In this document: positions 1 to 64,000 of the stretch, one piece after another
Layout of the letters: every line of letters starts with the position of its first letter
Numbering within the stretch: the first letter of the stretch is position 1
Source: Microcella alkalica
GTDB lineage: Bacteria; Actinomycetota; Actinomycetes; Actinomycetales; Microbacteriaceae
Length of the DNA: 64,000 nucleotides
Reading direction: 5' to 3'
Assembly (NCBI RefSeq): GCF_014595885.1
Contig: NZ_JABUKC010000001.1
Span: 310,001 to 374,000, forward strand
Translations under genes and position numbers: made by a program
Notes under the pieces: model-generated
Told to the model about the DNA's origin: nothing
Seen by the model: only the letters and a program-made list of their open reading frames with translations
The model's database searches: none

Positions 1-2
1 CC

Positions 3-1133
3 AACGTCGCGATCATCGTCGACCCGGCCGACTACGTCATGATCGGCAAGGCGCTCACCCTCGGCGGCACGACGCTCGCGCAGCGCCAGCGCTTCGCGGC
101 GAAGGCCTTCGCGCACACCGCCGCCTACGACACGGCCGTCGCCGCGTGGTTCGCCGACACCCTCGGGGTGCGCGCCGAGCACCCCGCGCACGACGGCAGC
201 CCCTCGACCGTCGACGTGCACGCGACGCTGCAGCAGGTGCTGCGCTACGGCGAGAACAGCCACCAGACCGCCGCGCTGTACCGCGTCGACGGCCACCAGG
301 GCATCGCGCACGCGCGCCAGCTGCACGGCAAGGAGATGTCGTACAACAACTTCGTGGATGCCGATGCTGCTGTGCGCGCCGCGTACGACCACGAGGCTGC
401 CGCCGTCGCGATCATCAAGCACGCAAACCCCTGCGGCATCGCCGTCGGCACCACGATCGCCGAGGCCCACGCGGCCGCTCACGCGTGCGACCCCGTGTCG
501 GCCTTCGGCGGCGTCATCGCCGCCAACCGCGTCATCACGGCCGAGGCCGCCGCATCGATCGCACCGATCTTCACCGAGGTCGTCGTCGCGCCCGGCTTCG
601 AGCCCGAGGCGCTCGAGCTGCTGATGGAGAAGAAGAACATCCGCCTGCTCGAGCTGCCCGCCGGCTTCGCCGTGCCCGAGGTCGAGCTGCGCCAGGTGAG
701 CGGCGGGCTGCTGCGGCAGCAGGCCGACCGCCACTTCGCGGCCGCCGCCGACTGGACGCTCGTGAGCGGCGAGCCCGCCGATGAGGCGACCCTCGCCGAC
801 CTCGCGTTCGCGTGGCGGGCGTGCCGCGCGGTGAAGTCGAACGCCATCCTGCTCGCCTCGGGCGGGGCGTCCGTCGGCGTCGGCATGGGCCAGGTCAACC
901 GCGTCGACTCGTGCCACCTCGCCGTGACGCGCGCGGGGGAGCGGGCGCGCAGCTCGGTCGCCGCGAGCGACGCGTTCTTCCCCTTCGCCGACGGTCTGCA
1001 GGTGCTGATCGACGCGGGCGTGCGCGCCGTCGTGCAGCCCGGAGGCTCGGTGCGCGACGAGGAGGTCATCGCGGCGGCGCAGGCGGCCGGCGTGACGATG
1101 TACCTCACGGGCGAGCGGCACTTCTTCCACTAG
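3..1133 (+). CDS. purH: Bifunctional AICAR formyltransferase / IMP cyclohydrolase, 3' part
   Basis: This carries out the last two steps of IMP synthesis: 10-formyl-THF-dependent formylation of AICAR, then ring closure. The frame is open from the first bases of the window, so the N-terminal cyclohydrolase part is cut off and about 376 residues remain. The remaining part is the transformylase domain. It contains the conserved SYNN segment and an IIKHANPCG motif whose Lys-His pair is catalytic in the family, and ends with a conserved LTGERHFFH tail. No purine partner gene follows directly, but purU (18.2 kb) and the ZTP-controlled glyA-folD (21.8 kb) in the same window serve the same folate pool. 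Confidence 0.96.
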
Positions 1134-1155
1134 AGGCCGGCACCGCGAACGACCG

Positions 1156-1175
1156 CGGGTGCGGTCGCGCACCCG
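1156..1175 (+). terminator. Hairpin after purH
   Basis: The 8-bp stem CGGGTGCG / CGCACCCG has a GTCG loop and begins 22 bases after the purH stop. There is no T-tract, as is common for terminators in GC-rich actinobacteria, so its function is inferred from position. Confidence 0.5.
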
Positions 1176-1178
1176 GTG

Positions 1179-1208
1179 TCGACAACTCCTCGCGGGCGGG
1201 TCTAGGCT
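1179..1208 (+). promoter_or_regulatory. Putative promoter of the ABC exporter pair
   Basis: TCGACA (-35-like) and TAGGCT (-10) are 18 bases apart, just after the purH hairpin. They would give a leader of about 140 bases before the first exporter gene at 1356, which has a GAGGA ribosome binding site. The match to consensus is moderate. Confidence 0.4.
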
Positions 1209-1355
1209 GAAAGGCTCTGCTGCGACGCGGCCACCTCGGCCGCGATCGCGGCGCAGCGCTCACCAGCAGCCACCAGCATCCGCCACCGCACGCGGCATCC
1301 GCCGCGTCGATGCGCGCCCCGTCACGAGCGGAGCGCGCCGCCTCGAGGACCCACC

Positions 1356-3275
1356 ATGTCGACGACGCAGCACGACCGACCCCGCCTGAGCACGGCCGCG
1401 GCCATCGCGCGCCTGTACCCGTACGCGAAGCCGGCGATGCCGCGCATCTACCTCGGCATGGTCGCGGCGCTGCTCGCCGGCGTCGTCGCGCTCGCGATCC
1501 CGCTCGTGCTGCAGCAGCTCGTCGACGGGCCGCTGTCGTCGGGCGACGCCACGCTCGTCGGGCCCGCCGTGGTGATCGTGCTTGTGCTCGGCGTGCTCGA
1601 GGCCGTCATGATCGCGCTGCGGCGCTGGTTCGTGCTCACGCCCGGCACCCACGTCGAGGCGCGCATGCGCAACGCGCTCTACGCCAAGCTGCAGGATCTG
1701 CCCGTCGCCTTCCACGACCGCTGGCAGTCGGGGCAGTTGCTGTCGCGCGCCGTGAGCGACCTCAACCTCATCCGCCGCTGGCTGTCGTTCGGCCTCGTGC
1801 TGCTCGTCGTCAACGCGGTGACGATCGTCATCGGCTTCGGCGTGCTCGTGTACTGGAACCTCTGGCTGGGCCTGCTGTTCCTCGTCTGCTCGATCCCGCT
1901 GTGGGTCTACGGCTACCTGTTCGAGCAGAAGTACTCGGTCATCGCCCGCCGCGCGCAGGATCAGCAGGGCGACCTCGCCACCGCGGTGGAGGAGAGCGTG
2001 CACGGCATCCGCGTGCTCAAGGCCTTCGGCCGCGGCAAGCACTCGCTGCTGAAGTTCGCCGACCAGGCCGAGCTGCTGCGCGCCACCGAGATCGAGAAGG
2101 CGCGCGCGATCGCGGGCATCTGGTTCTGGCTCATCCTGATCCCCGACGTCGCCTTCGCCCTGTGCCTGCTCGGCGGTGTCGCGCTCGGTGCCGCGGGGCA
2201 GCTGACGCCGGGCGAGCTCGTGGCCTTCTTCGCCACCGCGACGGTGCTGCGCTTCCCCGTCGAGTCGATCGGGTTCCTGCTTGCCATGACGTACGACACG
2301 CGCTCGGCGGCCGACCGCTTCTTCGAGGTCATGGACGAGACCAACGCGATCGTCGACCCCGAGCATCCGGTGACGATCACGGCGCCCGTGGGGCGGCTGA
2401 CGTTCGAGAACGTGGTGTTCCGGTACCAGGATGCTCCCGCCGACCGCCCCGGAACCCTCGACGGCGTCGACCTCACCCTCGAGCCCGGCGAGACGATGGC
2501 GCTCGTCGGTGTCACGGGCAGCGGCAAGACGACGCTCACCGCGCTTGCGACGCGCCTGTACGACGTCAGGAGCGGGCGGGTGCTGCTCGACGGCGTCGAC
2601 ATCCGCGACCTCAGCCGCGAGGAGCTGCGTCGCCACATCGCGATGGCGTTCGAGGACGCCACGCTGTTCTCGACGAGCGTGCGCGAGAACGTGCTGCTCG
2701 GCCGTCCCGAGCTGGCCGGTGACGACCCGACCGTGCGCGCCGAGGCCGACCGCGTGCTCGCCGAGGCGCTCGAGATCGCCCAGGCCGACTTCGTGCACCG
2801 CCTGCCCGACGGCGTCGACACGACCGTCGGTGAGGAGGGGCTGAGCCTCTCGGGCGGGCAGCGGCAGCGCCTCGCGCTCGCGCGCGCCGTCGCCGCGCGA
2901 CCCGCGGTGCTCGTGCTCGACGACCCGCTCAGCGCGCTCGACGTCGACACCGAGGCGCTCGTCGAGGCGGCGCTGCGGCGCGTGCTCGCGACCACGACCG
3001 GGCTCATCGTCGCCCACCGCCCCTCGACCGTGCAGATGGCCGACCGCGTCGCGCTGCTGCAGGAAGGCCGCATCACCGACGTCGGCACCCACAGCGAGCT
3101 GCTGCAGCGCAACGAGCACTACCGCTACGTCATCTCGTCGCTGGAAGACGAGGAGCTCGCCCAGAGCGAGCGCGAAGATCGCGAGCTGCGGCTCGCCGAG
3201 GAGGAGGGTCGGCGCCGCGAGGCCGTCGACCGCGAGTCGCGCGTCATCGAGCGCGAGGGGGAGGCGAAGCGATGA
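1356..3275 (+). CDS. ABC exporter half-transporter, degenerate-site subunit
   Basis: This is a 639-residue half-transporter: a six-helix exporter membrane domain (about residues 20-320) followed by a nucleotide-binding domain. Walker A is GVTGSGKTT and the signature is a perfect LSGGQ, but Walker B reads [11 protein letters not shown], with Asp in place of the catalytic Glu. The Q-loop region reads MAFEDATLF, so the usual Gln is missing as well. The H-loop His (VAHRPST) is present. The C-terminal 45 residues are a highly charged, probably coiled-coil tail. The stop overlaps the next gene's start (ATGA), indicating translational coupling. Together the two form a heterodimeric exporter with one impaired ATP site. 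The substrate (drug, lipid or peptide) cannot be read from sequence. A GAGGA site six bases upstream supports the start. Confidence 0.9.
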
Positions 3276-5089
3276 GCGGCACGACCGTCTCAGGCGTCTC
3301 GGGCGAGGAGCGCGACGACTTCACGAAGGCCGAGTCGCGGCAGATCCGCGCGCGCTCGCTGCGGCTGCTCGGCTCGCTCGTGCGCCCCGTGCGCGGGCGC
3401 GTGATCGCGACGATGGGCGTCATCGTGCTCTCGACGGCCCTGCAGGTCGCCGGGCCCGCGCTTATCGCGCTCGGCCTCAACGAGGGCCTGCCGGCGCTGC
3501 TCGAGCGCAATGACTGGATGCCCATCGCGCTCATCGTCGGCGCCTACCTGCTCACGGGCGTCGCGGGAGCCTCGCTCATCGCCGTGTTCCAGATCATGTC
3601 GGCGCGGCTGAGCCAGGCGATCCTGCTCGACCTGCGCAAGCGCGTCTTCCTGCACACGCAGCGGCTGTCGCTGCAGTTCCACGAGTCGTACACCTCCGGC
3701 CGCATCATCGCGCGGCAGACCAGCGACCTCGACTCCATTCGCGAGCTGCTCGACTCGGGGCTCACGCAGCTCGTGTCGGGCGCGCTCTACATGGGCTTCA
3801 CGGCGGCGGCGCTCGTGCTGCTCGACCCGACCTCGGGGCTCGTGCTCGCGGCCGCGCTCATCCCGCTCGTCGCGCTCACGCGGTGGTTCCAGGTGCGATC
3901 GCAGAAGCTCTTCCGGCAGACGCGCGTGGCCTCGGCGCGCCTGATCGTGCAGTTCGTCGAGACGATGACGGGCATCCGCGCGGTGAAGGCGTTCCGCAAG
4001 GAGGGGCGCAACGAGCAGCACTTCGGCGAGCTCGTCGAGGACTACCGGCACGCCAACGCGCGCGTCATCCAGGTGTTCGGCATCTTCGACCCGGGGCTCG
4101 TGCTCATCGGCAACGTCACCGTCGCCGCCGTGCTGCTGACCGGCGGCTTCCGTGTCATCGACGGCGCGCTGTCGGTGTTCACCCTCCTGAGCGTCGTGCT
4201 CTACACCCGCCGCTTCTTCGACCCGGCGGAGGAGATGGCGATGTTCTACAACTCGTACCAGTCGGCCGCCGCGGCGCTGGAGAAGATCTCGGGCGTGCTC
4301 GAGGAGCGACCCTCGGTGCCCGACCCGACGACGCCGATCGACCTGTGGAAGGCGCGCGGCGCCGTGCACTTCGACCGCGTGCGGTTCTCGTACAACGACG
4401 ACACCGTCGTGCTGCCGCGCCTCGAGCTGACCATCCCGGCTGGCCAGACGATCGCGCTCGTCGGCACCACCGGAGCCGGCAAGTCGACGCTCGCCAAGCT
4501 CATCGCGCGCTTCTACGACCCCACCGAGGGCGCCGTGACCCTCGACGGCGTCGACCTGCGGAAGCTGCATCCGAAGGATCTGCGCCGCGCGATCGTCATG
4601 GTGACGCAGGAGGCCTACCTGTTCTCGGGCACCGTCGCCGACAACATCGCGCTCGGCAAGCCCGACGCGACGCGCGACGAGATCATGGCGGCGGCGAAGG
4701 CGGTCGGCGCGCACGACTTCATCGAGTCGCTGCCCGACGGCTACGACACCGACGTCAACAAGCGCGGCGGTCGCGTGTCGGCGGGGCAGCGGCAGCTCAT
4801 CTCGTTCGCGCGGGCGTTCCTCGCCGACCCGGTCGTGCTGATCCTCGACGAGGCGACCGCCTCGCTCGACATCCCGAGCGAGCGCCTCGTGCAGCGGGGT
4901 CTGCAGACCCTGCTCGCCGACCGCACCGCGGTGATCATCGCCCACCGGCTCTCGACGGTCGCGATCGCCGACCGCGTGCTCGTCATGGAGCACGGGCAGA
5001 TCATCGAGGACGGCACGCCGGAGGAACTCATCGCCGGCACCGGCAAGTTCGCCCAGCTGCACGCCGCCTGGCGCGAGTCGCTCGTGTAG
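3272..5089 (+). CDS. ABC exporter half-transporter, catalytic-site subunit
   Basis: This is the 605-residue partner of the preceding gene, which it overlaps by 4 bp. The N-terminal membrane domain is followed by a nucleotide-binding domain with intact Walker A (GTTGAGKST), Q-loop (VTQEAYLF), Walker B with catalytic Glu ([11 protein letters not shown]) and H-loop (IAHRLST). Its own signature is VSAGQ instead of LSGGQ. In a heterodimer the good Walker motifs of this subunit face the good LSGGQ of the partner, while its degenerate VSAGQ faces the partner's Asp-Asp Walker B. This is the pattern known from asymmetric exporters such as TM287/288 and BmrCD. The likely role is efflux of a hydrophobic compound. 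Confidence 0.9.
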
Positions 5090-5109
5090 CGCGCGGCGCG
5101 GCGGCGTGT

Positions 5110-5143
5110 TCCGGACGTGCGTTGTGCTCCGGACGTGCGTTGT
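5110..5143. repeat. Two tandem 18-bp repeat units
   Basis: TCCGGACGTGCGTTGT occurs at 5110-5125 and 5128-5143, an 18-bp period, in the short spacer between convergent genes. No function is evident. Confidence 0.6.
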
Positions 5144-5144
5144 C

Positions 5145-5178
5145 GACGTGAGCGTGCGCTTCAGCGCACGGTCACGTC
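5145..5178. terminator. Bidirectional hairpin between ABC exporter and amylase
   Basis: The arms GACGTGA-G-CGTGCGC and GCGCACG-G-TCACGTC pair over 14 bp with one internal mismatch and a TTCA loop. The hairpin lies between two convergent genes and could end transcription from both sides. Confidence 0.6.
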
Positions 5179-5223
5179 GTCACGGCACGTCCTCCGGGCC
5201 GGGGCACGGCGGCGGATGCTCCG

Positions 5224-6687
5224 CTAGCGCTCGACCGCGCCGACGTGCAGCGCCACGACCCCCATGCCGGGCACCTCGGCCCTGAAGCGGCCCTCGCCGT
5301 CGACCTCGACGACCTCGCCCGACACCGCGTCGGTGTAGCGCCCGGGCGCGAGCGACGAGTCGAACGAGGCGGTGGCGCCCGTGGCGCCGGCGTTGAAGGC
5401 GACGAACCCGTACTCACCGCGGCCGAAGCCCGTGACGCTGCGCAGCTCGCGCGTCTCGAACTCGGTCGCGTCGGTCAGCGGAGCGTCTCCGACCGCCGCG
5501 CGGAAGGCGAGCATGCCGCGCACGAGATCCCAGTTCTGCGGGCACACCCAGGTGCCGGGCTCGTAGCGCGGCTGCACCTCGGGGGGAGCATCCGCGCACG
5601 AGGCGTCGATGACGCGACCGTCGTCGTCGGCCGGCGCGCCCGCATCCCGCCCCTCGAAGGCGTAGCCGGAGGTCAGCTGCGGCGTGCCGTACGGGTGGGC
5701 GAGCAGGAAGGCGGTCGCGAGCGCGTATGCCTCGCCGTCCTTGTAGGAGAGCGTCTCGCCGTTGCGCTCGGTGTCGTGGTTGTCGACGAAGACGATCGCC
5801 TGCTCGCTCGGCAGCGTGCGACCCTCGGGGCCGAAGCGCACCTCCGGGTTGAGGGCGCCACTCTGCACCATGCTCGTGAGGGTGCGGGCGTAGGCGAACT
5901 CCCACACGGGGCCGGTCGGCGCGTACTCCTCCGGCTGGATCGGCTCGCCCTGGCCGCGGATCACCTCCTGGTAGACCCGCGTGCCCTCCGGCAGGTCGGC
6001 GACGATCGCGGCGATGTCCTCCGGCGGCATGTGCTTGGCGGCGTCGATGCGGAAGCCGGCGACGCCGAGCGAGAGCAGGTCGTCCAGGTAGGCGCGCAGC
6101 TGCTGCTGCACCCGTGGCGTCTCGGTCGCGAGGTCGGCGAGGTTGACGAGCTCGCAGCGCTGCACCTCGTCGCGGTCGCGGTAGTCGATGATGTCGCCCG
6201 TCGGCGACTCGGTGCAGGCGTGGAAATCGTCCGGCTCGAACAGCCCCGGGTAGCGGTAGTGCTCGTAGGTGCTGCCGGCCCAGCCGACGCCCGGGGCGTC
6301 CTGCCCCGACATGTGGTTGATGACGGCGTCGGCGACGACGTCGACGCCCGCCTCGCCGCAGGCCTCGACCATCGCGGCGAACTGCTCGCGGGCGCCGAGC
6401 CGCGACTCGACGCGGTGCGACACCGGTTGGTAGGCCACCCACCACTGTGGGCCGACGACGTGCTCCTGCGGCGGGCTCGTCAGCACCCAGTCGATGCCGA
6501 TCTCGCCGAGAGCGGGGCATTCGGCGGCGATCGCGTCCCACGTCCACTGGAACATGAGGATGCCCGCATCGCGCCGATCCTGCGGCTGCGGCGGCTGCGT
6601 GCCCGGCGTGCACGCCGCGAGCCCGAGCGTCACGGTGGCGATGAGCCCGGCGAGCGCGGCGCGGGCGGGGCGGGCTTCTCGACGCAT
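5224..6687 (-). CDS. Secreted GH13 alpha-amylase lipoprotein
   Basis: This 487-residue exported enzyme should hydrolyse alpha-1,4 glucans outside the cell. The N-terminus is a lipoprotein signal (basic start, hydrophobic core, LAAC lipobox near residue 25). The four GH13 regions are visible in order: DAVINH (I), GFRIDAAKH with the nucleophile Asp (II), a Glu in YQEVI as acid/base (III), and FVDNHDT (IV). A C-terminal beta domain follows. The start is set by GAAGGAG eight bases upstream. A perfect LacI-type operator lies 22 bases upstream, so expression is probably repressed without maltodextrin or under carbon catabolite control. No transport or regulator genes for maltose are beside it. Confidence 0.92.
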   Translation of the reverse strand: MRREARPARAALAGLIATVTLGLAACTPGTQPPQPQDRRDAGILMFQWTWDAIAAECPALGEIGIDWVLTSPPQEHVVGPQWWVAYQPVSHRVESRLGAREQFAAMVEACGEAGVDVVADAVINHMSGQDAPGVGWAGSTYEHYRYPGLFEPDDFHACTESPTGDIIDYRDRDEVQRCELVNLADLATETPRVQQQLRAYLDDLLSLGVAGFRIDAAKHMPPEDIAAIVADLPEGTRVYQEVIRGQGEPIQPEEYAPTGPVWEFAYARTLTSMVQSGALNPEVRFGPEGRTLPSEQAIVFVDNHDTERNGETLSYKDGEAYALATAFLLAHPYGTPQLTSGYAFEGRDAGAPADDDGRVIDASCADAPPEVQPRYEPGTWVCPQNWDLVRGMLAFRAAVGDAPLTDATEFETRELRSVTGFGRGEYGFVAFNAGATGATASFDSSLAPGRYTDAVSGEVVEVDGEGRFRAEVPGMGVVALHVGAVER

Positions 6688-6708
6688 GGGACACTCCTTC
6701 GTGCGGTC

Positions 6709-6722
6709 TGCAAGCGCTTGCA
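6709..6722. promoter_or_regulatory. LacI-family operator upstream of the amylase
   Basis: TGCAAGCGCTTGCA is a perfect 14-bp palindrome with the central CG typical of LacI/GalR-family sites (MalR or CcpA-like). It sits 22-35 bases before the amylase start, where it would block transcription. The regulator is not in the window. Confidence 0.75.
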
Positions 6723-6788
6723 CCGAGTCTAGGGGGCGGCGGGCATCCGTCGAGGGTCGCCTCATGTCGCGAACGCCCGGTTCGCAGT

Positions 6789-6829
6789 CGCGACACGCCG
6801 TGATCGCACACCTCGCACGGCGTGTCGCG
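6789..6829. terminator. Long inverted repeat downstream of the ATL gene
   Basis: CGCGACACGCCGTG and CACGGCGTGTCGCG form a perfect 14-bp stem around a 13-base loop. It lies after the end of the minus-strand alkyltransferase-like gene and before the amylase promoter, so a terminator is the simplest reading. There is no T-tract. I see no gene in the rest of 6723-6941. Confidence 0.5.
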
Positions 6830-6941
6830 GCGCGACGCCGGGTGAACGCGACTCCGCGCGACGTGCGTCGGCACAGCCGGGCACGGCTCGGCGTGGCCCG
6901 AGCCCTGCGCGAGCCTCTCGGCGGCCGCAGCCGCGCCCGCC

Positions 6942-7301
6942 TCAGGCGAACCGGTGCCGCGCCTGGGCGAGGTCGATGCGGTAGGCGTCGGGCTCGCCGC
7001 GCGCGCCGACCCAGCGCAGCGGCGTGCCCTCGCGCTCGTAGTGCTCGAGCGCCTCGGCCTCGTGCCCGGCCGGCGGGCGGCCGTCGGAGCCGATGACGCG
7101 CCACCACGGCCCCGAGCCGTCGGAGGTGGCGAGAATGCGACCGACCGCGCGGGCGCCAAGCGAGCCGAGCTCGGCGGCGACGTCGCCGTAGGTCATGACG
7201 CGCCCCTCGGGGATGTCGCTCACGACGACGTGCACGAACGCCGCGAAGTCGAGTGGTGACTCGGGTCGCGCGCCGTGACCATCGCGAACGGGATCGCCCA
7301 T
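6942..7301 (-). CDS. Alkyltransferase-like protein (ATL), MGMT C-domain homologue
   Basis: This 119-residue protein is related to the DNA-binding domain of O6-alkylguanine-DNA alkyltransferases. The helix-turn-helix part is visible ([17 protein letters not shown]). The active-site PCHRV of true alkyltransferases is replaced by PWWRV, so there is no acceptor Cys. Such ATL proteins bind O6-alkylguanine and hand the lesion to nucleotide excision repair rather than repairing it. The start codon shares one base with the stop of the upstream acetyltransferase gene (TGATG), so the two are co-translated. The role is inferred from family knowledge. Confidence 0.85.
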
Positions 7302-7753
7302 CAGATGGGGAGCGAGCCGATCTTCTCGCCGTACTCGGTCTCGCCCACCTCTTCGAAGCCGAGGCGGCGGAAGAACTCGCCAGGGCCGCCCTCGCCGGTC
7401 TCCCAGATGACGGTGACGGTCTCGAAGCCGCGCGCGCGGGCCTCCTCCGCCAGCTGCCGCACGGCGAAGCGGCCGACGCCGCGGCCCTGCTTGGTCGCGT
7501 CGACGTTGATGCGCCAGATGCAGCTGCGGAATTCGGGCTTCTCGTGATCGGGGTCGAAGTTGCCGCGGATGAAGCCGACGACCTCGTCGCCGTCGAGCAC
7601 GACGCGGGCCCACGTGGTGGTCGGGTTGAGGTAGGCGTCGGCCGCCGAGTACGAGACGGGGGTGACGAACTGCTCCTGCCCGGGTCGCAGCGTGAGGTTG
7701 TTCGCGGCCACGATGGTCTTCGCCGACAGCTCTTCCAGTCTCAGATCGCCCAT
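7301..7753 (-). CDS. GNAT family N-acetyltransferase
   Basis: This 150-residue single-domain GNAT protein has the acetyl-CoA pyrophosphate loop QGRGVGR near residue 90 and a C-terminal [12 protein letters not shown] strand-helix typical of the fold. It resembles diamine/spermidine acetyltransferase-like proteins, but the substrate cannot be assigned. A -10 box TACCCT (minus strand, 7760-7765) lies six bases before the ATG, suggesting a leaderless mRNA. It overlaps the ATL gene by one base at its 3' end, so it is the first gene of a two-gene operon and is divergent from icd. Confidence 0.85.
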
Positions 7754-7796
7754 GGGGCCAGGGTAGTCAGTCCGGCGGATGCGCGCCCGGAAGATT

Positions 7797-7835
7797 TATC
7801 TCGACATCGAGAGATCTCGGCCGAGGCGGTAGGAT
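7797..7835 (+). promoter_or_regulatory. icd promoter with an overlapping MarR-like palindrome
   Basis: TATCTCGA-CA-TCGAGAGA (7797-7814) is a near-perfect inverted repeat, 7 of 8 positions matching. TAGGAT at 7830-7835 looks like the -10 box, and the right half-site falls where the -35 box should be (17-base spacing). A repressor bound here would control icd. The shape resembles MarR-family sites, but the regulator is unknown. Confidence 0.5.
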
Positions 7836-7930
7836 CCTTCGGGGCCTCACCGTGCCCTGCGATTCGGCCGCCGACGCGGCCCCCGGTCGTCGATCACCCT
7901 CGACGCCCGCGAACGTGCGAAAGGATCCCC

Positions 7931-9148
7931 GTGCAGAAGATCAAGGTCGAGGGCACCGTCGTCGAGCTCGACGGCGACGAGATGACCCGCATCATCTGGC
8001 AGTTCATCAAGGACCGCCTCATCCACCCCTACCTCGACATCACGCTCGAGTACTACGACCTGGGCATCCAGCACCGCGACGTGACCGACGACCAGGTCAC
8101 GATCGACGCCGCCCACGCCATCCAGAAGCACGGCGTCGGCGTGAAGTGCGCCACCATCACGCCCGACGAGGCCCGCGTCGAGGAGTTCGGCCTCAAGAAG
8201 ATGTGGAAGAGCCCCAACGGCACGATCCGCAACATCCTCGGTGGCGTCATCTTCCGCGAGCCGATCATCATCTCGAACATCCCGCGCCTCGTGCCCGGCT
8301 GGAACAAGCCGATCATCATCGGCCGTCACGCCTTCGGCGACCAGTACCGCGCCACCGACTTCCTGTTCAAGGGCGAGGGCACGCTGACCGTCGAGTTCAC
8401 GCCGAAGGATGGCGGCGAGCCGCAGAAGTTCGAGGTCTACCAGGCCCCGGGCGACGGCATCGCGCAGGTGCAGTACAACCTCGACGCCTCGATCCGCGAC
8501 TTCGCGCGCGCTTCGCTCAACTACGGGCTCTCGCGCGGCTACCCCGTGTACCTCTCGACGAAGAACACGATCCTCAAGGCGTACGACGGCCGCTTCAAGG
8601 ACATCTTCCAGGAGATCTTCGACGCCGAGTTCAAGGACCAGTTCGAGACCGCCGGCATCACCTACGAGCACCGCCTCATCGACGACATGGTCGCCTCGGC
8701 CATGAAGTGGGAGGGCGGCTACGTCTGGGCCTGCAAGAACTACGACGGCGACGTGCAGAGCGACACCGTTGCGCAGGGCTTCGGCTCGCTCGGCCTCATG
8801 ACGAGCGTGCTCACCACGCCCGACGGCAGGATCGTCGAGGCGGAGGCCGCGCACGGCACCGTCACGCGCCACTACCGCCAGCACCAGCAGGGCAAGCCGA
8901 CGTCGACGAACCCGATCGCGTCGATCTTCGCCTGGACGCGCGGCCTCATGCACCGCGGCAAGCTCGACGGCAACGCCGAGCTCATCACCTTCGCCGAGAC
9001 CCTCGAGGATGTCGTCATCACGACCGTCGAGAGCGGCAAGATGACGAAAGACCTCGCGCTGCTCGTGAGCCCCGAGCAGGAGTGGCTGACGACGGAGGAC
9101 TTCCTCGCCGCCCTCGACGAGAACCTGAAGGCGCGACTCGGCGCGTAG
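7931..9148 (+). CDS. icd: NADP-dependent isocitrate dehydrogenase, homodimeric type
   Basis: This TCA cycle enzyme converts isocitrate to 2-oxoglutarate with NADPH formation. At 405 residues it is the dimeric type related to eukaryotic IDHs, not the monomeric type of about 740 residues found in some actinobacteria. Visible landmarks are [10 protein letters not shown] near the N-terminus, the substrate-binding KSPNGTIRN loop, and [13 protein letters not shown]. The GTG start at 7931 is preceded by AAAGGA. A strong hairpin follows the stop, so the gene is probably monocistronic. Control may act through the palindrome over its -35 region. Confidence 0.96.
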
Positions 9149-9162
9149 CCGACCGCGAACCG

Positions 9163-9196
9163 ACGGATGCCCGTGGCACGCGCCACGGGCATCCGT
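9163..9196 (+). terminator. Terminator of icd
   Basis: A perfect 15-bp stem (ACGGATGCCCGTGGC with its complement) around the loop ACGC starts 14 bases after the icd stop. TCGTTCTC follows. Confidence 0.8.
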
Positions 9197-9220
9197 CGTT
9201 CTCGGGGCGGTCGCGATCCC

Positions 9221-9239
9221 ATACCCCCGGGGGTATTAT
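9221..9239 (+). promoter_or_regulatory. CsoR/RcnR-type operator overlapping a -10 box
   Basis: ATACCCCCGGGGGTAT (9221-9236) is a perfect 16-bp palindrome of the G-tract type bound by CsoR/RcnR/FrmR repressors. TATTAT at 9234-9239 can be the -10 box, so the operator covers the promoter of the small Cys-rich gene and probably of the metal ATPase behind it. No csoR-like gene is in the window. Confidence 0.7.
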
Positions 9240-9284
9240 CGAGGTGCGCGGCATCGCGCGCCCCGTCTCCGGAAGGAACCGATC

Positions 9285-9401
9285 ATGTGCTCTCCCGCTC
9301 GTTGCGACCGCTGCGGCAAGACCACCTGGGCCGGCTGCGGCCAGCACATCGAGCAGGCGCTCGAGGGCGTGCCGCAGGAGCAGCGCTGCACCTGCGCCTG
9401 A
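9285..9401 (+). CDS. Small Cys-rich putative metal-binding protein (38 aa)
   Basis: A 38-codon gene with a clear GGAAGGAA ribosome binding site seven bases upstream. Six of its 38 residues are Cys (positions 2, 7, 10, 18, 35, 37), arranged as CxxC near the N-terminus, a CGKTTWAGCGQH core and a final CTC. I recall similar unnamed CGKTTWAGCG proteins in other bacteria, but no function. The position directly behind a CsoR-type operator and ahead of a metal-transporting ATPase suggests a metal chaperone, buffer or sensor. That role is inference. Confidence 0.75.
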   Translation: MCSPARCDRCGKTTWAGCGQHIEQALEGVPQEQRCTCA

Positions 9402-9465
9402 CGACGCTCGGCGGTCAGGATGCCCTTCTTGGCGCCGCAGCAGCGTGGCGAGTAGACCTGACGGC

Positions 9466-11339
<1,874 letters not shown>

Positions 11340-11343
<4 letters not shown>

Positions 11344-11762
11344 GCGGTGACCTGCGCGCGATCCGTGGTGGTCGCCACGGCGATCTTGCGCGGCTTCGCC
11401 TTCTCGAGCACGGGCAGCATGACGCTCAGCACGCCGTTCTCGTAGTGGGCGCTGATGCCCTCGGTGTCGATGTCCTTGCCGAGGGTGAGCTGGCGCAGGT
11501 ACTGGCCCGAGGGGCGCTCGCGCGTGAGCCACTGCACGCCCTCGTTCGAGCGGGGCGTGCGCTCGGCGCGGATCGTGAGCAGCTGACCGTCGACGTCGAC
11601 GTCGACGCTGCCCGGGTCGACGCCCGGCAGGTCGGCGCTGAGTACGAAGTGGTCGCCGTCGCGATAGACGTCCATCGGCATGAGTCGCGGGCTCTCGCGG
11701 CGGTCGAGCAGGGTGCCGGCGACGCGGTCGAGCTCGCGGAACGGGTCGAAGAACATGGTCAT
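11340..11762 (-). CDS. Hsp20 family small heat shock protein
   Basis: This 140-residue alpha-crystallin-type holdase keeps unfolded proteins soluble under stress. The start MTMFFDPFRELDRV is typical of actinobacterial Hsp18/Hsp20 proteins. The alpha-crystallin domain spans about residues 35-125, with LSADLPGVDPGSVDVDVDG and the late motif YENGVLSVMLPV. I place the start at 11762, with GAAGGAGG five bases upstream; an in-frame GTG at 11777 falls just ahead of that site and would be a wrong start. Two heat shock operators (HAIR-like and CIRCE-like) lie upstream. It ends tail to tail with the metal ATPase. Confidence 0.93.
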
Positions 11763-11791
11763 GAGGTCCTCCTTCACAAGCGGTCTCGAAA

Positions 11792-11812
11792 GTTGAGTCG
11801 CTATGGCTCAAC
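11792..11812 (-). promoter_or_regulatory. HAIR-like HspR operator of hsp20
   Basis: GTTGAGT-N7-GCTCAAC is a perfect inverted repeat with the seven-base spacer of the HspR site HAIR (CTTGAGT-N7-ACTCAAG). Two positions differ from consensus. It lies 30-50 bases before the hsp20 start. Confidence 0.7.
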
Positions 11813-11822
11813 TACGTCGAGA

Positions 11823-11849
11823 TTAGCACTCGGCATGGTCGAGTGCCAA
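11823..11849 (-). promoter_or_regulatory. CIRCE element (HrcA site) of hsp20
   Basis: TTAGCACTC-N9-GAGTGCCAA matches CIRCE (TTAGCACTC-N9-GAGTGCTAA) with one mismatch and the correct nine-base spacer. It is 61-87 bases before the hsp20 start, next to the HAIR-like element. Confidence 0.85.
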
Positions 11850-11930
11850 TGGTTCGCGCATGGCGAAGCTCGAGCACCTCGGCCTCCTGAAGGGCGGCGA
11901 GGATGCCCGACGCGAGCTCGCCGAGCAGCC

Positions 11931-13415
11931 CTAGTACCCCGCGAAGGAGTCGGTGCGCACGCGCTTCGCCCCGGCCGCGCGCAGCGCCGAGCGCCCCGCC
12001 GCCACGAGCGCGGGCGCCCCCGAGACGTACCCGCGACGACGCGCGATGTCGGGCACCGCGGCCCGCAGGCTCTCGCCGCTCAGGTCGTCGCGGTCGAGCT
12101 CGACGACGCGCGCGCCGGAGGCCTCGAGCACGTCGCGGTAGAGCACCTCGCCGTCGCGCGAGGGCACGACCACGACGACGACGTCGCGCTGCTCGCCGCG
12201 TCGCGCGACCTCGGCGAGCTGGCTCGCGAAGGGGGTGACCCCGATGCCGCCGGCGACGAGCACGACAGGCTCCGCCGGGTCGCGGGGGAGGAGGAAGTCG
12301 CCGCTCACCTGCGTCGCCCGCACGAGCGACCCCGGCTCGAGGGCGGCGAGCTCGCGCTTGAAGGAGGAACCCTGCTCGGGCATCCGCAGCCCGATCGCGA
12401 CCTCGGGGGCCTCGCCGTCCGCCGCCGACGGCGCCGAGGCGATCGAGAAGACGCGGCGCGTGCCGCGGATGTCGGCGCGGTGCGGCAGGTGCAGCTCGAG
12501 CCACTGGCCGGCCTCGAAGGGCACGGGGCGGGTCGGCGCGAAGCGGAACTCCGTCGCCGACGGCGACAGGGCGCGAGTGCCCGTCAGCCGCAGGGCGAAC
12601 CCTCGCCGGCGCGACACCGCGAAGGCGACGATGTTGCCGATGAGCAGGGCGAGCTCGGGCGAGGTGTAGATCAGCACGGGGCCGACCGGGAAGGAGAACG
12701 GCACCGAGAACGCGACCGCGACGACCGCGGCGGTCAGCCACTGCTGCCAGCGCCGCGGCGGCAGCGTGATCGGCTCGGTCAGCATGAAGCCGGCGAGGAA
12801 GACGACCGGGTACAGCACGAGGATCGAGAGGTAGGCATCGAGCGGGGTCGCGCCCGTGAGCGTCACCCGCGTGCCGATGATCGCGACGACGAGCACGACG
12901 AGCAGCAGGCCGATGTCGAGCCGCCGCGTGCGGTCGAGCAGCAGGAGGGCGCCGAGGGCGACGACGGGCAGCATCGCGGGCGTCGCGATCCACCAGATGC
13001 CGACCGTGAGGCCGGTGAGGCCGGCGACCCAGACGCCCGTCGCGGCCGGGTTGAGGATGTGCCGACCGCGCCACACGACGAGGTACTTCGACAGCGCCGC
13101 GACGATGCCCGCGAGCGCGGCGCCGACGAGATCCATCGTCGCGGCCGACGGCGGCAGGAGGCACGCGATGATGAGGGCGGTGATGACGCTCGACTCGCGG
13201 TGCGGCACGACGCGCGCGAGCCGCGCCGCCGCCTCGTTCGCGCCGAGGGTCGCGACGCCGACGACGCCGAGCATCGCGAGCAGCCCGAGCGGGTCGATGC
13301 CGATCACGCCGAGCGACCCCAGCAGCACGCCCATCGCGAGCACGGCGGCGAGGGCGATGACCGTCAGCCGGTACATGCTCACGCGGCCGGTCACGGCATC
13401 CACGATCGCTCTCAT
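11931..13415 (-). CDS. RnfD/NqrB-like membrane protein fused to an FAD/NAD(P) reductase domain
   Basis: A 494-residue protein in two parts. The first 260 or so residues form about eight to ten membrane helices with NqrB/RnfD features, such as the HILNPAATGVW stretch. The rest is a ferredoxin-NADP reductase-like module: a flavin-binding part (FEAGQWLELHLP, RRVFSIAS) and a NAD(P)-binding part (VVLVAGGIGVTPF). Electrons would pass from NAD(P)H through FAD into the membrane domain and on to the FMN lipoprotein encoded upstream. The start overlaps the apbE stop (ATGA). This is the last gene of a three-gene operon. It is not the six-subunit Rnf or Nqr complex; the partner subunits are absent. The exact electron acceptor is unknown. 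Confidence 0.85.
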   Translation of the reverse strand: MRAIVDAVTGRVSMYRLTVIALAAVLAMGVLLGSLGVIGIDPLGLLAMLGVVGVATLGANEAAARLARVVPHRESSVITALIIACLLPPSAATMDLVGAALAGIVAALSKYLVVWRGRHILNPAATGVWVAGLTGLTVGIWWIATPAMLPVVALGALLLLDRTRRLDIGLLLVVLVVAIIGTRVTLTGATPLDAYLSILVLYPVVFLAGFMLTEPITLPPRRWQQWLTAAVVAVAFSVPFSFPVGPVLIYTSPELALLIGNIVAFAVSRRRGFALRLTGTRALSPSATEFRFAPTRPVPFEAGQWLELHLPHRADIRGTRRVFSIASAPSAADGEAPEVAIGLRMPEQGSSFKRELAALEPGSLVRATQVSGDFLLPRDPAEPVVLVAGGIGVTPFASQLAEVARRGEQRDVVVVVVPSRDGEVLYRDVLEASGARVVELDRDDLSGESLRAAVPDIARRRGYVSGAPALVAAGRSALRAAGAKRVRTDSFAGY

Positions 13416-14311
13416 CGGAACAGCTCGCCCTCCCATCGGACGCTCGCCTCGAGGCGCCCGTCGCTGAACATCCTCACCCAGGTGAAGTCGAACGCCGCCT
13501 CGAGCTCGGCCGGCTCGGCGACGAAGAGCGCCGTCGCGAGGCCGTCGGCCTCGAGGGCGGTAGCGGCGACGACCCACGTGCCGATGATCCCGCCGACGGG
13601 GCGGCCCGTCACGGCGTCGATGATGTGGTGCAGGCCCTCGCCCCACGCCCGTCGCGACGGCGACGAGGCGGCGAGCGCGGCATCGCGCAGCTCGACGACG
13701 CCGACCGCCTTCGTCGGGTTGGCGGGGTTCTCGAGGGCGACCCGGATGCCCGCCCCGCCCAGCGCCCGCAGGTCGCCGCTGCCGTCGACGACCGTCTCGA
13801 CCGCGCCGCGGGCCGCGAGCAGGTCGCCGACGAGGTCGACGAGGTACCCCTTGCCGGCCGCGCCCACGTCGAGCAGCACGCCGGTGCGCGTGCGCAGCCG
13901 CACAGCCCCGGCGTCGGCGCGCTCGAGGTCGAGCGTCTCGGCCCAGGCGGGTGCCGGCACCGGCTCGCCGCTGGGCCGCAGCCGGTAGGTCGCGTCGTAG
14001 CCGAGCCGCTCGAGCGAGGCGCCGACGAGCGGGCTCACCCGCCCGCCGGTCGCGGCGTGCAGGCGCTCGTAGAGGTCGAGCAGCGGGCCCGCGTCATTGG
14101 GCAGCGGCCACTCGCCGCCGTCGCGCGCGGCCGCGATGCGGGCCACGAGCGAGTCGTCACGGAAGCGCGACCAGTCGCGGTCGAACCGCTCGACGCGCGC
14201 CAGCACCGCGGAGCGGTCGTCGTCGTCGAGCCCGCGCGCGGCGTCGATGCGCCACGCGGTGCCGATCGCCTCGAAGAGCCAGGCGTCGCCCGCGTCAGCC
14301 GGCGAGGGCAT
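13412..14311 (-). CDS. apbE: FAD:protein FMN transferase (ApbE)
   Basis: A 299-residue ApbE-family enzyme that attaches FMN covalently to a Thr or Ser of a target flavoprotein outside the membrane, using FAD and Mg. Family landmarks are all present: IGTAWRID near the start, DVGAAGKGYLVD, VDGSGDLRALGG, HHIIDAVTGRPV and a C-terminal TALEADGLATALFV segment. The expected target is the FMN-binding lipoprotein whose gene overlaps it by 17 bp upstream. The downstream reductase gene overlaps by 4 bp. No signal peptide is evident, so its exported location is uncertain. Confidence 0.93.
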   Translation of the reverse strand: MPSPADAGDAWLFEAIGTAWRIDAARGLDDDDRSAVLARVERFDRDWSRFRDDSLVARIAAARDGGEWPLPNDAGPLLDLYERLHAATGGRVSPLVGASLERLGYDATYRLRPSGEPVPAPAWAETLDLERADAGAVRLRTRTGVLLDVGAAGKGYLVDLVGDLLAARGAVETVVDGSGDLRALGGAGIRVALENPANPTKAVGVVELRDAALAASSPSRRAWGEGLHHIIDAVTGRPVGGIIGTWVVAATALEADGLATALFVAEPAELEAAFDFTWVRMFSDGRLEASVRWEGELFR

Positions 14312-14750
14312 CCGCCTTGATCTGCTCGAGGGCGTCGCGGAACCCGCCGCTCGTCAGCGACGACCCGGCCACGCGCGTCACGTTGAGGGTGTCGATGTCC
14401 TTGCCGACGACCTCGGCGGCGATGCCGCCGGCGAACAGGCCCTGGAACCGCTCGGTCGTCGGGTTGTTGGCGTTCGTCTGCACCGTCACGTCGGTGACGA
14501 TGTCGCCCTCGAGGGTGAGCTCGACGATGATGCTCTCGCCGCCGTTCGGGCTCTGGTACTCGCCGCTGGCGCTGTAGGTGCCGTCGTCGTAGACGGCGGA
14601 GGTGTCGGCCTCGGCGCCGCTCGGCGCCTCCGGTGCCGCGTCGGTGCCGGCGTCGGCGGCGGTCGCGCAGCCGGCGAGCGTCGTCAGCAGCGCGGCCGCG
14701 GCGGCGGCGCCCGCGAGCGGCGCGGCGGCGGGTCGGGTCGAACGGGTCAT
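14295..14750 (-). CDS. FMN-binding domain lipoprotein (RnfG/NqrC-like)
   Basis: A 151-residue exported lipoprotein with a LAGC lipobox at about residues 25-28, followed by an Ala/Asp/Glu-rich linker and a small FMN_bind domain. The covalent FMN site in this family is SGAT with a flavinylated Thr; here the aligned stretch reads AGSSLTSGGF, placing Ser131 where Thr is expected. The start has GGAGG six bases upstream. It is the first gene of the operon, and its 3' end overlaps apbE by 17 bp. It probably carries electrons on the outer face of the membrane. The attachment residue is a prediction. Confidence 0.85.
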   Translation of the reverse strand: MTRSTRPAAAPLAGAAAAAALLTTLAGCATAADAGTDAAPEAPSGAEADTSAVYDDGTYSASGEYQSPNGGESIIVELTLEGDIVTDVTVQTNANNPTTERFQGLFAGGIAAEVVGKDIDTLNVTRVAGSSLTSGGFRDALEQIKADALAG

Positions 14751-14959
14751 GGATCCTCCGGGCGAGGCAGGCTGTGGTCGGGCGGGCTGAGCGGGCGGAT
14801 GCTCGACGCGAGCGAGCGGCAGACCCGGGTTCAGCATCCCGATGATCGATGAGTATTCGCTGGAGCGGGCTGGAGGGTTTGCTCCGCGCGCCATGAGCGT
14901 CGCGCGAGAGCGGCCGCCGAGCGGCGGCGCGAAGCTTTACACAGTCGAAACAGAAAAGG

Positions 14960-14987
14960 TTGTCTACCCGTGTTCACGGGGCATATG
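14960..14987 (+). promoter_or_regulatory. Subtilase promoter containing a palindromic operator
   Basis: TTGTCT (14960-14965) and CATATG (14982-14987) are 16 bases apart. The spacer holds the perfect inverted repeat CCCGTG-TT-CACGGG (14967-14980), a good place for a repressor. The surrounding 14930-15000 is clearly AT-richer than its neighbours. I see nothing else certain in the divergent gap 14751-15057 apart from the weak GAGCGGCCGCCGAGCGGCGGC-like hairpin before it. Confidence 0.5.
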
Positions 14988-15057
14988 TTTGGCCAATCCA
15001 CGGTTGCAGACCATCGTTTCTGCAGCGCCCACCTCCACACGAAGGATGCACAACGCT

Positions 15058-18000
15058 GTGACACCACGGGCACGCCGCACACCGGCATCACCTCCCCTCC
15101 GTTCCCTCCTCTCCCTCGCCACCGGCACCGCGCTCGTCGCGGCTGGCGTGCTCGCGGCGCCGATGACGTCGACCGCGGCGCCGAAGGAGCCCACCGTCTC
15201 GGCCGCGGCCTTCGACGATGGCCGCTACGTCGTGCTGCTCGCCGACGATGCCGCCGCCGCCTACGAGGGCGGCGTCGACGGCTTCGCGCGCACCGCCCCG
15301 AAGAAGGGCGAGCAGCTCGACCCGAAGCGCTCGGCGGTCGCCGAGTACCGTCAGTACCTCAAGCAGCAGCAGCAGGAGACCGCGGCAGCGGTCGACGCGC
15401 AGATCGCCGCCTCGTACACGACCACGGTCAACGCCTTCACGGCCGACCTCACCGCCGCGCAGGCGGCGAAGCTCGCCGCCCAGCGCGGCGTCGTGGCGAT
15501 CGCGCCCGACGAGCTGCTGAAGGTCACGTCGGTGCCGGGCACCGAGTTCCTCGGCCTCGAGGGCCCCGGCGGGCTGTGGGAGAAGGTCGGCGGCGCCGAG
15601 ACCGCGGGCGAGGGCATCGTGATCGGCGTGCTCGACACGGGCATCGCGCCTGAGAACCCGTCGTTCGCCGGTGACAAGCTCGGCAAGAAGCCGGGTGACA
15701 CCCCGTATCGCTCGGGCAAGACCATTGTCTTCGAGAAGGCCGACGGCGGCACGTTCGTCGGCGAGTGCCAGACCGGCACGCAGTTCTCGGTCGACGACTG
15801 CAGCACGAAGGTCATCGGCGCCCGCTACTTCGTCGACGGCTTCGGCAAGCAGAACATCGGCGACGTGAAGACCGGGCCGGGCGAGTTCCTCTCGCCGCGC
15901 GACGGTGACGGCCACGGCTCGCACACCGCGGGCACCGCGGCGGGCAACCACCTCGTCGACGCGGAGGTCGCCGGCATCGACTTCGGCCAGATCTCCGGCG
16001 TGGCCCCCGGCGCGAAGATCGCGGCGTACAAGGTCTGCTGGAACGGCAAGGACGCCGCCTCGACCGCCGACGACGGCTGCGCGACGAGCGACCTGCTCGC
16101 CGGCATTGAGGCCGCGACGCTCGACGGCGTCGACGTGATCAACTACTCGATCGGTGGCGGTGCCGCCGATTCGACGGTGTCGATCATCGACCAGGCGTTC
16201 CTCGGCGCGGCCGCGGCGGGCATCTTCGTCTCGGCGTCGGCCGGCAACTCCGGACCGGGTTACTCCACGCTCGACAACGCGAGCCCGTGGATCACGACGG
16301 TCGCCGCGAGCACGATCCCCTCGTACGAGGCGACTGCGACGCTCGGCAACGGCGACGCCTACGCCGGCGCCTCGATCACGGTCGACATGACCGAGGGCGC
16401 GGAGCCGCTCACCGGCTCGCTCGTGCTCTCTGACGTGCTGGGCGCCGCGGGCGCCACCGAGGCCGACGTCAAGCTCTGCGCGCCGGGCGCGCTCGACGCG
16501 GCGAAGGTCGCCGAGGGCACGATCGTGGTCTGCGACCGCGGCGTCTACGACCGCGTGGCCAAGTCGGCCGAGGTCGCTCGCGTGGGCGGCATCGGCATGA
16601 TCATGGTCAACGTCACGCCCGGCTCGGTGGATGCCGATGCGCACTCGGTGCCGACGGTGCACCTCAACAGCGAGTACCGCGACGCCGTGCGCGCGTACGC
16701 CGCGACCGCGGGAGCGACCGCGAGCCTCGCGTTCGGCAACTCGACCGACGTCGTGACGGCCGTGCCGCAGGTGGCGGGCTTCTCGTCGCGCGGTCCGGTG
16801 CTGGCGGACGGCAGCGACATCCTCAAGCCCGACATCGCGGCTCCCGGCGTGGGCATCCTCGCCGCCACGTCGCACCGCGAGGGCGTCGCTCCGACGTTCA
16901 ACTTCCTCAGCGGCACGTCGATGGCGGCTCCCCACATCGCCGGCCTCGCGCTGCTGTACCTGGGCGAGCGTCCGACGGCGACGCCTGCGGAGGTCAAGTC
17001 GGCTCTCATGACGACCGCCTACGACACCAAGAAGTCCGACGGCTCGCCGATGACCGACCCGTTCGCGCAGGGCGCCGGCCACGCCGACCCGACGCGATTC
17101 TTCGAGCCGGGCCTGCTGTACCTCAACGACCTCGGCGACTGGTACAGCTACATCGAGGGCATCGGCTACGGGCTGGGCGACTCGGTCGACCCCGTCGACC
17201 CGAGCGACCTCAACCTCGCCTCGCTCACCGTCGGTGAGATGACCGCCCCGCAGACGGTGACCCGCACGGTCACCGCGACGCAGGCCGGCACCTTCACCGC
17301 CTCGGTGCAGGGCATGGCGGGCATGGACGTCACGGTCGAGCCCTCGACGCTGAGCTTCGGCGCGGCGGGCGAGACGGCGACGTTCACGGTCACCTTCGCC
17401 CGCACGACCGCCACGCTCGACGCCTGGGCGACCGGTTCGCTCACGTGGACTTCGGGCGACACGACGGTGCGCTCGCCCCTCGCGGCCAAGCCCGTGACGA
17501 TCATCGCCGCGGCCGAGGTCGCCGGCGAGGGCGTCGACGGCTCGGTCGAGGTCAGCGTAACCCCCGGCGGCACGGGCGACATCGCTCTGGCCACCACGGG
17601 GCTCTCGCTCGGCGACGTGCTCTCCGGCACGGGGGCGACGGGCTTCACCGCCGAGTACACGGTCGATGTGCCGGCAGGTGCCGCGATGGCGCGCTTCGAC
17701 CTCGACTCGCTCGACGACACGGCCGACCTCGACCTCGTGGTCTACCAGCTCGACGACACCGGCACCCCGATCGCGGTCTGGGTCTCGGCGACGGGTGCGG
17801 CCGACGAGCGCGTCGATCTCGTCGCGCCGGAGGCCGGCCAGTACCTCGTGCTCGCGGACGTCTACTCGGCGCCGGGCACGGTCGGCTGGGATCTCACCGT
17901 CACCTCGGTGGTGCCGGGCGGCGCCGAGCTCGCGCTCGACCCGGCCGTGCTCGCCGGCGAACAGGGCGTCGAGACCAGCTACACCGCCTCGTGGAGCGGG

Positions 18001-18102
18001 CTCGAGCCCGACTCCAGCTACCTCGGCCTCGTGAGCTACGGCGACACGGGCGCCTTCACGGTGGTCACGGTCGACACGGGGGCGGCAGCGCCGACGCCGT
18101 AG
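15058..18102 (+). CDS. Large secreted subtilisin-like serine protease (S8)
   Basis: An extracellular protease of about 1014 residues. A signal peptide (RARR, then a hydrophobic stretch ending near APMTSTAAP) is followed by an I9-type propeptide (to about residue 155). The catalytic domain has Asp in GVLDTGIAP, His in GHGSHTAGT and Ser in SGTSMAAPH. A protease-associated domain is inserted between His and Ser. The C-terminal part has an Fn3-like segment and a prepeptidase C-type domain, with no cell wall anchor. I prefer the GTG at 15058, eleven bases after GAAGGA; an in-frame ATG at 15046 touches that site and would add four residues. It is divergent from the flavin operon. Confidence 0.93.
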   Translation: MTPRARRTPASPPLRSLLSLATGTALVAAGVLAAPMTSTAAPKEPTVSAAAFDDGRYVVLLADDAAAAYEGGVDGFARTAPKKGEQLDPKRSAVAEYRQYLKQQQQETAAAVDAQIAASYTTTVNAFTADLTAAQAAKLAAQRGVVAIAPDELLKVTSVPGTEFLGLEGPGGLWEKVGGAETAGEGIVIGVLDTGIAPENPSFAGDKLGKKPGDTPYRSGKTIVFEKADGGTFVGECQTGTQFSVDDCSTKVIGARYFVDGFGKQNIGDVKTGPGEFLSPRDGDGHGSHTAGTAAGNHLVDAEVAGIDFGQISGVAPGAKIAAYKVCWNGKDAASTADDGCATSDLLAGIEAATLDGVDVINYSIGGGAADSTVSIIDQAFLGAAAAGIFVSASAGNSGPGYSTLDNASPWITTVAASTIPSYEATATLGNGDAYAGASITVDMTEGAEPLTGSLVLSDVLGAAGATEADVKLCAPGALDAAKVAEGTIVVCDRGVYDRVAKSAEVARVGGIGMIMVNVTPGSVDADAHSVPTVHLNSEYRDAVRAYAATAGATASLAFGNSTDVVTAVPQVAGFSSRGPVLADGSDILKPDIAAPGVGILAATSHREGVAPTFNFLSGTSMAAPHIAGLALLYLGERPTATPAEVKSALMTTAYDTKKSDGSPMTDPFAQGAGHADPTRFFEPGLLYLNDLGDWYSYIEGIGYGLGDSVDPVDPSDLNLASLTVGEMTAPQTVTRTVTATQAGTFTASVQGMAGMDVTVEPSTLSFGAAGETATFTVTFARTTATLDAWATGSLTWTSGDTTVRSPLAAKPVTIIAAAEVAGEGVDGSVEVSVTPGGTGDIALATTGLSLGDVLSGTGATGFTAEYTVDVPAGAAMARFDLDSLDDTADLDLVVYQLDDTGTPIAVWVSATGAADERVDLVAPEAGQYLVLADVYSAPGTVGWDLTVTSVVPGGAELALDPAVLAGEQGVETSYTASWSGLEPDSSYLGLVSYGDTGAFTVVTVDTGAAAPTP

Positions 18103-18113
18103 TGCGATGAACC

Positions 18114-18153
18114 ACGACGGCCCGGGTCCTGTTCAGGAGGCCCGGGCCGTCGT
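18114..18153. terminator. Bidirectional terminator between subtilase and purU
   Basis: ACGACGGCCCGGG and CCCGGGCCGTCGT form a perfect 13-bp stem around a 14-base loop, which can itself pair TCCT with AGGA. It lies between two convergent genes, 11 bases after the subtilase stop and 13 before the purU stop. Confidence 0.8.
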
Positions 18154-18166
18154 CATGCGCACGGAC

Positions 18167-19024
18167 CTACTTGAAGATGATGGTGCGCTGGCCGTCGAGC
18201 AGCACGCGATCCTCCGCGAACCAGGTGACGGCCTGGCTGAGGGTGCGGCTCTCCTCGTCCTGCCCGATCGCGACGAGCTCGGCGACGCTGCGCGAGTGGT
18301 CGACGCGCACCACGTTCTGCTCGATGATGGGGCCCTCGTCGAGGTCGCTCGTGACGAAGTGCGCGGTCGCGCCGATGAGCTTCACGCCGCGCGTGTGCGC
18401 CTGCTTGTACGGGTTCGCGCCCTTGAAGCCCGGCAGGAACGAGTGGTGAATGTTGATCGCCCGCCCGGCGAGCCGCTCGCACAGCTCGGGGGAGAGGATC
18501 TGCATGTAGCGGGCCAGCACGACGAGCTCGATGTCGTGCGCCTCGACCGCCTCGAGCACGCGCGCCTCGAACGCCGCCTTCTCCTCCGGGTTCGTCACCG
18601 GCCGCGACTCGAACGGCACGCCGTAGAAGCTCGCGAGCTCGCCGAGGTCGGGGTGGTTGCCGAGCACGAGCGGGATCTCCACCGGCAGCTGCCCCGCCCG
18701 CTGCCGGAACAGCAGATCGTTGAGGCAGTGCGCCGCCTTCGACACGAGCACGAGCGTGCGCAGCGGGCGACCCACCCGGTCGATGCGGCAGGCCATGCCG
18801 TAGCGGTCGATGACGGGCTGCAGCGCCGCAAGCAGGCGGTCGTGGTCGGCGGGCGTCTCGGTCTGCAGGCGCAGGAAGAAGCGGCCCGACTCGAGGCTCG
18901 AGAACTGCTGCAGCTCGGTGATGTTGCCCTCGGCCTCGACGATCGAGCCCGTGACGGCGTGCACGATGCCGGGCTGGTCGTCGCAGACGAGGGTGACGAT
19001 CCAGTGGTGGAGGGTGGCGGTCAC
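18167..19024 (-). CDS. purU: Formyltetrahydrofolate deformylase
   Basis: This 285-residue enzyme hydrolyses 10-formyl-THF to formate and THF, balancing one-carbon units. An N-terminal ACT domain (LVCDDQPGIVHAVTG, about residues 10-85) precedes the formyltransferase-like catalytic domain with INIHHSFLPGF (Asn and His) and the catalytic Asp in TSDLDEGPIIEQ. The GTG start at 19024 lies seven bases after a minus-strand TAGGCT box, suggesting a leaderless mRNA. Formate released here can feed purine synthesis, which fits the purH and glyA-folD genes of the window. The ACT domain suggests Met or Gly control, as in E. coli. Confidence 0.94.
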   Translation of the reverse strand: MTATLHHWIVTLVCDDQPGIVHAVTGSIVEAEGNITELQQFSSLESGRFFLRLQTETPADHDRLLAALQPVIDRYGMACRIDRVGRPLRTLVLVSKAAHCLNDLLFRQRAGQLPVEIPLVLGNHPDLGELASFYGVPFESRPVTNPEEKAAFEARVLEAVEAHDIELVVLARYMQILSPELCERLAGRAINIHHSFLPGFKGANPYKQAHTRGVKLIGATAHFVTSDLDEGPIIEQNVVRVDHSRSVAELVAIGQDEESRTLSQAVTWFAEDRVLLDGQRTIIFK

Positions 19025-19131
19025 ACGCCCCAGCCTATTGCGGGGGCGCGGGCACGTTAGCGTAGACGCGGATGCTCCGCCGAGCATCCCCGGATGCGTC
19101 GGCCCGCCACGCCGACCACGAGAGCGTCACC

Positions 19132-20424
19132 ATGAACTCCACCACCCCCTCCGCCGAGCGCCCCTTCCCCTGGGTCGGCCTGCTGACCCTCGCCGCCGCG
19201 ATCTTCGTGCTCGTCACGAGCGAGTTCCTGCCGACTGGCCTGCTGCCCGACATCGCCGGCGACCTCGACGTCAGCCAGTCGCAGGTGGGCCTGCTCGTCA
19301 CGATCTTCGCCGCGACCGTCGTCGTCTCGACCACCCCGCTCGCCGCGCTCACCCACCGCTACTCGCGCAAGTGGCTGCTCATTGCCGTGCTCGGCGTCTT
19401 CGCGCTCGCCAACGTGCTCGCCGCCGTCGCGCCGAGCTACGAGCTGCTCGTCGGCGCCCGGGTGCTCGGCGGCCTCGCGCACGGCCTGTTCTGGGCGATC
19501 GCGGGCGCCTACGCGGGCCACCTCGTGCCGCGCGAGCAGCTCGCGAAGGCGGTTGCCGTGACGAGCATGGGCGGCACGACCGCGTTCGTGCTCGGCGTGC
19601 CCGTCGGCACCGCGATCGGCCAGGCGCTCGGCTGGCGCGCCGCCTTCGGCATCATCGCCGCCTCCGTCGTCGTGCTCGCGCTGCTCGTCGTGCGCTTCCT
19701 GCCGGGCGTCGATCACCGCGTCTCGCTCGCCACGGGCGAGGTGCCGCTGCCGGCCCGCCGCGACCCGACCTTCCCCGGCGTGCTGTTCGTGTGCCTGCTC
19801 GTGGCGATCATCGTCATCGGCCACAACGTCTTCTACACCTACATCGCGCCGTACATCATCGACGAGGCCGGGTTCCCGCGCGACTCGGTGAGCGTGCTGC
19901 TGTTCCTGTACGGCGGCGCCGGCGCGATCGGTCTCGTGCTCGCCGGGGTCGTCGGCGGCCGGTTCCCGCGCGCGGGGCTGTACGGGATGCTCGGCGGCGT
20001 CGTCGTCGCCGTGGCCGTCCTCGCCGCGTTCTCGGGCATCCCCGTCGTGGTCGTCGTCGCGATCGTGGTGTGGGGCGTCGCCTTCGGCGGCATCCCGGCG
20101 ATGCTGCAGACGCGCCTGCTGCACGTGGCCTCGCCGCGCATCCGCGATGTCGGCGCCGCGCTGCTCACCACGTCGTTCAACATCGGCATCGGCGGCGGCG
20201 CCCTCGTCGGCGGCGTGCTGCTCGACAGCGCCGGACTGCTCGTGCTGCCCGTCGTCGAGGCCGCGGTCATCGCCCTCGCGCTCGTGCTGCTCGTGGTCGT
20301 CGACGCCCGCCGACGGCGGCTCGACGAGCCCGTCGAGCGTCGAGCCGAGCCCGTCGAGCGCGAGTTCGGCTCGCCCCTGACGGGGCCGATCCCGACGCTC
20401 GAGCGCGACGACGCGAGCCGTTAG
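19132..20424 (+). CDS. MFS transporter, DHA1 family (AraJ/SotB-like exporter)
   Basis: A 430-residue major facilitator with 12 predicted helices. It has the DHA1 features LTSEFLPTGLLPDIA-like in helix 1 (here VTSEFLPTGLL), the loop RYSRKWLL between helices 2 and 3, and GARVLGGLAHGLFW. These features resemble sugar or drug efflux proteins such as AraJ and SotB; the substrate is unknown. The ATG at 19132 gives a normal MFS N-terminus. An in-frame ATG at 19072 lies eight bases after TAGCGT and could give a leaderless product 20 residues longer. The C-terminus is a charged tail with two repeated EPVER segments. It is divergent from purU. Confidence 0.88.
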   Translation: MNSTTPSAERPFPWVGLLTLAAAIFVLVTSEFLPTGLLPDIAGDLDVSQSQVGLLVTIFAATVVVSTTPLAALTHRYSRKWLLIAVLGVFALANVLAAVAPSYELLVGARVLGGLAHGLFWAIAGAYAGHLVPREQLAKAVAVTSMGGTTAFVLGVPVGTAIGQALGWRAAFGIIAASVVVLALLVVRFLPGVDHRVSLATGEVPLPARRDPTFPGVLFVCLLVAIIVIGHNVFYTYIAPYIIDEAGFPRDSVSVLLFLYGGAGAIGLVLAGVVGGRFPRAGLYGMLGGVVVAVAVLAAFSGIPVVVVVAIVVWGVAFGGIPAMLQTRLLHVASPRIRDVGAALLTTSFNIGIGGGALVGGVLLDSAGLLVLPVVEAAVIALALVLLVVVDARRRRLDEPVERRAEPVEREFGSPLTGPIPTLERDDASR

Positions 20425-20437
20425 GCGCGCCGCGCCC

Positions 20438-21646
20438 TCAGCCCCGCGAGCGGTCGCCGCGACGCAGCCGCAGCGCCGTGTCGGCGGCCGCCGCGCTCGC
20501 GAGCACGAGCGTCGACAGCAGCGACAGCACCCACGGCGCGACGACGGGCGCGAGCGGCACGAGCGCGGCGCACGCGAGCGCCCCGCCGAGCGCGACGCCG
20601 AGCCCCGGCGCACCCACGATGCGCCGGAACAGGGCGTTGCCGAGCAGGAACAGCGCGGGCCCGCCGAGCACCGCCGCCACGGCGATCGCGGTGCGCTCGT
20701 CGGGGTGGGCGATGATCGTCTTGTCGGCCGCACCGACGAGCACGATGCCGGCGATGATCGGCAGGTGCGCGTAGGCGTACGCGGCGCGCGCGATCGCGCC
20801 CGCACGGGCATCCCTGCTCATTCTTCGCTCGCCCCACCACTCGCCGTGGTCGAAGTACAGCCACCACATCGCCCCCGCCGCGACGAAGGCGCTCGCGATG
20901 GCCGCGTTGCGCTCGAGCGAGCTCTCGTTCTCGACGAAGGCGAAGCCGCTGACGAGGAAGCCCTCGCCGATCGCGATGATGACGAACAGGGATGCCCGCT
21001 CGGCGAAGTGGTGGGCCGACAGATCCCACCCGTCCAGGCGACCGGGACCCAGGCCCGGCAGCGCGTACGAGAGGGCGGGCCCGGCCAGCTCGATGACGAT
21101 CGCGGCCGTCCAGGCGGTCAGCAGCGGCAGCGGGCCGAGGGCCGAGCCGAGCAGGGCGCCGCCGATCCACAGGGTGCCGCTCGCGGCGAACCAGCCCAGG
21201 ATGCGCGCGAAGTCGGCCGCGACCGCGCCGTCGTGCCGCACGGCCGCCGCGATCATGAAGAGCGTGCGGGCGAGGTGCAGGCCGACGGCGGCGAGGGCAA
21301 AGGCGAGCGCGCGCTCGCCGAGCGACTCCTGGAGCGAGGTCGAGACGAGCAGCCCGGCACCCGCGAGCACGATGAGGGCCAGGCGCACCGGGAGCCGCTG
21401 CGGGTCGAGCCAGTTCGACACCCACGTGGTGTGCATCCACAGCCACCAGACGGCGATGAGAACGATGACGGCGTGCAGCGCCGACTCGACGCCGTCGACC
21501 TTCGCCACGAGCTCGCCGATCTGCGTGAGGGCGAAGACGAACACGAGGTCGAAGAACAGCTCGACGAAGGCGACACGCTCGCCGCGCTCGCGGTCGGCGG
21601 GGCGCAGCAGGTCGGCCCGGAAGCCCCAGCGCGGCGTGGACGGCAT
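20438..21646 (-). CDS. Low temperature requirement protein A (LtrA) family membrane protein
   Basis: A 402-residue integral membrane protein with about 12 hydrophobic helices. The N-terminal ERVAFVELFFDLVFVFALTQ is the diagnostic LtrA stretch, and ERASLFVIIAIGEGFL is a second conserved block. LtrA was named for cold growth in Listeria, but its biochemical role remains unclear. It is convergent with the MFS gene and shares its upstream gap with the ZTP switch of glyA. Confidence 0.88.
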   Translation of the reverse strand: MPSTPRWGFRADLLRPADRERGERVAFVELFFDLVFVFALTQIGELVAKVDGVESALHAVIVLIAVWWLWMHTTWVSNWLDPQRLPVRLALIVLAGAGLLVSTSLQESLGERALAFALAAVGLHLARTLFMIAAAVRHDGAVAADFARILGWFAASGTLWIGGALLGSALGPLPLLTAWTAAIVIELAGPALSYALPGLGPGRLDGWDLSAHHFAERASLFVIIAIGEGFLVSGFAFVENESSLERNAAIASAFVAAGAMWWLYFDHGEWWGERRMSRDARAGAIARAAYAYAHLPIIAGIVLVGAADKTIIAHPDERTAIAVAAVLGGPALFLLGNALFRRIVGAPGLGVALGGALACAALVPLAPVVAPWVLSLLSTLVLASAAAADTALRLRRGDRSRG

Positions 21647-21683
21647 GGCCGCATCCTCGCAGACGAGCCCGTAGACTGGGAGA

Positions 21684-21755
21684 AGTCGCGACTGGCGTTG
21701 AGATGGGTCACCATCAGGGAGCGACCGACACGGTGAGCAGCCGTCCGCCTGGGCC
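21684..21755 (+). promoter_or_regulatory. ZTP riboswitch (pfl motif) upstream of glyA-folD
   Basis: The stretch GTCGCGACTGGCG pairs back with GGGAGCGAC (outer helix). GATGG-GTCA-CCATC forms the inner helix. The downstream CCGTCCGCCTGGGC is the highly conserved second half of the motif. ZTP/ZMP accumulates when 10-formyl-THF is low and switches on one-carbon genes, exactly what lies behind it. TAGACT at 21672-21677 is a fitting -10 box, so the RNA would begin at the aptamer. The expression platform between 21756 and the GTG at 21813 is GC-rich and not clear to me. Confidence 0.88.
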
Positions 21756-21812
21756 GCTCGTCCGCCCGCTCGCGGGGGCCGTGCGCCTCCGCCCGTTCCT
21801 CAGGAGTCGTCC

Positions 21813-23087
21813 GTGTCCGCACTGCCCAGCTCGTTCAACGAGCCCCTCTCCGTCGTCGACCCCGAGATCGCCGCCGTGCTCGAGCAGGAGCTCGGCCGCC
21901 AGCGCGACACCCTCGAGATGATCGCGAGCGAGAACTTCGTCTCGCGCGCCATCCTCGAGGCGCAAGGCTCGGTACTCACCAACAAGTACGCCGAGGGCTA
22001 CCCCGGCAAGCGCTACTACGGCGGCTGCGAGTTCGTCGACATCGCCGAGAACCTCGCCATCGAGCGCGCCAAGGCCCTGTTCGGCGCCGAGTTCGCCAAC
22101 GTGCAGCCCCACTCGGGCGCCTCGGCGAGCGCGGCCGTGCTGCACGCCCTCGCGCAGCCGGGCGACACCATCCTCGGCCTCGAGCTCGCTCACGGCGGCC
22201 ACCTCACGCACGGCATGAAGCTCAACTTCTCGGGCAAGGTCTACAACGCCACCTCGTACGGCGTCGACCCCGAGACGATGCTCGTCGACATGGACGTCGT
22301 GCGTGCGAAGGCCCACGAGGTCAAGCCGACCGTCATCATCGCCGGCTGGTCGGCGTACTCGCGCCAGCTCGACTTCGCCGCCTTCCGCCAGATCGCCGAC
22401 GAGGTCGGCGCGAAGCTCTGGGTCGACATGGCCCACTTCGCCGGTCTCGTCGCCGCGGGCCTGCACCCGTCGCCGCTGCCGCACGCGCACGTCGTCTCGA
22501 CGACCGTGCACAAGACGCTCGCCGGCCCCCGCTCGGGCCTCATCCTCAGCAACGAGGAGGAGCTGTTCAAGAAGCTCAACTCGGCCGTCTTCCCCGGCCA
22601 GCAGGGCGGCCCGCTCATGCACGTGATCGCCGCGAAGGCCGTGGCGTTCAAGCTCGCGTCGACGCCCGAGTTCGTGGAGCGCCAGGAGCGCACGATCGCC
22701 GGTGCGCGCATCCTCGCCGATCGTCTGACGCGGGATGACGCGACCGGGGCCGGCGTGAACGTGCTCACCGGCGGCACCGACGTGCACCTCGCCCTCGTCG
22801 ACCTGCGCGAGTCGCCGCTCGACGGCAAGCAGGCGGAGGACCTCCTGCACGAGGTCGGCATCACCGTCAACCGCAACGGCGTGCCCTTCGACCCCCGCCC
22901 CCCGATGGTGACGAGCGGCGTGCGCATCGGCACCCCGGCCCTCGCGACCCGCGGCTTCGGCGAGGTCGAGTTCACCGAGGTGGCCGACATCATCGCGCAC
23001 ACGCTCATGCCGAACCCCGACGTCGCCGCCCTGCGCGGGCGCGTCGAGGCCCTCACGGCCGCCTTCCCTCTCTACCCGGGTCTGTGA
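21813..23087 (+). CDS. glyA: Serine hydroxymethyltransferase
   Basis: A 424-residue PLP enzyme that interconverts serine and glycine while loading THF with a one-carbon unit. Landmarks are the N-terminal [10 protein letters not shown]-type motif (here [13 protein letters not shown]), [18 protein letters not shown], and the PLP Lys in [14 protein letters not shown]. The GTG start has CAGGAG seven bases upstream. The ZTP riboswitch precedes it, and its stop overlaps folD (GTGA), so the two act as a unit: GlyA makes 5,10-methylene-THF and FolD converts it to 10-formyl-THF. Confidence 0.97.
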
Positions 23088-23998
23088 GCATGACGGATCA
23101 CCGGCCCACCGGCGCATCCGCTCAGCTCCTCGACGGCACCGCGACCGCTCGCGCCATCAAGGCCGAGCTGGCGACGCGGGTGTCGGCGCTGCGCGAGCGC
23201 GGCGTCGTGCCCGGCCTCGCCACGGTGCTCGTCGGCGACGATCCCGGCTCGCGCTGGTACGTCGCCGGCAAGCACCGCGACTGCGCCGAGGTCGGCATCG
23301 CGTCGATCCGCCGCGATCTGCCCGAGTCGACGACGCAGGCCGAGCTCGAGGCCGTCATCGACGAGCTCAACGCCGACCCCGAGGTGACGGGCTTCATCGT
23401 GCAGCTGCCGCTGCCGAAGCACCTCGACACCGATGCGATCCTCGAGCGCGTCGCGCCCGAGAAGGACGCCGATGGGCTGCACCCGACGAACCTCGGCCGC
23501 CTCATGCTGCGCGTCGACCGCGCGATCGACACGCCGCTGCCGTGCACGCCGCGCGGCGTCATCGAGCTCGTCGAGCGGCACGGCCTGTCATGGGCGGGCA
23601 AGGATGTCGTGGTCGTCGGCCGCGGCGTCACCGTCGGCCGGGCGATCGGCAGCCTGCTCACCCGGCGCGAGTACAACGCGACCGTCACCCTCACGCACAC
23701 CGGCACGACCGATCTCGCCGCGCACCTGCGTCGCGCCGACGTCATCGTCGCCGCGGCGGGCGTGCCGGGCATCGTCTCGGCGGCCGACGTGAAGCCGGGC
23801 GCGATCGTGCTCGACGTCGGGGTCTCGCGCGTCACCGACGCCGAGACGGGCGAGAGCCGCATCGCGGGCGACGTCGCCGACGACGTGCGGTCGGTCGCCG
23901 CGTGGGTGTCGCCGAACCCCGGCGGTGTCGGCCCGATGACGCGCGCCCTGCTGCTGGCGAACGTCGTCGAGACGGCGGAGCGCGCCGCGGGGGTGTGA
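23084..23998 (+). CDS. folD: Methylenetetrahydrofolate dehydrogenase / methenyl-THF cyclohydrolase
   Basis: A 304-residue bifunctional cytosolic enzyme giving 10-formyl-THF for purines. Family motifs seen are [15 protein letters not shown] (with the catalytic Lys), [24 protein letters not shown], the Rossmann stretch [11 protein letters not shown], and the C-terminal [18 protein letters not shown]. The GTG at 23084 overlaps the glyA stop; an ATG two codons further (23090) is the alternative start. It is controlled with glyA by the ZTP riboswitch. Confidence 0.96.
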
Positions 23999-24130
23999 CG
24001 GTCAGACGATCGTCGGTTGACGGGTGCGGGGGCGTGACGTAGCCTCGTCTCCGCTATGGAGAGTTGACGCAGTCTGTCCCGCGCCCGAGGCTTCGCCCGG
24101 CGGGAGACCTGCGAGCCGATCGGCATCCTC

Positions 24131-25798
24131 TTGGCACCGTCTTCGTCCTCCGCGCGCGTCGCGCGCACCGCATCGCCCGTCCGTCCTCTCGTCGCCTCGG
24201 GCGTCGTCCGCTCCTTCCCCGACCGCGTCGTGCTCGACGGCGTCGACCTCGTCGTCTCGCCCGGCGCGCGCGTCGGGCTCATCGGTGAGAACGGCGCCGG
24301 CAAGTCGACGCTGCTGCGTGCGCTCGCCGGCGTCGACCCGATCGATGCCGGCGAGGTCTCCGGCCCCGACCTCGTCGGCTACCTGCCGCAGGAGGTGCGG
24401 CACGACCCGAACGCGCCGCTCGAGAACGTCATCGAGGATGCCGTGGCGCCGCTGCGCGCGCTCGAACGGCGCCTCCAGGCGGCAGCTGGCGATCTCGAAC
24501 GCGACCCGCACGCGGCGGAGCGCTACGCGACTGCGCTCGCCGAGGCCGAGGCCGTCGACCTCTGGGGCTGGGAGGCGCGCCGCGACGCCCTGCTCGAGGG
24601 CTTCGGCCTCGCGCATCTGTCGCTGCGCACCCCGCTCGGCGCCGTCTCCGGCGGCCAGCGCAGCCGGCTGGCGCTCGCCGCGCTGCTGCTCGCCCGCCCC
24701 GACGCGCTGCTGCTCGACGAGCCGTCGAACCACCTCGACGATGCGGCGGTCGCGCTGCTCGTGCGCGAGCTGCGCGCGTGGCCGGGCCCGGTGCTCGTCG
24801 CGAGTCACGATCGGGCGCTGCTCGACGACGTCGCGACGGAGCTCGTCGACCTCGACCCGAGCCGCCGCTCGGCGTCGGGTGAGACTCGCGGCGCGCTCAC
24901 CCGCTATGGCGGCGGCTTCAGCGCCTACCTGGTCGAGCGAGCGCTCGAGCGCGAGCGCTGGGAGGCGCGCGTCGCCGCGGAGGAGCGCGAGCTGCGCCTG
25001 GCCCGCGCCGCCGTCGTCGGCTCAGCCCGCGAGCTCGAGGGGCGCGAGCGTGCGCCGCGTGACAACGACAAGTTCGTGCAGCACTTCAAGGGCGCGCGGC
25101 AGCAGTCCGCGACGAGCCGCCGGGTGCGCGCCGCCGAGCAGCGCGTGGCGGAGCTCGAGGCCGGGCGCCTGCCGCCGCCGCCCGCGCCGCTGTCGTTCGC
25201 GGGCATCCCCGCGGGGTCGACGGCGCTCGCCGACGAGGTGCTCGTGACCCTCGAGGATGCCCGCGTCGGCGATCGCCTGGCGCCGACGTCGCTGCGGGTG
25301 GCGGGCTGCGATCGCGTGCTCGTGTCGGGGGCGAACGGGGCGGGCAAGTCGACGCTGCTCGCGGCGCTCGCGGGGCTGCTGCCGCTCGATGCGGGTCGGC
25401 GGGTGGCGCGGCGCGGGCTGCGCGTGGCCCTGCTCGAGCAGGACGTGCGCTTCGCCGAGCCGGCGCGCTCGGCGCGCGAGCTGTACGCGCGCGCCGTCGG
25501 CGACCGTCGTGCCGAGCTGCTGCCGCTCGCCGACCTGGGGCTGCTCGCCGCGCGCGACCTCGACCGGCCGGTCGGCGCGCTGTCGGTGGGGCAGCAGCGT
25601 CGGCTTGCGCTCGCGCTCGTCGTGGCGCGGCCGCCGCACGTGTTCCTGCTCGACGAGCCGACGAACCACCTGTCGCTGCAGCTCGCGGGCGAGCTCGAGC
25701 GGGCGCTCGGCAGCTATCCGGGCGCGGTCGTCGTCGCGACCCACGACCGCTGGCTGCGCGCCCGGTGGGAGGGTCGGGAGGTGCGGCTCGGGGCCTAG
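24131..25798 (+). CDS. ABC-F family ATPase
   Basis: A 555-residue protein with two ABC domains and no membrane segments. Domain 1 has GENGAGKST, SGGQRSRLALA and LLLDEPSNHLDD; domain 2 has GANGAGKST, SVGQQRRLALA and LLDEPTNHLS. Both keep the catalytic Glu. A basic, helical linker of about 90 residues lies between them, the segment that reaches into the ribosome in ABC-F proteins. The function is translation factor or target-protection antibiotic resistance; sequence alone does not decide. The start is uncertain: TTG at 24131 without a clear ribosome binding site. A GC hairpin and a three-codon ORF (24056-24067) lie upstream. It ends tail to tail with pxpBC over CTAG. Confidence 0.85.
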   Translation: MAPSSSSARVARTASPVRPLVASGVVRSFPDRVVLDGVDLVVSPGARVGLIGENGAGKSTLLRALAGVDPIDAGEVSGPDLVGYLPQEVRHDPNAPLENVIEDAVAPLRALERRLQAAAGDLERDPHAAERYATALAEAEAVDLWGWEARRDALLEGFGLAHLSLRTPLGAVSGGQRSRLALAALLLARPDALLLDEPSNHLDDAAVALLVRELRAWPGPVLVASHDRALLDDVATELVDLDPSRRSASGETRGALTRYGGGFSAYLVERALERERWEARVAAEERELRLARAAVVGSARELEGRERAPRDNDKFVQHFKGARQQSATSRRVRAAEQRVAELEAGRLPPPPAPLSFAGIPAGSTALADEVLVTLEDARVGDRLAPTSLRVAGCDRVLVSGANGAGKSTLLAALAGLLPLDAGRRVARRGLRVALLEQDVRFAEPARSARELYARAVGDRRAELLPLADLGLLAARDLDRPVGALSVGQQRRLALALVVARPPHVFLLDEPTNHLSLQLAGELERALGSYPGAVVVATHDRWLRARWEGREVRLGA

Positions 25799-27438
25799 CG
25801 GCGACCGGTGGCGAGGCGCAGGCGCACCGCCTGCCCGGGGCGGGCCTGCGCGAGGGCGTCGAGCCCGGCATCCGTGACGACGGCGATGACGGGGTAGCCG
25901 CCGGTGACGGGCGCGTCGGGGCCGAGGATCGTCGGGGCCCCGTCGGGCGAGACCTGGATCGAGCCGGGCAGCATGCCCTCGCTCGGCAGCTCGCGGCCCG
26001 CCGCCTCGGGGGTTCTCGCGAGCGCGGGCCCGTCGAGGCGCACGCCGGTGCGGTCGGCGCGCGCCGAGACCCGCCACTCGGCGTCGAGCAGGGCGTCGTG
26101 CGCCTCGGTCGTGAACCAGTCGTGCCGCGGGCCGGGGCGCACGGCGAGCTCGAGCGGGCCGTCGTCGGGGGCGTCGAGCGGCACGAGGTCGATCGTCGGC
26201 ACGGGGCCCGCGACCGCGTCTCCGATGGCGAGGATGCTCCCCGCCGTCAGCGCCGCCGGCCCGAGCCCCGCGAGCGTGTCGCGCGATCGCGACCCCAGTT
26301 CGCTGGGGGCGTCGAGTCCACCGCGCACGGCGACGCTCGCGCGGAGGCCCCGCTCGAGGCGGCCGACGTGCAGCAGCGCCCCGTCGCGCTCGGCGTGCAC
26401 GGGCAGCCGCGGCGGCACGCTCGCGCCGTCGAGCGTCACGGGGCCGTCGCCGCCCGTGACGGCCACCCAGGCGCCGGCCGGCAGCGCGAGGGTCAGCCCG
26501 CCGAGCAGCACTTCGAGGGCGGCTGCCGTCTCGTCGTTGCCGACGAGCCGGTTCGCGAGTCGGTGAGCCGCGCGGTCGAAGGCGCCCGCCGCCCCCACCC
26601 CGAGGGCGGCGCGTCCCGGGCGCCCGAGGTCCTGCACGAGGGTGAACGCGCCGGGGTCGAGCACCCGCACGGCGCGGGCGGCGCCGGCCGCGGCGGCGCC
26701 TGCGGCGCCCGCCGCGCTCGCGCCGCCGCGCGCCCCGTCTGCGTCCACGGCACGGGCCGCTTCGCCCGCCGCGGCGCTCGGCTCGGCGCCGCCGGGCAGC
26801 GCGCGCACCGACATGAAGCGCACGAGCGCGCCCGGCGCGACGAGCGCGGGCGGGTCGCGTCGGGCATCCCACAGCGTCGCGTCGGTGCGGCCGATGAGCT
26901 GCCAGCCTCCCGGCGAGCTCCGCGGGTACACGCCCGCATACTCGGCGGCGAGGGCGACGGCGCCCGCGGGCACGGCCGGCCGGGAGGTCGCGCGCCGCGG
27001 CACGGGCGGCGGAGCGGTCGCGGGGTCGGCGGGCACGAGGTACGGGAAGCCGGGCGCGAAGCCGACGAACGCGCAGCGCCACAGCGTCGCCGCGTGCCGC
27101 TCGGCGACCGCATCGGGCGAGCAGCCCCACAGCTCGGCGACCGCCGCCAGGTCGTCGCCGTCGTAGACGACGGGAAGCTTGACGGCGGCGCCCTCGGGCA
27201 GGTGCGCGCGCGGGTCGGCGTCGGCGAGCGTCTCGCGCAGCCAGTGCTCGGCGTGCCCCAGCCCGAGCCGCCGCGGGTCGAGCCGCACGAGCACCGTGCG
27301 CGCCGCGGGAACCAGCTCGAGCAGCCCCTCCGGCGGGGCGGCGGCGAGCGCGGAGTGCGCGGCGACCGCGAGCTCGAGCGAGCCGACCTCGACGAGCAGC
27401 GCGCGGTCGCCGCACGGCAGCACGCGCGCCTCGATCAC
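25795..27438 (-). CDS. pxpBC: 5-oxoprolinase subunits B and C fused (PxpB-PxpC)
   Basis: A 547-residue fusion of two subunits of the prokaryotic ATP-dependent 5-oxoprolinase, which opens pyroglutamate to glutamate. Residues 1 to about 200 are PxpB/KipI-like (FVGFAPGFPYL and SSPGGWQLIGRT). About 240-547 is PxpC/KipA-like (VLDPGAFTLVQDLGRPG, ELPSEGMLPGSIQVSPDG). The linker is extremely rich in Ala and Gly. The GTG start overlaps the pxpA stop (GTGA), so all three activities come from one operon. The gene ends opposite the ABC-F gene, sharing CTAG. Confidence 0.93.
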   Translation of the reverse strand: MIEARVLPCGDRALLVEVGSLELAVAAHSALAAAPPEGLLELVPAARTVLVRLDPRRLGLGHAEHWLRETLADADPRAHLPEGAAVKLPVVYDGDDLAAVAELWGCSPDAVAERHAATLWRCAFVGFAPGFPYLVPADPATAPPPVPRRATSRPAVPAGAVALAAEYAGVYPRSSPGGWQLIGRTDATLWDARRDPPALVAPGALVRFMSVRALPGGAEPSAAAGEAARAVDADGARGGASAAGAAGAAAAGAARAVRVLDPGAFTLVQDLGRPGRAALGVGAAGAFDRAAHRLANRLVGNDETAAALEVLLGGLTLALPAGAWVAVTGGDGPVTLDGASVPPRLPVHAERDGALLHVGRLERGLRASVAVRGGLDAPSELGSRSRDTLAGLGPAALTAGSILAIGDAVAGPVPTIDLVPLDAPDDGPLELAVRPGPRHDWFTTEAHDALLDAEWRVSARADRTGVRLDGPALARTPEAAGRELPSEGMLPGSIQVSPDGAPTILGPDAPVTGGYPVIAVVTDAGLDALAQARPGQAVRLRLATGRR

Positions 27439-28199
27439 GGCACGCCGCCGCCCGTGGGGCGCACGGAGACCCCGGCCCGCTCGAGCGCCTCGCGCACGGC
27501 CCGCGCGAGCGCGGCGGCCCCCGGAGTGTCGCCGTGCACGCACAGCGACTCGGCCGCGACGCGCACGATCGAGCCGTCGACAGCCTCGACCTCGCCCTCG
27601 ACGGCGAGCCGCACGGCGCGCGCGGCGACGAGCCCGGGGTCGTGCAGCACGGCGCCCGGTCGCGACCGCGGCGCGAGCGAGCCGTCGGGCTGGTAGGCGC
27701 GATCGGCGAAGGCCTCGGCGACGAACGGGATGCCCGCCTCGCGGCACGCGCGCTCGATCGCCGACCCGGGCATCCCCAGCACTGGCAGCGCGCTCGCGGC
27801 CGCGACGCGCGCGACGACTTCCGCGCGCTCCGCGTCGCGCACGATGCGGTTGTAGAGGGCGCCGTGCGGCTTCAGGTGCGCGAGCGTCGCGCCCGCGTCG
27901 GCGGCGGCCGCCGCGAGCCGCTCGACCTGCTCGCGCAGCTGGCGCTCGAGCGTCACGGCATCGACCTCGACGTCGCGACGGCCGAAGCCCTCGCGGTCGT
28001 CGTAGGAGGGGTGCGCGCCGATGACGACGCCGCGCGCGAGTGCTTCGCGGATCGCGGTGGCCATCGTGACAGGGTCGCCGCCGTGGGCTCCGCAGGCGAG
28101 GTTCGCGCTCGTGACGACCGCGAGCATCGCCTCGTCGTCGCCGACCACGGTCGGCAGCCACGACTCGCCGAGGTCGGCGTTGAGGTCGATCGCGGGCAT
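27435..28199 (-). CDS. pxpA: 5-oxoprolinase subunit A (LamB/YcsF family)
   Basis: A 254-residue subunit with the family signature at the start (IDLNADLGES), CGAHGGDP and VKPHGALYN-like LKPHGALYN. Together with PxpB and PxpC it hydrolyses 5-oxoproline, a damage product of glutamine and glutamate, coupled to ATP. It is first in the operon. A minus-strand TAGGCT box (28206-28211) lies six bases before the ATG, which suggests a leaderless mRNA. The neighbouring SOS box is on the other side of this promoter and belongs to the divergent radical SAM gene. Confidence 0.95.
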   Translation of the reverse strand: MPAIDLNADLGESWLPTVVGDDEAMLAVVTSANLACGAHGGDPVTMATAIREALARGVVIGAHPSYDDREGFGRRDVEVDAVTLERQLREQVERLAAAAADAGATLAHLKPHGALYNRIVRDAERAEVVARVAAASALPVLGMPGSAIERACREAGIPFVAEAFADRAYQPDGSLAPRSRPGAVLHDPGLVAARAVRLAVEGEVEAVDGSIVRVAAESLCVHGDTPGAAALARAVREALERAGVSVRPTGGGVP

Positions 28200-28252
28200 G
28201 CTGCGAGCCTACGACGCGGGCTCGGCCGAGCATCCGGCCCCTTGCCGGATTG

Positions 28253-28268
28253 TCGAACATGTGTTCGA
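28253..28268 (+). promoter_or_regulatory. LexA binding site (SOS box)
   Basis: TCGAACATGTGTTCGA is a perfect 16-bp palindrome identical to the actinobacterial SOS box pattern TCGAAC-N4-GTTCGA. It ends nine bases before the ATG of the Rv2578c-family gene, and 53 bases before pxpA on the other strand. Confidence 0.88.
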
Positions 28269-28277
28269 ATGTCGGGC

Positions 28278-29357
28278 ATGCGGTGGAGCGGGCAGGCGGC
28301 GACGGCGACGGCCGACGACGCCCTGCCCGAGCTCGAGAGCACCGTCGCGATCGCGCGCCTCTCCGGGCTGCAGCGCACCGTGCGGCCGCCCGAGTTTGCC
28401 GGTCTCGTCTTCCACGAGGTGCTCGCCAAGACCGCCCTCAACCGCGTGCCCGGCGGGGGAGGGGCGCTGCCCTTCGGCCACACCGTCAACCCGTACCGCG
28501 GCTGCACGCACGCGTGCGTCTACTGCTTCGCCCGCCCCACCCACGGCTACCTCGACCTCGACACGGGCGAGGGCTTCGACCGCCAGATCGTCGTCAAGAT
28601 CAACGTCGCCGACGTGCTCGCGCGCGAGGTGCGCCGAGCCTCGTGGGGCCGACACCCGGTCGCGCTCGGCACCAACACCGACCCCTACCAGCGCGCCGAG
28701 GGCCGCTACGCGCTCATGCCCGGCATCATCACGGCGCTCGCCGAGAGCGGCACGCCCCTCAGCATCCTCACCAAGGGCACGCTGCTGCGGCGCGACCTGC
28801 CCCTGCTGCGCAGCGCCGCCGAGCTCGTGCCGGTCGACGTCGCCATGTCGATCGCCATCTACGATGACGCGCTGCAGCAGTCGCTCGAACCGGGCACCCC
28901 CACGACGGATGCCCGGCTCGCCACCGTCGCCGCCGCCGTCGAGGCGGGGTTCGATCCGGCCGTGTTCCTCATGCCGGTGCTGCCCGACCTCACCGACACG
29001 CGCGCCCACCTCGACGAGGCGTTCGCCCGCATCCGCGCGACCGGGGCCCGCACCGTGCTCACGAGCGCGCTGCACCTCAAGCCCGGCGTGCGCGAGTGGT
29101 TCTTCGCCTGGCTCGAGCGGGAGCATCCGCATCTCGTCGCCCGATACCGGGCCCTCTACGCGGCCGGGCCGTACGCGCCCGCCGGCTACCGCGAATGGCT
29201 CGCGGCGCGCGTGCGCGAGCTGCGCGCCCGGCACGGGCTCGGCACGCGACCGCTCGACCAGGCCACCGGCACCGTGCGCAGCCGTGCGCTGCGCACCGAC
29301 CGGTCGGCAGCGGATGCCGCACCCGACGTGCACGCGGGCACGCCGACGCTCTTCTGA
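28278..29357 (+). CDS. Rv2578c-family radical SAM protein, SOS-controlled
   Basis: A 359-residue protein of the Rv2578c family, distantly like spore photoproduct lyase. The radical SAM cluster motif is CTHACVYCFAR (CxxxCxxC), followed by a TIM-barrel with TNTDPYQ and LTKGTLLRRDL. The start MRWSGQ matches the family's usual N-terminus. A perfect LexA box sits directly upstream, and the M. tuberculosis homologue is, as I recall, also in the LexA regulon, so a role in DNA damage response is likely. The substrate is unknown, and direct repair is only a hypothesis. Confidence 0.92.
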   Translation: MRWSGQAATATADDALPELESTVAIARLSGLQRTVRPPEFAGLVFHEVLAKTALNRVPGGGGALPFGHTVNPYRGCTHACVYCFARPTHGYLDLDTGEGFDRQIVVKINVADVLAREVRRASWGRHPVALGTNTDPYQRAEGRYALMPGIITALAESGTPLSILTKGTLLRRDLPLLRSAAELVPVDVAMSIAIYDDALQQSLEPGTPTTDARLATVAAAVEAGFDPAVFLMPVLPDLTDTRAHLDEAFARIRATGARTVLTSALHLKPGVREWFFAWLEREHPHLVARYRALYAAGPYAPAGYREWLAARVRELRARHGLGTRPLDQATGTVRSRALRTDRSAADAAPDVHAGTPTLF

Positions 29358-29403
29358 GGCGTGGGGCCGACGCACGCGCGCCCGCGTCTTCTAGAGTCGG
29401 AGC

Positions 29404-30066
29404 ATGCAGATCAGCGAGCGCAGCGGCACGCCCGTGCGGCTCGCGATCCTCGACGACCACGAGCTGCTGCTCGACAGCATGACCTCGTGGATCAGCGCCA
29501 ACGCGCCCGACTTCGAGCTCGTGCTCACCGCGAGCACGTGGTTTGGGCTCGTGCAGAGCGACCGGTTCCCGACCGACCTCGTGCTGCTCGACTTCCAGCT
29601 GCAGGAGCCCGTCTCCATAGAGGCCCGTGTGCGCACCTGCCGCGCCGCCGGCGCCAAGGTCATCGTGCTCTCGAGCCTCGACAGCGCCGACGACCGCGAC
29701 CGGGCCTTCGACGCCGGTGCCTCCGCCTTCCTCTCCAAGACCCTCGGCCTGCCCGAGGTCATGGAGACCGCGCGTCGCGTGATGGGCCTCCAGACCACCG
29801 GCGCCCCCGTGCGCGACTGGCGCCCTCTGCCCAGCGGCGCGACCAGTCCCGCCAAGCCGAAGCTCTCCGTCAGCGAGAAGGAGGCCCTCGTGCTCTACGC
29901 GAGCGGCCACTCCACGACCGAGGTCGCGCGGCAGATGCACGTGCAGTACGAGACGGCGAAGACCTACCTGCGGCGAGTGCGCGAGAAGTACGCGCGCGCC
30001 GGCCGCCCCGCGAGCACCAAGACCGACCTCATCCGACGAGCAGCAGAAGACGGGCACCTGCGCTGA
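29404..30066 (+). CDS. Orphan LuxR/NarL-type response regulator
   Basis: A 220-residue regulator. The receiver domain (about 10-130) has the acidic pair in ILDDHE, the phospho-acceptor Asp in VLLDFQL, Ser in VLSSLD and Lys in LSKTLG, so phosphorylation should be possible. A LuxR-type helix-turn-helix (about 155-215) is recognisable but diverged (LSVSEKEALVLYASGHSTTEVA). No histidine kinase is next to it. TAGAGT lies six bases before the ATG, indicating a leaderless mRNA. The stop shares a base with tdk's start (TGATG), so the two are translationally coupled. Confidence 0.88.
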   Translation: MQISERSGTPVRLAILDDHELLLDSMTSWISANAPDFELVLTASTWFGLVQSDRFPTDLVLLDFQLQEPVSIEARVRTCRAAGAKVIVLSSLDSADDRDRAFDAGASAFLSKTLGLPEVMETARRVMGLQTTGAPVRDWRPLPSGATSPAKPKLSVSEKEALVLYASGHSTTEVARQMHVQYETAKTYLRRVREKYARAGRPASTKTDLIRRAAEDGHLR

Positions 30067-30734
30067 TGGCGAAGCTGTACTTCCGATACGGGGCGATGAA
30101 CAGCGGCAAGAGCACCGCGCTGCTCCAAGCCGCCTACAACTACGAGGAGCGCGGGCAGCAGGTGCTGCTCGCCAAACCGCGCATCGACACCAAGGGCGAC
30201 CAGCTCATCGTCTCGAGGCTCGGCGTGACCCGCGCCGTCGACTTCACCGTCGGCGCCGACGACGACATCTACGCCGTCTTCCAGCGCGAGCGCGAAGCCG
30301 TCATCCGCTCCACCGGCCGCGACGTCGCCTGCCTCCTGCTCGACGAGGCCCAGTTCCTCTCACCGCAGCAGGTCGACGACCTTCTGCGCATCGCGATCCG
30401 GGAGGACATCCCCGTGCTCGCCTACGGCATCCGCACCGACTTCCAGACCGCCGCCTTCCCCGGCAGTCGGCGACTGCTCGAAGTCGCGCACTCCCTCGAA
30501 GAGCTCAAGACCATCTGCCGCTGCGGCCGCAAAGCCGTCTTCAACGCCCGCACCATCGGAGGCGTCTTCGTCTTCGACGGCGACCAGGTCGCCATCGACG
30601 GCGAGGATGTCACGTACGAGAGCCTCTGCGGAGCGTGCTACCTCGACGAGTCGGGCGACTCGCTCGCCTCCGGGTGGCGGGCGCCCGTCGCGCTCGGCGG
30701 GGTGGAGCTCGGTCCCGACCCTGACTTCAGCTAG
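30066..30734 (+). CDS. tdk: Thymidine kinase, type II
   Basis: A 222-residue salvage enzyme that phosphorylates thymidine. The P-loop is GAMNSGKST, the second nucleotide motif is LLLDEAQFL, and the zinc-binding Cys come as CRCG and CGAC. The start overlaps the response regulator stop by one base, an unusual pairing. A strong terminator follows 46 bases after the stop. Confidence 0.95.
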   Translation: MAKLYFRYGAMNSGKSTALLQAAYNYEERGQQVLLAKPRIDTKGDQLIVSRLGVTRAVDFTVGADDDIYAVFQREREAVIRSTGRDVACLLLDEAQFLSPQQVDDLLRIAIREDIPVLAYGIRTDFQTAAFPGSRRLLEVAHSLEELKTICRCGRKAVFNARTIGGVFVFDGDQVAIDGEDVTYESLCGACYLDESGDSLASGWRAPVALGGVELGPDPDFS

Positions 30735-30780
30735 CGGGATGGCCGGGGCGGCTCCTCGCCCCGTTCGACGTCGGACAGAC

Positions 30781-30813
30781 GAGAAGGGACCGCCCTCTGG
30801 GCGGTCCCTTCTC
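30781..30813 (+). terminator. Terminator of the regulator-tdk operon
   Basis: A perfect 15-bp stem (GAGAAGGGACCGCCC with its complement) closes a three-base TCT loop and is followed by GCTTCC. It also sits just before the 3' end of the convergent tRNA-Pro. Confidence 0.85.
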
Positions 30814-30821
30814 GCTTCCGG

Positions 30822-30895
30822 TCGGGGTAACAGGATTTGAACCTGCGGCCTCGTCGTCCCGAACGACGCGCGCTACCAAGCTGCGCCATACCCCG
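30822..30895 (-). tRNA. tRNA-Pro (anticodon CGG)
   Basis: Read on the minus strand, the acceptor CGGGGTA pairs with TACCCCG, the D arm is GCGC-AGCTTGGTA-GCGC, the anticodon loop is TTCGGGA with anticodon CGG, and the T arm contains GGTTCAAATCC. The 3' CCA is not encoded. It reads the codon CCG, which is common in this GC-rich genome. Confidence 0.95.
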
Positions 30896-30919
30896 GTGCG
30901 CCGCGTGAGCGGCAACTTG

Positions 30920-31873
30920 TCAAGAATAGCCGATGTCGCCGGCCTCGAGCGTCACGAGCACCGCCTCCGGGGGGCACGCGAAGCGGAACGGCGCGTAGAT
31001 CGAGTGGCCGAGGCCCGCCGAGACGTTGAGGAACGCGGCGCGATGCGCGTGATGCCACACGCTCAGGCCCCGAGCGCGCTCGCGCGGGAGATCGCAGTTC
31101 GTGATGATCGCCCCGAACCCCGGCAGCGCCACCTGCCCGCCGTGCGTGTGGCCGGCGAAGATGACGTCGGCGGCCTGGGTGGTGAAGGCGTCGAGCACGC
31201 GGCGGTACGGCGCATGCGTGACACCGATCATGACCGCGGGGTCGTCGGTGTCGTCCTCGTCGAGCTCGCGCAGAGCATCCACGAGCCCCGGCAGCACGTC
31301 GAGACGATCCCAGCCGCGGTGGGCGTCGTTCGTTCCCATGAATTCCAGGATCGAGCCGTTGATCGTCAGCTGCGCCACGTCGTTGTTGAGCGAGTGCCAG
31401 CCGAAGCGCTCGGTGAACAGGCGCTCCATGGCATCGATGTCGAGCGGCTCGGCCTCCGACTCGCCGCTCGCCCTCGACGGGCCGGTCAGGTAGCGCAGCG
31501 GGTTCTTGAGCGTCGGCGCGAAGTAGTCGTTCGAGCCGTGCACGAACACCCCGGGCACGCCCTCGAACACCGACAGCGCGTCCTCGACGGCCGGCAGCGC
31601 GTCGCGATGCCCCATGCTGTCGCCGGTCAGCACGATGAGGTCGGGGCGCAGGTCGGTGAGCGAGCGCACGAATTCGATGCGGTCGAACTGCCACGGTGCC
31701 AGGTGCAGGTCGCTGAGGTGCAGCACGCGGATGCTGTCGGCCCCCGGTGCGAGCACGGCCACCGTCTCGCGGCGCAACTGGTAGGCGCGGCGCTCGACCG
31801 CGGTCGCGTACACGGCGGCGGCCGCCGCGGCTCCGAGAGCCACGGCGGCCGCCACGCGCGCGCTAGTCGTCAT
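30920..31873 (-). CDS. Membrane-anchored metallophosphoesterase
   Basis: A 317-residue phosphoesterase with an N-terminal membrane segment of alanines. The calcineurin-like metal site is complete: HLSDLHLAPW, LTGDSMGH, GSNDYF (in place of GNHD), and GHTHGGQV. The GNHD change to GSND removes the His that often acts as acid. It resembles YaeI/YkuE-type enzymes active on UDP-lipids or envelope phosphates. The start overlaps the PBP stop by 11 bp, and a GTG one codon upstream is also possible. Co-transcription with the PBP suggests a cell envelope role. Confidence 0.87.
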   Translation of the reverse strand: MTTSARVAAAVALGAAAAAAVYATAVERRAYQLRRETVAVLAPGADSIRVLHLSDLHLAPWQFDRIEFVRSLTDLRPDLIVLTGDSMGHRDALPAVEDALSVFEGVPGVFVHGSNDYFAPTLKNPLRYLTGPSRASGESEAEPLDIDAMERLFTERFGWHSLNNDVAQLTINGSILEFMGTNDAHRGWDRLDVLPGLVDALRELDEDDTDDPAVMIGVTHAPYRRVLDAFTTQAADVIFAGHTHGGQVALPGFGAIITNCDLPRERARGLSVWHHAHRAAFLNVSAGLGHSIYAPFRFACPPEAVLVTLEAGDIGYS

Positions 31874-34490
31874 CACCCGGGCCGGGGCCGGGGCTCGGGC
31901 TGCCGCCGCCGCCTCCGCCGCCGCCTCCACCGTTGCCGCAGCTCTCGCTCGCGACGCCGATGGTGATGAGCGTCGCCTTGCTCGTCGACGTGCCGGGTGC
32001 GGGATCCTGGGTCTCGACGATGCCCTCGCGGTCGGGGTCGGGGCCGCCGTTGATCGGCACGCACTCGACGCCGATGTTGCTGAAGCCGGCGCCCTGCAGA
32101 GCGGCCCTGGCCTGTGCCTCGTCGTAGCCTGCGCTCACGACGTCCGGCACGGCGGCGAGGTTGCCGTTGGAGAGCGAGACCCGCACGATCAGGCCACGAC
32201 CGACGACGGAGCCGGCAGCCGGCGACGTCGCGGCGACCGAGCCCTCAGCGACGGCCGAGTCGATGCGGTCACCCTCGGCGTACCGGAGCCCGAGTCCCTC
32301 GAGGATCGCCCTCGCCTGCGCGGGAGTCTGCCCGACCAGGTTGGGCAGCTCGATGCCGTTGCCGCGCAGCAGGCGCTGCGGCGGCTCGGGGAAAGCGTTG
32401 CCGCCGTACTGCGCATTGCCCGCCGTGAGGATCTCGCGCATGATCCGGTGACGGAGCTCGCCGCCCCAGAAGCCCTCGGGGTTCTGGTACTGACGGATGC
32501 GGAAGTCGCCGACGATGTTGCCGACCCAGACCGCGGTCGCCATCTCCGTCGTCGACGTGATCACCCACGTGTCCTTCGACCGGTCGGTGGTGCCGGTCTT
32601 GCCGATGATCGGCGTGCCGTCGAACGGATTGCTCAGCGTCGCCGTGCCCCCATCGACCATGGTGGAGGCCATGGCGTACTGCGCGGCCGCGGCGACCTCG
32701 GGGTCGATCGCCTGGTCGCACTGGGGTGCCTGGCCCGGCAGCTCCTCGCCCTCGCGAGTCACGAAGCGGTCGACGATGATCGGAGCGCAGGTCTGCCCGT
32801 TGTTCGCGATGGCGGCGTAGGCCACAGCCATGGAGAGCGGGGAGACCTCGTTCGTGCCGAGGACGGAGGCCGGGGTCGAGCCGAGCTCGCCGCCATCAGC
32901 CCGCACGACGCCGAGGTCGACCGCGCGGTTGCGGATCTCACAGAGGTCGAGCTGCGTCGCCATCGAGACGAAGGCGGAGTTCACGGAGCGCCGGGTCGCC
33001 TGGATGGCGTTCATCGACGCGGCCGCGCCCTCATCGTTGCCGAACCGGTACCGGTCGACACCGATGTCGACACAGCTGTTCGTGAACGCCGAGAACGGGT
33101 ACTCGAACGTCGACGCGTCGACGACCTCCTGCAGCCCGCGACCCTGATTGAGCCACTCGATGAGGGTGAACATCTTGTACGTCGAACCCGGCTGGAAGCC
33201 GCTCGAGCCGCCGTAGTCGATGCTCGTGTTGAAGTTCACGGCCGTGTACTCGGGGCCCGGCGGCGTCTCGCTGTTGTCGAACACCTTGTTCTGGGCCATC
33301 GTCAGCACCCGACCCGTGCCCGGCTCGACCGAGATCGCCACGGCGCCGAGCTGCAGGCGGGTCTCGCTGGCCGGTGCGTAGCGCCACACCGCGTCCTGCG
33401 CGACGGTCTGCAGCGAGAGATTGAGGGTCGTGTAGACGTCGAGTCCGCCCGTCTTCCACGTCGCGAGTCGCGCGTCGGCGTCGGCGCCGAGCGATTCGAA
33501 GTTCTTCACGTTCCGCACGACGTAGTCGCAGAACCACTTCGCGTACTGCTGCGCGGCGATGCACCCGTTGCGCGGCGCGGTGGGGGTGACGAAGTTCTCG
33601 TCGACCGGGATCGCGACGGCGTCGTCGTACTCCTGCTGCGTGATCATGTCGTACGCGAGCATGTTGCCGAGGATGACGTCGCGTCGCTCCTGATTACCCG
33701 CGTAGTTCTCCGGCGTCTTGAGCGATCGGGCTCCCGGCTCCTGCACGATGGCGATGAGGCTCGCGGCCTGCGGCAGGGTGAGGTCGACGGCGTTGACGCC
33801 GAAGTACTCCTGCGCGGCGGCCTGGATGCCGTAGGTGTTGCCCCCGAAGCCCGCGATGTTGAGGTAGGCGAGGAGGATCTCGTCCTTCGAGAACTCCTTC
33901 TCGAGGTTGATGGCGAGCTTGGCCTCGTTGAGCTTGCGCTGCAGGCTCGACACCTGGCACTCCTGCACTCCGGCGCGGGCGGCGTCGAAGTCCGTGTCCT
34001 CGACCTTCAGTGCCTCCTGGATGCAGATGTTCTTCACGAGCTGCATCGTGAGCGTCGAGGCGCCCGATTCGATGCCGCCCGAGGCGAGGTTGCCGACCGC
34101 GGCGCGCACGATCGACTGCACGTCGACGCCGTTGTGCTCGTAGAACCGGCGGTCCTCACCGGCGAGCGTCGCGTTCTTCACGAAGTCGTTGAGCTGGTCG
34201 AAGGCGATCTCCTCGCGGTTCTGCGCGTAGACCGTCGCGATCGCGGTGTAGCCGTCCTCCGGGTTCGCCGTGTTCTGCGCGTAGAGGGTGTTGCGCCCCG
34301 GCAGCTCGTTGATCTCGATGTACTCGGGGAGGCTCTCGAAGACCCCGATGGTGTTGCTCGCGGCGATGCCCGTGAGGGCGATCGCGGGGGTGACCATGAC
34401 CGTGGTGAGGACTCCTGCGACGACGGAGAGACCGAGCATCCCCAGGAGGGCCCCCGATCGCGACGAAGCCGTGCGATTCTGCGCAGACAT
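31863..34490 (-). CDS. Class A penicillin-binding protein with PASTA domains
   Basis: An 875-residue bifunctional peptidoglycan synthase. After one N-terminal helix comes a GT51 transglycosylase (catalytic Glu in GEDRRFYEH, about residues 80-260) and a transpeptidase (SxxK Ser in GSTYKMF, SxN in SVNSAF, KTGT in GKTGTTD). Two PASTA domains follow at about 720-850. The tail has ten Gly in a row, then PSPGPGPG and DDD. It resembles PonA of mycobacteria. A minus-strand TACCCT box seven bases before the ATG suggests a leaderless mRNA; this box overlaps the -10 box of the divergent DUF4177 gene. The metallophosphoesterase follows with an overlap. Confidence 0.95.
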   Translation of the reverse strand: MSAQNRTASSRSGALLGMLGLSVVAGVLTTVMVTPAIALTGIAASNTIGVFESLPEYIEINELPGRNTLYAQNTANPEDGYTAIATVYAQNREEIAFDQLNDFVKNATLAGEDRRFYEHNGVDVQSIVRAAVGNLASGGIESGASTLTMQLVKNICIQEALKVEDTDFDAARAGVQECQVSSLQRKLNEAKLAINLEKEFSKDEILLAYLNIAGFGGNTYGIQAAAQEYFGVNAVDLTLPQAASLIAIVQEPGARSLKTPENYAGNQERRDVILGNMLAYDMITQQEYDDAVAIPVDENFVTPTAPRNGCIAAQQYAKWFCDYVVRNVKNFESLGADADARLATWKTGGLDVYTTLNLSLQTVAQDAVWRYAPASETRLQLGAVAISVEPGTGRVLTMAQNKVFDNSETPPGPEYTAVNFNTSIDYGGSSGFQPGSTYKMFTLIEWLNQGRGLQEVVDASTFEYPFSAFTNSCVDIGVDRYRFGNDEGAAASMNAIQATRRSVNSAFVSMATQLDLCEIRNRAVDLGVVRADGGELGSTPASVLGTNEVSPLSMAVAYAAIANNGQTCAPIIVDRFVTREGEELPGQAPQCDQAIDPEVAAAAQYAMASTMVDGGTATLSNPFDGTPIIGKTGTTDRSKDTWVITSTTEMATAVWVGNIVGDFRIRQYQNPEGFWGGELRHRIMREILTAGNAQYGGNAFPEPPQRLLRGNGIELPNLVGQTPAQARAILEGLGLRYAEGDRIDSAVAEGSVAATSPAAGSVVGRGLIVRVSLSNGNLAAVPDVVSAGYDEAQARAALQGAGFSNIGVECVPINGGPDPDREGIVETQDPAPGTSTSKATLITIGVASESCGNGGGGGGGGGGSPSPGPGPGDDD

Positions 34491-34539
34491 AGGCTCTAGG
34501 GTACGGGAAGACCTTGGAGCGAGGCCGAAGGAGCCGACG

Positions 34540-34695
34540 ATGACTCAGTGGGAGTACACGACCACGCCGCTGCTGATCCACAGCACGACCGCGATCCTCA
34601 ACAACTGGGGCGAACAGGGCTGGGAGCTCGTGCAGGTCGTCACCGGCCCCGAGGGCGGACTCGTCGCCTACCTCAAGCGCCCGAAGGCGGCGTGA
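34540..34695 (+). CDS. DUF4177 family small protein
   Basis: A 51-residue protein with the family pattern QWEYTTTPL... LNNWGEQGWELV, a small beta-rich fold of unknown role. The GAAGGAG site seven bases before the ATG makes the start secure. It is separated from the next gene (RidA) by a single base, forming a small operon. TAGGGT at 34497-34502 is its likely -10 box. In actinobacteria such a gene often sits beside ponA-like genes, as here. Confidence 0.85.
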   Translation: MTQWEYTTTPLLIHSTTAILNNWGEQGWELVQVVTGPEGGLVAYLKRPKAA

Positions 34696-34696
34696 G

Positions 34697-35161
34697 ATGA
34701 GCCGCATCGAGTCGCGCCTGACCGAGCTCGCCCTGAGCATCCCCGCGATTGCGAAGCCGGTCGCCGCCTACGTGCCCGCGACGATCACCGGCCACCTGGT
34801 GCTCACCGCCGGCCAGCTGCCCTTCGTCGACGGCGCGCTGCCCGCGACCGGCAAGGTCGGCGCCGAGGTGAGCGCGGAGGACGCGGCCCGCTACGCCGGC
34901 CAGTGCGTGCTCAACGCGCTCGCAGCCGTGCAGGGCGTCATCGGCTCGCTCGACCGCATCACGCGCATCGTCAAGGTGACGGGCTTCGTCGCCTCCGCCC
35001 CCGACTTCACCGGGCAGCCGGCCGTGCTGAACGGCGCGAGCACCCTGCTGGGCGACATCTTCGGCGACGAGATCGGCGCGCACGCTCGCAGCGCCGTCGG
35101 CGTGGCGGTGCTGCCGCTGGATGCTCCGGTCGAGGTCGAGCTCATCGTCGAGTTCGCCTAG
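34697..35161 (+). CDS. RidA/YjgF family protein
   Basis: A 154-residue protein of the RidA superfamily, which includes deaminases that remove reactive enamines and imines. It has the HLVLTAGQLPFVDG strand region and the trimer-core GSLDRITRIVKVTGFVAS. It is about 20 residues longer than E. coli RidA and belongs to the longer YjgF-like group common in actinobacteria, whose activity is less certain. It lies one base downstream of the DUF4177 gene and is closed by a strong terminator. Confidence 0.88.
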   Translation: MSRIESRLTELALSIPAIAKPVAAYVPATITGHLVLTAGQLPFVDGALPATGKVGAEVSAEDAARYAGQCVLNALAAVQGVIGSLDRITRIVKVTGFVASAPDFTGQPAVLNGASTLLGDIFGDEIGAHARSAVGVAVLPLDAPVEVELIVEFA

Positions 35162-35186
35162 CCGAACCCGACGCGCCGCGCGCACA

Positions 35187-35223
35187 AGAACGGGGCCCCT
35201 CCCGCGCGAAGGGGCCCCGTTCT
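35187..35223. terminator. Bidirectional terminator between ridA and acs
   Basis: AGAACGGGGCCCCT pairs perfectly with AGGGGCCCCGTTCT around a nine-base loop, between two convergent genes. Confidence 0.85.
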
Positions 35224-35236
35224 CGTGCCGATCGTC

Positions 35237-37186
35237 TCAGCGCACCGTGTCGGTGATGACGTTGATGACCGTGGAGTCGGTGAGCGTCGTCGTGTCGCCG
35301 ATCTCGCGACCCTCGGCGACATCCCGCAGCAGGCGTCGCATGATCTTGCCGGAGCGCGTCTTCGGCAGCTCGGCGACGACGAAGATCTCGCGGGGGCGGG
35401 CGATCGCGCCGATCTGCTCGGCGACGTGCGCGCGCAGCAGCTGGCTGGCCTCCGTCGCCGAGACGTCCTTCGCCTTCTTCGAGCGCAGGATCACGAACGC
35501 CACGACGGCCTGACCGGTCGTCTCGTCGCTCGCGCCGACGACGGCGGCCTCGGCCACGATGGGGTGCGACACGAGCGCCGACTCGATCTCCATGGTCGAC
35601 AGCCGGTGGCCGGAAACGTTCATGACGTCGTCGACGCGGCCGAGCAGCCAGACGTCGCCGTCGGCGTCGAGGTGCGCGCCGTCACCGGCGAAGTACTTGT
35701 CGCCGAACTTCGACCAGTAGGTCTCCTGGAAGCGCTCGGGGTCGCCCCAGATGCCCCGCAGCATGCTCGGCCACGGCTCGGTGACGACGAGCAGGCCGCC
35801 CGCCTCCTTGCCAACGTGCGTGCCGTCCTCGTCGAGCACGTCGATCGAGATGCCCGGCATGGGCACCTGCGCCGAGCCCGGCTTCGTCGTCGTGACACCC
35901 GGCAGCGCGCTGATCATGATCGCGCCGGTCTCGGTCTGCCACCACGTGTCGACGACGGGCGTCGTCCCCCCGCCGATGATCTCGCGGTACCAGACCCACG
36001 CCTCGGGGTTGATGGGCTCACCGACCGAACCGAGCACGCGCAGGCTCGACAGGTCGTAGGCGAGCGGGATCTCGCGGCCGGCCTTCATGAACGAGCGGAT
36101 GGCCGTCGGCGCCGTGTAGAAGATGGTCACGCCGTACTTCTGGATGATCTCCCACCACCGCCCCGGGTGCGGGGTGTCGGGGGTGCCCTCGTACATGACC
36201 TGGGTCGCGCCGTTGGCGAGCGGGCCGTAGACCATGTAGCTGTGGCCGGTGACCCAGCCGACGTCGGCGGTGCACCAGTACACGTCGGTCTCGGGCTTGA
36301 GGTCGAAGACGACCCGGTGCGTGAACGACGCCTGCGTGAGGTAGCCGCCACTGGTGTGCAGGATGCCCTTGGGCTTCCCCGTCGTGCCGCTCGTGTACAG
36401 GATGAACAGCGGGTTCTCGGCCTCGAAGCCCTGCGCCTCGTGCTCGGGCTCGGCCTGCGCCATGGCGTCGTGCCACCAGAGGTCGCGGCCCTCCTCCCAC
36501 TCGACCTCGTTCTCGCCGCGGCGCACGACGACGACGTGCTCGACGCTCGTCTCGGCGGCGGCCAGCGCTGCGTCGACGGCGTTCTTGAGCGGGAAGACCC
36601 GGCCCTTGCGCCAGCCGCCGTCGGCGGTGATGACGAGCTTGGCATCGGCATCCTCGACGCGGGCGCGGATGCTCTCGGCGCTGAAGCCGCCGAAGACGAC
36701 CGAGTGAATAGCGCCGAGGCGCGCGACGGCGAGCATCGACACGACCGCCTCGGGGATCATCGGCAGGTAGATCGCCACGCGATCGCCCTGCCCGACGCCG
36801 AGGTTCGCGAGCATGTTGGCGGCACGCTTGACCTCCGCGGTGAGCTCGGCGTAGGTGATAGTGCGGCTGTCGCCGGGCTCGCCCTCCCAGTGCAGGGCGA
36901 CGCGGTCGCCGTTGCCGGCTTCGACGTGCCGGTCGAGGCAGTTGTAGGCGACGTTGAGCTCGCCGTCGTGGAACCAGCGCGCGAAGGGCGGGTTCGACCA
37001 GTCGAGCGTCTCGGTGAAGGGGCGGTGCCAGTGCAGCGCGCGCGCCTGCTCGGCCCAGAAGCCGAGCCGGTCGGCGCGGGCCTGCTCGTAGAGCTCGGGG
37101 CCGGCCACGGCCTGAGCGGTGAACGCCGGGTCCGGCGCGAAGCGCCGTTCCTCGTGCAGGAGGCTGTCGATCGAAGTCGTGGACAT
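35237..37186 (-). CDS. acs: Acetyl-CoA synthetase
   Basis: A 649-residue ANL-superfamily enzyme that activates acetate to acetyl-CoA through acetyl-AMP. Motifs include the P-loop YTSGTTGKPKG, WWQTETG, and near the C-terminus the acetylatable Lys in TRSGKIMRR. The ATG at 37186 is preceded by AAGGA at five bases, better than the ATG two codons earlier. Its position next to the 6C RNA and the tad genes matches the mycobacterial order. Acetylation of the C-terminal Lys is a likely control, from family knowledge. Confidence 0.97.
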   Translation of the reverse strand: MSTTSIDSLLHEERRFAPDPAFTAQAVAGPELYEQARADRLGFWAEQARALHWHRPFTETLDWSNPPFARWFHDGELNVAYNCLDRHVEAGNGDRVALHWEGEPGDSRTITYAELTAEVKRAANMLANLGVGQGDRVAIYLPMIPEAVVSMLAVARLGAIHSVVFGGFSAESIRARVEDADAKLVITADGGWRKGRVFPLKNAVDAALAAAETSVEHVVVVRRGENEVEWEEGRDLWWHDAMAQAEPEHEAQGFEAENPLFILYTSGTTGKPKGILHTSGGYLTQASFTHRVVFDLKPETDVYWCTADVGWVTGHSYMVYGPLANGATQVMYEGTPDTPHPGRWWEIIQKYGVTIFYTAPTAIRSFMKAGREIPLAYDLSSLRVLGSVGEPINPEAWVWYREIIGGGTTPVVDTWWQTETGAIMISALPGVTTTKPGSAQVPMPGISIDVLDEDGTHVGKEAGGLLVVTEPWPSMLRGIWGDPERFQETYWSKFGDKYFAGDGAHLDADGDVWLLGRVDDVMNVSGHRLSTMEIESALVSHPIVAEAAVVGASDETTGQAVVAFVILRSKKAKDVSATEASQLLRAHVAEQIGAIARPREIFVVAELPKTRSGKIMRRLLRDVAEGREIGDTTTLTDSTVINVITDTVR

Positions 37187-37486
37187 CGTCATCCTTGGTC
37201 GATGTGCGTCACAGGCCTGGACTGCCGCAACGGTGAGGTGGTCGCCTGTCATCCTATGCACGCGCGCGGCCCGTGCCAGGGCTCGGAGGCGGGGTGCGAC
37301 GAACGCGCGCGTCGAGGCGACGAGCGGGCGCATCCGCGCCCTTCGACGGCGATGTCGGATGCTCGGGTCGCGTCGCGACCGCGTTCCTGGCCCCTCCTCC
37401 GCCCGTTCTCGGCACTCGGTGCCCTTGATTTTCCGGCCCCCGAGCGAGGGTCGGCATTTCGGAGGACAAAATCATCCCCTAAACGC
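37187..37486. other. Gene-free divergent region upstream of acs
   Basis: About 300 bases between acs and the 6C RNA promoter. It should hold the acs promoter and leader, but I see no convincing -10 box, palindrome or small gene in it. Confidence 0.6.
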
Positions 37487-37514
37487 TTGACGGGGAACTC
37501 TCCTCACGTAAACT
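37487..37514 (+). promoter_or_regulatory. Strong promoter of the 6C RNA
   Basis: TTGACG (37487-37492) and TAAACT (37509-37514) are 16 bases apart. This is the closest match to a housekeeping sigma consensus in the window. Start of transcription is expected near 37521. Confidence 0.8.
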
Positions 37515-37520
37515 GAACGA

Positions 37521-37658
37521 CGTCAGCAGCAAGACTGACTTGCGCGGCACGAGCACGATTCCCCCCAATCGCGTGCCGCCGAGGCGGCGTCCATGTCCCC
37601 CCAAGTTGGGCGCCGCCCCCCAACGTGCGAACGGCTCCTCCCCAGCGGAGGGGCCGTT
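37521..37658 (+). ncRNA. 6C small RNA (B11-like)
   Basis: Two hairpins each display six cytosines in the loop. Hairpin 1 pairs GCGGCACG with CGTGCCGC and CGATT with AATCG around CCCCCC (37544-37579). Hairpin 2 pairs GGCGGCG with CGCCGCC (37583-37617) around a loop with CCCCCC. A third hairpin, AACGGCTCCTCC with its complement (37630-37658), followed by CCTCGTTT, looks like the terminator. This is the layout of the actinobacterial 6C RNA, whose mycobacterial form (B11) acts as a trans-acting sRNA through its C-rich loops. The neighbouring tad and acs genes also fit. The exact 5' end is an estimate. Confidence 0.88.
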
Positions 37659-37722
37659 CCTCGTTTCCCGAGCGGACGACCGTGTCCTCCCGCGGGCGGT
37701 GCCCGTCCGCGAGCCTGGCGCC

Positions 37723-38769
37723 ATGAGCGCCGTCGACTTCGTGCCCCGTGACCCGCGTCGATCGGCGTCGGAGCCCTCGCCGTCGGCGGCACGGATGCTC
37801 CCCGCCGAGCTGCGCGCCCTGCTCGGGCCGCTCGCCGCCGCCGTCGACGACGAGCTCGTCACCGACGTGTTCGTGACGGGCGACGGTCACGTCTGGCGCG
37901 ACGCGGGGGAGGGGCCCGAGTTGGTCGACGGCGTGCGTCTCAGCGCCGAGAGCGCTCGCGAGCTCGCGGTGCGCCTCATCGAGCACGGCGGTCGGCACAT
38001 CGACGAGGCGACGCCGTGCGCCGACGTCCGCATCGGCGACGGTCTGCGCGTGCACGCCGCCCTGCCGCCCATTGCCTGGGCGGGGCCGGCGCTCTCGCTG
38101 CGACTGCCGCGATCCCGACCGGTCACGCTCGAGACCTCCGGTCATGCGCCGCAGGTCGTGGCCGCGCTGCGCGACGCGCTGCTGCAGCGGCGCACGGTGC
38201 TCTTCACGGGCGCGACCGGATCGGGCAAGACCACGATGCTCTCCGCGTGGCTGTCGGCGGCCTCCGCGCGAGAGCGCATCGTTGTCATTGAAGACGTCGC
38301 CGAGGCTCGGATCGACCACCCGCACGTCGTCGGGCTCGAGTGCCGCCAGGCCAATCTCGAGGGCGCGGGCGAGGTCGACCTGGCCAGGCTCGTCCGCGAG
38401 GCCCTGCGCATGCGGCCCGACCGTCTCGTGGTCGGCGAGTGCCGGGGCGCCGAGATCCGCGAGTTCCTCGCCGCGCTCAACACCGGCCACCGCGGAGGGG
38501 CGGGCACGCTGCACGCGAACTCGCTCGCCGACGTGCCGAGCCGGCTCGAGGCGATCGGCATGATCGCGGGGCTCGACCCGCCCGCGCTCGCCCGTCAGGC
38601 GAGGAGCGGGATCGATCTCGTCGTGCACCTGGCGCGCGACCGCTCGGGGGAGCGATCGGCGGCGCTCGGGCGCTTCGTGCTCGACGATCGGGAGCGGCTC
38701 GCGATCGCCCCCTGGCGCGCGCCGGCGCAGGCCGAGGGCGGCGCCGAACCCGAGGCGGCGCATCCGTGA
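37723..38769 (+). CDS. TadA family secretion ATPase of the Flp/Tad pilus
   Basis: A 348-residue hexameric ATPase that powers pilus assembly or secretion. Walker A is TGATGSGKTT, the Asp box includes IVVIEDVAE, Walker B is DRLVVGECRGAE, and the His box is GHRGGAGTLHANS. It is shorter at the N-terminus than proteobacterial TadA and matches the actinobacterial conjugal transfer-type form (Rv3659c-like). It starts the tad operon 65 bases behind the 6C RNA terminator; no TadZ/Ssd-like gene precedes it. The stop overlaps the next gene by GTGA. No clear ribosome binding site is seen before the ATG. Confidence 0.92.
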   Translation: MSAVDFVPRDPRRSASEPSPSAARMLPAELRALLGPLAAAVDDELVTDVFVTGDGHVWRDAGEGPELVDGVRLSAESARELAVRLIEHGGRHIDEATPCADVRIGDGLRVHAALPPIAWAGPALSLRLPRSRPVTLETSGHAPQVVAALRDALLQRRTVLFTGATGSGKTTMLSAWLSAASARERIVVIEDVAEARIDHPHVVGLECRQANLEGAGEVDLARLVREALRMRPDRLVVGECRGAEIREFLAALNTGHRGGAGTLHANSLADVPSRLEAIGMIAGLDPPALARQARSGIDLVVHLARDRSGERSAALGRFVLDDRERLAIAPWRAPAQAEGGAEPEAAHP

Positions 38770-39683
38770 CCGCCGAGGCCGACGCGCTCGCCCGCCACGT
38801 CCATCGCCTGTCTGTGCTCGTCGCGGCCGGCGTGGCCCCGGCGTCCGCCTGGCGCCACGTGGCGGGGGCGGCGCAGCCGGCGGATGCTCGGCTCGACGCC
38901 CTCGTCGCTCGACTCGACGCCGCCCAGCCGCTGTCGTCGGCGCTGCCGGAGGTCGCCCGCGACGCAGGTGAGCCGTGGCGGGCCCTCGCCGCGGCGTGGG
39001 CGGTCGCGGCGGAGAGCGGGGCGCCGCTGGCGCCGGCGCTCGCCGCCTACGCGACAGCGCTGCGCGATCGGGCAGCGGCCGAGCGCGACGTCGTCGTCGC
39101 GCTCGCCGGCCCACGGGCCACGGCGCGCGTCGTGCTCCTGCTTCCCCTCGTGGCCGTCGTGCTGGCGCTGCTGATGGGGGTCGACCTGCTCACCACCCTG
39201 CAGCAGCCCCTCGCGATCGCGAGCGTTGTGCTGGGGCTGCTGCTCGTCGTCGCTGCGCGGTGGTGGATCACCCGCCTGCTGCGCGCGGCGGCTCCTCCCT
39301 CCTCCTCGACGGGGCTCGACCTGGACCTGCTCGCCGTCGCGGCTTCCGGTGGGGGCTCGCCGGAGGCGGCGCGGCGTCTCGTGCGGCGCGCCCTCGACGC
39401 CGTCGCGCTCGAGCACGCGGTCTCCGCGGAGGCGGGCGCCGACCTCACCGCGGAGCTGGTCGTGCTCTCCCGGCGCTCCGGCGCTCCGCTCGGCGCTCTC
39501 GCGCGCGCCGAGGCGAGTGAGCTCCGTGGTCGGGCTCGCGCCGAGGCTCGGCGCACCGCGGAGGTGCTCGCCGTGCGGCTCATGCTGCCCCTCGGAGCCT
39601 GCGTGCTCCCTTCCTTTCTGCTGCTGGGGGTCGTGCCGATGCTCATCGGGCTCCTCTCCTCCACAGCGACGCTCGGGCTCTGA
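38766..39683 (+). CDS. Tad pilus platform protein, apparent TadB-TadC fusion
   Basis: A 305-residue type II secretion F-like membrane protein. The first half looks like TadB (WAVAAESGAPLAPALAAYATALRD and GPRATARVVLLLPL, then helices). The second half looks like TadC (LDLLAVAASGG, SRRSGAPLGALARAEASELR, VRLMLPLGACVLPSFLLLGVVP). In mycobacteria these are two genes (Rv3658c and Rv3657c); here one frame carries both halves. It forms the inner membrane platform on which TadA acts. The GTG start overlaps tadA. Confidence 0.85.
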   Translation: MTAEADALARHVHRLSVLVAAGVAPASAWRHVAGAAQPADARLDALVARLDAAQPLSSALPEVARDAGEPWRALAAAWAVAAESGAPLAPALAAYATALRDRAAAERDVVVALAGPRATARVVLLLPLVAVVLALLMGVDLLTTLQQPLAIASVVLGLLLVVAARWWITRLLRAAAPPSSSTGLDLDLLAVAASGGGSPEAARRLVRRALDAVALEHAVSAEAGADLTAELVVLSRRSGAPLGALARAEASELRGRARAEARRTAEVLAVRLMLPLGACVLPSFLLLGVVPMLIGLLSSTATLGL

Positions 39684-39795
39684 GCTGCTCCGTTCGGCCG
39701 GATCGCGCCCCGACGCCCGGCGCGCCGCTGCAGACTCGAGCCGGTTCGTGCCCCGACCGCGACGCGAGGCGTCGCCCGACCGAAAGGTGCCCGTC

Positions 39796-40092
39796 ATGGC
39801 ACGTCACCGCCCGACCTTCTCCTCGTCCTTCCGTGCCGCGGCGCCGTCGCCGACGTCGGGGCTGCTCCCCCCGCACCGGCAGCGCGCGACGCTCCAAGCC
39901 GCCATCACGGCGGGGCAGGGATCCTCGCGCTCCGTCCTCGCGGATGACACGGGCGCGGCCACCGCCGAGTACGCGATCGCGACGATGGCCGCGGTCGGCT
40001 TCGCCAGCCTCCTCGTGGTCATCCTCCGCAGCGAGGAGGTGCGCGGCATCCTCACCGGTCTCGTGCGCACCGCCCTCACCGTCGGGGGCTGA
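39796..40092 (+). CDS. DUF4244 protein, Flp-like pilin candidate
   Basis: A 98-residue protein with a disordered N-terminal half, then DDTGAATAEYAIATMAAVGFASLLVVILRS-type sequence. The Glu five residues into the hydrophobic segment (GAATAEYAIA) is the Flp/type IV pilin hallmark, so this is the likely pilus subunit or a pseudopilin. GAAAGG precedes the ATG. It corresponds to Rv3656c-like genes in the same order. The unusually long pre-hydrophobic region would have to be processed. Confidence 0.85.
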   Translation: MARHRPTFSSSFRAAAPSPTSGLLPPHRQRATLQAAITAGQGSSRSVLADDTGAATAEYAIATMAAVGFASLLVVILRSEEVRGILTGLVRTALTVGG

Positions 40093-40095
40093 GCG

Positions 40096-40509
40096 GTGGG
40101 ACGAGCGTCTGCGCCGCGCGGTGGCGACCGTCGCCGGCGCTCGGCCCGCGACCGCGGCGCCGTGTCGGCGGAGGTCGCCGTCGCGCTGCCCACCGTGGTC
40201 GTCGTGCTCGTGGCGTGCCTCGGGGGCATCGGTGCCGCCGTGGCGCTCGGGCGAGCGCACGACGCCGCCGCGGACGCCGCCCGGCTCGTCGCCCGGGGCG
40301 ACCCCGTCGAACGGGCCCGAGGCCACGTCGCGAGTGCCGCGCCGGGCGCGAGCCTGACGATCTCCCGCTCGGGTGACCTGGTCTGCGCTGTCGTCAACGT
40401 CACGCCGACGGTGCTCGGCATGCCCATCCCGCTGTCGGCGCGCTCCTGCGCCCTCGCTCCGTCGGCGACCGAGAGCCCCGTCCGCGCTCTCGAGGTGAGG
40501 ACCGCCTGA
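40096..40509 (+). CDS. TadE-like minor pilin
   Basis: A 137-residue protein with a basic N-terminus and one hydrophobic helix beginning RGAVSAEVAVALPTVVVVLVACLGG, the TadE motif with a conserved Glu. The rest is an extracellular domain with two Cys. It starts with GTG three bases after the DUF4244 stop and overlaps the following gene by one base. It should be a minor pilin of the Tad system. Confidence 0.82.
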   Translation: MGRASAPRGGDRRRRSARDRGAVSAEVAVALPTVVVVLVACLGGIGAAVALGRAHDAAADAARLVARGDPVERARGHVASAAPGASLTISRSGDLVCAVVNVTPTVLGMPIPLSARSCALAPSATESPVRALEVRTA

Positions 40510-40829
40510 TGGCGGGCGCCGTCCTCGTGGTGAGTGCGCTCGTGACGACCGCGAGCCTGGGGGTCACCGGAGTCGCCGCAGCGACGGCGCTCGCCGAGTC
40601 GCAACGGCTCGCGGGCGTCGCCGACGCGGCGGCCCTCGCCGGCGGAGACGCGATGCTCGGGTGGGTCTCAGAGCAGCCGTGCGACGCCGCGACGCGCGTC
40701 GCTCGCGCCAACGGGGCGCCCCTGACGGCGTGCTCCATCGAGGGCGCGACGGTCGTCGTGACGGTGTCCGGTGCGGCTCTCGGGCTGCCGCTGCAGCGAT
40801 CCGCCCGAGCGGGAGCGCCGCGAACATGA
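40509..40829 (+). CDS. Rv3654c-like Tad locus protein
   Basis: A 106-residue protein with a hydrophobic N-terminal helix and a segment rich in Ala with QRLAGVADAAALAGGDAM, the pattern of the flp/TadG-related pseudopilin-like proteins that end actinobacterial tad operons. Two Cys occur in the exported part. The ATG shares one base with the previous stop (TGATG). The function is unknown; the exported location is predicted. Confidence 0.78.
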   Translation: MAGAVLVVSALVTTASLGVTGVAAATALAESQRLAGVADAAALAGGDAMLGWVSEQPCDAATRVARANGAPLTACSIEGATVVVTVSGAALGLPLQRSARAGAPRT

Positions 40830-40955
40830 GGGGTCCGCCGTCGGGCGGCGTCCTGCACGGACTGTGTATGGTGTGCCTGACCGCGGCGTGCGAGCCGCGG
40901 CGACCGCCGGGGTGCGGAGTCATCCCCCCGGACGCCCCCGAGATCGAGGAGTACC

Positions 40956-43706
40956 GTGCCGAGCACGAAGAAGCTGGTCATCGTCGAGTCGCCCGCCAAG
41001 GCGAAGACGATCGGCAAGTACCTGGGCGAGGGCTACGAGGTGCAGGCCTCGGTCGGGCACGTGCGCGACCTCATCGAGCCGAAGAACCTGCCGGCCGAGC
41101 TGAAGAAGGGGCCGCTGGGCAAGTTCTCCATCGACGTGGACAACGGCTTCGAGCCCTACTACGTGGTCTCCGACGAGAAGAAGCGCGTCATCGCCGACCT
41201 CAAGCGGGCGCTCAAGCAGGCCGACGAGCTCTACCTCGCGACCGATGAGGACCGCGAGGGAGAGGCCATCGCCTGGCACCTGCTGCAGGTGCTCAAGCCG
41301 AGCGTGCCCGTCAAGCGCATGGTCTTCCACGAGATCACCCCGGAGGCAATCGCCCGGGCGACCGAGGCGACGCGCGAGCTCGACACGGCACTCGTCGACG
41401 CGCAGGAGACCCGCCGCATCCTCGACCGCCTCTACGGCTACGAGGTGAGCCCCGTGCTGTGGCGCAAGGTCGGCCCCGGCCTGAGCGCCGGCCGCGTGCA
41501 ATCGGCAGCGACTCGACTCGTGGTTGACCGCGAGCGCGAGCGGCTCGCGTTCGTGTCGGCCCAGTACTGGGATCTCGACACCACCCTCCTGCCCGCCGAC
41601 GGCGGCGCGGCCTTCGGTGCGCGCCTCACCCGTCTGGACGGTCGGAAGGTCGCGAGCGGTCGCGACTTCGATGACCGCGGCGCGCTCAAGGCGGCCGACA
41701 CGATCGCGCTCGATGAGGCCGCGGCGACGGCGCTCGCCGAGGCGCTCCGCGCGCCCGGGCTGGCGGTGACGGTCACGAAGGTCGAGTCGAAGCCCTACAC
41801 GCGCCGCCCCGCCGCGCCGTTCACGACCTCGACCCTGCAGCAGGAGGCCGCGCGCAAGCTGCGCTTCACCGCCCGGCAGACGATGTCGGTGGCGCAGTCG
41901 CTCTACGAGAACGGCTACATCACCTACATGCGCACCGACTCCTCGTCGCTGTCGCAGCAGGCGATCAGCGCCGCCCGCGCGCAGGCCGCCGCGCTGTACG
42001 GCGCCGACACGGTGCCCGAGAAGCCCCGCACCTACGCGAGCAAGTCGAAGAACGCGCAGGAGGCCCACGAGGCGATCCGCCCCGCCGGCGACACCTTCCG
42101 CACGCCGAGCGCCCTCGAGGGAACGCTGCGCGGCAACGACTGGAAGCTCTACGACCTGATCTGGAAGCGGACGATCGCGAGCCAGATGGCGGATGCCCGG
42201 GGCCAGACCGCCTCGGTCACGCTCCAGTCGGCCCCGCTCGCCGCCCCCGCCCAGCCGGGCGTCGTCGCTGAGTTCGCGGCGAGCGGCACGGTCATCACTT
42301 TCCGCGGCTTCCTCGCCGCCTACGAGGAGGGCCGCGACGAGGAGCGCGAGGCAGACTCCAGCGCCGACGCCACGGAGTCGAAGCTGCCCCCGCTCAGCGA
42401 GGGGCAGTCGCTCGGCGTGGAGGAGGTCGAGGCGAAGGGCCACGAGACGAGCCCGCCGCCGCGCTACACCGAGGCCAGCCTCGTGAAGGCGCTCGAGGAG
42501 CGCGGCATCGGCCGCCCGTCGACCTACGCGGCGATCATCTCCACGATCGTCGACCGCGGCTACGTCACCCCGCGCGGCACCGCGCTCGTGCCGAACTGGA
42601 TCGCCTTCAGCGTCGTGCGGCTGCTGGAGGAGCACTTCGGCGACCTCGTCGAGTACGACTTCACCGCCGAGATGGAGTCGGATCTCGACCGCATCGCCGG
42701 CGGCGAGGCGGACCGCACCGAGTGGCTCAGGAGCTTCTACTTCGGCGACGACCACCAGCCGGGCCTGCGCCCCGTCGTCGACAACCTCGGCGACATCGAC
42801 GCCCGTGCGCTCAATTCCATGCCGATCACCGACGACATCACCCTGCGCATCGGCAAGTACGGCCCCTACCTGGAGGTCGTCGAGCCGGGCGCGGAGACCC
42901 CGCGGCGGGTGAACCTGCCCGCCGAGCTCGCGCCCGACGAGCTGACCCCGGCGAAGGCCCGCGAGCTCGTCGACGCTCCCGTCACGGGCGATCGCGAACT
43001 CGGCGTGAACCCCGCGACGGGCAAGCTCGTCGTCGCGAAGGACGGCCGCTTCGGCCCTTACGTCACCGAGGTCGAGCCGGAGCCCGAGCCGGAGGTCGCC
43101 GCCGACCCCGCCACGGGCGAAGTGGCCGAGCCGGGCGCGAAGAAGGCGCCGGCGAAGAAGAAGGCGGCGGCCGAGAAGCCGCGCACGGCATCCCTGTTCA
43201 AGAGCATGGACCCGGCGACGATCGACCTCGAGACGGCGCTGAAGCTGCTCGACCTGCCGCGCGTCGTCGGCGACGACCCGGAGTCGGGCGAGCCCATCAC
43301 CGCGCAGAACGGGCGCTACGGCCCGTACCTGAAGAAGGGCACCGACACGCGCTCGCTCGACGGGGAGGACCAGATCTTCGAGATCGACCTCGCCGGGGCC
43401 CTGGCGAAGTTCGCCGAGCCCAAGTACGGCGCCCGCCGTGCCTCCAGTGCGCTCAAGGAGTTCGACGCCGACCCCGTCAGCGGCAAGCCGATCAAGGTGA
43501 AGGACGGCCGCTTCGGGCCGTACGTGACCGACGGCGAGACGAACGCGACGATCCCGCGCGGGGAGGACGTCGAGGCGGTCGACTTCGAGCGCGCCGTGCA
43601 GCTGCTCGCCGACAAGCGCGCCAAGGGCCCGGCGAAGAAGCCCGCGAAGCGCACCGCCGCGAAGAAGGCTCCCGCGAAGCGCTCGACGGCCGCGAAGAAG
43701 AAGTAG
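40956..43706 (+). CDS. topA: DNA topoisomerase I
   Basis: A 916-residue type IA topoisomerase that relaxes negative supercoils. It has the TOPRIM start KKLVIVESPAKAKTIGKYLG, the acidic TDEDREGEAIAWHL, and the active Tyr in YITYMRTDSSSLS. In place of Cys zinc fingers the C-terminal part carries actinobacterial repeats (DGRFGPYVT, NGRYGPYLK, DGRFGPYVT) and two Lys-Ala-Pro-rich stretches, one internal (about residue 730) and one at the very end, which help DNA binding and processivity in this group. The GTG start is used; a TATGGT box lies about 80 bases upstream. tmk follows after seven bases. Confidence 0.97.
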   Translation: MPSTKKLVIVESPAKAKTIGKYLGEGYEVQASVGHVRDLIEPKNLPAELKKGPLGKFSIDVDNGFEPYYVVSDEKKRVIADLKRALKQADELYLATDEDREGEAIAWHLLQVLKPSVPVKRMVFHEITPEAIARATEATRELDTALVDAQETRRILDRLYGYEVSPVLWRKVGPGLSAGRVQSAATRLVVDRERERLAFVSAQYWDLDTTLLPADGGAAFGARLTRLDGRKVASGRDFDDRGALKAADTIALDEAAATALAEALRAPGLAVTVTKVESKPYTRRPAAPFTTSTLQQEAARKLRFTARQTMSVAQSLYENGYITYMRTDSSSLSQQAISAARAQAAALYGADTVPEKPRTYASKSKNAQEAHEAIRPAGDTFRTPSALEGTLRGNDWKLYDLIWKRTIASQMADARGQTASVTLQSAPLAAPAQPGVVAEFAASGTVITFRGFLAAYEEGRDEEREADSSADATESKLPPLSEGQSLGVEEVEAKGHETSPPPRYTEASLVKALEERGIGRPSTYAAIISTIVDRGYVTPRGTALVPNWIAFSVVRLLEEHFGDLVEYDFTAEMESDLDRIAGGEADRTEWLRSFYFGDDHQPGLRPVVDNLGDIDARALNSMPITDDITLRIGKYGPYLEVVEPGAETPRRVNLPAELAPDELTPAKARELVDAPVTGDRELGVNPATGKLVVAKDGRFGPYVTEVEPEPEPEVAADPATGEVAEPGAKKAPAKKKAAAEKPRTASLFKSMDPATIDLETALKLLDLPRVVGDDPESGEPITAQNGRYGPYLKKGTDTRSLDGEDQIFEIDLAGALAKFAEPKYGARRASSALKEFDADPVSGKPIKVKDGRFGPYVTDGETNATIPRGEDVEAVDFERAVQLLADKRAKGPAKKPAKRTAAKKAPAKRSTAAKKK

Positions 43707-43713
43707 CCGCAGC

Positions 43714-44346
43714 GTGACCGGCCTCTTTCTCACGCTCGAGGGCGGCGACGGCTCCGGCAAGTCGACCCAGTCGGCGCTGCTGACCGAGTGGCTCGTCGCC
43801 CGCGGCGAGACGGTCGTGCACGCGCGTGAGCCCGGCGGCACCGAGCTCGGCCTCGAGCTGCGCGAGATCATCCTGCACCGCCGTGGGTACATGGCACCTC
43901 GCGCCGAGGCCCTGCTCTACGCCGCCGATCGCGCGCACAACATCGCCACTGTCGTGCGGCCCGCCCTCGCCCGCGGCGAGGTCGTCATCCAGGATCGCTA
44001 CCTCGACTCCTCCGTCGCGTACCAGGGCGCGGGGCGCGTGCTGTCGATGGCCGAGGTGCGCGAGCTGTCGCTCTGGGCGACCGAGGGGCTGCTGCCGCAC
44101 CTGACGGTGCTGCTCGACCTCGACCCCGCGCTCGGGCGCGAGCGGCTCGACGCGAGCCGCACCCGCTACGACCGGCTCGAGGCGGAGGCCGCGGTCTTCC
44201 ACGAGCGGGTGCGCGCGGCCTACCTGGAGCTCGCGGCCGCCGAGCCGGAGCGCTTCCTCGTGCTCGACGCGGCCCTGCCGGTCGACGAGCTGCAGCAGCG
44301 CATCCGCGACCGGGTGTCGGCGCTCATCGCTACGCTGACCGCATGA
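43714..44346 (+). CDS. tmk: Thymidylate kinase
   Basis: A 210-residue kinase making dTDP from dTMP. The P-loop is EGGDGSGKST, the DR(Y/H) motif is VVIQDRYLDSSVAYQG, and the LID is short. The GTG start lies seven bases behind topA, and the stop overlaps holB (ATGA). With tdk at 30 kb it completes the salvage path to dTDP. This topA-tmk-holB order is typical of actinobacteria. Confidence 0.97.
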   Translation: MTGLFLTLEGGDGSGKSTQSALLTEWLVARGETVVHAREPGGTELGLELREIILHRRGYMAPRAEALLYAADRAHNIATVVRPALARGEVVIQDRYLDSSVAYQGAGRVLSMAEVRELSLWATEGLLPHLTVLLDLDPALGRERLDASRTRYDRLEAEAAVFHERVRAAYLELAAAEPERFLVLDAALPVDELQQRIRDRVSALIATLTA

Positions 44347-45539
44347 CCGGCTGGAGCGACCTCACCGGGCAGGAGGCCGCGATCGCCCTGCTGCGCGAGG
44401 CCGCCTCCGATCCGGCGGCGATGACGCACGGCTGGCTCGTGACGGGCCCGCCCGGGTCGGGCCGCTCGAACCTCGCCTTCGCGTTCGCCGCCGAGCTGCT
44501 CACGCCTCCGGCGTCGGCGGATGCGCCCGGCGGTGACCCGACCACGGGTGCCGGCGCGACCGCCCGCGACGCCGTCGCCGCGCAGGTCGCGGCGCGCACC
44601 CACCCCGACCTGGCGGTGCTCGCGACCGACCGCGTCGTCATCACGATCGACGAGGTGCGCCAGCTCGTCGCGCAGAGCCAGTACTCGCCGAGCGTCGCGC
44701 CGTATCGCGTCATCATCGTGGAGGATGCGGATCGCATGAGCGAGCGCACCTCGAACGTGCTGCTCAAGGCGCTCGAGGAGCCCCCGCCGCGCACGGTGTG
44801 GATCCTGTGCGCGCCGAGCGCCGCCGACCTCATCCCGACCATCCGCTCGCGCGTGCGCGCGGTGCGCCTGCGGGTGCCGAGCGTGACCGAGGTCGCCGAC
44901 CTGCTCACGCGGCGCGACGGCGTCGAGCCGACTCTCGCCGAGCAGGCCGCTCGCGAGGCGCAGAGCCACATCGGCATGGCGCACCGGCTCGCGACCGACG
45001 CCGAGGCGCGCGAGCGACGCCGCCGCACCCTCGAGCTCGCCCTCGGGGTGCAGAGCGTGAGCGGCGCCGTGCTCGCCGCCGAGCAGCTCGTCGCCCTCGC
45101 GACCGACGACGCGAAGGCGTTCACCGCCGAGCGCGAGGCGCTCGAGCGCGAGGCGGCGCTGCGCTCGCTCGGCATCGAGCCGGGCGGCACCGTGCCGCCC
45201 GCCCTGCGCGGCAGCCTCAAGGCCCTCGAGGAGGACCAGAAGCGGCGCGCCACCCGATCGGTGCGCGACGGCGTGGATCGCGTGCTCGTCGACCTGCTCT
45301 CGCTGCACCGCGACGTGCTGCTGCTGCAGCTCGGCGCTGACCTCGAGCTCGTCAACGAGTCGATGCGCGCTCGCCTCGAGGAGGCGGCGCGTCGCGGCTC
45401 GGCCGAGCAGTCGCTCGCCGCCCTCGACGCCATCGCGCAGGCTCGCCGCCGCGTCGAGGGCAACACGCCCCCGCTGCTGGCGATCGAGGCGATGCTCATC
45501 ACGGCCAGCGGTCGCGCGGCGTTAGGCTCGCCCGCGTGA
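44343..45539 (+). CDS. holB: DNA polymerase III delta' subunit
   Basis: A 398-residue clamp-loader subunit. The N-terminus (WSDLTGQEAAIALLREAA) and the AAA-type nucleotide region are clear, but the P-loop is GPPGSGRSN, with Arg for Lys, in line with the non-hydrolysing role of delta'. The SRC-like motif appears as IRSRVRAVRL. Four bases overlap tmk. A TACGCT box six bases before the ATG could also give a separate leaderless mRNA. The stop overlaps the following peptidase gene (GTGA). Confidence 0.93.
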   Translation: MTGWSDLTGQEAAIALLREAASDPAAMTHGWLVTGPPGSGRSNLAFAFAAELLTPPASADAPGGDPTTGAGATARDAVAAQVAARTHPDLAVLATDRVVITIDEVRQLVAQSQYSPSVAPYRVIIVEDADRMSERTSNVLLKALEEPPPRTVWILCAPSAADLIPTIRSRVRAVRLRVPSVTEVADLLTRRDGVEPTLAEQAAREAQSHIGMAHRLATDAEARERRRRTLELALGVQSVSGAVLAAEQLVALATDDAKAFTAEREALEREAALRSLGIEPGGTVPPALRGSLKALEEDQKRRATRSVRDGVDRVLVDLLSLHRDVLLLQLGADLELVNESMRARLEEAARRGSAEQSLAALDAIAQARRRVEGNTPPLLAIEAMLITASGRAALGSPA

Positions 45540-47116
45540 CCGCGCCCGCCTCCACGCTCTCTCCCGCGAGCCGTCCGGCCGCCCGCCTCCGCCGTGCCGC
45601 CACCGCGATGGTGCTCATCGGGGTGCTCGCGCTCTCCGGCTGCGTGCCCGCGTGGCTCGCCGACCTCACGGGGCAGGATCGCTCCACGCCGACGAGCGAG
45701 GAGGTCGACGCCGCGCTCGAGCCGTACTACCGGCAGGTGCTGGTCTGGAACGACTGCGGCGGCGGCGCGCAGTGCGCCACGGCGATCGCTCCGCTGGACT
45801 GGGAGCAGCCGGGCGAGGGCGATGACGTCGAGCTCGCGCTCGTGCGGTACCGGGCGACCGAGCAGAAGCAGGGCTCCCTGTTCGTGAACCCTGGCGGCCC
45901 GGGCGCCTCGGGCTTCGACTTCGTGCGCGACAGCATCGACTTCGCCGTGAGCGAGCGACTGCGCGAGGGCTTCGACGTGATCGGGTGGGATCCGCGCGGC
46001 GTCGGCCGGTCATCCGCCGTCACCTGCTACACCGACCCGGCCGACATGGACGAGTTCATCTACGGCGTGCCCGAGGCCGAGTACGGCTCGCCCGCGTGGG
46101 TCGACGAGCTCACCGCGAGCGCCGAGCGCTTCGTCGACGCGTGCGTCGAGAACAGCGGGCCTCTGCTCGAGCACGTCGACACCGACTCGACGGTGCGCGA
46201 CCTCGACATGCTGCGCGCCGTCGTCGGCGACGAGGCGCTGCACTACTTCGGCTACTCCTACGGCACCGAGATCGGCGCCCGCTACGCCGACCGCTTCCCC
46301 GAGCGCGTGGGCCGACTCGTGCTCGACGGCGCGACCGACCCGACGACGACCCAGTTCGAGGTCGTGCTCGCGCAGTCGATCGGCTTCGAGGCCGCGCTCA
46401 CGACCTACCTCACCGAGTGCACGGCCGCTGCGACCTGCCCTTTCCCGGCCGACGTCGAGGCGGCGCTCGCGCTCGTCGAGCAGCTCTACCAGCGGCTCGC
46501 CGACGAGCCGATCCCCGCGGAGGACGGCCGCCTGTTCAGCGACAGCGTGCTCGACATCGCGATCGCGACGGCGCTCTACGACGAGGGGTCGTGGGAGTTC
46601 CTGAGTCAGATGTTCACCGAGCTGCGCTCGGGCGTCGTCGAGACCGGGTTCCTGCTCGCCGACTTCTACTACGGCCGCGAGAACGGCGAGTACGTCGACA
46701 ACTCGCTCGAGGCCTTCATCGCCATCAACTGCCTCGACTATCCGGTCGAGCGCGACCCGCAGACGATCATCGAGCAGAACGAGCAGATCGCCGAGGCGGC
46801 GCCCGTCACGAGCGAGCCGAGCCCGCTCGGCGACGTGGTCTGCCAGAGCTGGCCCCACGAGTTCGAGGGAGAGCTCGCGCCCGTGCGCGGCGAGGGGGCG
46901 GCGCCCATCCTCGTCATCGGCACGACCGGCGACCCGGCGACCCCGTACGTGTGGGCCGAGGCGCTCGCCGATCAGCTCGAGAGCGGCGTGCTGCTGACCT
47001 ACGACGGCGAGGGGCACATCGCCTACGACGAGGGCGACCCGTGCATCAACGACCTCGTCGACGACTACCTGCTGACGGGTGCGGTGCCCGCCGCCGACCC
47101 GGTCTGCGCCGGCTGA
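45536..47116 (+). CDS. Alpha/beta hydrolase lipoprotein, tripeptidyl aminopeptidase type
   Basis: A 526-residue exported hydrolase with a LSGC lipobox at about residues 32-35. The nucleophile elbow is GYSYGTEIG (Ser), the oxyanion region NPGGPGASG, the Asp lies in GTTGDPATPY and the His in YDGEGHIAY; the last part is a TAP-like C-terminal domain. It resembles SlpD/SlpE and mycobacterial CaeA/Hip1-like proteases that trim peptides at the cell surface. The GTG start overlaps holB, and TAGGCT seven bases upstream suggests an additional leaderless mRNA. Confidence 0.92.
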   Translation: MTAPASTLSPASRPAARLRRAATAMVLIGVLALSGCVPAWLADLTGQDRSTPTSEEVDAALEPYYRQVLVWNDCGGGAQCATAIAPLDWEQPGEGDDVELALVRYRATEQKQGSLFVNPGGPGASGFDFVRDSIDFAVSERLREGFDVIGWDPRGVGRSSAVTCYTDPADMDEFIYGVPEAEYGSPAWVDELTASAERFVDACVENSGPLLEHVDTDSTVRDLDMLRAVVGDEALHYFGYSYGTEIGARYADRFPERVGRLVLDGATDPTTTQFEVVLAQSIGFEAALTTYLTECTAAATCPFPADVEAALALVEQLYQRLADEPIPAEDGRLFSDSVLDIAIATALYDEGSWEFLSQMFTELRSGVVETGFLLADFYYGRENGEYVDNSLEAFIAINCLDYPVERDPQTIIEQNEQIAEAAPVTSEPSPLGDVVCQSWPHEFEGELAPVRGEGAAPILVIGTTGDPATPYVWAEALADQLESGVLLTYDGEGHIAYDEGDPCINDLVDDYLLTGAVPAADPVCAG

Positions 47117-47195
47117 TCGAGGGCCGCCCACGGTGACATCGCGCCCCCGGCGATGGGCTAGACTTCATAGCCGTGTCACGGTGCAAGCCGAGCAC

Positions 47196-47268
47196 GCCGC
47201 CTTAGCTCAGTCGGCAGAGCGATTCACTCGTAATGAATAGGTCGTGGGTTCGATTCCCACAGGCGGCC
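47196..47268 (+). tRNA. tRNA-Thr (anticodon CGT)
   Basis: Acceptor GCCGCCT pairs with AGGCGGC; the anticodon stem-loop is TTCACTCGTAATGAA with anticodon CGT; the T arm has GGTTCGATTCC. CCA is not encoded. TAGACT at 47159-47164 is a fitting -10 box. Confidence 0.95.
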
Positions 47269-47330
47269 CCACTCCCTCTCCCCGCGCAACGTCGACCGTC
47301 GAGGGCCGCGCCCGAGCGCGGAAGGCTCCG

Positions 47331-47951
47331 ATGACGACGATCCCCGCCGCGGCCCTGCGCCGCACCGCGCTGTTCGTCGCCGGGCTCAACCTCGGCTACT
47401 TCGCCGTCGAGGCGAGCGTCGCCGTTGCGATCCGCTCCGTGTCGCTGCTGGCTGACAGCGTCGACTTCCTGGAGGACACGGCGGTCAACCTGCTCATCGC
47501 CCTCGCGCTCGGCTGGTCGCTCGCCGCGCGCGCTCGCGTCGGCCGACTGCTGGCGCTCGTCATCCTCGTGCCGGCGATCGCGGTCGTCGTGCAGCTCGTG
47601 CTGAAGGTCGGCGAGCCGGAGGCACCTGCCGTGCTGCCGCTCGTGCTCACCGCCGCCGGTGCCGCCGCCGTCAATCTGACCGCCGCACTGCTGCTCGCCC
47701 GCATCCGCGCCGAGGCGGGCGCGATGGGGCGCGCGGCGTGGCTCGCGGCGCGCAACGACGTCATCATCAACGTCGCGGTCATCGCGATGGCGCTCGTGAC
47801 GCTCGCCGTCGGCACGGGCTGGCCCGACATCGTGCTGGGCGCCCTCGTCATCGCCCTCAACGGCCGGGCGGCCCTCGACGTCTGGCGGCTCGCCGGGGAG
47901 GAGAGCCTCGCGGCGCGCGCGCTCGCGGGGGAGGATCTCGACAATGACTGA
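47331..47951 (+). CDS. Cation diffusion facilitator family transporter, membrane domain only
   Basis: A 206-residue protein with six predicted helices and CDF features: SVSLLADSVDFLEDTAVN in helix 2 and AARNDVIINV in helix 5, giving acidic metal ligands. The usual cytoplasmic C-terminal domain that senses metal is missing, so it is about two thirds of normal CDF length. GAAGG lies five bases before the ATG. The 3' end overlaps the next transporter by 8 bp. A divalent cation such as Zn, Co or Fe is likely but not decided. Confidence 0.8.
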   Translation: MTTIPAAALRRTALFVAGLNLGYFAVEASVAVAIRSVSLLADSVDFLEDTAVNLLIALALGWSLAARARVGRLLALVILVPAIAVVVQLVLKVGEPEAPAVLPLVLTAAGAAAVNLTAALLLARIRAEAGAMGRAAWLAARNDVIINVAVIAMALVTLAVGTGWPDIVLGALVIALNGRAALDVWRLAGEESLAARALAGEDLDND

Positions 47952-48957
47952 CGGCAGCACGCGGCACCCGCACCTGCTCACCGCGGGCGCGATCGGGGCG
48001 ACGATCGTCGCCGGCGTCGGCGTGGCCTCGCAGCACCGCGTCAACGGCGAGCTCGGGCAGGTGCTCGACGACGGCTTCACCGCAGCCCTGCTGTCGTTCA
48101 CCATCGGGCTCGTGCTCGTCGTGGCGACGGCCCTCGCGCTGCCGAGCGGGCGCTTGGGCCTGCGCCGCGTGCCGCAGCAGCTGCGCACCGGCGAGCTGCG
48201 CTGGTGGATGCTCCTCGGCGGGCTCGGCGGAGCCGTGCTGGTGCTCGGCCAGGGCCTCGTGGCGGGCATCCTCGGGGTCGCCGTCTACACCGTGGCGACC
48301 GTCACGGGCCAGACCATCATGGGACTCGTGCTCGACGCGATCGGGTTCGCGGGCGCACCGCGCAAGCCCGTGACGATCGCCCGCGTCGTCGGAGCGTCGC
48401 TGACCGTCGCGGCGGTGGTCGTCGCGGTCGCGCCGGAGCTGGGTGGGAGCATCCCGGTGCTCGCCCTGCTGCTGCCGCTCGTGGCGGGCCTCGGCATCGG
48501 CACGCAGCAGGCCCTCAACGGTCGCGTGCGCACCGCGACCCGCTCGGCCGCCGCGGCGACGACGGTGAACTTCGTCGTCGGCACGAGCGCGCTTGCCGTC
48601 GCGACGGCCGTGCACCTGCTCCTCGTGGGGCTGCCCGAGCAGCTGCCGTCGAACCCGGCCCTCTACCTCGGCGGGCTGCTCGGCGCGGCCTTCATCGCGA
48701 TCCAGGTCGTGACGGTCGCCCGCATCGGCGTGCTGCTGCTGGGGCTGTGCCTCGTCGCCGGGCAGCTGCTCGGCGCGCTCGTGTTCGACCTCGTGATCCC
48801 GATCGGCGTGCCGACGACGGGGTGGACGGCGCTCGCCGTGGGCCTCACCCTCGGCGGCGTCGCGATCGCCGCGCAGCCGTGGCGCGCCCGCGCGGCCCTG
48901 CGCGCGGCGCGTTCCGCGAGCGCCAGCCCCGGCAGCTCCGGCCGCGCCCCCGACTAG
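47944..48957 (+). CDS. DMT family transporter, YdcZ/DUF606 duplicated
   Basis: A 337-residue membrane protein with ten predicted helices in two similar halves, each with the YdcZ-type start (GVGVASQHRVNGELG and GLGIGTQQALNGRVR). These proteins belong to the drug/metabolite transporter superfamily; no substrate is known. It overlaps the CDF gene by 8 bp and ends tail to tail with the FMN reductase gene over CTAG. Confidence 0.88.
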   Translation: MTDGSTRHPHLLTAGAIGATIVAGVGVASQHRVNGELGQVLDDGFTAALLSFTIGLVLVVATALALPSGRLGLRRVPQQLRTGELRWWMLLGGLGGAVLVLGQGLVAGILGVAVYTVATVTGQTIMGLVLDAIGFAGAPRKPVTIARVVGASLTVAAVVVAVAPELGGSIPVLALLLPLVAGLGIGTQQALNGRVRTATRSAAAATTVNFVVGTSALAVATAVHLLLVGLPEQLPSNPALYLGGLLGAAFIAIQVVTVARIGVLLLGLCLVAGQLLGALVFDLVIPIGVPTTGWTALAVGLTLGGVAIAAQPWRARAALRAARSASASPGSSGRAPD

Positions 48958-49538
48958 AAGAACGCCGACCGCACCTCTGGCGCGACGCGCGCCACGACGG
49001 GCAGGGCCCTCGCGACGGCGGTCTCGATGCGCTGCTGCAGCTCGTCGCTCGTGATGCGGTAGTCGGTGAAGTCGGCGTCGGAGGCGTAGACGCCGTTCGG
49101 CAGGGTCAGCGACTGGAAGAACGAGAACAGCGGCCGCAGCTGGTGCTCGATCATGAGCCCATGCCGCTCGCTGCCGCCCGTCGCGGCGAGGAGCACGGGC
49201 GTGCCGACGAGCGCGTACTGCTCGACGAAGTCGAACAAGTGCTTGAACAGACCGGTGTAGGAGGCGCGGTAGACGGGGCTCGCGACCACCAGCAGATCGG
49301 CCGACTCGATGCGCTCCAGCTCGAGCTGCACCGACGCCGGCAGCGCGTCGCGACGCACCGTGCCGGCCAGGCCCGGCCCGATGCGGTCGACCTCGACGAG
49401 GTGCGTGGCGACGTCGGCGCGGTCGCGCGCGACGACATCGAGGATGCTGCTGACGAGCGCGGTGGTCTTCGAGGGGGCGTGCGTGCTGCCCGAGACTCCG
49501 ACGACGGAGAGCGGACGGTCGAGGGTGGCGGCTGGCAT
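48954..49538 (-). CDS. NAD(P)H-dependent FMN reductase (SsuE/MsuE-like)
   Basis: A 194-residue flavodoxin-fold reductase with the FMN phosphate loop VVGVSGSTHAPSKT and VVASPVYRASYTGLFKHLFDFV. It would supply reduced FMN to the divergent flavin-dependent monooxygenase. I choose the ATG at 49538, because a minus-strand TACCGT box (49546-49551) lies seven bases upstream and would give a leaderless mRNA; a GTG at 49547 is the longer option. The intergenic space to the monooxygenase holds repeated TGACG half-sites. Confidence 0.88.
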   Translation of the reverse strand: MPAATLDRPLSVVGVSGSTHAPSKTTALVSSILDVVARDRADVATHLVEVDRIGPGLAGTVRRDALPASVQLELERIESADLLVVASPVYRASYTGLFKHLFDFVEQYALVGTPVLLAATGGSERHGLMIEHQLRPLFSFFQSLTLPNGVYASDADFTDYRITSDELQQRIETAVARALPVVARVAPEVRSAFF

Positions 49539-49601
49539 GCCCAGCACGGTAGGTCGGGCGCGGATGCCCGGCCAGGCCCGTCGTCATGCGAGGTCGCCCG
49601 G

Positions 49602-49656
49602 CGTCACACGGCGTAGCCGCGCGTCATGATGTGACGCGCCGTGACCGAGCGTGACG
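49602..49656. promoter_or_regulatory. Cluster of TGACG half-sites in the divergent promoter region
   Basis: CGTCA at 49602 and 49622, TGACG at 49632 and 49652. The middle pair forms the perfect inverted repeat GCGTCA-N5-TGACGC (49621-49637). A shared regulator of the reductase and monooxygenase genes could bind here. No regulator gene is adjacent. Confidence 0.45.
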
Positions 49657-49690
49657 GCCGCCGTCGCGGGGAGCGCGCGCCGCCGCGACG

Positions 49691-51109
49691 ATGGCTCGCA
49701 TGTCAGCACAGAACGATCCCTCGACGACGGCGCGCCGCATCCGCTTCAACGCCTTCGACATGAACTGCGTCGCGCATCAGTCGTCCGGCCTGTGGCGCCA
49801 CCCCCACGATCAGTCGCACCGCTACAAGGAGCTCGGCTACTGGACGGAGCTCGCCCAGCTGCTCGAGCGCGGCACCTTCGACGGCATCTTCATCGCCGAC
49901 GTGCTCGGCACCTACGACGTCTACGGCGGCTCGAACGAGGCGGCGATCCGGCACGGCGCGCAGGTGCCGGTGAACGACCCCATCCTGCTCGTCTCGGCGA
50001 TGGCGGCCGCGACCGAGCACCTCGGCTTCGGCATCACCGCTGGCACCGCCTACGAGCACCCGTACCCCTTTGCGCGGCGCATCACGACGCTCGACCACCT
50101 CACCAACGGCCGCGTCGGCTGGAACGTCGTCACCGGCTACCTGCCGAGCGCCGCCCGCAACATGGGTCACGACGACCAGCTCGAGCACGACGACCGCTAC
50201 GACCACGCCGACGAGTACCTCGAGGTGCTCTACAAGCTGTGGGAGGGCTCGTGGGAGGACGACGCCGTCGTGCGCGACCGCGAGGCGGGCGTCTACACCG
50301 ACCCGAGCAAAGTGCACGAGATCGGCCACTCGGGCCGCCACTTCACGGTGCCGGGCATCCACATCTCGGAGCCCAGCCCGCAGCGCACCCCCGTCATCTA
50401 CCAGGCGGGCGCGAGCCCTCGCGGCATCGCGTTCGCGGCCGGCAACGCCGAGGCGATCTTCGTGGCCGCACCGACGAAGGAGGTGCTGCGCGGCACGGTG
50501 CAGCGCATCCGCGACGCGCTCGAGGCGGCCGGCCGCGACCGGTACGCCGCGCGCATCTACACGCTGCTGACGATCATCACCGACTCGACCCCCGAGAAGG
50601 CGCAGGCGAAGTACGCCGACTACCTGCAGTACGCGAACCCCGAGGGCGCGCTCGTGTTCATGTCGGGCTGGATGGGCATCGACCTCTCGCAGTACGCCCT
50701 GGACGAGCCGGTGGGCAATGTGCGCAGCAACGCGATCCAGTCCGTCGTGTCGAACTTCGCCGCCGCCGCCGAGCACGGTCAGCAGTTCACGGTCGGCGAC
50801 ATCGGGCGCCACGGCGCGATCGGCGGCCTCGGCCCGCTCATCGTCGGCTCGGGCGAGCAGATCGCCGACCAGCTGCAGGAGTGGGTCGCCGAGACCGACG
50901 TCGACGGCTTCAACCTCGCCTACGCGATCACGCCGGGCACATTCGCCGACATCGTCGAGCACGTGATCCCGGTGCTGCGCGAGCGCGGCGTGTACCCCGA
51001 GGCCTACGAGCAGGGCACGCTGCGGCAGAAGCTGCACGGGCGCGGCGACCGACTGCCGCCGGAGCACCGCGGCGCCGGCTACCGCGTCGAGGCGCGGCTG
51101 ACCGTCTGA
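49691..51109 (+). CDS. NtaA/DmoA/SnaA family FMN-dependent monooxygenase
   Basis: A 472-residue luciferase-like (LLM) enzyme that uses FMNH2 and oxygen. It shows the TIM-barrel features FIADVLGTYDVYGGSNEAAIRHG, SGRVGWNVVT-type NGRVGWNVVTGYLPSAARN, and IYQAGASPRGIAFAAGNAEAIF. This family includes dimethylsulfide, nitrilotriacetate and dibenzothiophene sulfone monooxygenases. With a divergent SsuE-like reductase it forms a two-component system, most likely for sulfur or nitrogen scavenging from organic compounds. The substrate is not decided. The ATG at 49691 is closer to a GGGGAG stretch than the one at 49700. Confidence 0.88.
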   Translation: MARMSAQNDPSTTARRIRFNAFDMNCVAHQSSGLWRHPHDQSHRYKELGYWTELAQLLERGTFDGIFIADVLGTYDVYGGSNEAAIRHGAQVPVNDPILLVSAMAAATEHLGFGITAGTAYEHPYPFARRITTLDHLTNGRVGWNVVTGYLPSAARNMGHDDQLEHDDRYDHADEYLEVLYKLWEGSWEDDAVVRDREAGVYTDPSKVHEIGHSGRHFTVPGIHISEPSPQRTPVIYQAGASPRGIAFAAGNAEAIFVAAPTKEVLRGTVQRIRDALEAAGRDRYAARIYTLLTIITDSTPEKAQAKYADYLQYANPEGALVFMSGWMGIDLSQYALDEPVGNVRSNAIQSVVSNFAAAAEHGQQFTVGDIGRHGAIGGLGPLIVGSGEQIADQLQEWVAETDVDGFNLAYAITPGTFADIVEHVIPVLRERGVYPEAYEQGTLRQKLHGRGDRLPPEHRGAGYRVEARLTV

Positions 51110-51139
51110 TCCGTCTCCCGCTGTCGTGAGCGGGGGATG

Positions 51140-51176
51140 CGAAGGGCCCCGGCGGTGATTCCGCCGGGGCCCTTCG
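51140..51176. terminator. Bidirectional terminator between monooxygenase and msrB
   Basis: CGAAGGGCCCCGGCGG and CCGCCGGGGCCCTTCG form a perfect 16-bp stem with the loop TGATT, between two convergent genes. Confidence 0.9.
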
Positions 51177-51207
51177 TCCTAGTCGTCGAGCGCTCGCTCG
51201 CGGCGAC

Positions 51208-51645
51208 TCAGCTCTCGTCGGCCGCCTCGAAGTTCAGCGCGAGCGAGTTCATGCAGTAGCGGTCGCCGGTGGGCGTGCCGAAGCCGTCGGGGAACACGTG
51301 GCCGAGGTGCGAGCCGCAGTTCGCGCAGCGCACCTCGGTGCGCACCATGCCGAGCGAGGTGTCTTCGAGCAACTCGACCGCCTCGGGGCGCACCGACTCG
51401 TAGAAGCTCGGCCAGCCGCAGCCCGAGTCGAACTTCGTGCCGGCCTGGAACAGCTCGGCCCCGCACGCGCCGCACGTGTAGATGCCGGCGCGGCTCTCGT
51501 CGAGCAGCTCGCCCGTCCAGGCGCGCTCGGTGCCGGCCTGGCGCAGCACCTGGTAGCGCTCCTCCCCGAGCTCCTCGAGCCATTCCTGCTCGGTCTTCTC
51601 GACGGCGTACTTGCCGGTCTGCTGGTCGGTCTGCTGGTCGGTCAT
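51208..51645 (-). CDS. msrB: Peptide-methionine (R)-S-oxide reductase
   Basis: A 145-residue repair enzyme reducing methionine-R-sulfoxide. Zinc is held by two CxxC motifs (CGAC and CANC), the substrate region is GCGWPSFYE, and the catalytic Cys is in RYCMNSLAL. The first residues contain the duplicated TDQQ encoded by a 12-bp direct repeat. The ATG at 51645 has GGAGGG upstream. It stands alone between a strong terminator and the divergent DUF2332 gene. Confidence 0.95.
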   Translation of the reverse strand: MTDQQTDQQTGKYAVEKTEQEWLEELGEERYQVLRQAGTERAWTGELLDESRAGIYTCGACGAELFQAGTKFDSGCGWPSFYESVRPEAVELLEDTSLGMVRTEVRCANCGSHLGHVFPDGFGTPTGDRYCMNSLALNFEAADES

Positions 51646-51750
51646 GCGACCCTCCTCACTCGCCTCGTGGGGCGATACGTCCTCTCCATTCAACACGACG
51701 CACGCCGGGGTTCTTCCCCGCGGACCCGGGCTCTCTGCCAGGATGCGAGC

Positions 51751-52716
51751 GTGAGCACCGCCGAGAGGTACCGCCGGTTCGCGCGCGAGGCGGCGGGGCG
51801 CTCGCCGATCTACGCCGCCTGGTCGCAGGCGATCGCCGACGACGACGAGCTCATCGCCCTCATCGACACCCTGCCGGTCGCCGACCGCCAGCCCGTGCTC
51901 GTGCTCACCGCCGCGCGGTTCACCGGCCTGAGCCCGCGCGGCGACGTGCGCACGTGGCTCGAGGGGGAGTGGGACGCGGTGGCGGCCGTCGCGCGCTCCC
52001 GCGCGACCCAGACGAACGACCCGCGCCGCACCGGCCCGCTGCTCGCCGCGCTGCAGCACGTCGTGGGCCCGATCGCGCTGCTCGAGGTCGGCGCCTCGGC
52101 GGGGCTCGGGCTGCTCGTCGACCGCTACAGCCACGTCTTCGCAGGGCCGCAGGGCGAGGCGCGCCTCGACCCGGTCGAGGGGCCCGCCGAGCTCCTCCTG
52201 CGCTGCGAGCTCGGCGACGGCGTGCCGCTGCCCCGGCGGATGCCCGACATCGTCTGGCGCGCCGGTCTCGACCGCAGCCCCCTGCGCCTCGATCGCGCCG
52301 ATGACGAGCGCTGGCTGCGCACGCTCATCTGGCCCGAGGAGCGGGCGCGGGCCGCGCAGCTCGACGCGGCGATCGGCATCGCGCGCGAGCATCCGCCGCA
52401 CCTCGTCGCGGGCGATGCGGTCGAGGGCGTCGCGGCCCTCGCCGCGCACGCTCCTGCCGAGGCGACGCTCGTCGTGTGGAGCCCCGCCGTGCTCGTCTAC
52501 CTGCCGCCCGCCGAGCGTGAGCGCTTCGCTGCGGCGGTGTCGGCGCTGCCGGGGGTCTGGCTCTCGCTCGACGGCCGCCGCGTGCTGCGCGCGGTGGGCG
52601 AGCGGGCGGACGCGGCGCTGCCCGGCGACGACGACGACTTCCTGCTCAGCCGCGACGGGCATCCCCTCGCCGTCGTCAGCCCCCACGGCGACCGCATCGA
52701 GCGCTGGGTCGGCTGA
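51751..52716 (+). CDS. DUF2332 family protein
   Basis: A 321-residue protein of the DUF2332 family, common in actinobacteria. Recognisable parts are RSPIYAAWSQAIADD at the start, EVGASAGLGLLVDRY (a Rossmann-like glycine loop resembling methyltransferases) and VVWSPAVLVYLPP. A methyltransferase-like fold is possible; no activity is known to me. The GTG start lies six bases behind CAGGAT, a weak -10 box, with no ribosome binding site. Confidence 0.82.
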   Translation: MSTAERYRRFAREAAGRSPIYAAWSQAIADDDELIALIDTLPVADRQPVLVLTAARFTGLSPRGDVRTWLEGEWDAVAAVARSRATQTNDPRRTGPLLAALQHVVGPIALLEVGASAGLGLLVDRYSHVFAGPQGEARLDPVEGPAELLLRCELGDGVPLPRRMPDIVWRAGLDRSPLRLDRADDERWLRTLIWPEERARAAQLDAAIGIAREHPPHLVAGDAVEGVAALAAHAPAEATLVVWSPAVLVYLPPAERERFAAAVSALPGVWLSLDGRRVLRAVGERADAALPGDDDDFLLSRDGHPLAVVSPHGDRIERWVG

Positions 52717-52772
52717 GGCCGCGCCCGCGCGTCAGGCCGGGCGGTGCGCGCAACCGCGCCTACCATGCGGTC

Positions 52773-53033
52773 ATGGCCCTCGACGCGACCGACCTCGAGC
52801 GGGTGCTCGAGTTCGAGCGCCGCTGGTGGGGCAGCGCGACGGGCCGCAAGGAGGCCAGGATCCGGCGCGAGTTCGACTGGAGCCCCGCCCGGTACTATCA
52901 GGTGCTGAACGCGCTCCTCGACGAGGAGGCCGCCCTCCGCTACGACCCGGTGCTCGTCGGTCGCCTGCGCGAGGTGCGCACCGCCCGCGCCGAGCTGCGC
53001 CGCACGCGCCGACCCGGCGCCGGCGCCGCCTGA
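52773..53033 (+). CDS. DUF3263 family protein
   Basis: An 86-residue protein with the family core LEFERRWWGSATGRKEARIRREFDW, continuing SPARYYQVLN: a small helical, probably helix-turn-helix DNA-binding fold. TACCAT six bases before the ATG indicates a leaderless mRNA. It precedes a LytR_C protein as in mycobacteria (Rv0430-Rv0431). The function is unknown. Confidence 0.87.
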   Translation: MALDATDLERVLEFERRWWGSATGRKEARIRREFDWSPARYYQVLNALLDEEAALRYDPVLVGRLREVRTARAELRRTRRPGAGAA

Positions 53034-53085
53034 GGCGCCCCGCCCGCTCCGCTTCGCCCATCCCGCCCCGGAGGCACCCGACCGC

Positions 53086-53637
53086 ATGTCCGAGTTCCCG
53101 AGCGATCGCTTCGACGCGGTGCCCGCCGAGCTGGGGCGCGTCGGCGCGCACCGCGCACCGGCGCCGCGCGGTCGGGGCTGGCGCGTGCTCGCCTGGTGCG
53201 CCCTCGCGACGGGCGTGCTCGTCGGCGTAGGACTACTGGCCCTGTCGGCGATCGAGAACGGGCTCGACCTCGGCACGCCGCCGCCGGTGGCCGAGAGCCC
53301 GTCGGCGTCGCCGACGCCCGAGGTCACGCCCGTGACCGACCCGACGACGGTGCAGCTGCCGGAGGGCTTCACGATCACGGTGCTCAACGGCGCCAGCGTC
53401 GCGGGTCTCGGTCAGCAGAGCGCCGACGTGCTGACGGCGGCGGGCTGGCCGGTGGGTGCGGTGACGAACGCCGCGGCCGACGACATCGAGGTGACGACCG
53501 TCTACTACTCGAACCCCGCCGACGAGGGCATCGCGCTCGGCATGGTCGAGCTGCTCGGTCTCGGCGAGATCGAGCTCTCGGACGCCTTCCCTGGTGCTCC
53601 TGTGACGATCGTGGTCGGAGCCGACGCCGCGGGGTGA
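53086..53637 (+). CDS. LytR C-terminal domain membrane protein
   Basis: A 183-residue protein with a short cytoplasmic N-terminus, one membrane helix (about 28-50), a Pro/Ser/Thr-rich linker and an extracellular LytR_C domain beginning FTITVLNGASVAGLGQQSADVL. There is no LytR/CpsA/Psr catalytic domain. The domain is thought to take part in cell envelope assembly; the M. tuberculosis relative (Rv0431) has been linked to vesicle release. It belongs with DUF3263 in a conserved actinobacterial block. Confidence 0.87.
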   Translation: MSEFPSDRFDAVPAELGRVGAHRAPAPRGRGWRVLAWCALATGVLVGVGLLALSAIENGLDLGTPPPVAESPSASPTPEVTPVTDPTTVQLPEGFTITVLNGASVAGLGQQSADVLTAAGWPVGAVTNAAADDIEVTTVYYSNPADEGIALGMVELLGLGEIELSDAFPGAPVTIVVGADAAG

Positions 53638-53657
53638 GTCGTCGGCCGACGGGCTCT

Positions 53658-53708
53658 GTTACGAGCGTGAGTCGGCGCCGTAACGATTCCGGCACGCGCG
53701 GTCGTAAC
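53658..53708. repeat. Three CGTAAC half-sites upstream of cspA
   Basis: GTTACG (53658), CGTAACG (53679) and CGTAAC (53703) lie within 51 bases; the first two form an inverted pair, and the last two repeat directly about 24 bases apart. TAGCAT at about 53737-53742 is the likely -10 box of cspA. A regulator of the MtrA type is conceivable but unproven. Confidence 0.4.
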
Positions 53709-53770
53709 CTCTGGTGCGCGGCCCGGACGCCGGGCTAGCATCGCGCTCGCCAGCACAGCGAGGAGTCACC

Positions 53771-53974
53771 ATGGCAACCGGCACCGTCAAATGGTTCAAC
53801 GCCGAGAAGGGCTTCGGCTTCATCACGCTCGAGGGGGGCGGCAACGACGTCTTCGTGCACTACTCCTCGATCGACATGCCCGGCTTCAAGGTGCTCGAAG
53901 AGGGTCAGGAGGTGACCTTCGAGGTCGGCGAGGGCACCAAGGGCCCGCAGGCCGAGAGCGTGCGCCCCGCCTGA
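53771..53974 (+). CDS. Cold shock protein CspA family
   Basis: A 67-residue nucleic acid chaperone. Both RNA-binding motifs are present: KGFGFI and VFVHYS, after the start [20 protein letters not shown] lies about eight bases before the ATG. It is likely monocistronic, and lies between the LytR_C and DUF3048 genes. Confidence 0.97.
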
Positions 53975-54032
53975 TCGCGGCACGCCCCGACGCCACCCCG
54001 AGCGGACGCTCGTGCCGGGTTATCGTTCGACC

Positions 54033-55079
54033 ATGATCCGCCCGCGCTCCCGCCGATTCGCCGCCGCCCTCGCCCTGGGGGCGGCCGTCGCGATCGTGGC
54101 CGGATGCACGGCCGAGCCCTCGCCCGTGGCGACCTCGGCGGCTCCCGAGCCCGAGCCGCCCTTCACGCCGACCTACGAGGAGCCGGCGCCCTTCGACCTC
54201 GCGCCGCTCACCGGCGAGCCCGTCGAGGTCGGCGCGCTGGGCATCCCCTCGCTTGCCGCGAAGATCGACAACCACCCGGCAGCTCGGCCGCAGATCGGGC
54301 TCGATCGCACTGACATCGTGTTCGAGGAGCTCGTCGAGGGCGGCCTCACGCGGTACGTCGCCGTCTGGCACTCGGACGTTCCCGCGGAGATCGGGCCGAT
54401 CCGCTCCATCCGCCCGATGGACCCGGACATCATCTCGCCGCTCGGCGGCATCGTCGCCTACTCCGGCGGGCAGCAGCGCTTCGTCGACATGATGCGCGCG
54501 ACGGAGGTGTACAACGCCATCCACGGCCAGAGCGACACGAACTCGGTCATGTACCGCGGCAGCAACGCGCCCGCCCCGCACAACGTCATCGTCAAGGCGC
54601 CCGAGCTCATCGGCATGCACGGCGGTCTCGCGAAGCCGCAGCAGCTCTTCCCCTACGCGGCGAGCGCGGCGCAGGCGACCGCTGCGGTCGAGGGGAGTCC
54701 CGTCGCCGGGGCCTCGATGGTCTTCGGCTCGCTCGCCTCGCCCTCCTGGGCGTGGGACGCCGCGTCGGGAACGTGGCTGCGGTCGATGACCGGCGGAGCG
54801 CCGGACATGGCGGCGAGCGGGGCGCGACTGTCGGCCGTGAACCTCGTGATCCTGCGCGTGCCCGTGGGGACCATCCAGCAGATCCCGACGACGAAGATGA
54901 TCGGCTCGGGGGAGGCCTGGGTGCTGACGGGCGGGAAGGCGCTGCAGGGCACGTGGAGCAAGGCCGATCCGACGGCCCCGATCCGTATCGTGACCGCCGA
55001 CGGGCTCCCCATCCGGCTGGCGCCGGGCAACACGTGGGTCGAGCTCGTGCCGAACGCCGGCTCGGTGTCGATCGGCTGA
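54033..55079 (+). CDS. DUF3048 domain lipoprotein (YerB-like)
   Basis: A 348-residue exported lipoprotein with lipobox VAGC at about residues 22-25 and a Pro/Glu-rich linker. The DUF3048 domain includes KIDNHPAARPQIGLDRTDIVFEE-type sequence, IGPIRSIRPMDPDI and YRGSNAPAPHN. YerB of Bacillus is the reference, and its role is unknown. TATCGT six bases before the ATG suggests a leaderless mRNA. The groEL control region follows 45 bases after the stop. Confidence 0.9.
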   Translation: MIRPRSRRFAAALALGAAVAIVAGCTAEPSPVATSAAPEPEPPFTPTYEEPAPFDLAPLTGEPVEVGALGIPSLAAKIDNHPAARPQIGLDRTDIVFEELVEGGLTRYVAVWHSDVPAEIGPIRSIRPMDPDIISPLGGIVAYSGGQQRFVDMMRATEVYNAIHGQSDTNSVMYRGSNAPAPHNVIVKAPELIGMHGGLAKPQQLFPYAASAAQATAAVEGSPVAGASMVFGSLASPSWAWDAASGTWLRSMTGGAPDMAASGARLSAVNLVILRVPVGTIQQIPTTKMIGSGEAWVLTGGKALQGTWSKADPTAPIRIVTADGLPIRLAPGNTWVELVPNAGSVSIG

Positions 55080-55124
55080 TCCTCCCGCGACGGTCGCGCC
55101 GGGCATCCGGCCGCCCCTCGTCGG

Positions 55125-55151
55125 CTTGCACTCGCTCTGCGAGAGTGCCAG
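55125..55151 (+). promoter_or_regulatory. CIRCE element 1 upstream of groEL
   Basis: CTTGCACTC-N9-GAGTGCCAG: a weaker HrcA site (three positions off consensus) with the correct nine-base spacer. Confidence 0.75.
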
Positions 55152-55159
55152 AATCGCTG

Positions 55160-56858
<1,699 letters not shown>

Positions 56859-56882
56859 TCCGAGCCCTCTCACGAGACACGA

Positions 56883-56918
56883 GAACGGGGCGGTTCCCTT
56901 CGGGGAGCCGCCCCGTTC
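56883..56918 (+). terminator. Terminator of groEL
   Basis: GAACGGGGCGGTTCCC and GGGAGCCGCCCCGTTC pair over 16 bp with one mismatch around a TTCG tetraloop, 24 bases after the stop. The remaining 56919-57047 is GC-rich repeats without a gene. Confidence 0.9.
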
Positions 56919-57047
56919 CGCACTCGCGGGGCGCGTCGTCGGGTCGCGCGCCCGCGAGCTCGAGGTGCAGCGGCGGCGCTGCGGGGCGATGGCCGCGCTG
57001 CGCGGTGCCGCGCCGCGACGATCGCGCTGCGCGGTGCCGCCCCGCGG

Positions 57048-57338
57048 CTACCGCGAGAACAGCCGCGCGTTGGCCTGCTCGATCTCGGCGTAGTGCTGCC
57101 CCGCGCTGCCGAGCGCCTCGGTGAGCGCTGCGAGGGTCTGCTCGATGCGCTGCTGGGTCGCCGTCCACTCGCCGACGAGCCCCTGGAACGCCGTCGACGC
57201 CGATCCCTGCCACGAGCCCTGCAGGGCGCCGAGCTGGCCGCTGAGCGACGCCACCTCGGCCTGCAGTCGCCCGATCGAGGCGCGGGCGGCGCTCGTGGCG
57301 CTGATGATGGCGTCGCTGTCGACCTGGAACCTGGTCAT
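57048..57338 (-). CDS. WXG100 family (ESAT-6-like) protein
   Basis: A 96-residue helical hairpin protein with the turn motif WQG in LQGSWQGSASTAFQGLVGEW. WXG100 proteins are exported by type VII (ESX) secretion as dimers; no ESX core gene or partner is in the window. GGAGG lies seven bases before the ATG. It follows the sensor kinase gene by 53 bases on the same strand, so it may belong to the same operon. No C-terminal YxxxD/E signal is obvious; the tail reads YAEIEQANARLFSR, where YAEIE could serve. Confidence 0.88.
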   Translation of the reverse strand: MTRFQVDSDAIISATSAARASIGRLQAEVASLSGQLGALQGSWQGSASTAFQGLVGEWTATQQRIEQTLAALTEALGSAGQHYAEIEQANARLFSR

Positions 57339-57391
57339 GGGTGCCTCCTGCACTGGATGCGCCGGGGCCTGCCCCCGACGTCGCGAGCAGG

Positions 57392-59113
57392 TTAGGAGGC
57401 GGATGCCGCCGAGCCGCCACTCGCGGCCGGCGCGGAGGAGGGCGCCGTGCGCGCGCCGCTGGGGAGGAGCGGCAGCGACACCTGGAACGTCGCCCCGCCG
57501 CCGGGGGTGTCGAGGACGTCGACGCGCCCGCCGTGCTGCGCGACGATCGAGGCGACGATCGCGAGGCCGAGCCCCGAGCCGCCGGTGTCGCGCGTGCGCG
57601 AGCTGTCGGCGCGGAAGAACCGCTGGAAGATCTTCTCCTTGAGCGCCGCCGGGATGCCCTCGCCGTGGTCGACGACCGAGATCGTGCCCATGCCGCGTGC
57701 CCGGTCGACGCCGACGACGAGCTCGATGGGCGAGCCGGCGGGCGTGAAGCGCATGGCGTTGCCGACGAGGTTGGTGACGACCTGCCGGATCTTGTCCTCG
57801 TCGCCGAGCACGACGGCCTCGGCGGCGGGCAGCTCGGGCACCGCGAGCTCGAGCACGGGCTCGGCCGCGGGAGCGGCCGCGCGGCCCCGCCGCCCGCGCA
57901 GGCGGGCGATCGCGGCGATGGCGGCGGTGCTCAGCGACGACGTGGTGGGCGGCTCGGCGGCGACGGGCGGCTCGGGCGCGGCATCCGGCGAAGGGTCGAC
58001 GGATGCCGTGGCGTCGTCGACCGCGACCGTCACCTCGCGGTCGGGGGCGCCCGCCATCGCGTCGAGGGCCGCGTCGCGCGCGAGCGGGACGAGGTCGACG
58101 GGGCCGGCTTCGAGCGGCTTGGACTCGTCGAGGCGGGCGAGGGCGAGCAGGTCGGAGACGAGCGCGCCCATGCGGATCGCCTCCTTCTCGATGCGCTCCA
58201 TGGCCTGGGCGACGTCCTCCGGCTTCTGGATGGCGCCCATGCGGTAGAGCTCGGCGTAGCCGCGCAGCGACACGAGCGGCGTGCGCAGCTCGTGGCTCGC
58301 GTCGCCGACGAAGCGGCGCATCTGGTCGATCGTGGCGGCGCGGTCGGCGAAGGCGCGGTCGATGCGCGAGAGCATCGTGTTGAGCGAGCGGCTGAGGCGG
58401 CCGACCTCGGTGTTGGGGGTCGCGCCGCCGAGGCGCTGGCTGAAGTCGCCGCCGGCGAACCGCGCGGCGGTGGCCTCGACGTCGCGCAGCGGCCGCAGCG
58501 TCGAGGTCACGAGCAGGCGCGTGAGGGCGGCGCTGACGATGATCGCGACGAGGCCGAAGCCGAGGAAGATCGAGGCGAACGAGCCGATGACGCTGTTCGA
58601 TTCGGCGAGGTTCGCGCCGATGACGAGCGTGGCCCGCATCGTCTCGTCGCCGGCCTCGTCGCGCAGGGTCAGCGAGAAGGGCGCGAGCCGCCACTGCGCG
58701 GTGCGGTCGATGCTCGCGACCGTGATGCCCTCGCCGTAGCGGCCCTCGACGCGCGCGAGTGTGAGGCTGCCGACGTCGGGCGCCTGGTCGGCCTGCGAGG
58801 GGTCGACGTTGTCGACGAGCGTGTCGCCGTCGAGGTCGACGGCGCCGAAGTAGAAGGGGCTCGAGAACACCGAGCCGGTGAGGTCGTCGAAGTCGTCGAA
58901 GTCGTCGATCGACAGCGGGTCGGGCGCCTGCGGCAGCTCGCTCGCGGCGGCGCGCAACTGCCGGTCGACCTCGCCGACGAGCGTCTGCTGCAGCACCGAC
59001 AGAGTGCCCATGCCGACGACGATGAGGCCGACGGTGACGATGAGCACCGTCACCCCGGTGATCTTGGATCGGAGGGAGACGCCCTCCCACCACTGGCTCA
59101 GCTGCTCATGCAT
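57392..59113 (-). CDS. Sensor histidine kinase (MprB/TrcS-like)
   Basis: A 573-residue membrane kinase. It has two membrane helices (about 20-42 and 178-200) around an extracellular sensor region with an acidic DDFDDFDD stretch, then HAMP, then the phospho-acceptor His274 in DASHELRTPL. The ATPase part has NLVGNAMRF, DHGEGIP and GGSGLGLAI. Between VTVAVDD and VLGDEDK a Pro/Ala-rich insert of about 65 residues interrupts the start of the ATPase domain, which is unusual. The response regulator gene lies 24 bases upstream. The tail is Ala/Ser-rich. Confidence 0.92.
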   Translation of the reverse strand: MHEQLSQWWEGVSLRSKITGVTVLIVTVGLIVVGMGTLSVLQQTLVGEVDRQLRAAASELPQAPDPLSIDDFDDFDDLTGSVFSSPFYFGAVDLDGDTLVDNVDPSQADQAPDVGSLTLARVEGRYGEGITVASIDRTAQWRLAPFSLTLRDEAGDETMRATLVIGANLAESNSVIGSFASIFLGFGLVAIIVSAALTRLLVTSTLRPLRDVEATAARFAGGDFSQRLGGATPNTEVGRLSRSLNTMLSRIDRAFADRAATIDQMRRFVGDASHELRTPLVSLRGYAELYRMGAIQKPEDVAQAMERIEKEAIRMGALVSDLLALARLDESKPLEAGPVDLVPLARDAALDAMAGAPDREVTVAVDDATASVDPSPDAAPEPPVAAEPPTTSSLSTAAIAAIARLRGRRGRAAAPAAEPVLELAVPELPAAEAVVLGDEDKIRQVVTNLVGNAMRFTPAGSPIELVVGVDRARGMGTISVVDHGEGIPAALKEKIFQRFFRADSSRTRDTGGSGLGLAIVASIVAQHGGRVDVLDTPGGGATFQVSLPLLPSGARTAPSSAPAASGGSAASAS

Positions 59114-59137
59114 CGCGCACGAGAGCGCCCGCGGGCA

Positions 59138-59830
59138 CTAGGCCTTCGCGGCCTTCAGCATGTAGCCGAAGCCGCGCTTGGTCTGGATGAGCGGCTCATC
59201 GGTGTGCTGGTCGAGCTTGCGGCGCAGGTACGAGATGTAGCTCTCGACGATGCCGGCGTCGCCGTTGAAGTCGTACTCCCACACGTGGTCGAGGATCTGC
59301 GCCTTCGACAGCACCCGGTTGGGGTTGAGCATGAGGTAGCGCAGCAGCTTGAACTCGGTGGGGCTGAGCTCGATGACGGCGTCGCCGACGGTGACCTCGT
59401 GCGTGTCCTGGTCCATGGTGAGCTCGCCGGCGCGGATGATCGCGTCGTCCTCCTCCTGCATGGTGCGGCGCAGGATCGCCTTGATGCGGGCGACGATCTC
59501 GTCGAGGCTGAACGGCTTGGTGACGTAGTCGTCGCCGCCGACGGTGAGACCCATGATCTTGTCGTCGGTGTCGTCCTTGGCGGTGAGGAAGAGGATGGGG
59601 CTCGTGTAGCCGCTCGACCGCAGGCGCTTGGTGACGCCGAAGCCGTTGATGTCGGGCAGCATGACGTCGAGGATGATGAGGTCGGGCTCCTCCTCGAGCA
59701 CGGCCGAGATCGCCTGTGCTCCGTTGCCGACCGCGCGCACCATGAAGCCCGCGAAGCGCAGCGAGGTGGTGAGGAGGTCGCGGATGTTCGGTTCGTCGTC
59801 AACGATGAGGATCTTGGGTCCGTCAGCCAT
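59138..59830 (-). CDS. OmpR-family response regulator (MprA/TcrA-like)
   Basis: A 230-residue regulator with a complete receiver (acidic pair in LIVDDEP, phospho-acceptor Asp in IILDVMLPD, Thr in FLTAKD, Lys in YVTKPFS) and a winged-helix output domain (LSPTEFKLLRYLMLNPNRVLSK and RRKLD, ending GFGYML). It is the partner of the downstream kinase. No autoregulatory repeat is obvious in the 137-base gap upstream. Confidence 0.95.
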   Translation of the reverse strand: MADGPKILIVDDEPNIRDLLTTSLRFAGFMVRAVGNGAQAISAVLEEEPDLIILDVMLPDINGFGVTKRLRSSGYTSPILFLTAKDDTDDKIMGLTVGGDDYVTKPFSLDEIVARIKAILRRTMQEEDDAIIRAGELTMDQDTHEVTVGDAVIELSPTEFKLLRYLMLNPNRVLSKAQILDHVWEYDFNGDAGIVESYISYLRRKLDQHTDEPLIQTKRGFGYMLKAAKA

Positions 59831-59967
59831 GCGCCCAGTCTCTGCGCGTTCGTTGTATGTTTCCTGAACGCCGCGCCGACGATCATCGAATGGATGCCCG
59901 ACGCCGGTCGGCGCGCGCTGTGAGTCGCCCCTGGCCGAGCGTCGGTGCTCGGCTCTAGGTTCGGCGC

Positions 59968-60681
59968 ATGGACATCGTGCTCATCCCCGGCTTCTGGCTC
60001 GACGGCGCCTCCTGGAGCCCCGTCACCCCGCCCCTCGCCGCCGCGGGCCACCGTGTGCACCCGCTCACGTTGCCCGGCAAGGAGGCCGACGCGGCCCCGC
60101 ACGCCGGCATCGGCCTGCAGACCCACATCGACGCCGTCGTCGCCGAGCTCGACCAGCTCGCCGGCGAGGGCGCGGCGCCCGTCGTGCTCGTGGGCCACTC
60201 CGGCGGCGCGGCGATCGCCTGGGGCGCGGCGGATGCCCGGCCCGACCTCGTCGCCCGCCTCGTGTTCGTCGACGCCTTCCCGATGGGCGAGGGCAGCGTC
60301 GTCAACGACGAGCTGCCCGTCGAGGGCGACTCGTTGCCGCTGCCCGACTGGGAGGTCTTCGAGGAGGCCGACCTGCGCGACCTCGACGACGAGGCGCGCG
60401 AGCGCTTCCGCGCGATCGCGGTCGCCGAGCCCGCGGGGGTCGCGCGCGACCCGCTGCGGCTGGCGGACGAGGCCCGGTACAGCATCCCCGTCACGATCAT
60501 CGCGTGCGAGTTCCCGGCCACCGACCTCGAGGGCGCGATCGAGCGCGGTGCGCCGTGGGCGGATGAGCTCGCTCGGCTCGAGTCGCTCGAGGTCGTCGAG
60601 CTGCCGACCGGGCACTGGCCGCAGCTGACGCGGCCGGTCGACCTCGGCGAGCGCATCCTCGCCGTCGTCGGCCCCGCCTAG
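59968..60681 (+). CDS. Alpha/beta hydrolase
   Basis: A 237-residue cytosolic hydrolase. The oxyanion region is LIPGFWLDGASW, the nucleophile Ser sits in VGHSGGAA, and the His in PTGHWPQ. It resembles small esterases of the methylesterase/hydroxynitrile lyase type; the substrate is unknown. TAGGTT lies six bases before the ATG, indicating a leaderless mRNA. The galE gene follows after ten bases. Confidence 0.87.
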   Translation: MDIVLIPGFWLDGASWSPVTPPLAAAGHRVHPLTLPGKEADAAPHAGIGLQTHIDAVVAELDQLAGEGAAPVVLVGHSGGAAIAWGAADARPDLVARLVFVDAFPMGEGSVVNDELPVEGDSLPLPDWEVFEEADLRDLDDEARERFRAIAVAEPAGVARDPLRLADEARYSIPVTIIACEFPATDLEGAIERGAPWADELARLESLEVVELPTGHWPQLTRPVDLGERILAVVGPA

Positions 60682-60691
60682 ACTCGCCAAG

Positions 60692-61693
60692 GTGACCGTC
60701 CTCATCACCGGCGGCGCCGGGTTCATCGGCAGCACCGTCGCGACCGCCTGCCGGGAGGCGGGGCTCGCGACCGTCGTGCTCGACGACCTCTCGACGGGAG
60801 CGCGAGCGTTCACGAGCGGCGGGGCCTTCTACGAGGGGGACGCCGCCGACGGTGCGCTCATCGACCGCATCGTCGCCGAGCATCCCGACATCGACGTCGT
60901 CATCCACTGCGCGGCGAAGATCGTCGTGCCGGAGTCGGTCGAGCAGCCGCTCGACTACTACGAGAACAACGTCGGCAAGGGCATCGACCTGCTCGGGCAC
61001 CTGCGACGTCACGGCATCGAGCGCGTCGTGTTCTCGTCGTCGGCCTCGATCTACCGCGCGAGCGACGACTTCACGGTCGACGAGCGCTCGCCGATCGAGC
61101 CGCTGAGCCCGTACGCCGCGACGAAGGCCATGTTCGAGGCGATCCTGCGCGACGCCGCGCTCGCCGGCCAGGTGCGCGCGATCAGCCTTCGGTACTTCAA
61201 CCCCATCGGCGCCGACCCGCAGCTGCGCACGGGACTGCAGCTCGCCGAGCCGTCGCACGCGCTCGGCCGCCTCATCCGTCTGCACGCCGAGGGTGCGCCC
61301 TTCACGATCACGGGCGTCGACTGGCCGACGCGCGACGGCACCGGCATCCGCGACTACATCCACGTGTGGGATCTCGCGCGCGCCCACGTCGCCGCCGTGC
61401 GCCGGTTCGACGCCGTCACCGCGAGCGAGGGGCCGGCCGCCGTCATCAACCTCGGCACGGGCGAGGGCGTCACGGTGCGTGAGCTCGTCGCGGCCTTCGA
61501 GCGCGTCGTCGGCGAGCCCGTCGCGACCGTCGACCTGCCGCCGCGCCCCGGCGACAGCGCGGGCGTCTACACGCGGAGCGAGCGGGCGCGCGAGCTGCTC
61601 GACTGGGAGGCGGAGCTCGACCTCGAGCGGGGCATCCGCGACGCGCTCGCCTGGCGGGAGCGACTGCTGGCCGGCGCGCTCTCGCCGCGCTGA
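60692..61693 (+). CDS. galE: UDP-glucose 4-epimerase
   Basis: A 333-residue NAD-dependent SDR-type epimerase giving UDP-galactose for envelope sugars. The NAD loop is TGGAGFIGS, the catalytic Ser is in SSSASIY and the YxxxK pair in YAATK. The later FNPIGAD segment and RDYIHVWDLA are typical GalE. The GTG start is seven bases after TAGACT, which lies inside the end of the hydrolase gene and suggests its own leaderless mRNA. Confidence 0.93.
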   Translation: MTVLITGGAGFIGSTVATACREAGLATVVLDDLSTGARAFTSGGAFYEGDAADGALIDRIVAEHPDIDVVIHCAAKIVVPESVEQPLDYYENNVGKGIDLLGHLRRHGIERVVFSSSASIYRASDDFTVDERSPIEPLSPYAATKAMFEAILRDAALAGQVRAISLRYFNPIGADPQLRTGLQLAEPSHALGRLIRLHAEGAPFTITGVDWPTRDGTGIRDYIHVWDLARAHVAAVRRFDAVTASEGPAAVINLGTGEGVTVRELVAAFERVVGEPVATVDLPPRPGDSAGVYTRSERARELLDWEAELDLERGIRDALAWRERLLAGALSPR

Positions 61694-61724
61694 CCCGCGG
61701 TCGTCGCGGACGGCCCGAGAGCCC

Positions 61725-63377
61725 CTACGCGGCAGCGGCGCCGATCGAGGTCGCGTCCATGATCGTGTAGCTGTAGCCCTGCTCGGCGAGGAACCGCTGA
61801 CGGTTCTGCGCGAAATCCTGGTCGACGGTGTCGCGCGCGACGAGCGTGTAGAAGTGGGCGGGCAGGCCGCTCTCCTTCGGCCGCAGCAGGCGGCCGAGGC
61901 GCTGCGCCTCCTCCTGCCGCGAGCCGAACGAGCCGGAGACCTGGATCGCGACGGTCGCCTCGGGCAGGTCGACCGAGAAGTTGGCGACCTTCGACACCAC
62001 GAGCACCGGCGTCTCGCCGACCCGGAACTCCTGGAACAGCCGCTCGCGCTCGTCGACGGGCGTCGAGCCGGTCAGCTGCGGCACCCCGAGCGCCTCGCTG
62101 AGCTCGTCGATCTGGTCGAGGTACTGCCCGATGATGAGGATGCGCTCGCCCTCGTGCTGGGCGACGAGCTGCTTCACGACCTCGAGCTTCGCCGGGGCCG
62201 TCGCGGCGAGCCGGTAGCGCTGGTCGTCGGCGCTCGCCGCGTACTCGAGCCGCTCGCTCGCGGGCAGGTCGACGCGCACCTCGTAGCAGGAGGCGGGGGA
62301 GATGTAGCCCTGCGCCTCGATCTCCTTCCACGGCGCGTCGAAGCGCTTCGGGCCGATGAGGCTGAACACGTCGCCCTCGCGGCCGTCCTCCCGCACGAGC
62401 GTCGCCGTGAGACCCAGGCGGCGGCGCGCCTGCAGCTCGGCGGTGAGCTTGAACACCGGCGCGGGCAGCAGGTGCACCTCGTCGTAGACGATGAGACCCC
62501 AGTCGAGGGCGTCGAGCAGGGCGAGGTGGGCGTAGTCGCCCTTCCGCTTCGCGGTGAGGATCTGGTACGTCGCGATCGTGACCGGCTTGACCTCCTTCAC
62601 CTGCCCCGAGTACTCGCCGATCTCGTCGGCGGTGAGCGAGGTACGCCGCAGCAGCTCGTCGCGCCACTGCCGGGCCGAGACGGTGTTCGTCACGAGGATG
62701 AGCGTCGTCGTGTCGGCCGCCGCCATCGCCGCCGCGCCGACGAGCGTCTTGCCGGCGCCGCACGGCAGCACGACGACGCCGGAGCCGCCCTCGAAGAAGT
62801 GGTCGACCGCGGTCTGCTGGTAGGGCCGCAGGCTCCACCCGTCCTCATGCAGGTCGATCTCGTGCGGGGTGCCGGGCGTGTAGCCGGCGAGATCCTCCGC
62901 CGGCCAGCCGATCTTCACGAGCTCCTGCTTGACCTGGCCGCGGGCCCAGGCGGCGAGCTCGAAGGCCGCGTGATCGATGCGCCGCGTGAGCAGCGGGGCC
63001 ACCTTCTTGTTGTGGGCGATCTCGGTCAGTACCGCGGCATCCGTCGACCGCAGCACGAGATTGCCCTCGTCGTCGCGCACGATGATCAGCCGGCCGTAGC
63101 GGCCCACCGTCTCGGTGATGTCGAGCGACACCGACTGCGGCACGGGGAACTTCGCGTACTTCTCGAGCACCGCGAGCATCTCGGCGGCCTCGTGGCCGGC
63201 GGCGCGGGCGTTCCACAGGCCGAGCCGGGTGATGCGGTAGGTGTGCACGTGCTCGGGGGCGCGCTCGAGCTCGGCGAAGACGGCGAGCGCGTGGCGGGCC
63301 TCCTCGGCGAGCGGGTTCGCGACCTCCAGCAGCACGGTGCGGTCGCTCTGCACGATGAGCGGGCCCTCGGGATTCAT
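61725..63377 (-). CDS. DNA repair helicase XPB
   Basis: A 550-residue superfamily 2 helicase of the XPB/ERCC3 type, as found in actinobacteria. It has a damage-recognition-like N-terminal region, LRPYQQTAVDHFF (Q region), Walker A PCGAGKT, Walker B YDEVHLLP, LTATLVREDGRE with the RED motif unique to XPB, and QRLGRLLRPK (motif VI). It unwinds DNA 3'-5' and probably serves repair. A minus-strand TAGACT box eight bases before the ATG suggests a leaderless mRNA. The helicase-associated partner gene lies upstream in the same direction. Confidence 0.95.
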   Translation of the reverse strand: MNPEGPLIVQSDRTVLLEVANPLAEEARHALAVFAELERAPEHVHTYRITRLGLWNARAAGHEAAEMLAVLEKYAKFPVPQSVSLDITETVGRYGRLIIVRDDEGNLVLRSTDAAVLTEIAHNKKVAPLLTRRIDHAAFELAAWARGQVKQELVKIGWPAEDLAGYTPGTPHEIDLHEDGWSLRPYQQTAVDHFFEGGSGVVVLPCGAGKTLVGAAAMAAADTTTLILVTNTVSARQWRDELLRRTSLTADEIGEYSGQVKEVKPVTIATYQILTAKRKGDYAHLALLDALDWGLIVYDEVHLLPAPVFKLTAELQARRRLGLTATLVREDGREGDVFSLIGPKRFDAPWKEIEAQGYISPASCYEVRVDLPASERLEYAASADDQRYRLAATAPAKLEVVKQLVAQHEGERILIIGQYLDQIDELSEALGVPQLTGSTPVDERERLFQEFRVGETPVLVVSKVANFSVDLPEATVAIQVSGSFGSRQEEAQRLGRLLRPKESGLPAHFYTLVARDTVDQDFAQNRQRFLAEQGYSYTIMDATSIGAAAA

Positions 63378-63449
63378 AACGGGCCAGTCTAGGTGCGCCG
63401 CCTGAGAGGCCCCGACCGCGGATGCCCGCCGCGCGCCGCGACCGACGAC

Positions 63450-64000
63450 TCAGTCGGCCGGCTCGAGCGCGGTGATGCTCGACACGGGCAGCGTGCGCTC
63501 GACGTCGGCCTGCACGTCGCGCCCGCGCACGCGCGCCCCGGCGATGCCCGTGGGCTCGAGCACGAGCACGCGCGACGACCCGTCGGGCATGGCGATCGTC
63601 GCCCGCACGGTGAGCCGGCCGCGCACGGCGAGCTCCCACTGCCGCGCCACCCAGGCCTCGCCGCTCTCGGTCCGGGTGGCCTCGGCGGCCTGGCGCATCC
63701 GCTGCACGGCCGCGGCGATCGGATCGTCGACGGGCGGCGGGGTGCGGCGCGCGGCGGTGGGGCTGGGGCGCTCGGGCGGCAGCGCGCCGTCGTCGGGGGC
63801 GGCGGGGTAGCGGGCGTCGATGAGGCTCCACAGCACGACGGCGGGTTCGACGCGGCTCACCAGTCGGTGCGGGCCGGTGCGGCGCAGCCCGAGCGAGGCG
63901 GTCGCGGCGTCGACCAGCACGGCCTCGAGCATGACGGCGTCGTCGCTGCGGATGCCCGTGCGGGCACCCAGCTCGGCGGCCTCCTCGGGCGCGAGCGGCC
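63450..64000 (-). CDS. Helicase-associated domain protein, C-terminal part (truncated by window)
   Basis: About 183 residues of a protein whose frame is open to the window edge; the N-terminus is missing. The order, upstream of and codirectional with the XPB gene, matches the mycobacterial pair Rv0862c-Rv0861c, whose first member is a large helicase-C-associated protein. The visible part has an Ala/Pro-rich middle and ends in a small beta-rich domain (AWVARQWELAVRGRLTVRATI and RVLVLEPTGIAGARVRG). It is probably a partner or regulator of XPB. The identification rests largely on position. Confidence 0.7.
   Translation of the reverse strand, partial: PLAPEEAAELGARTGIRSDDAVMLEAVLVDAATASLGLRRTGPHRLVSRVEPAVVLWSLIDARYPAAPDDGALPPERPSPTAARRTPPPVDDPIAAAVQRMRQAAEATRTESGEAWVARQWELAVRGRLTVRATIAMPDGSSRVLVLEPTGIAGARVRGRDVQADVERTLPVSSITALEPAD

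Follow-up and report, generated by a model that had tools for sequence, protein, structure and literature searches.

A small cysteine-rich protein gene of Microcella alkalica as a probable member of a CstR-type persulfide regulon

A palindrome, a short cysteine-rich gene and an ATPase gene

The window analysed here is a stretch of 64,000 nucleotides of the Microcella alkalica genome (contig NZ_JABUKC010000001.1, positions 310,001 to 374,000 of the forward strand). At positions 9221-9236 it contains a perfect 16-bp palindrome, ATACCCCCGGGGGTAT, with a 2-bp spacer and no strand assigned, which is read below, from its sequence and its copies in the genome and the genus, as a putative CstR-type operator. 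The final three bases of the palindrome overlap TATTAT (9234-9239, plus strand), a probable -10 box that would be built into the operator. GGAAGGA (9271-9277, plus strand) is a likely ribosome-binding site located 7 nt 5′ of the ATG at 9285, which opens a 38-codon reading frame (9285-9401, plus strand). The encoded protein, MCSPARCDRCGKTTWAGCGQHIEQALEGVPQEQRCTCA, is called SP1 here, and its family SP. Together with its conservation, the frame defines the pattern MC-x4-C-x2-C-x-K-x-T-W-x-G-C-G-x-H-x13-C-x-C, with cysteines C2, C7, C10, C18, C35 and C37 and a single histidine, H21. Among the 62 SP genes preceded by the strict 16-mer, the sixth position of the hexamer is T in 46.

The gene for a P1B-type (heavy-metal) ATPase starts with GTG 64 nt after SP1 (9466-11343, plus strand) and is probably the second gene of an operon. 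The ATPase scores above the curated cut-offs of TIGR01525 (514.1 bits, cut-off 346.25) and TIGR01512 (466.2 bits, cut-off 313.5). A TPC motif was read from its translation at the place where CPC is usual in P1B ATPases, and a Pfam search found no HMA domain in it. The isocitrate dehydrogenase-like gene upstream (7931-9148, labelled by eye) lies outside the unit. A simple scan of positions 9100-9500 detected neither a promoter of sigma-70 consensus type nor a terminator. A preliminary description of this DNA had already pointed to the perfect palindrome overlapping TATTAT, to the ribosome-binding site, to the tiny gene with six cysteines and one histidine, and to the adjoining metal ATPase; all four were recovered, with the same residue numbers.

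The possibility that the 38-residue frame is spurious was ruled out by its conservation in relatives and across the phylum and by its codon-position pattern. A search for the family in 60 related genomes by protein comparison found the frame in 37, from 15 of the 33 genera sampled, and a profile search found SP in 64 of 396 genomes sampled across the actinobacterial phylum (39 of 246 genera). A degenerate DNA pattern detected at least 120 contigs with SP, of which, among the matches listed, 119 carry an actinobacterial title. The only other title among these 120 contigs is that of a Poseidoniia archaeon MAG (L176, JAPYSZ010000008.1), a contig that is possibly mis-binned or transferred. Among 14 orthologues from the genus, substitutions at codon positions 1, 2 and 3 number 560, 389 and 789. 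The third position is the most variable, which gives modest support only, because synonymous changes are not the majority (392 synonymous versus 812 non-synonymous codon differences).

SP was also found on 68 plasmid records. In the 40 plasmid rows listed, the match falls where no feature is entered, lies in an unannotated record or is labelled 'hypothetical protein', according to a gene table that is itself incomplete. The gene, which the preliminary description expected many annotation pipelines to skip, is thus real and often unannotated.

Sites of 16 and 17 bp in the genus

Within the window, a search tolerating up to three mismatches returned one site, counted as two strand matches, against a mean of 0.24 in shuffled sequence; since 7 of 100 shuffles gave two or more matches, the window alone is weak evidence for the palindrome. 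The M. alkalica genome contains three exact copies of the site and none of the reversed control, and five sites with up to three mismatches versus two for that control. The degenerate form ATACCCCNNGGGGTAT occurs 88 times in 26 congeneric genomes and its reversed control not once. Together, the copies in the genome and the genus rule out a chance palindrome. One of the three exact copies precedes SP1. The second lies between SP2, a 53-aa paralogue of SP1 (translation P0002, locus L002), and a secreted rhodanese gene. The third precedes a gene for a CoA-disulfide reductase (CoADR)-rhodanese, followed by a second rhodanese gene and by a CsoR-family gene. A site with one mismatch precedes a thioredoxin gene.

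We could classify 80 of the 88 genus sites, in a tally that over-represents loci retrieved via SP: 32 belong to SP genes (two of them common to a rhodanese gene and one to CstR), 16 to CoADR, 12 to a secreted rhodanese alone, nine to thioredoxin and six to DUF4395 genes. The remaining ones adjoin an SQR-like gene (L249), a persulfide-dioxygenase-like gene with TauE (L212), both labelled by eye and from superfamily matches; three sites are unassigned. A set of 28 loci defined by the site only, one from each of 25 genomes plus the three of M. alkalica, gave a similar list: SP at nine, CoADR at eight, rhodanese at seven and thioredoxin at two, with at least one of these at 25 of the 28, and DUF4395 (two loci) and a dioxygenase-like gene (one locus) at the other three. 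The site and the regulon partners of SP are thus supported by sequence comparison. SP belongs to the most frequent targets of the 16-bp site in the genus, and still no Pfam or NCBIfam family covers it. At one locus (L026), a CstR-like gene diverges from SP across a single 16-bp site. DUF4395 is probably a member of the persulfide regulon too, because its membrane protein genes (L205, L218, L227, L238, L242 and L248; label confirmed by Pfam for L205 and given by eye for the other five) begin about 9 nt past a 16-bp site. The sites at L205, L218, L227 and L238 also face a divergent Lon N-terminal-domain-like gene (by eye). Three 16-bp sites (L228:2463, L237:2456 and L250:2494) adjoin an MFS-like transporter gene, a possible lipoprotein gene and an unassigned ORF.

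A related palindrome with a 3-bp spacer, RTACCCCNNNGGGGTAY, occurs 70 times in the same 26 genomes and is present in 25 of them. We examined 29 of these 17-bp sites, in 26 loci (among them L038:5613-5629, L287 near 2984, and L262-L286). Six adjoin a gene for a second CsoR-family protein, CsoR2, and an MBL-fold gene; 13 adjoin genes for other P1B-like ATPases, 33-40% identical to that of the window; three adjoin genes for HMA-type proteins (a label run through Pfam for one of the three, L283); and seven adjoin other genes. The latter include, unexpectedly, Ppx/GppA phosphatase genes, twice (L038 near 9177, and L262).

None of 25 loci with a 17-bp site carries SP, CoADR, CstR, a secreted rhodanese or thioredoxin, versus the 25 of 28 at 16-bp loci. 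Because the gene sets at the two classes of sites differ in this way, one spacer base separates two regulons in this genus, and the operator type of the genus metal genes is not that of SP1. Half-sites alone do not tell persulfide from copper operators. The accessible text on the Streptomyces coelicolor sulfane-sulfur sensor gives its site as ATACCn6GGTAT, a 16-mer (PMC7533328), and in the available part of the report on copper CsoR of Streptomyces lividans (PMC3902906) the half-sites of the consensus, ATATACCCCTNAGGGGTATAT, stand 3 bases apart. Spacer length could therefore be a simple way to separate the two kinds of sites, easily confused, in these bacteria. The rule is not universal, since the sulfur-linked CsoR-family protein TTHA1953 of Thermus binds a quite different site, TACNNTACNNNNGTANNGTA, devoid of a G/C tract, according to the portion of its description at hand (PMC10318464).

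The CsoR-family regulators and the neighbourhoods of SP genes

M. alkalica has two CsoR-family genes in total. The first, behind the CoADR-rhodanese gene elsewhere in the genome (L005:5403-5666), encodes a CstR-like protein of the CsoR/DUF156 family (PF02583, 79.8 bits, cut-off 22.8) whose best PDB chain is 7mq3, deposited as 'csoR'; we take 7mq1-7mq3 to be pneumococcal CstR. It has Cys36 and Cys65, and an alanine at the position of CsoR His61. The second, CsoR2, is of the metal-type C-H-H class, and its gene has its own 17-bp site. Among the matches listed, all 50 CsoR-family neighbours of SP lack a histidine at the His61 position and keep the second cysteine (65). As expected of a CstR, the gene of the CstR-like protein is linked to rhodanese and other sulfur genes and shares the 16-bp operator. 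Three features, namely the length of the spacer, the genes that share the site and the regulator residues, point to a persulfide-sensing regulator of the CstR type, and not a Cu/Ni/Co sensor, acting on the SP1 site. The preliminary description was right about the CsoR family of the operator; its emphasis on metal was, given these three features, misplaced. SP1 itself very probably belongs to this persulfide regulon.

Two-cysteine CsoR-family repressors without the metal histidine also characterize the CstR regulons of Staphylococcus aureus (cstR with cstA, cstB and sqr) and S. coelicolor (ScCsoR, PDO, rhodanese and sulfite transporter). The palindrome resembles the 16-bp ScCsoR site, in the available text on the latter, by its G/C tract and its spacing, and rhodanese, persulfide-dioxygenase-like, SQR-like and TauE genes are found here as well. 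The accessible parts of the reports on these two species do not name SP, the most notable addition seen here, as a target, nor CoADR-rhodanese, a secreted rhodanese, thioredoxin or DUF4395. The regulon type is known; we found no description of the SP family or of its place in such a regulon in the open-access literature, and both appear to be new.

Sulfur genes recur around SP beyond the genus. Within 4 kb of SP, in 120 listed loci, we counted CstR-like genes at 52, CoADR at 50, a secreted rhodanese at 38 (rhodanese queries can cross-match other rhodanese domains) and thioredoxin at 21, the control for these counts being the 17-bp loci of the genus only. At least one of the four is present at 75 of the 120 loci and none at 45, on contigs that are often short. 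Reference-free clustering of the listed loci put these four families at the top, SP itself aside (50, 49, 36 and 18 loci); further clusters among the matches listed, labelled by eye, include SQR-like (12 loci) and MBL dioxygenase-like proteins (10 loci). The option that SP is plasmid cargo was considered, and the same sulfur neighbours appeared at two of three plasmid loci examined. On the Rhodococcus plasmid pRHL3 (L293), SP lies beside genes for thioredoxin, rhodanese, TauE and a 'metal-sensitive transcriptional regulator', and on the Clavibacter plasmid pCM2U (L295) beside those for an FAD-dependent oxidoreductase, a rhodanese and a regulator of the same label. At the third locus, on a Nocardia plasmid, such a regulator and an MMPL transporter accompany SP, in a stretch with no rhodanese or thioredoxin label.

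The spacer is equally constrained around SP. In the 120 listed loci, [AG]TACCCC-N2-GGGGTA[CT] occurs 48 times, and not once with spacers of 0, 1 or 3-7; ATACC-N6-GGTAT occurs 82 times, and at most twice with any other spacing. TACCC-N4-GGGTA is found within 200 bp upstream of SP in 38 of the 120, and the N5 form in none. Since SP itself served to select these loci, the lack of 17-bp sites holds for SP neighbourhoods only. Among the 396 genomes, 41 have both SP and a strong CstR match, 23 SP only, 29 CstR only and 303 neither (odds ratio 18.6, a statistic that ignores relatedness and uses a 1e-22 cut-off picked after seeing the list). A CstR-like gene is located within 5 kb at 33 of 76 SP places in this sample, among the CstR matches listed. 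SP is not always under a 16-bp operator, because, within 200 bp upstream, 82 of the 120 listed loci lack TACCC-N4-GGGTA and just 62 of 197 unique SP genes are preceded by the strict 16-mer, and because the 23 genomes with SP only are among 64 with SP.

These neighbourhoods bear on a reading close to that of the preliminary description, in which SP1 would be a chaperone or metallothionein-like buffer induced by Cu, Ni, Co or Zn through a metal-sensing CsoR/RcnR repressor and working with the P1B ATPase. The proximity of the ATPase gene, which follows SP1 in 12 of 14 genus loci, speaks for it, as do the exchange of Cys and His at the last ligand (see below) and the similar half-sites of the Streptomyces copper CsoR in the available text (PMC3902906). 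Copper CsoR/RicR regulons (CopZ, CopA, metallothionein) likewise combine such half-sites with a small Cys-rich product and a nearby P1B ATPase. They differ by HMA chaperones, by the 3-bp spacer, seen in the S. lividans text cited above and in this genus, and by forming a separate regulon in the genus. The metal genes of the genus and the C-H-H type CsoR2 carry 17-bp sites, SP neighbourhoods hold 48 16-mers and no 17-mer, and an ATPase like that of the window is found near SP at only one of the 120 listed loci. We consider this reading quite improbable. A metal regulon deduced from the neighbouring ATPase alone was rejected, this ATPase being a genus-level partner.

Residues of the SP family and its putative role

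The DNA search pattern fixed the ATG, C2, C7, C10, K12, T14, W15, G17, C18 and G19, and favoured ACW codons, so the invariance of these residues in the 137 listed sequences that it found is forced. Positions free of the pattern are informative: none of the 137 lacks H21 or C35, and the last ligand, never simply lost, is C37 in 80, H38 in 40 and H39 in 17. The first 77 loci, found mostly by the protein search, gave 51 unique copies; there a regular expression forced C2, C7, C10, G17 and C18, and positions free of it are nearly invariant (K12 50/51, G19 51/51, H21 50/51 and C35 50/51). The Cys/His exchange is thus supported in the sequences, and, because it is expected of a metal ligand, metal binding by SP, most likely of zinc, is probable.

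The suggestion of a metal chaperone or buffer in the preliminary description accordingly keeps its protein side, to which the Cys or His at positions 37-39 in all 137 listed sequences and the conserved ATPase of the genus are favourable, and loses its regulatory side, as metal genes carry the 17-bp site. The metal idea survives for the protein and not for its control, because the regulon is of the persulfide type while the Cys/His exchange suggests a metal. A metal-binding protein that responds to reactive sulfur would fit these sequences better than a metal chaperone that responds to metal.

Known families of small zinc proteins, metallothioneins and zinc ribbons say little about SP. SP1 stays below the Pfam and NCBIfam cut-offs (YyzF 12.0 bits for 27, TIGR04129 11.1 for 35). 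Among the families shown for 113 SP members, no E-value is lower than 0.0014 (Pfam) or 0.0017 (NCBIfam), and the commonest ones match 15 and 18 members, weakly. Kinship with YyzF was considered; the likeness to YyzF-like/CxxH-CxxC proteins (PF14116, TIGR04129) is a local one of 12 residues around CGQHIEQALEGV, far below cut-off. We found no convincing entry for SP in Pfam, NCBIfam, PHROGs or the PDB sequences. AlphaFold2 predicts for SP1 a small core of two strands and one helix (pLDDT 87, pTM 0.51), a model that is mute on metal. With this model, Foldseek gave a best E-value of 2.2 and VIA-align found 0 of 24 chains with Z of at least 2, 38 residues being short for both programs.

The locus as a whole is, in our view, somewhat likely to be a unit of a CstR-type persulfide regulon with a zinc-thiolate miniprotein as sulfur acceptor or zinc buffer. 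In the mechanism that we infer, including the joint transcription, the metal and its identity, the persulfide chemistry and the partners, SP1 and the P1B ATPase would form one transcription unit of this sulfane-sulfur regulon. Bound to the 16-bp site, the CstR-like repressor would cover the -10 box; by analogy with its homologues of S. coelicolor and S. aureus, it would leave the DNA after reaction of the Cys36/Cys65 pair with persulfide. SP1 would then be made together with rhodaneses, thioredoxin and CoADR, as a small metal-thiolate domain, most likely a zinc one, with ligands among C2, C7, C10, C18, H21, C35 and C37. Most likely, it would be an expendable thiolate that accepts sulfane sulfur, buffers the zinc freed from zinc-thiolate sites by persulfide attack, or does both. 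SP1 could hand the sulfur to the rhodanese, thioredoxin and CoADR enzymes, and in the genus the co-transcribed ATPase could export the freed metal. The role of SP as sulfur acceptor or zinc buffer, taken for itself, is put forward tentatively.

Two other roles within the persulfide regulon were weighed. SP could be a cysteine sulfur carrier without a functional metal site, in a TusA-like relay from rhodanese to acceptors; the rhodanese, thioredoxin and CoADR neighbours and the five to six conserved cysteines, with C2 presumably exposed as the N-terminus if Met is removed, would suit such a relay. The histidine that replaces the last cysteine in 57 of the 137 listed sequences and the constant His21 suit metal ligation better, and we regard the relay as rather unlikely. 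SP could also be a small zinc domain with a regulatory or adaptor role, binding and controlling CstR, CoADR, a rhodanese or the membrane in response to persulfide. K12 and G19, non-ligand residues, are fixed in the copies that were not selected for them, and many members of the long class (at least 50 aa; among the matches listed, 54 of the 57 sequences of His type and 21 of the 80 of Cys type) finish with a tail of hydrophobic and basic residues, similar to GFFxRLFGR, which could address a membrane. No single partner lies beside all SP copies, however, the 38-aa form of the window has no tail, and in the AlphaFold2 model of a long form (pLDDT 75, last blocks 55-60) the tail is not helical and of low confidence. 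An adaptor role seems unlikely on these grounds.

Returning to the zinc-thiolate sulfur acceptor, it is a possibility, held with reserve, that SP is a new component of persulfide defence, whose ligand cysteines would accept sulfane sulfur and couple detoxification to zinc release and, in the genus, to export, while a single spacer base (16 versus 17 bp) would separate the persulfide and metal regulons of paralogous repressors. If so, the actinobacterial persulfide response would have an overlooked protein component, and the handling of reactive sulfur and of zinc would meet in one operon. Attack on a zinc-thiolate has a parallel in the PerR protein of Synechococcus, whose Cys4-Zn site is attacked by polysulfide, releasing zinc, as far as the accessible text goes (PMC9952342); PerR is a regulator of another family, and no sequence relation to SP is claimed. 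In S. aureus, exogenous sulfide triggers a zinc-limitation response, according to the available part of the study (PMC5480029). Such a limitation would fit zinc buffering and not obviously zinc export, so keeping the zinc may be as likely as exporting it.
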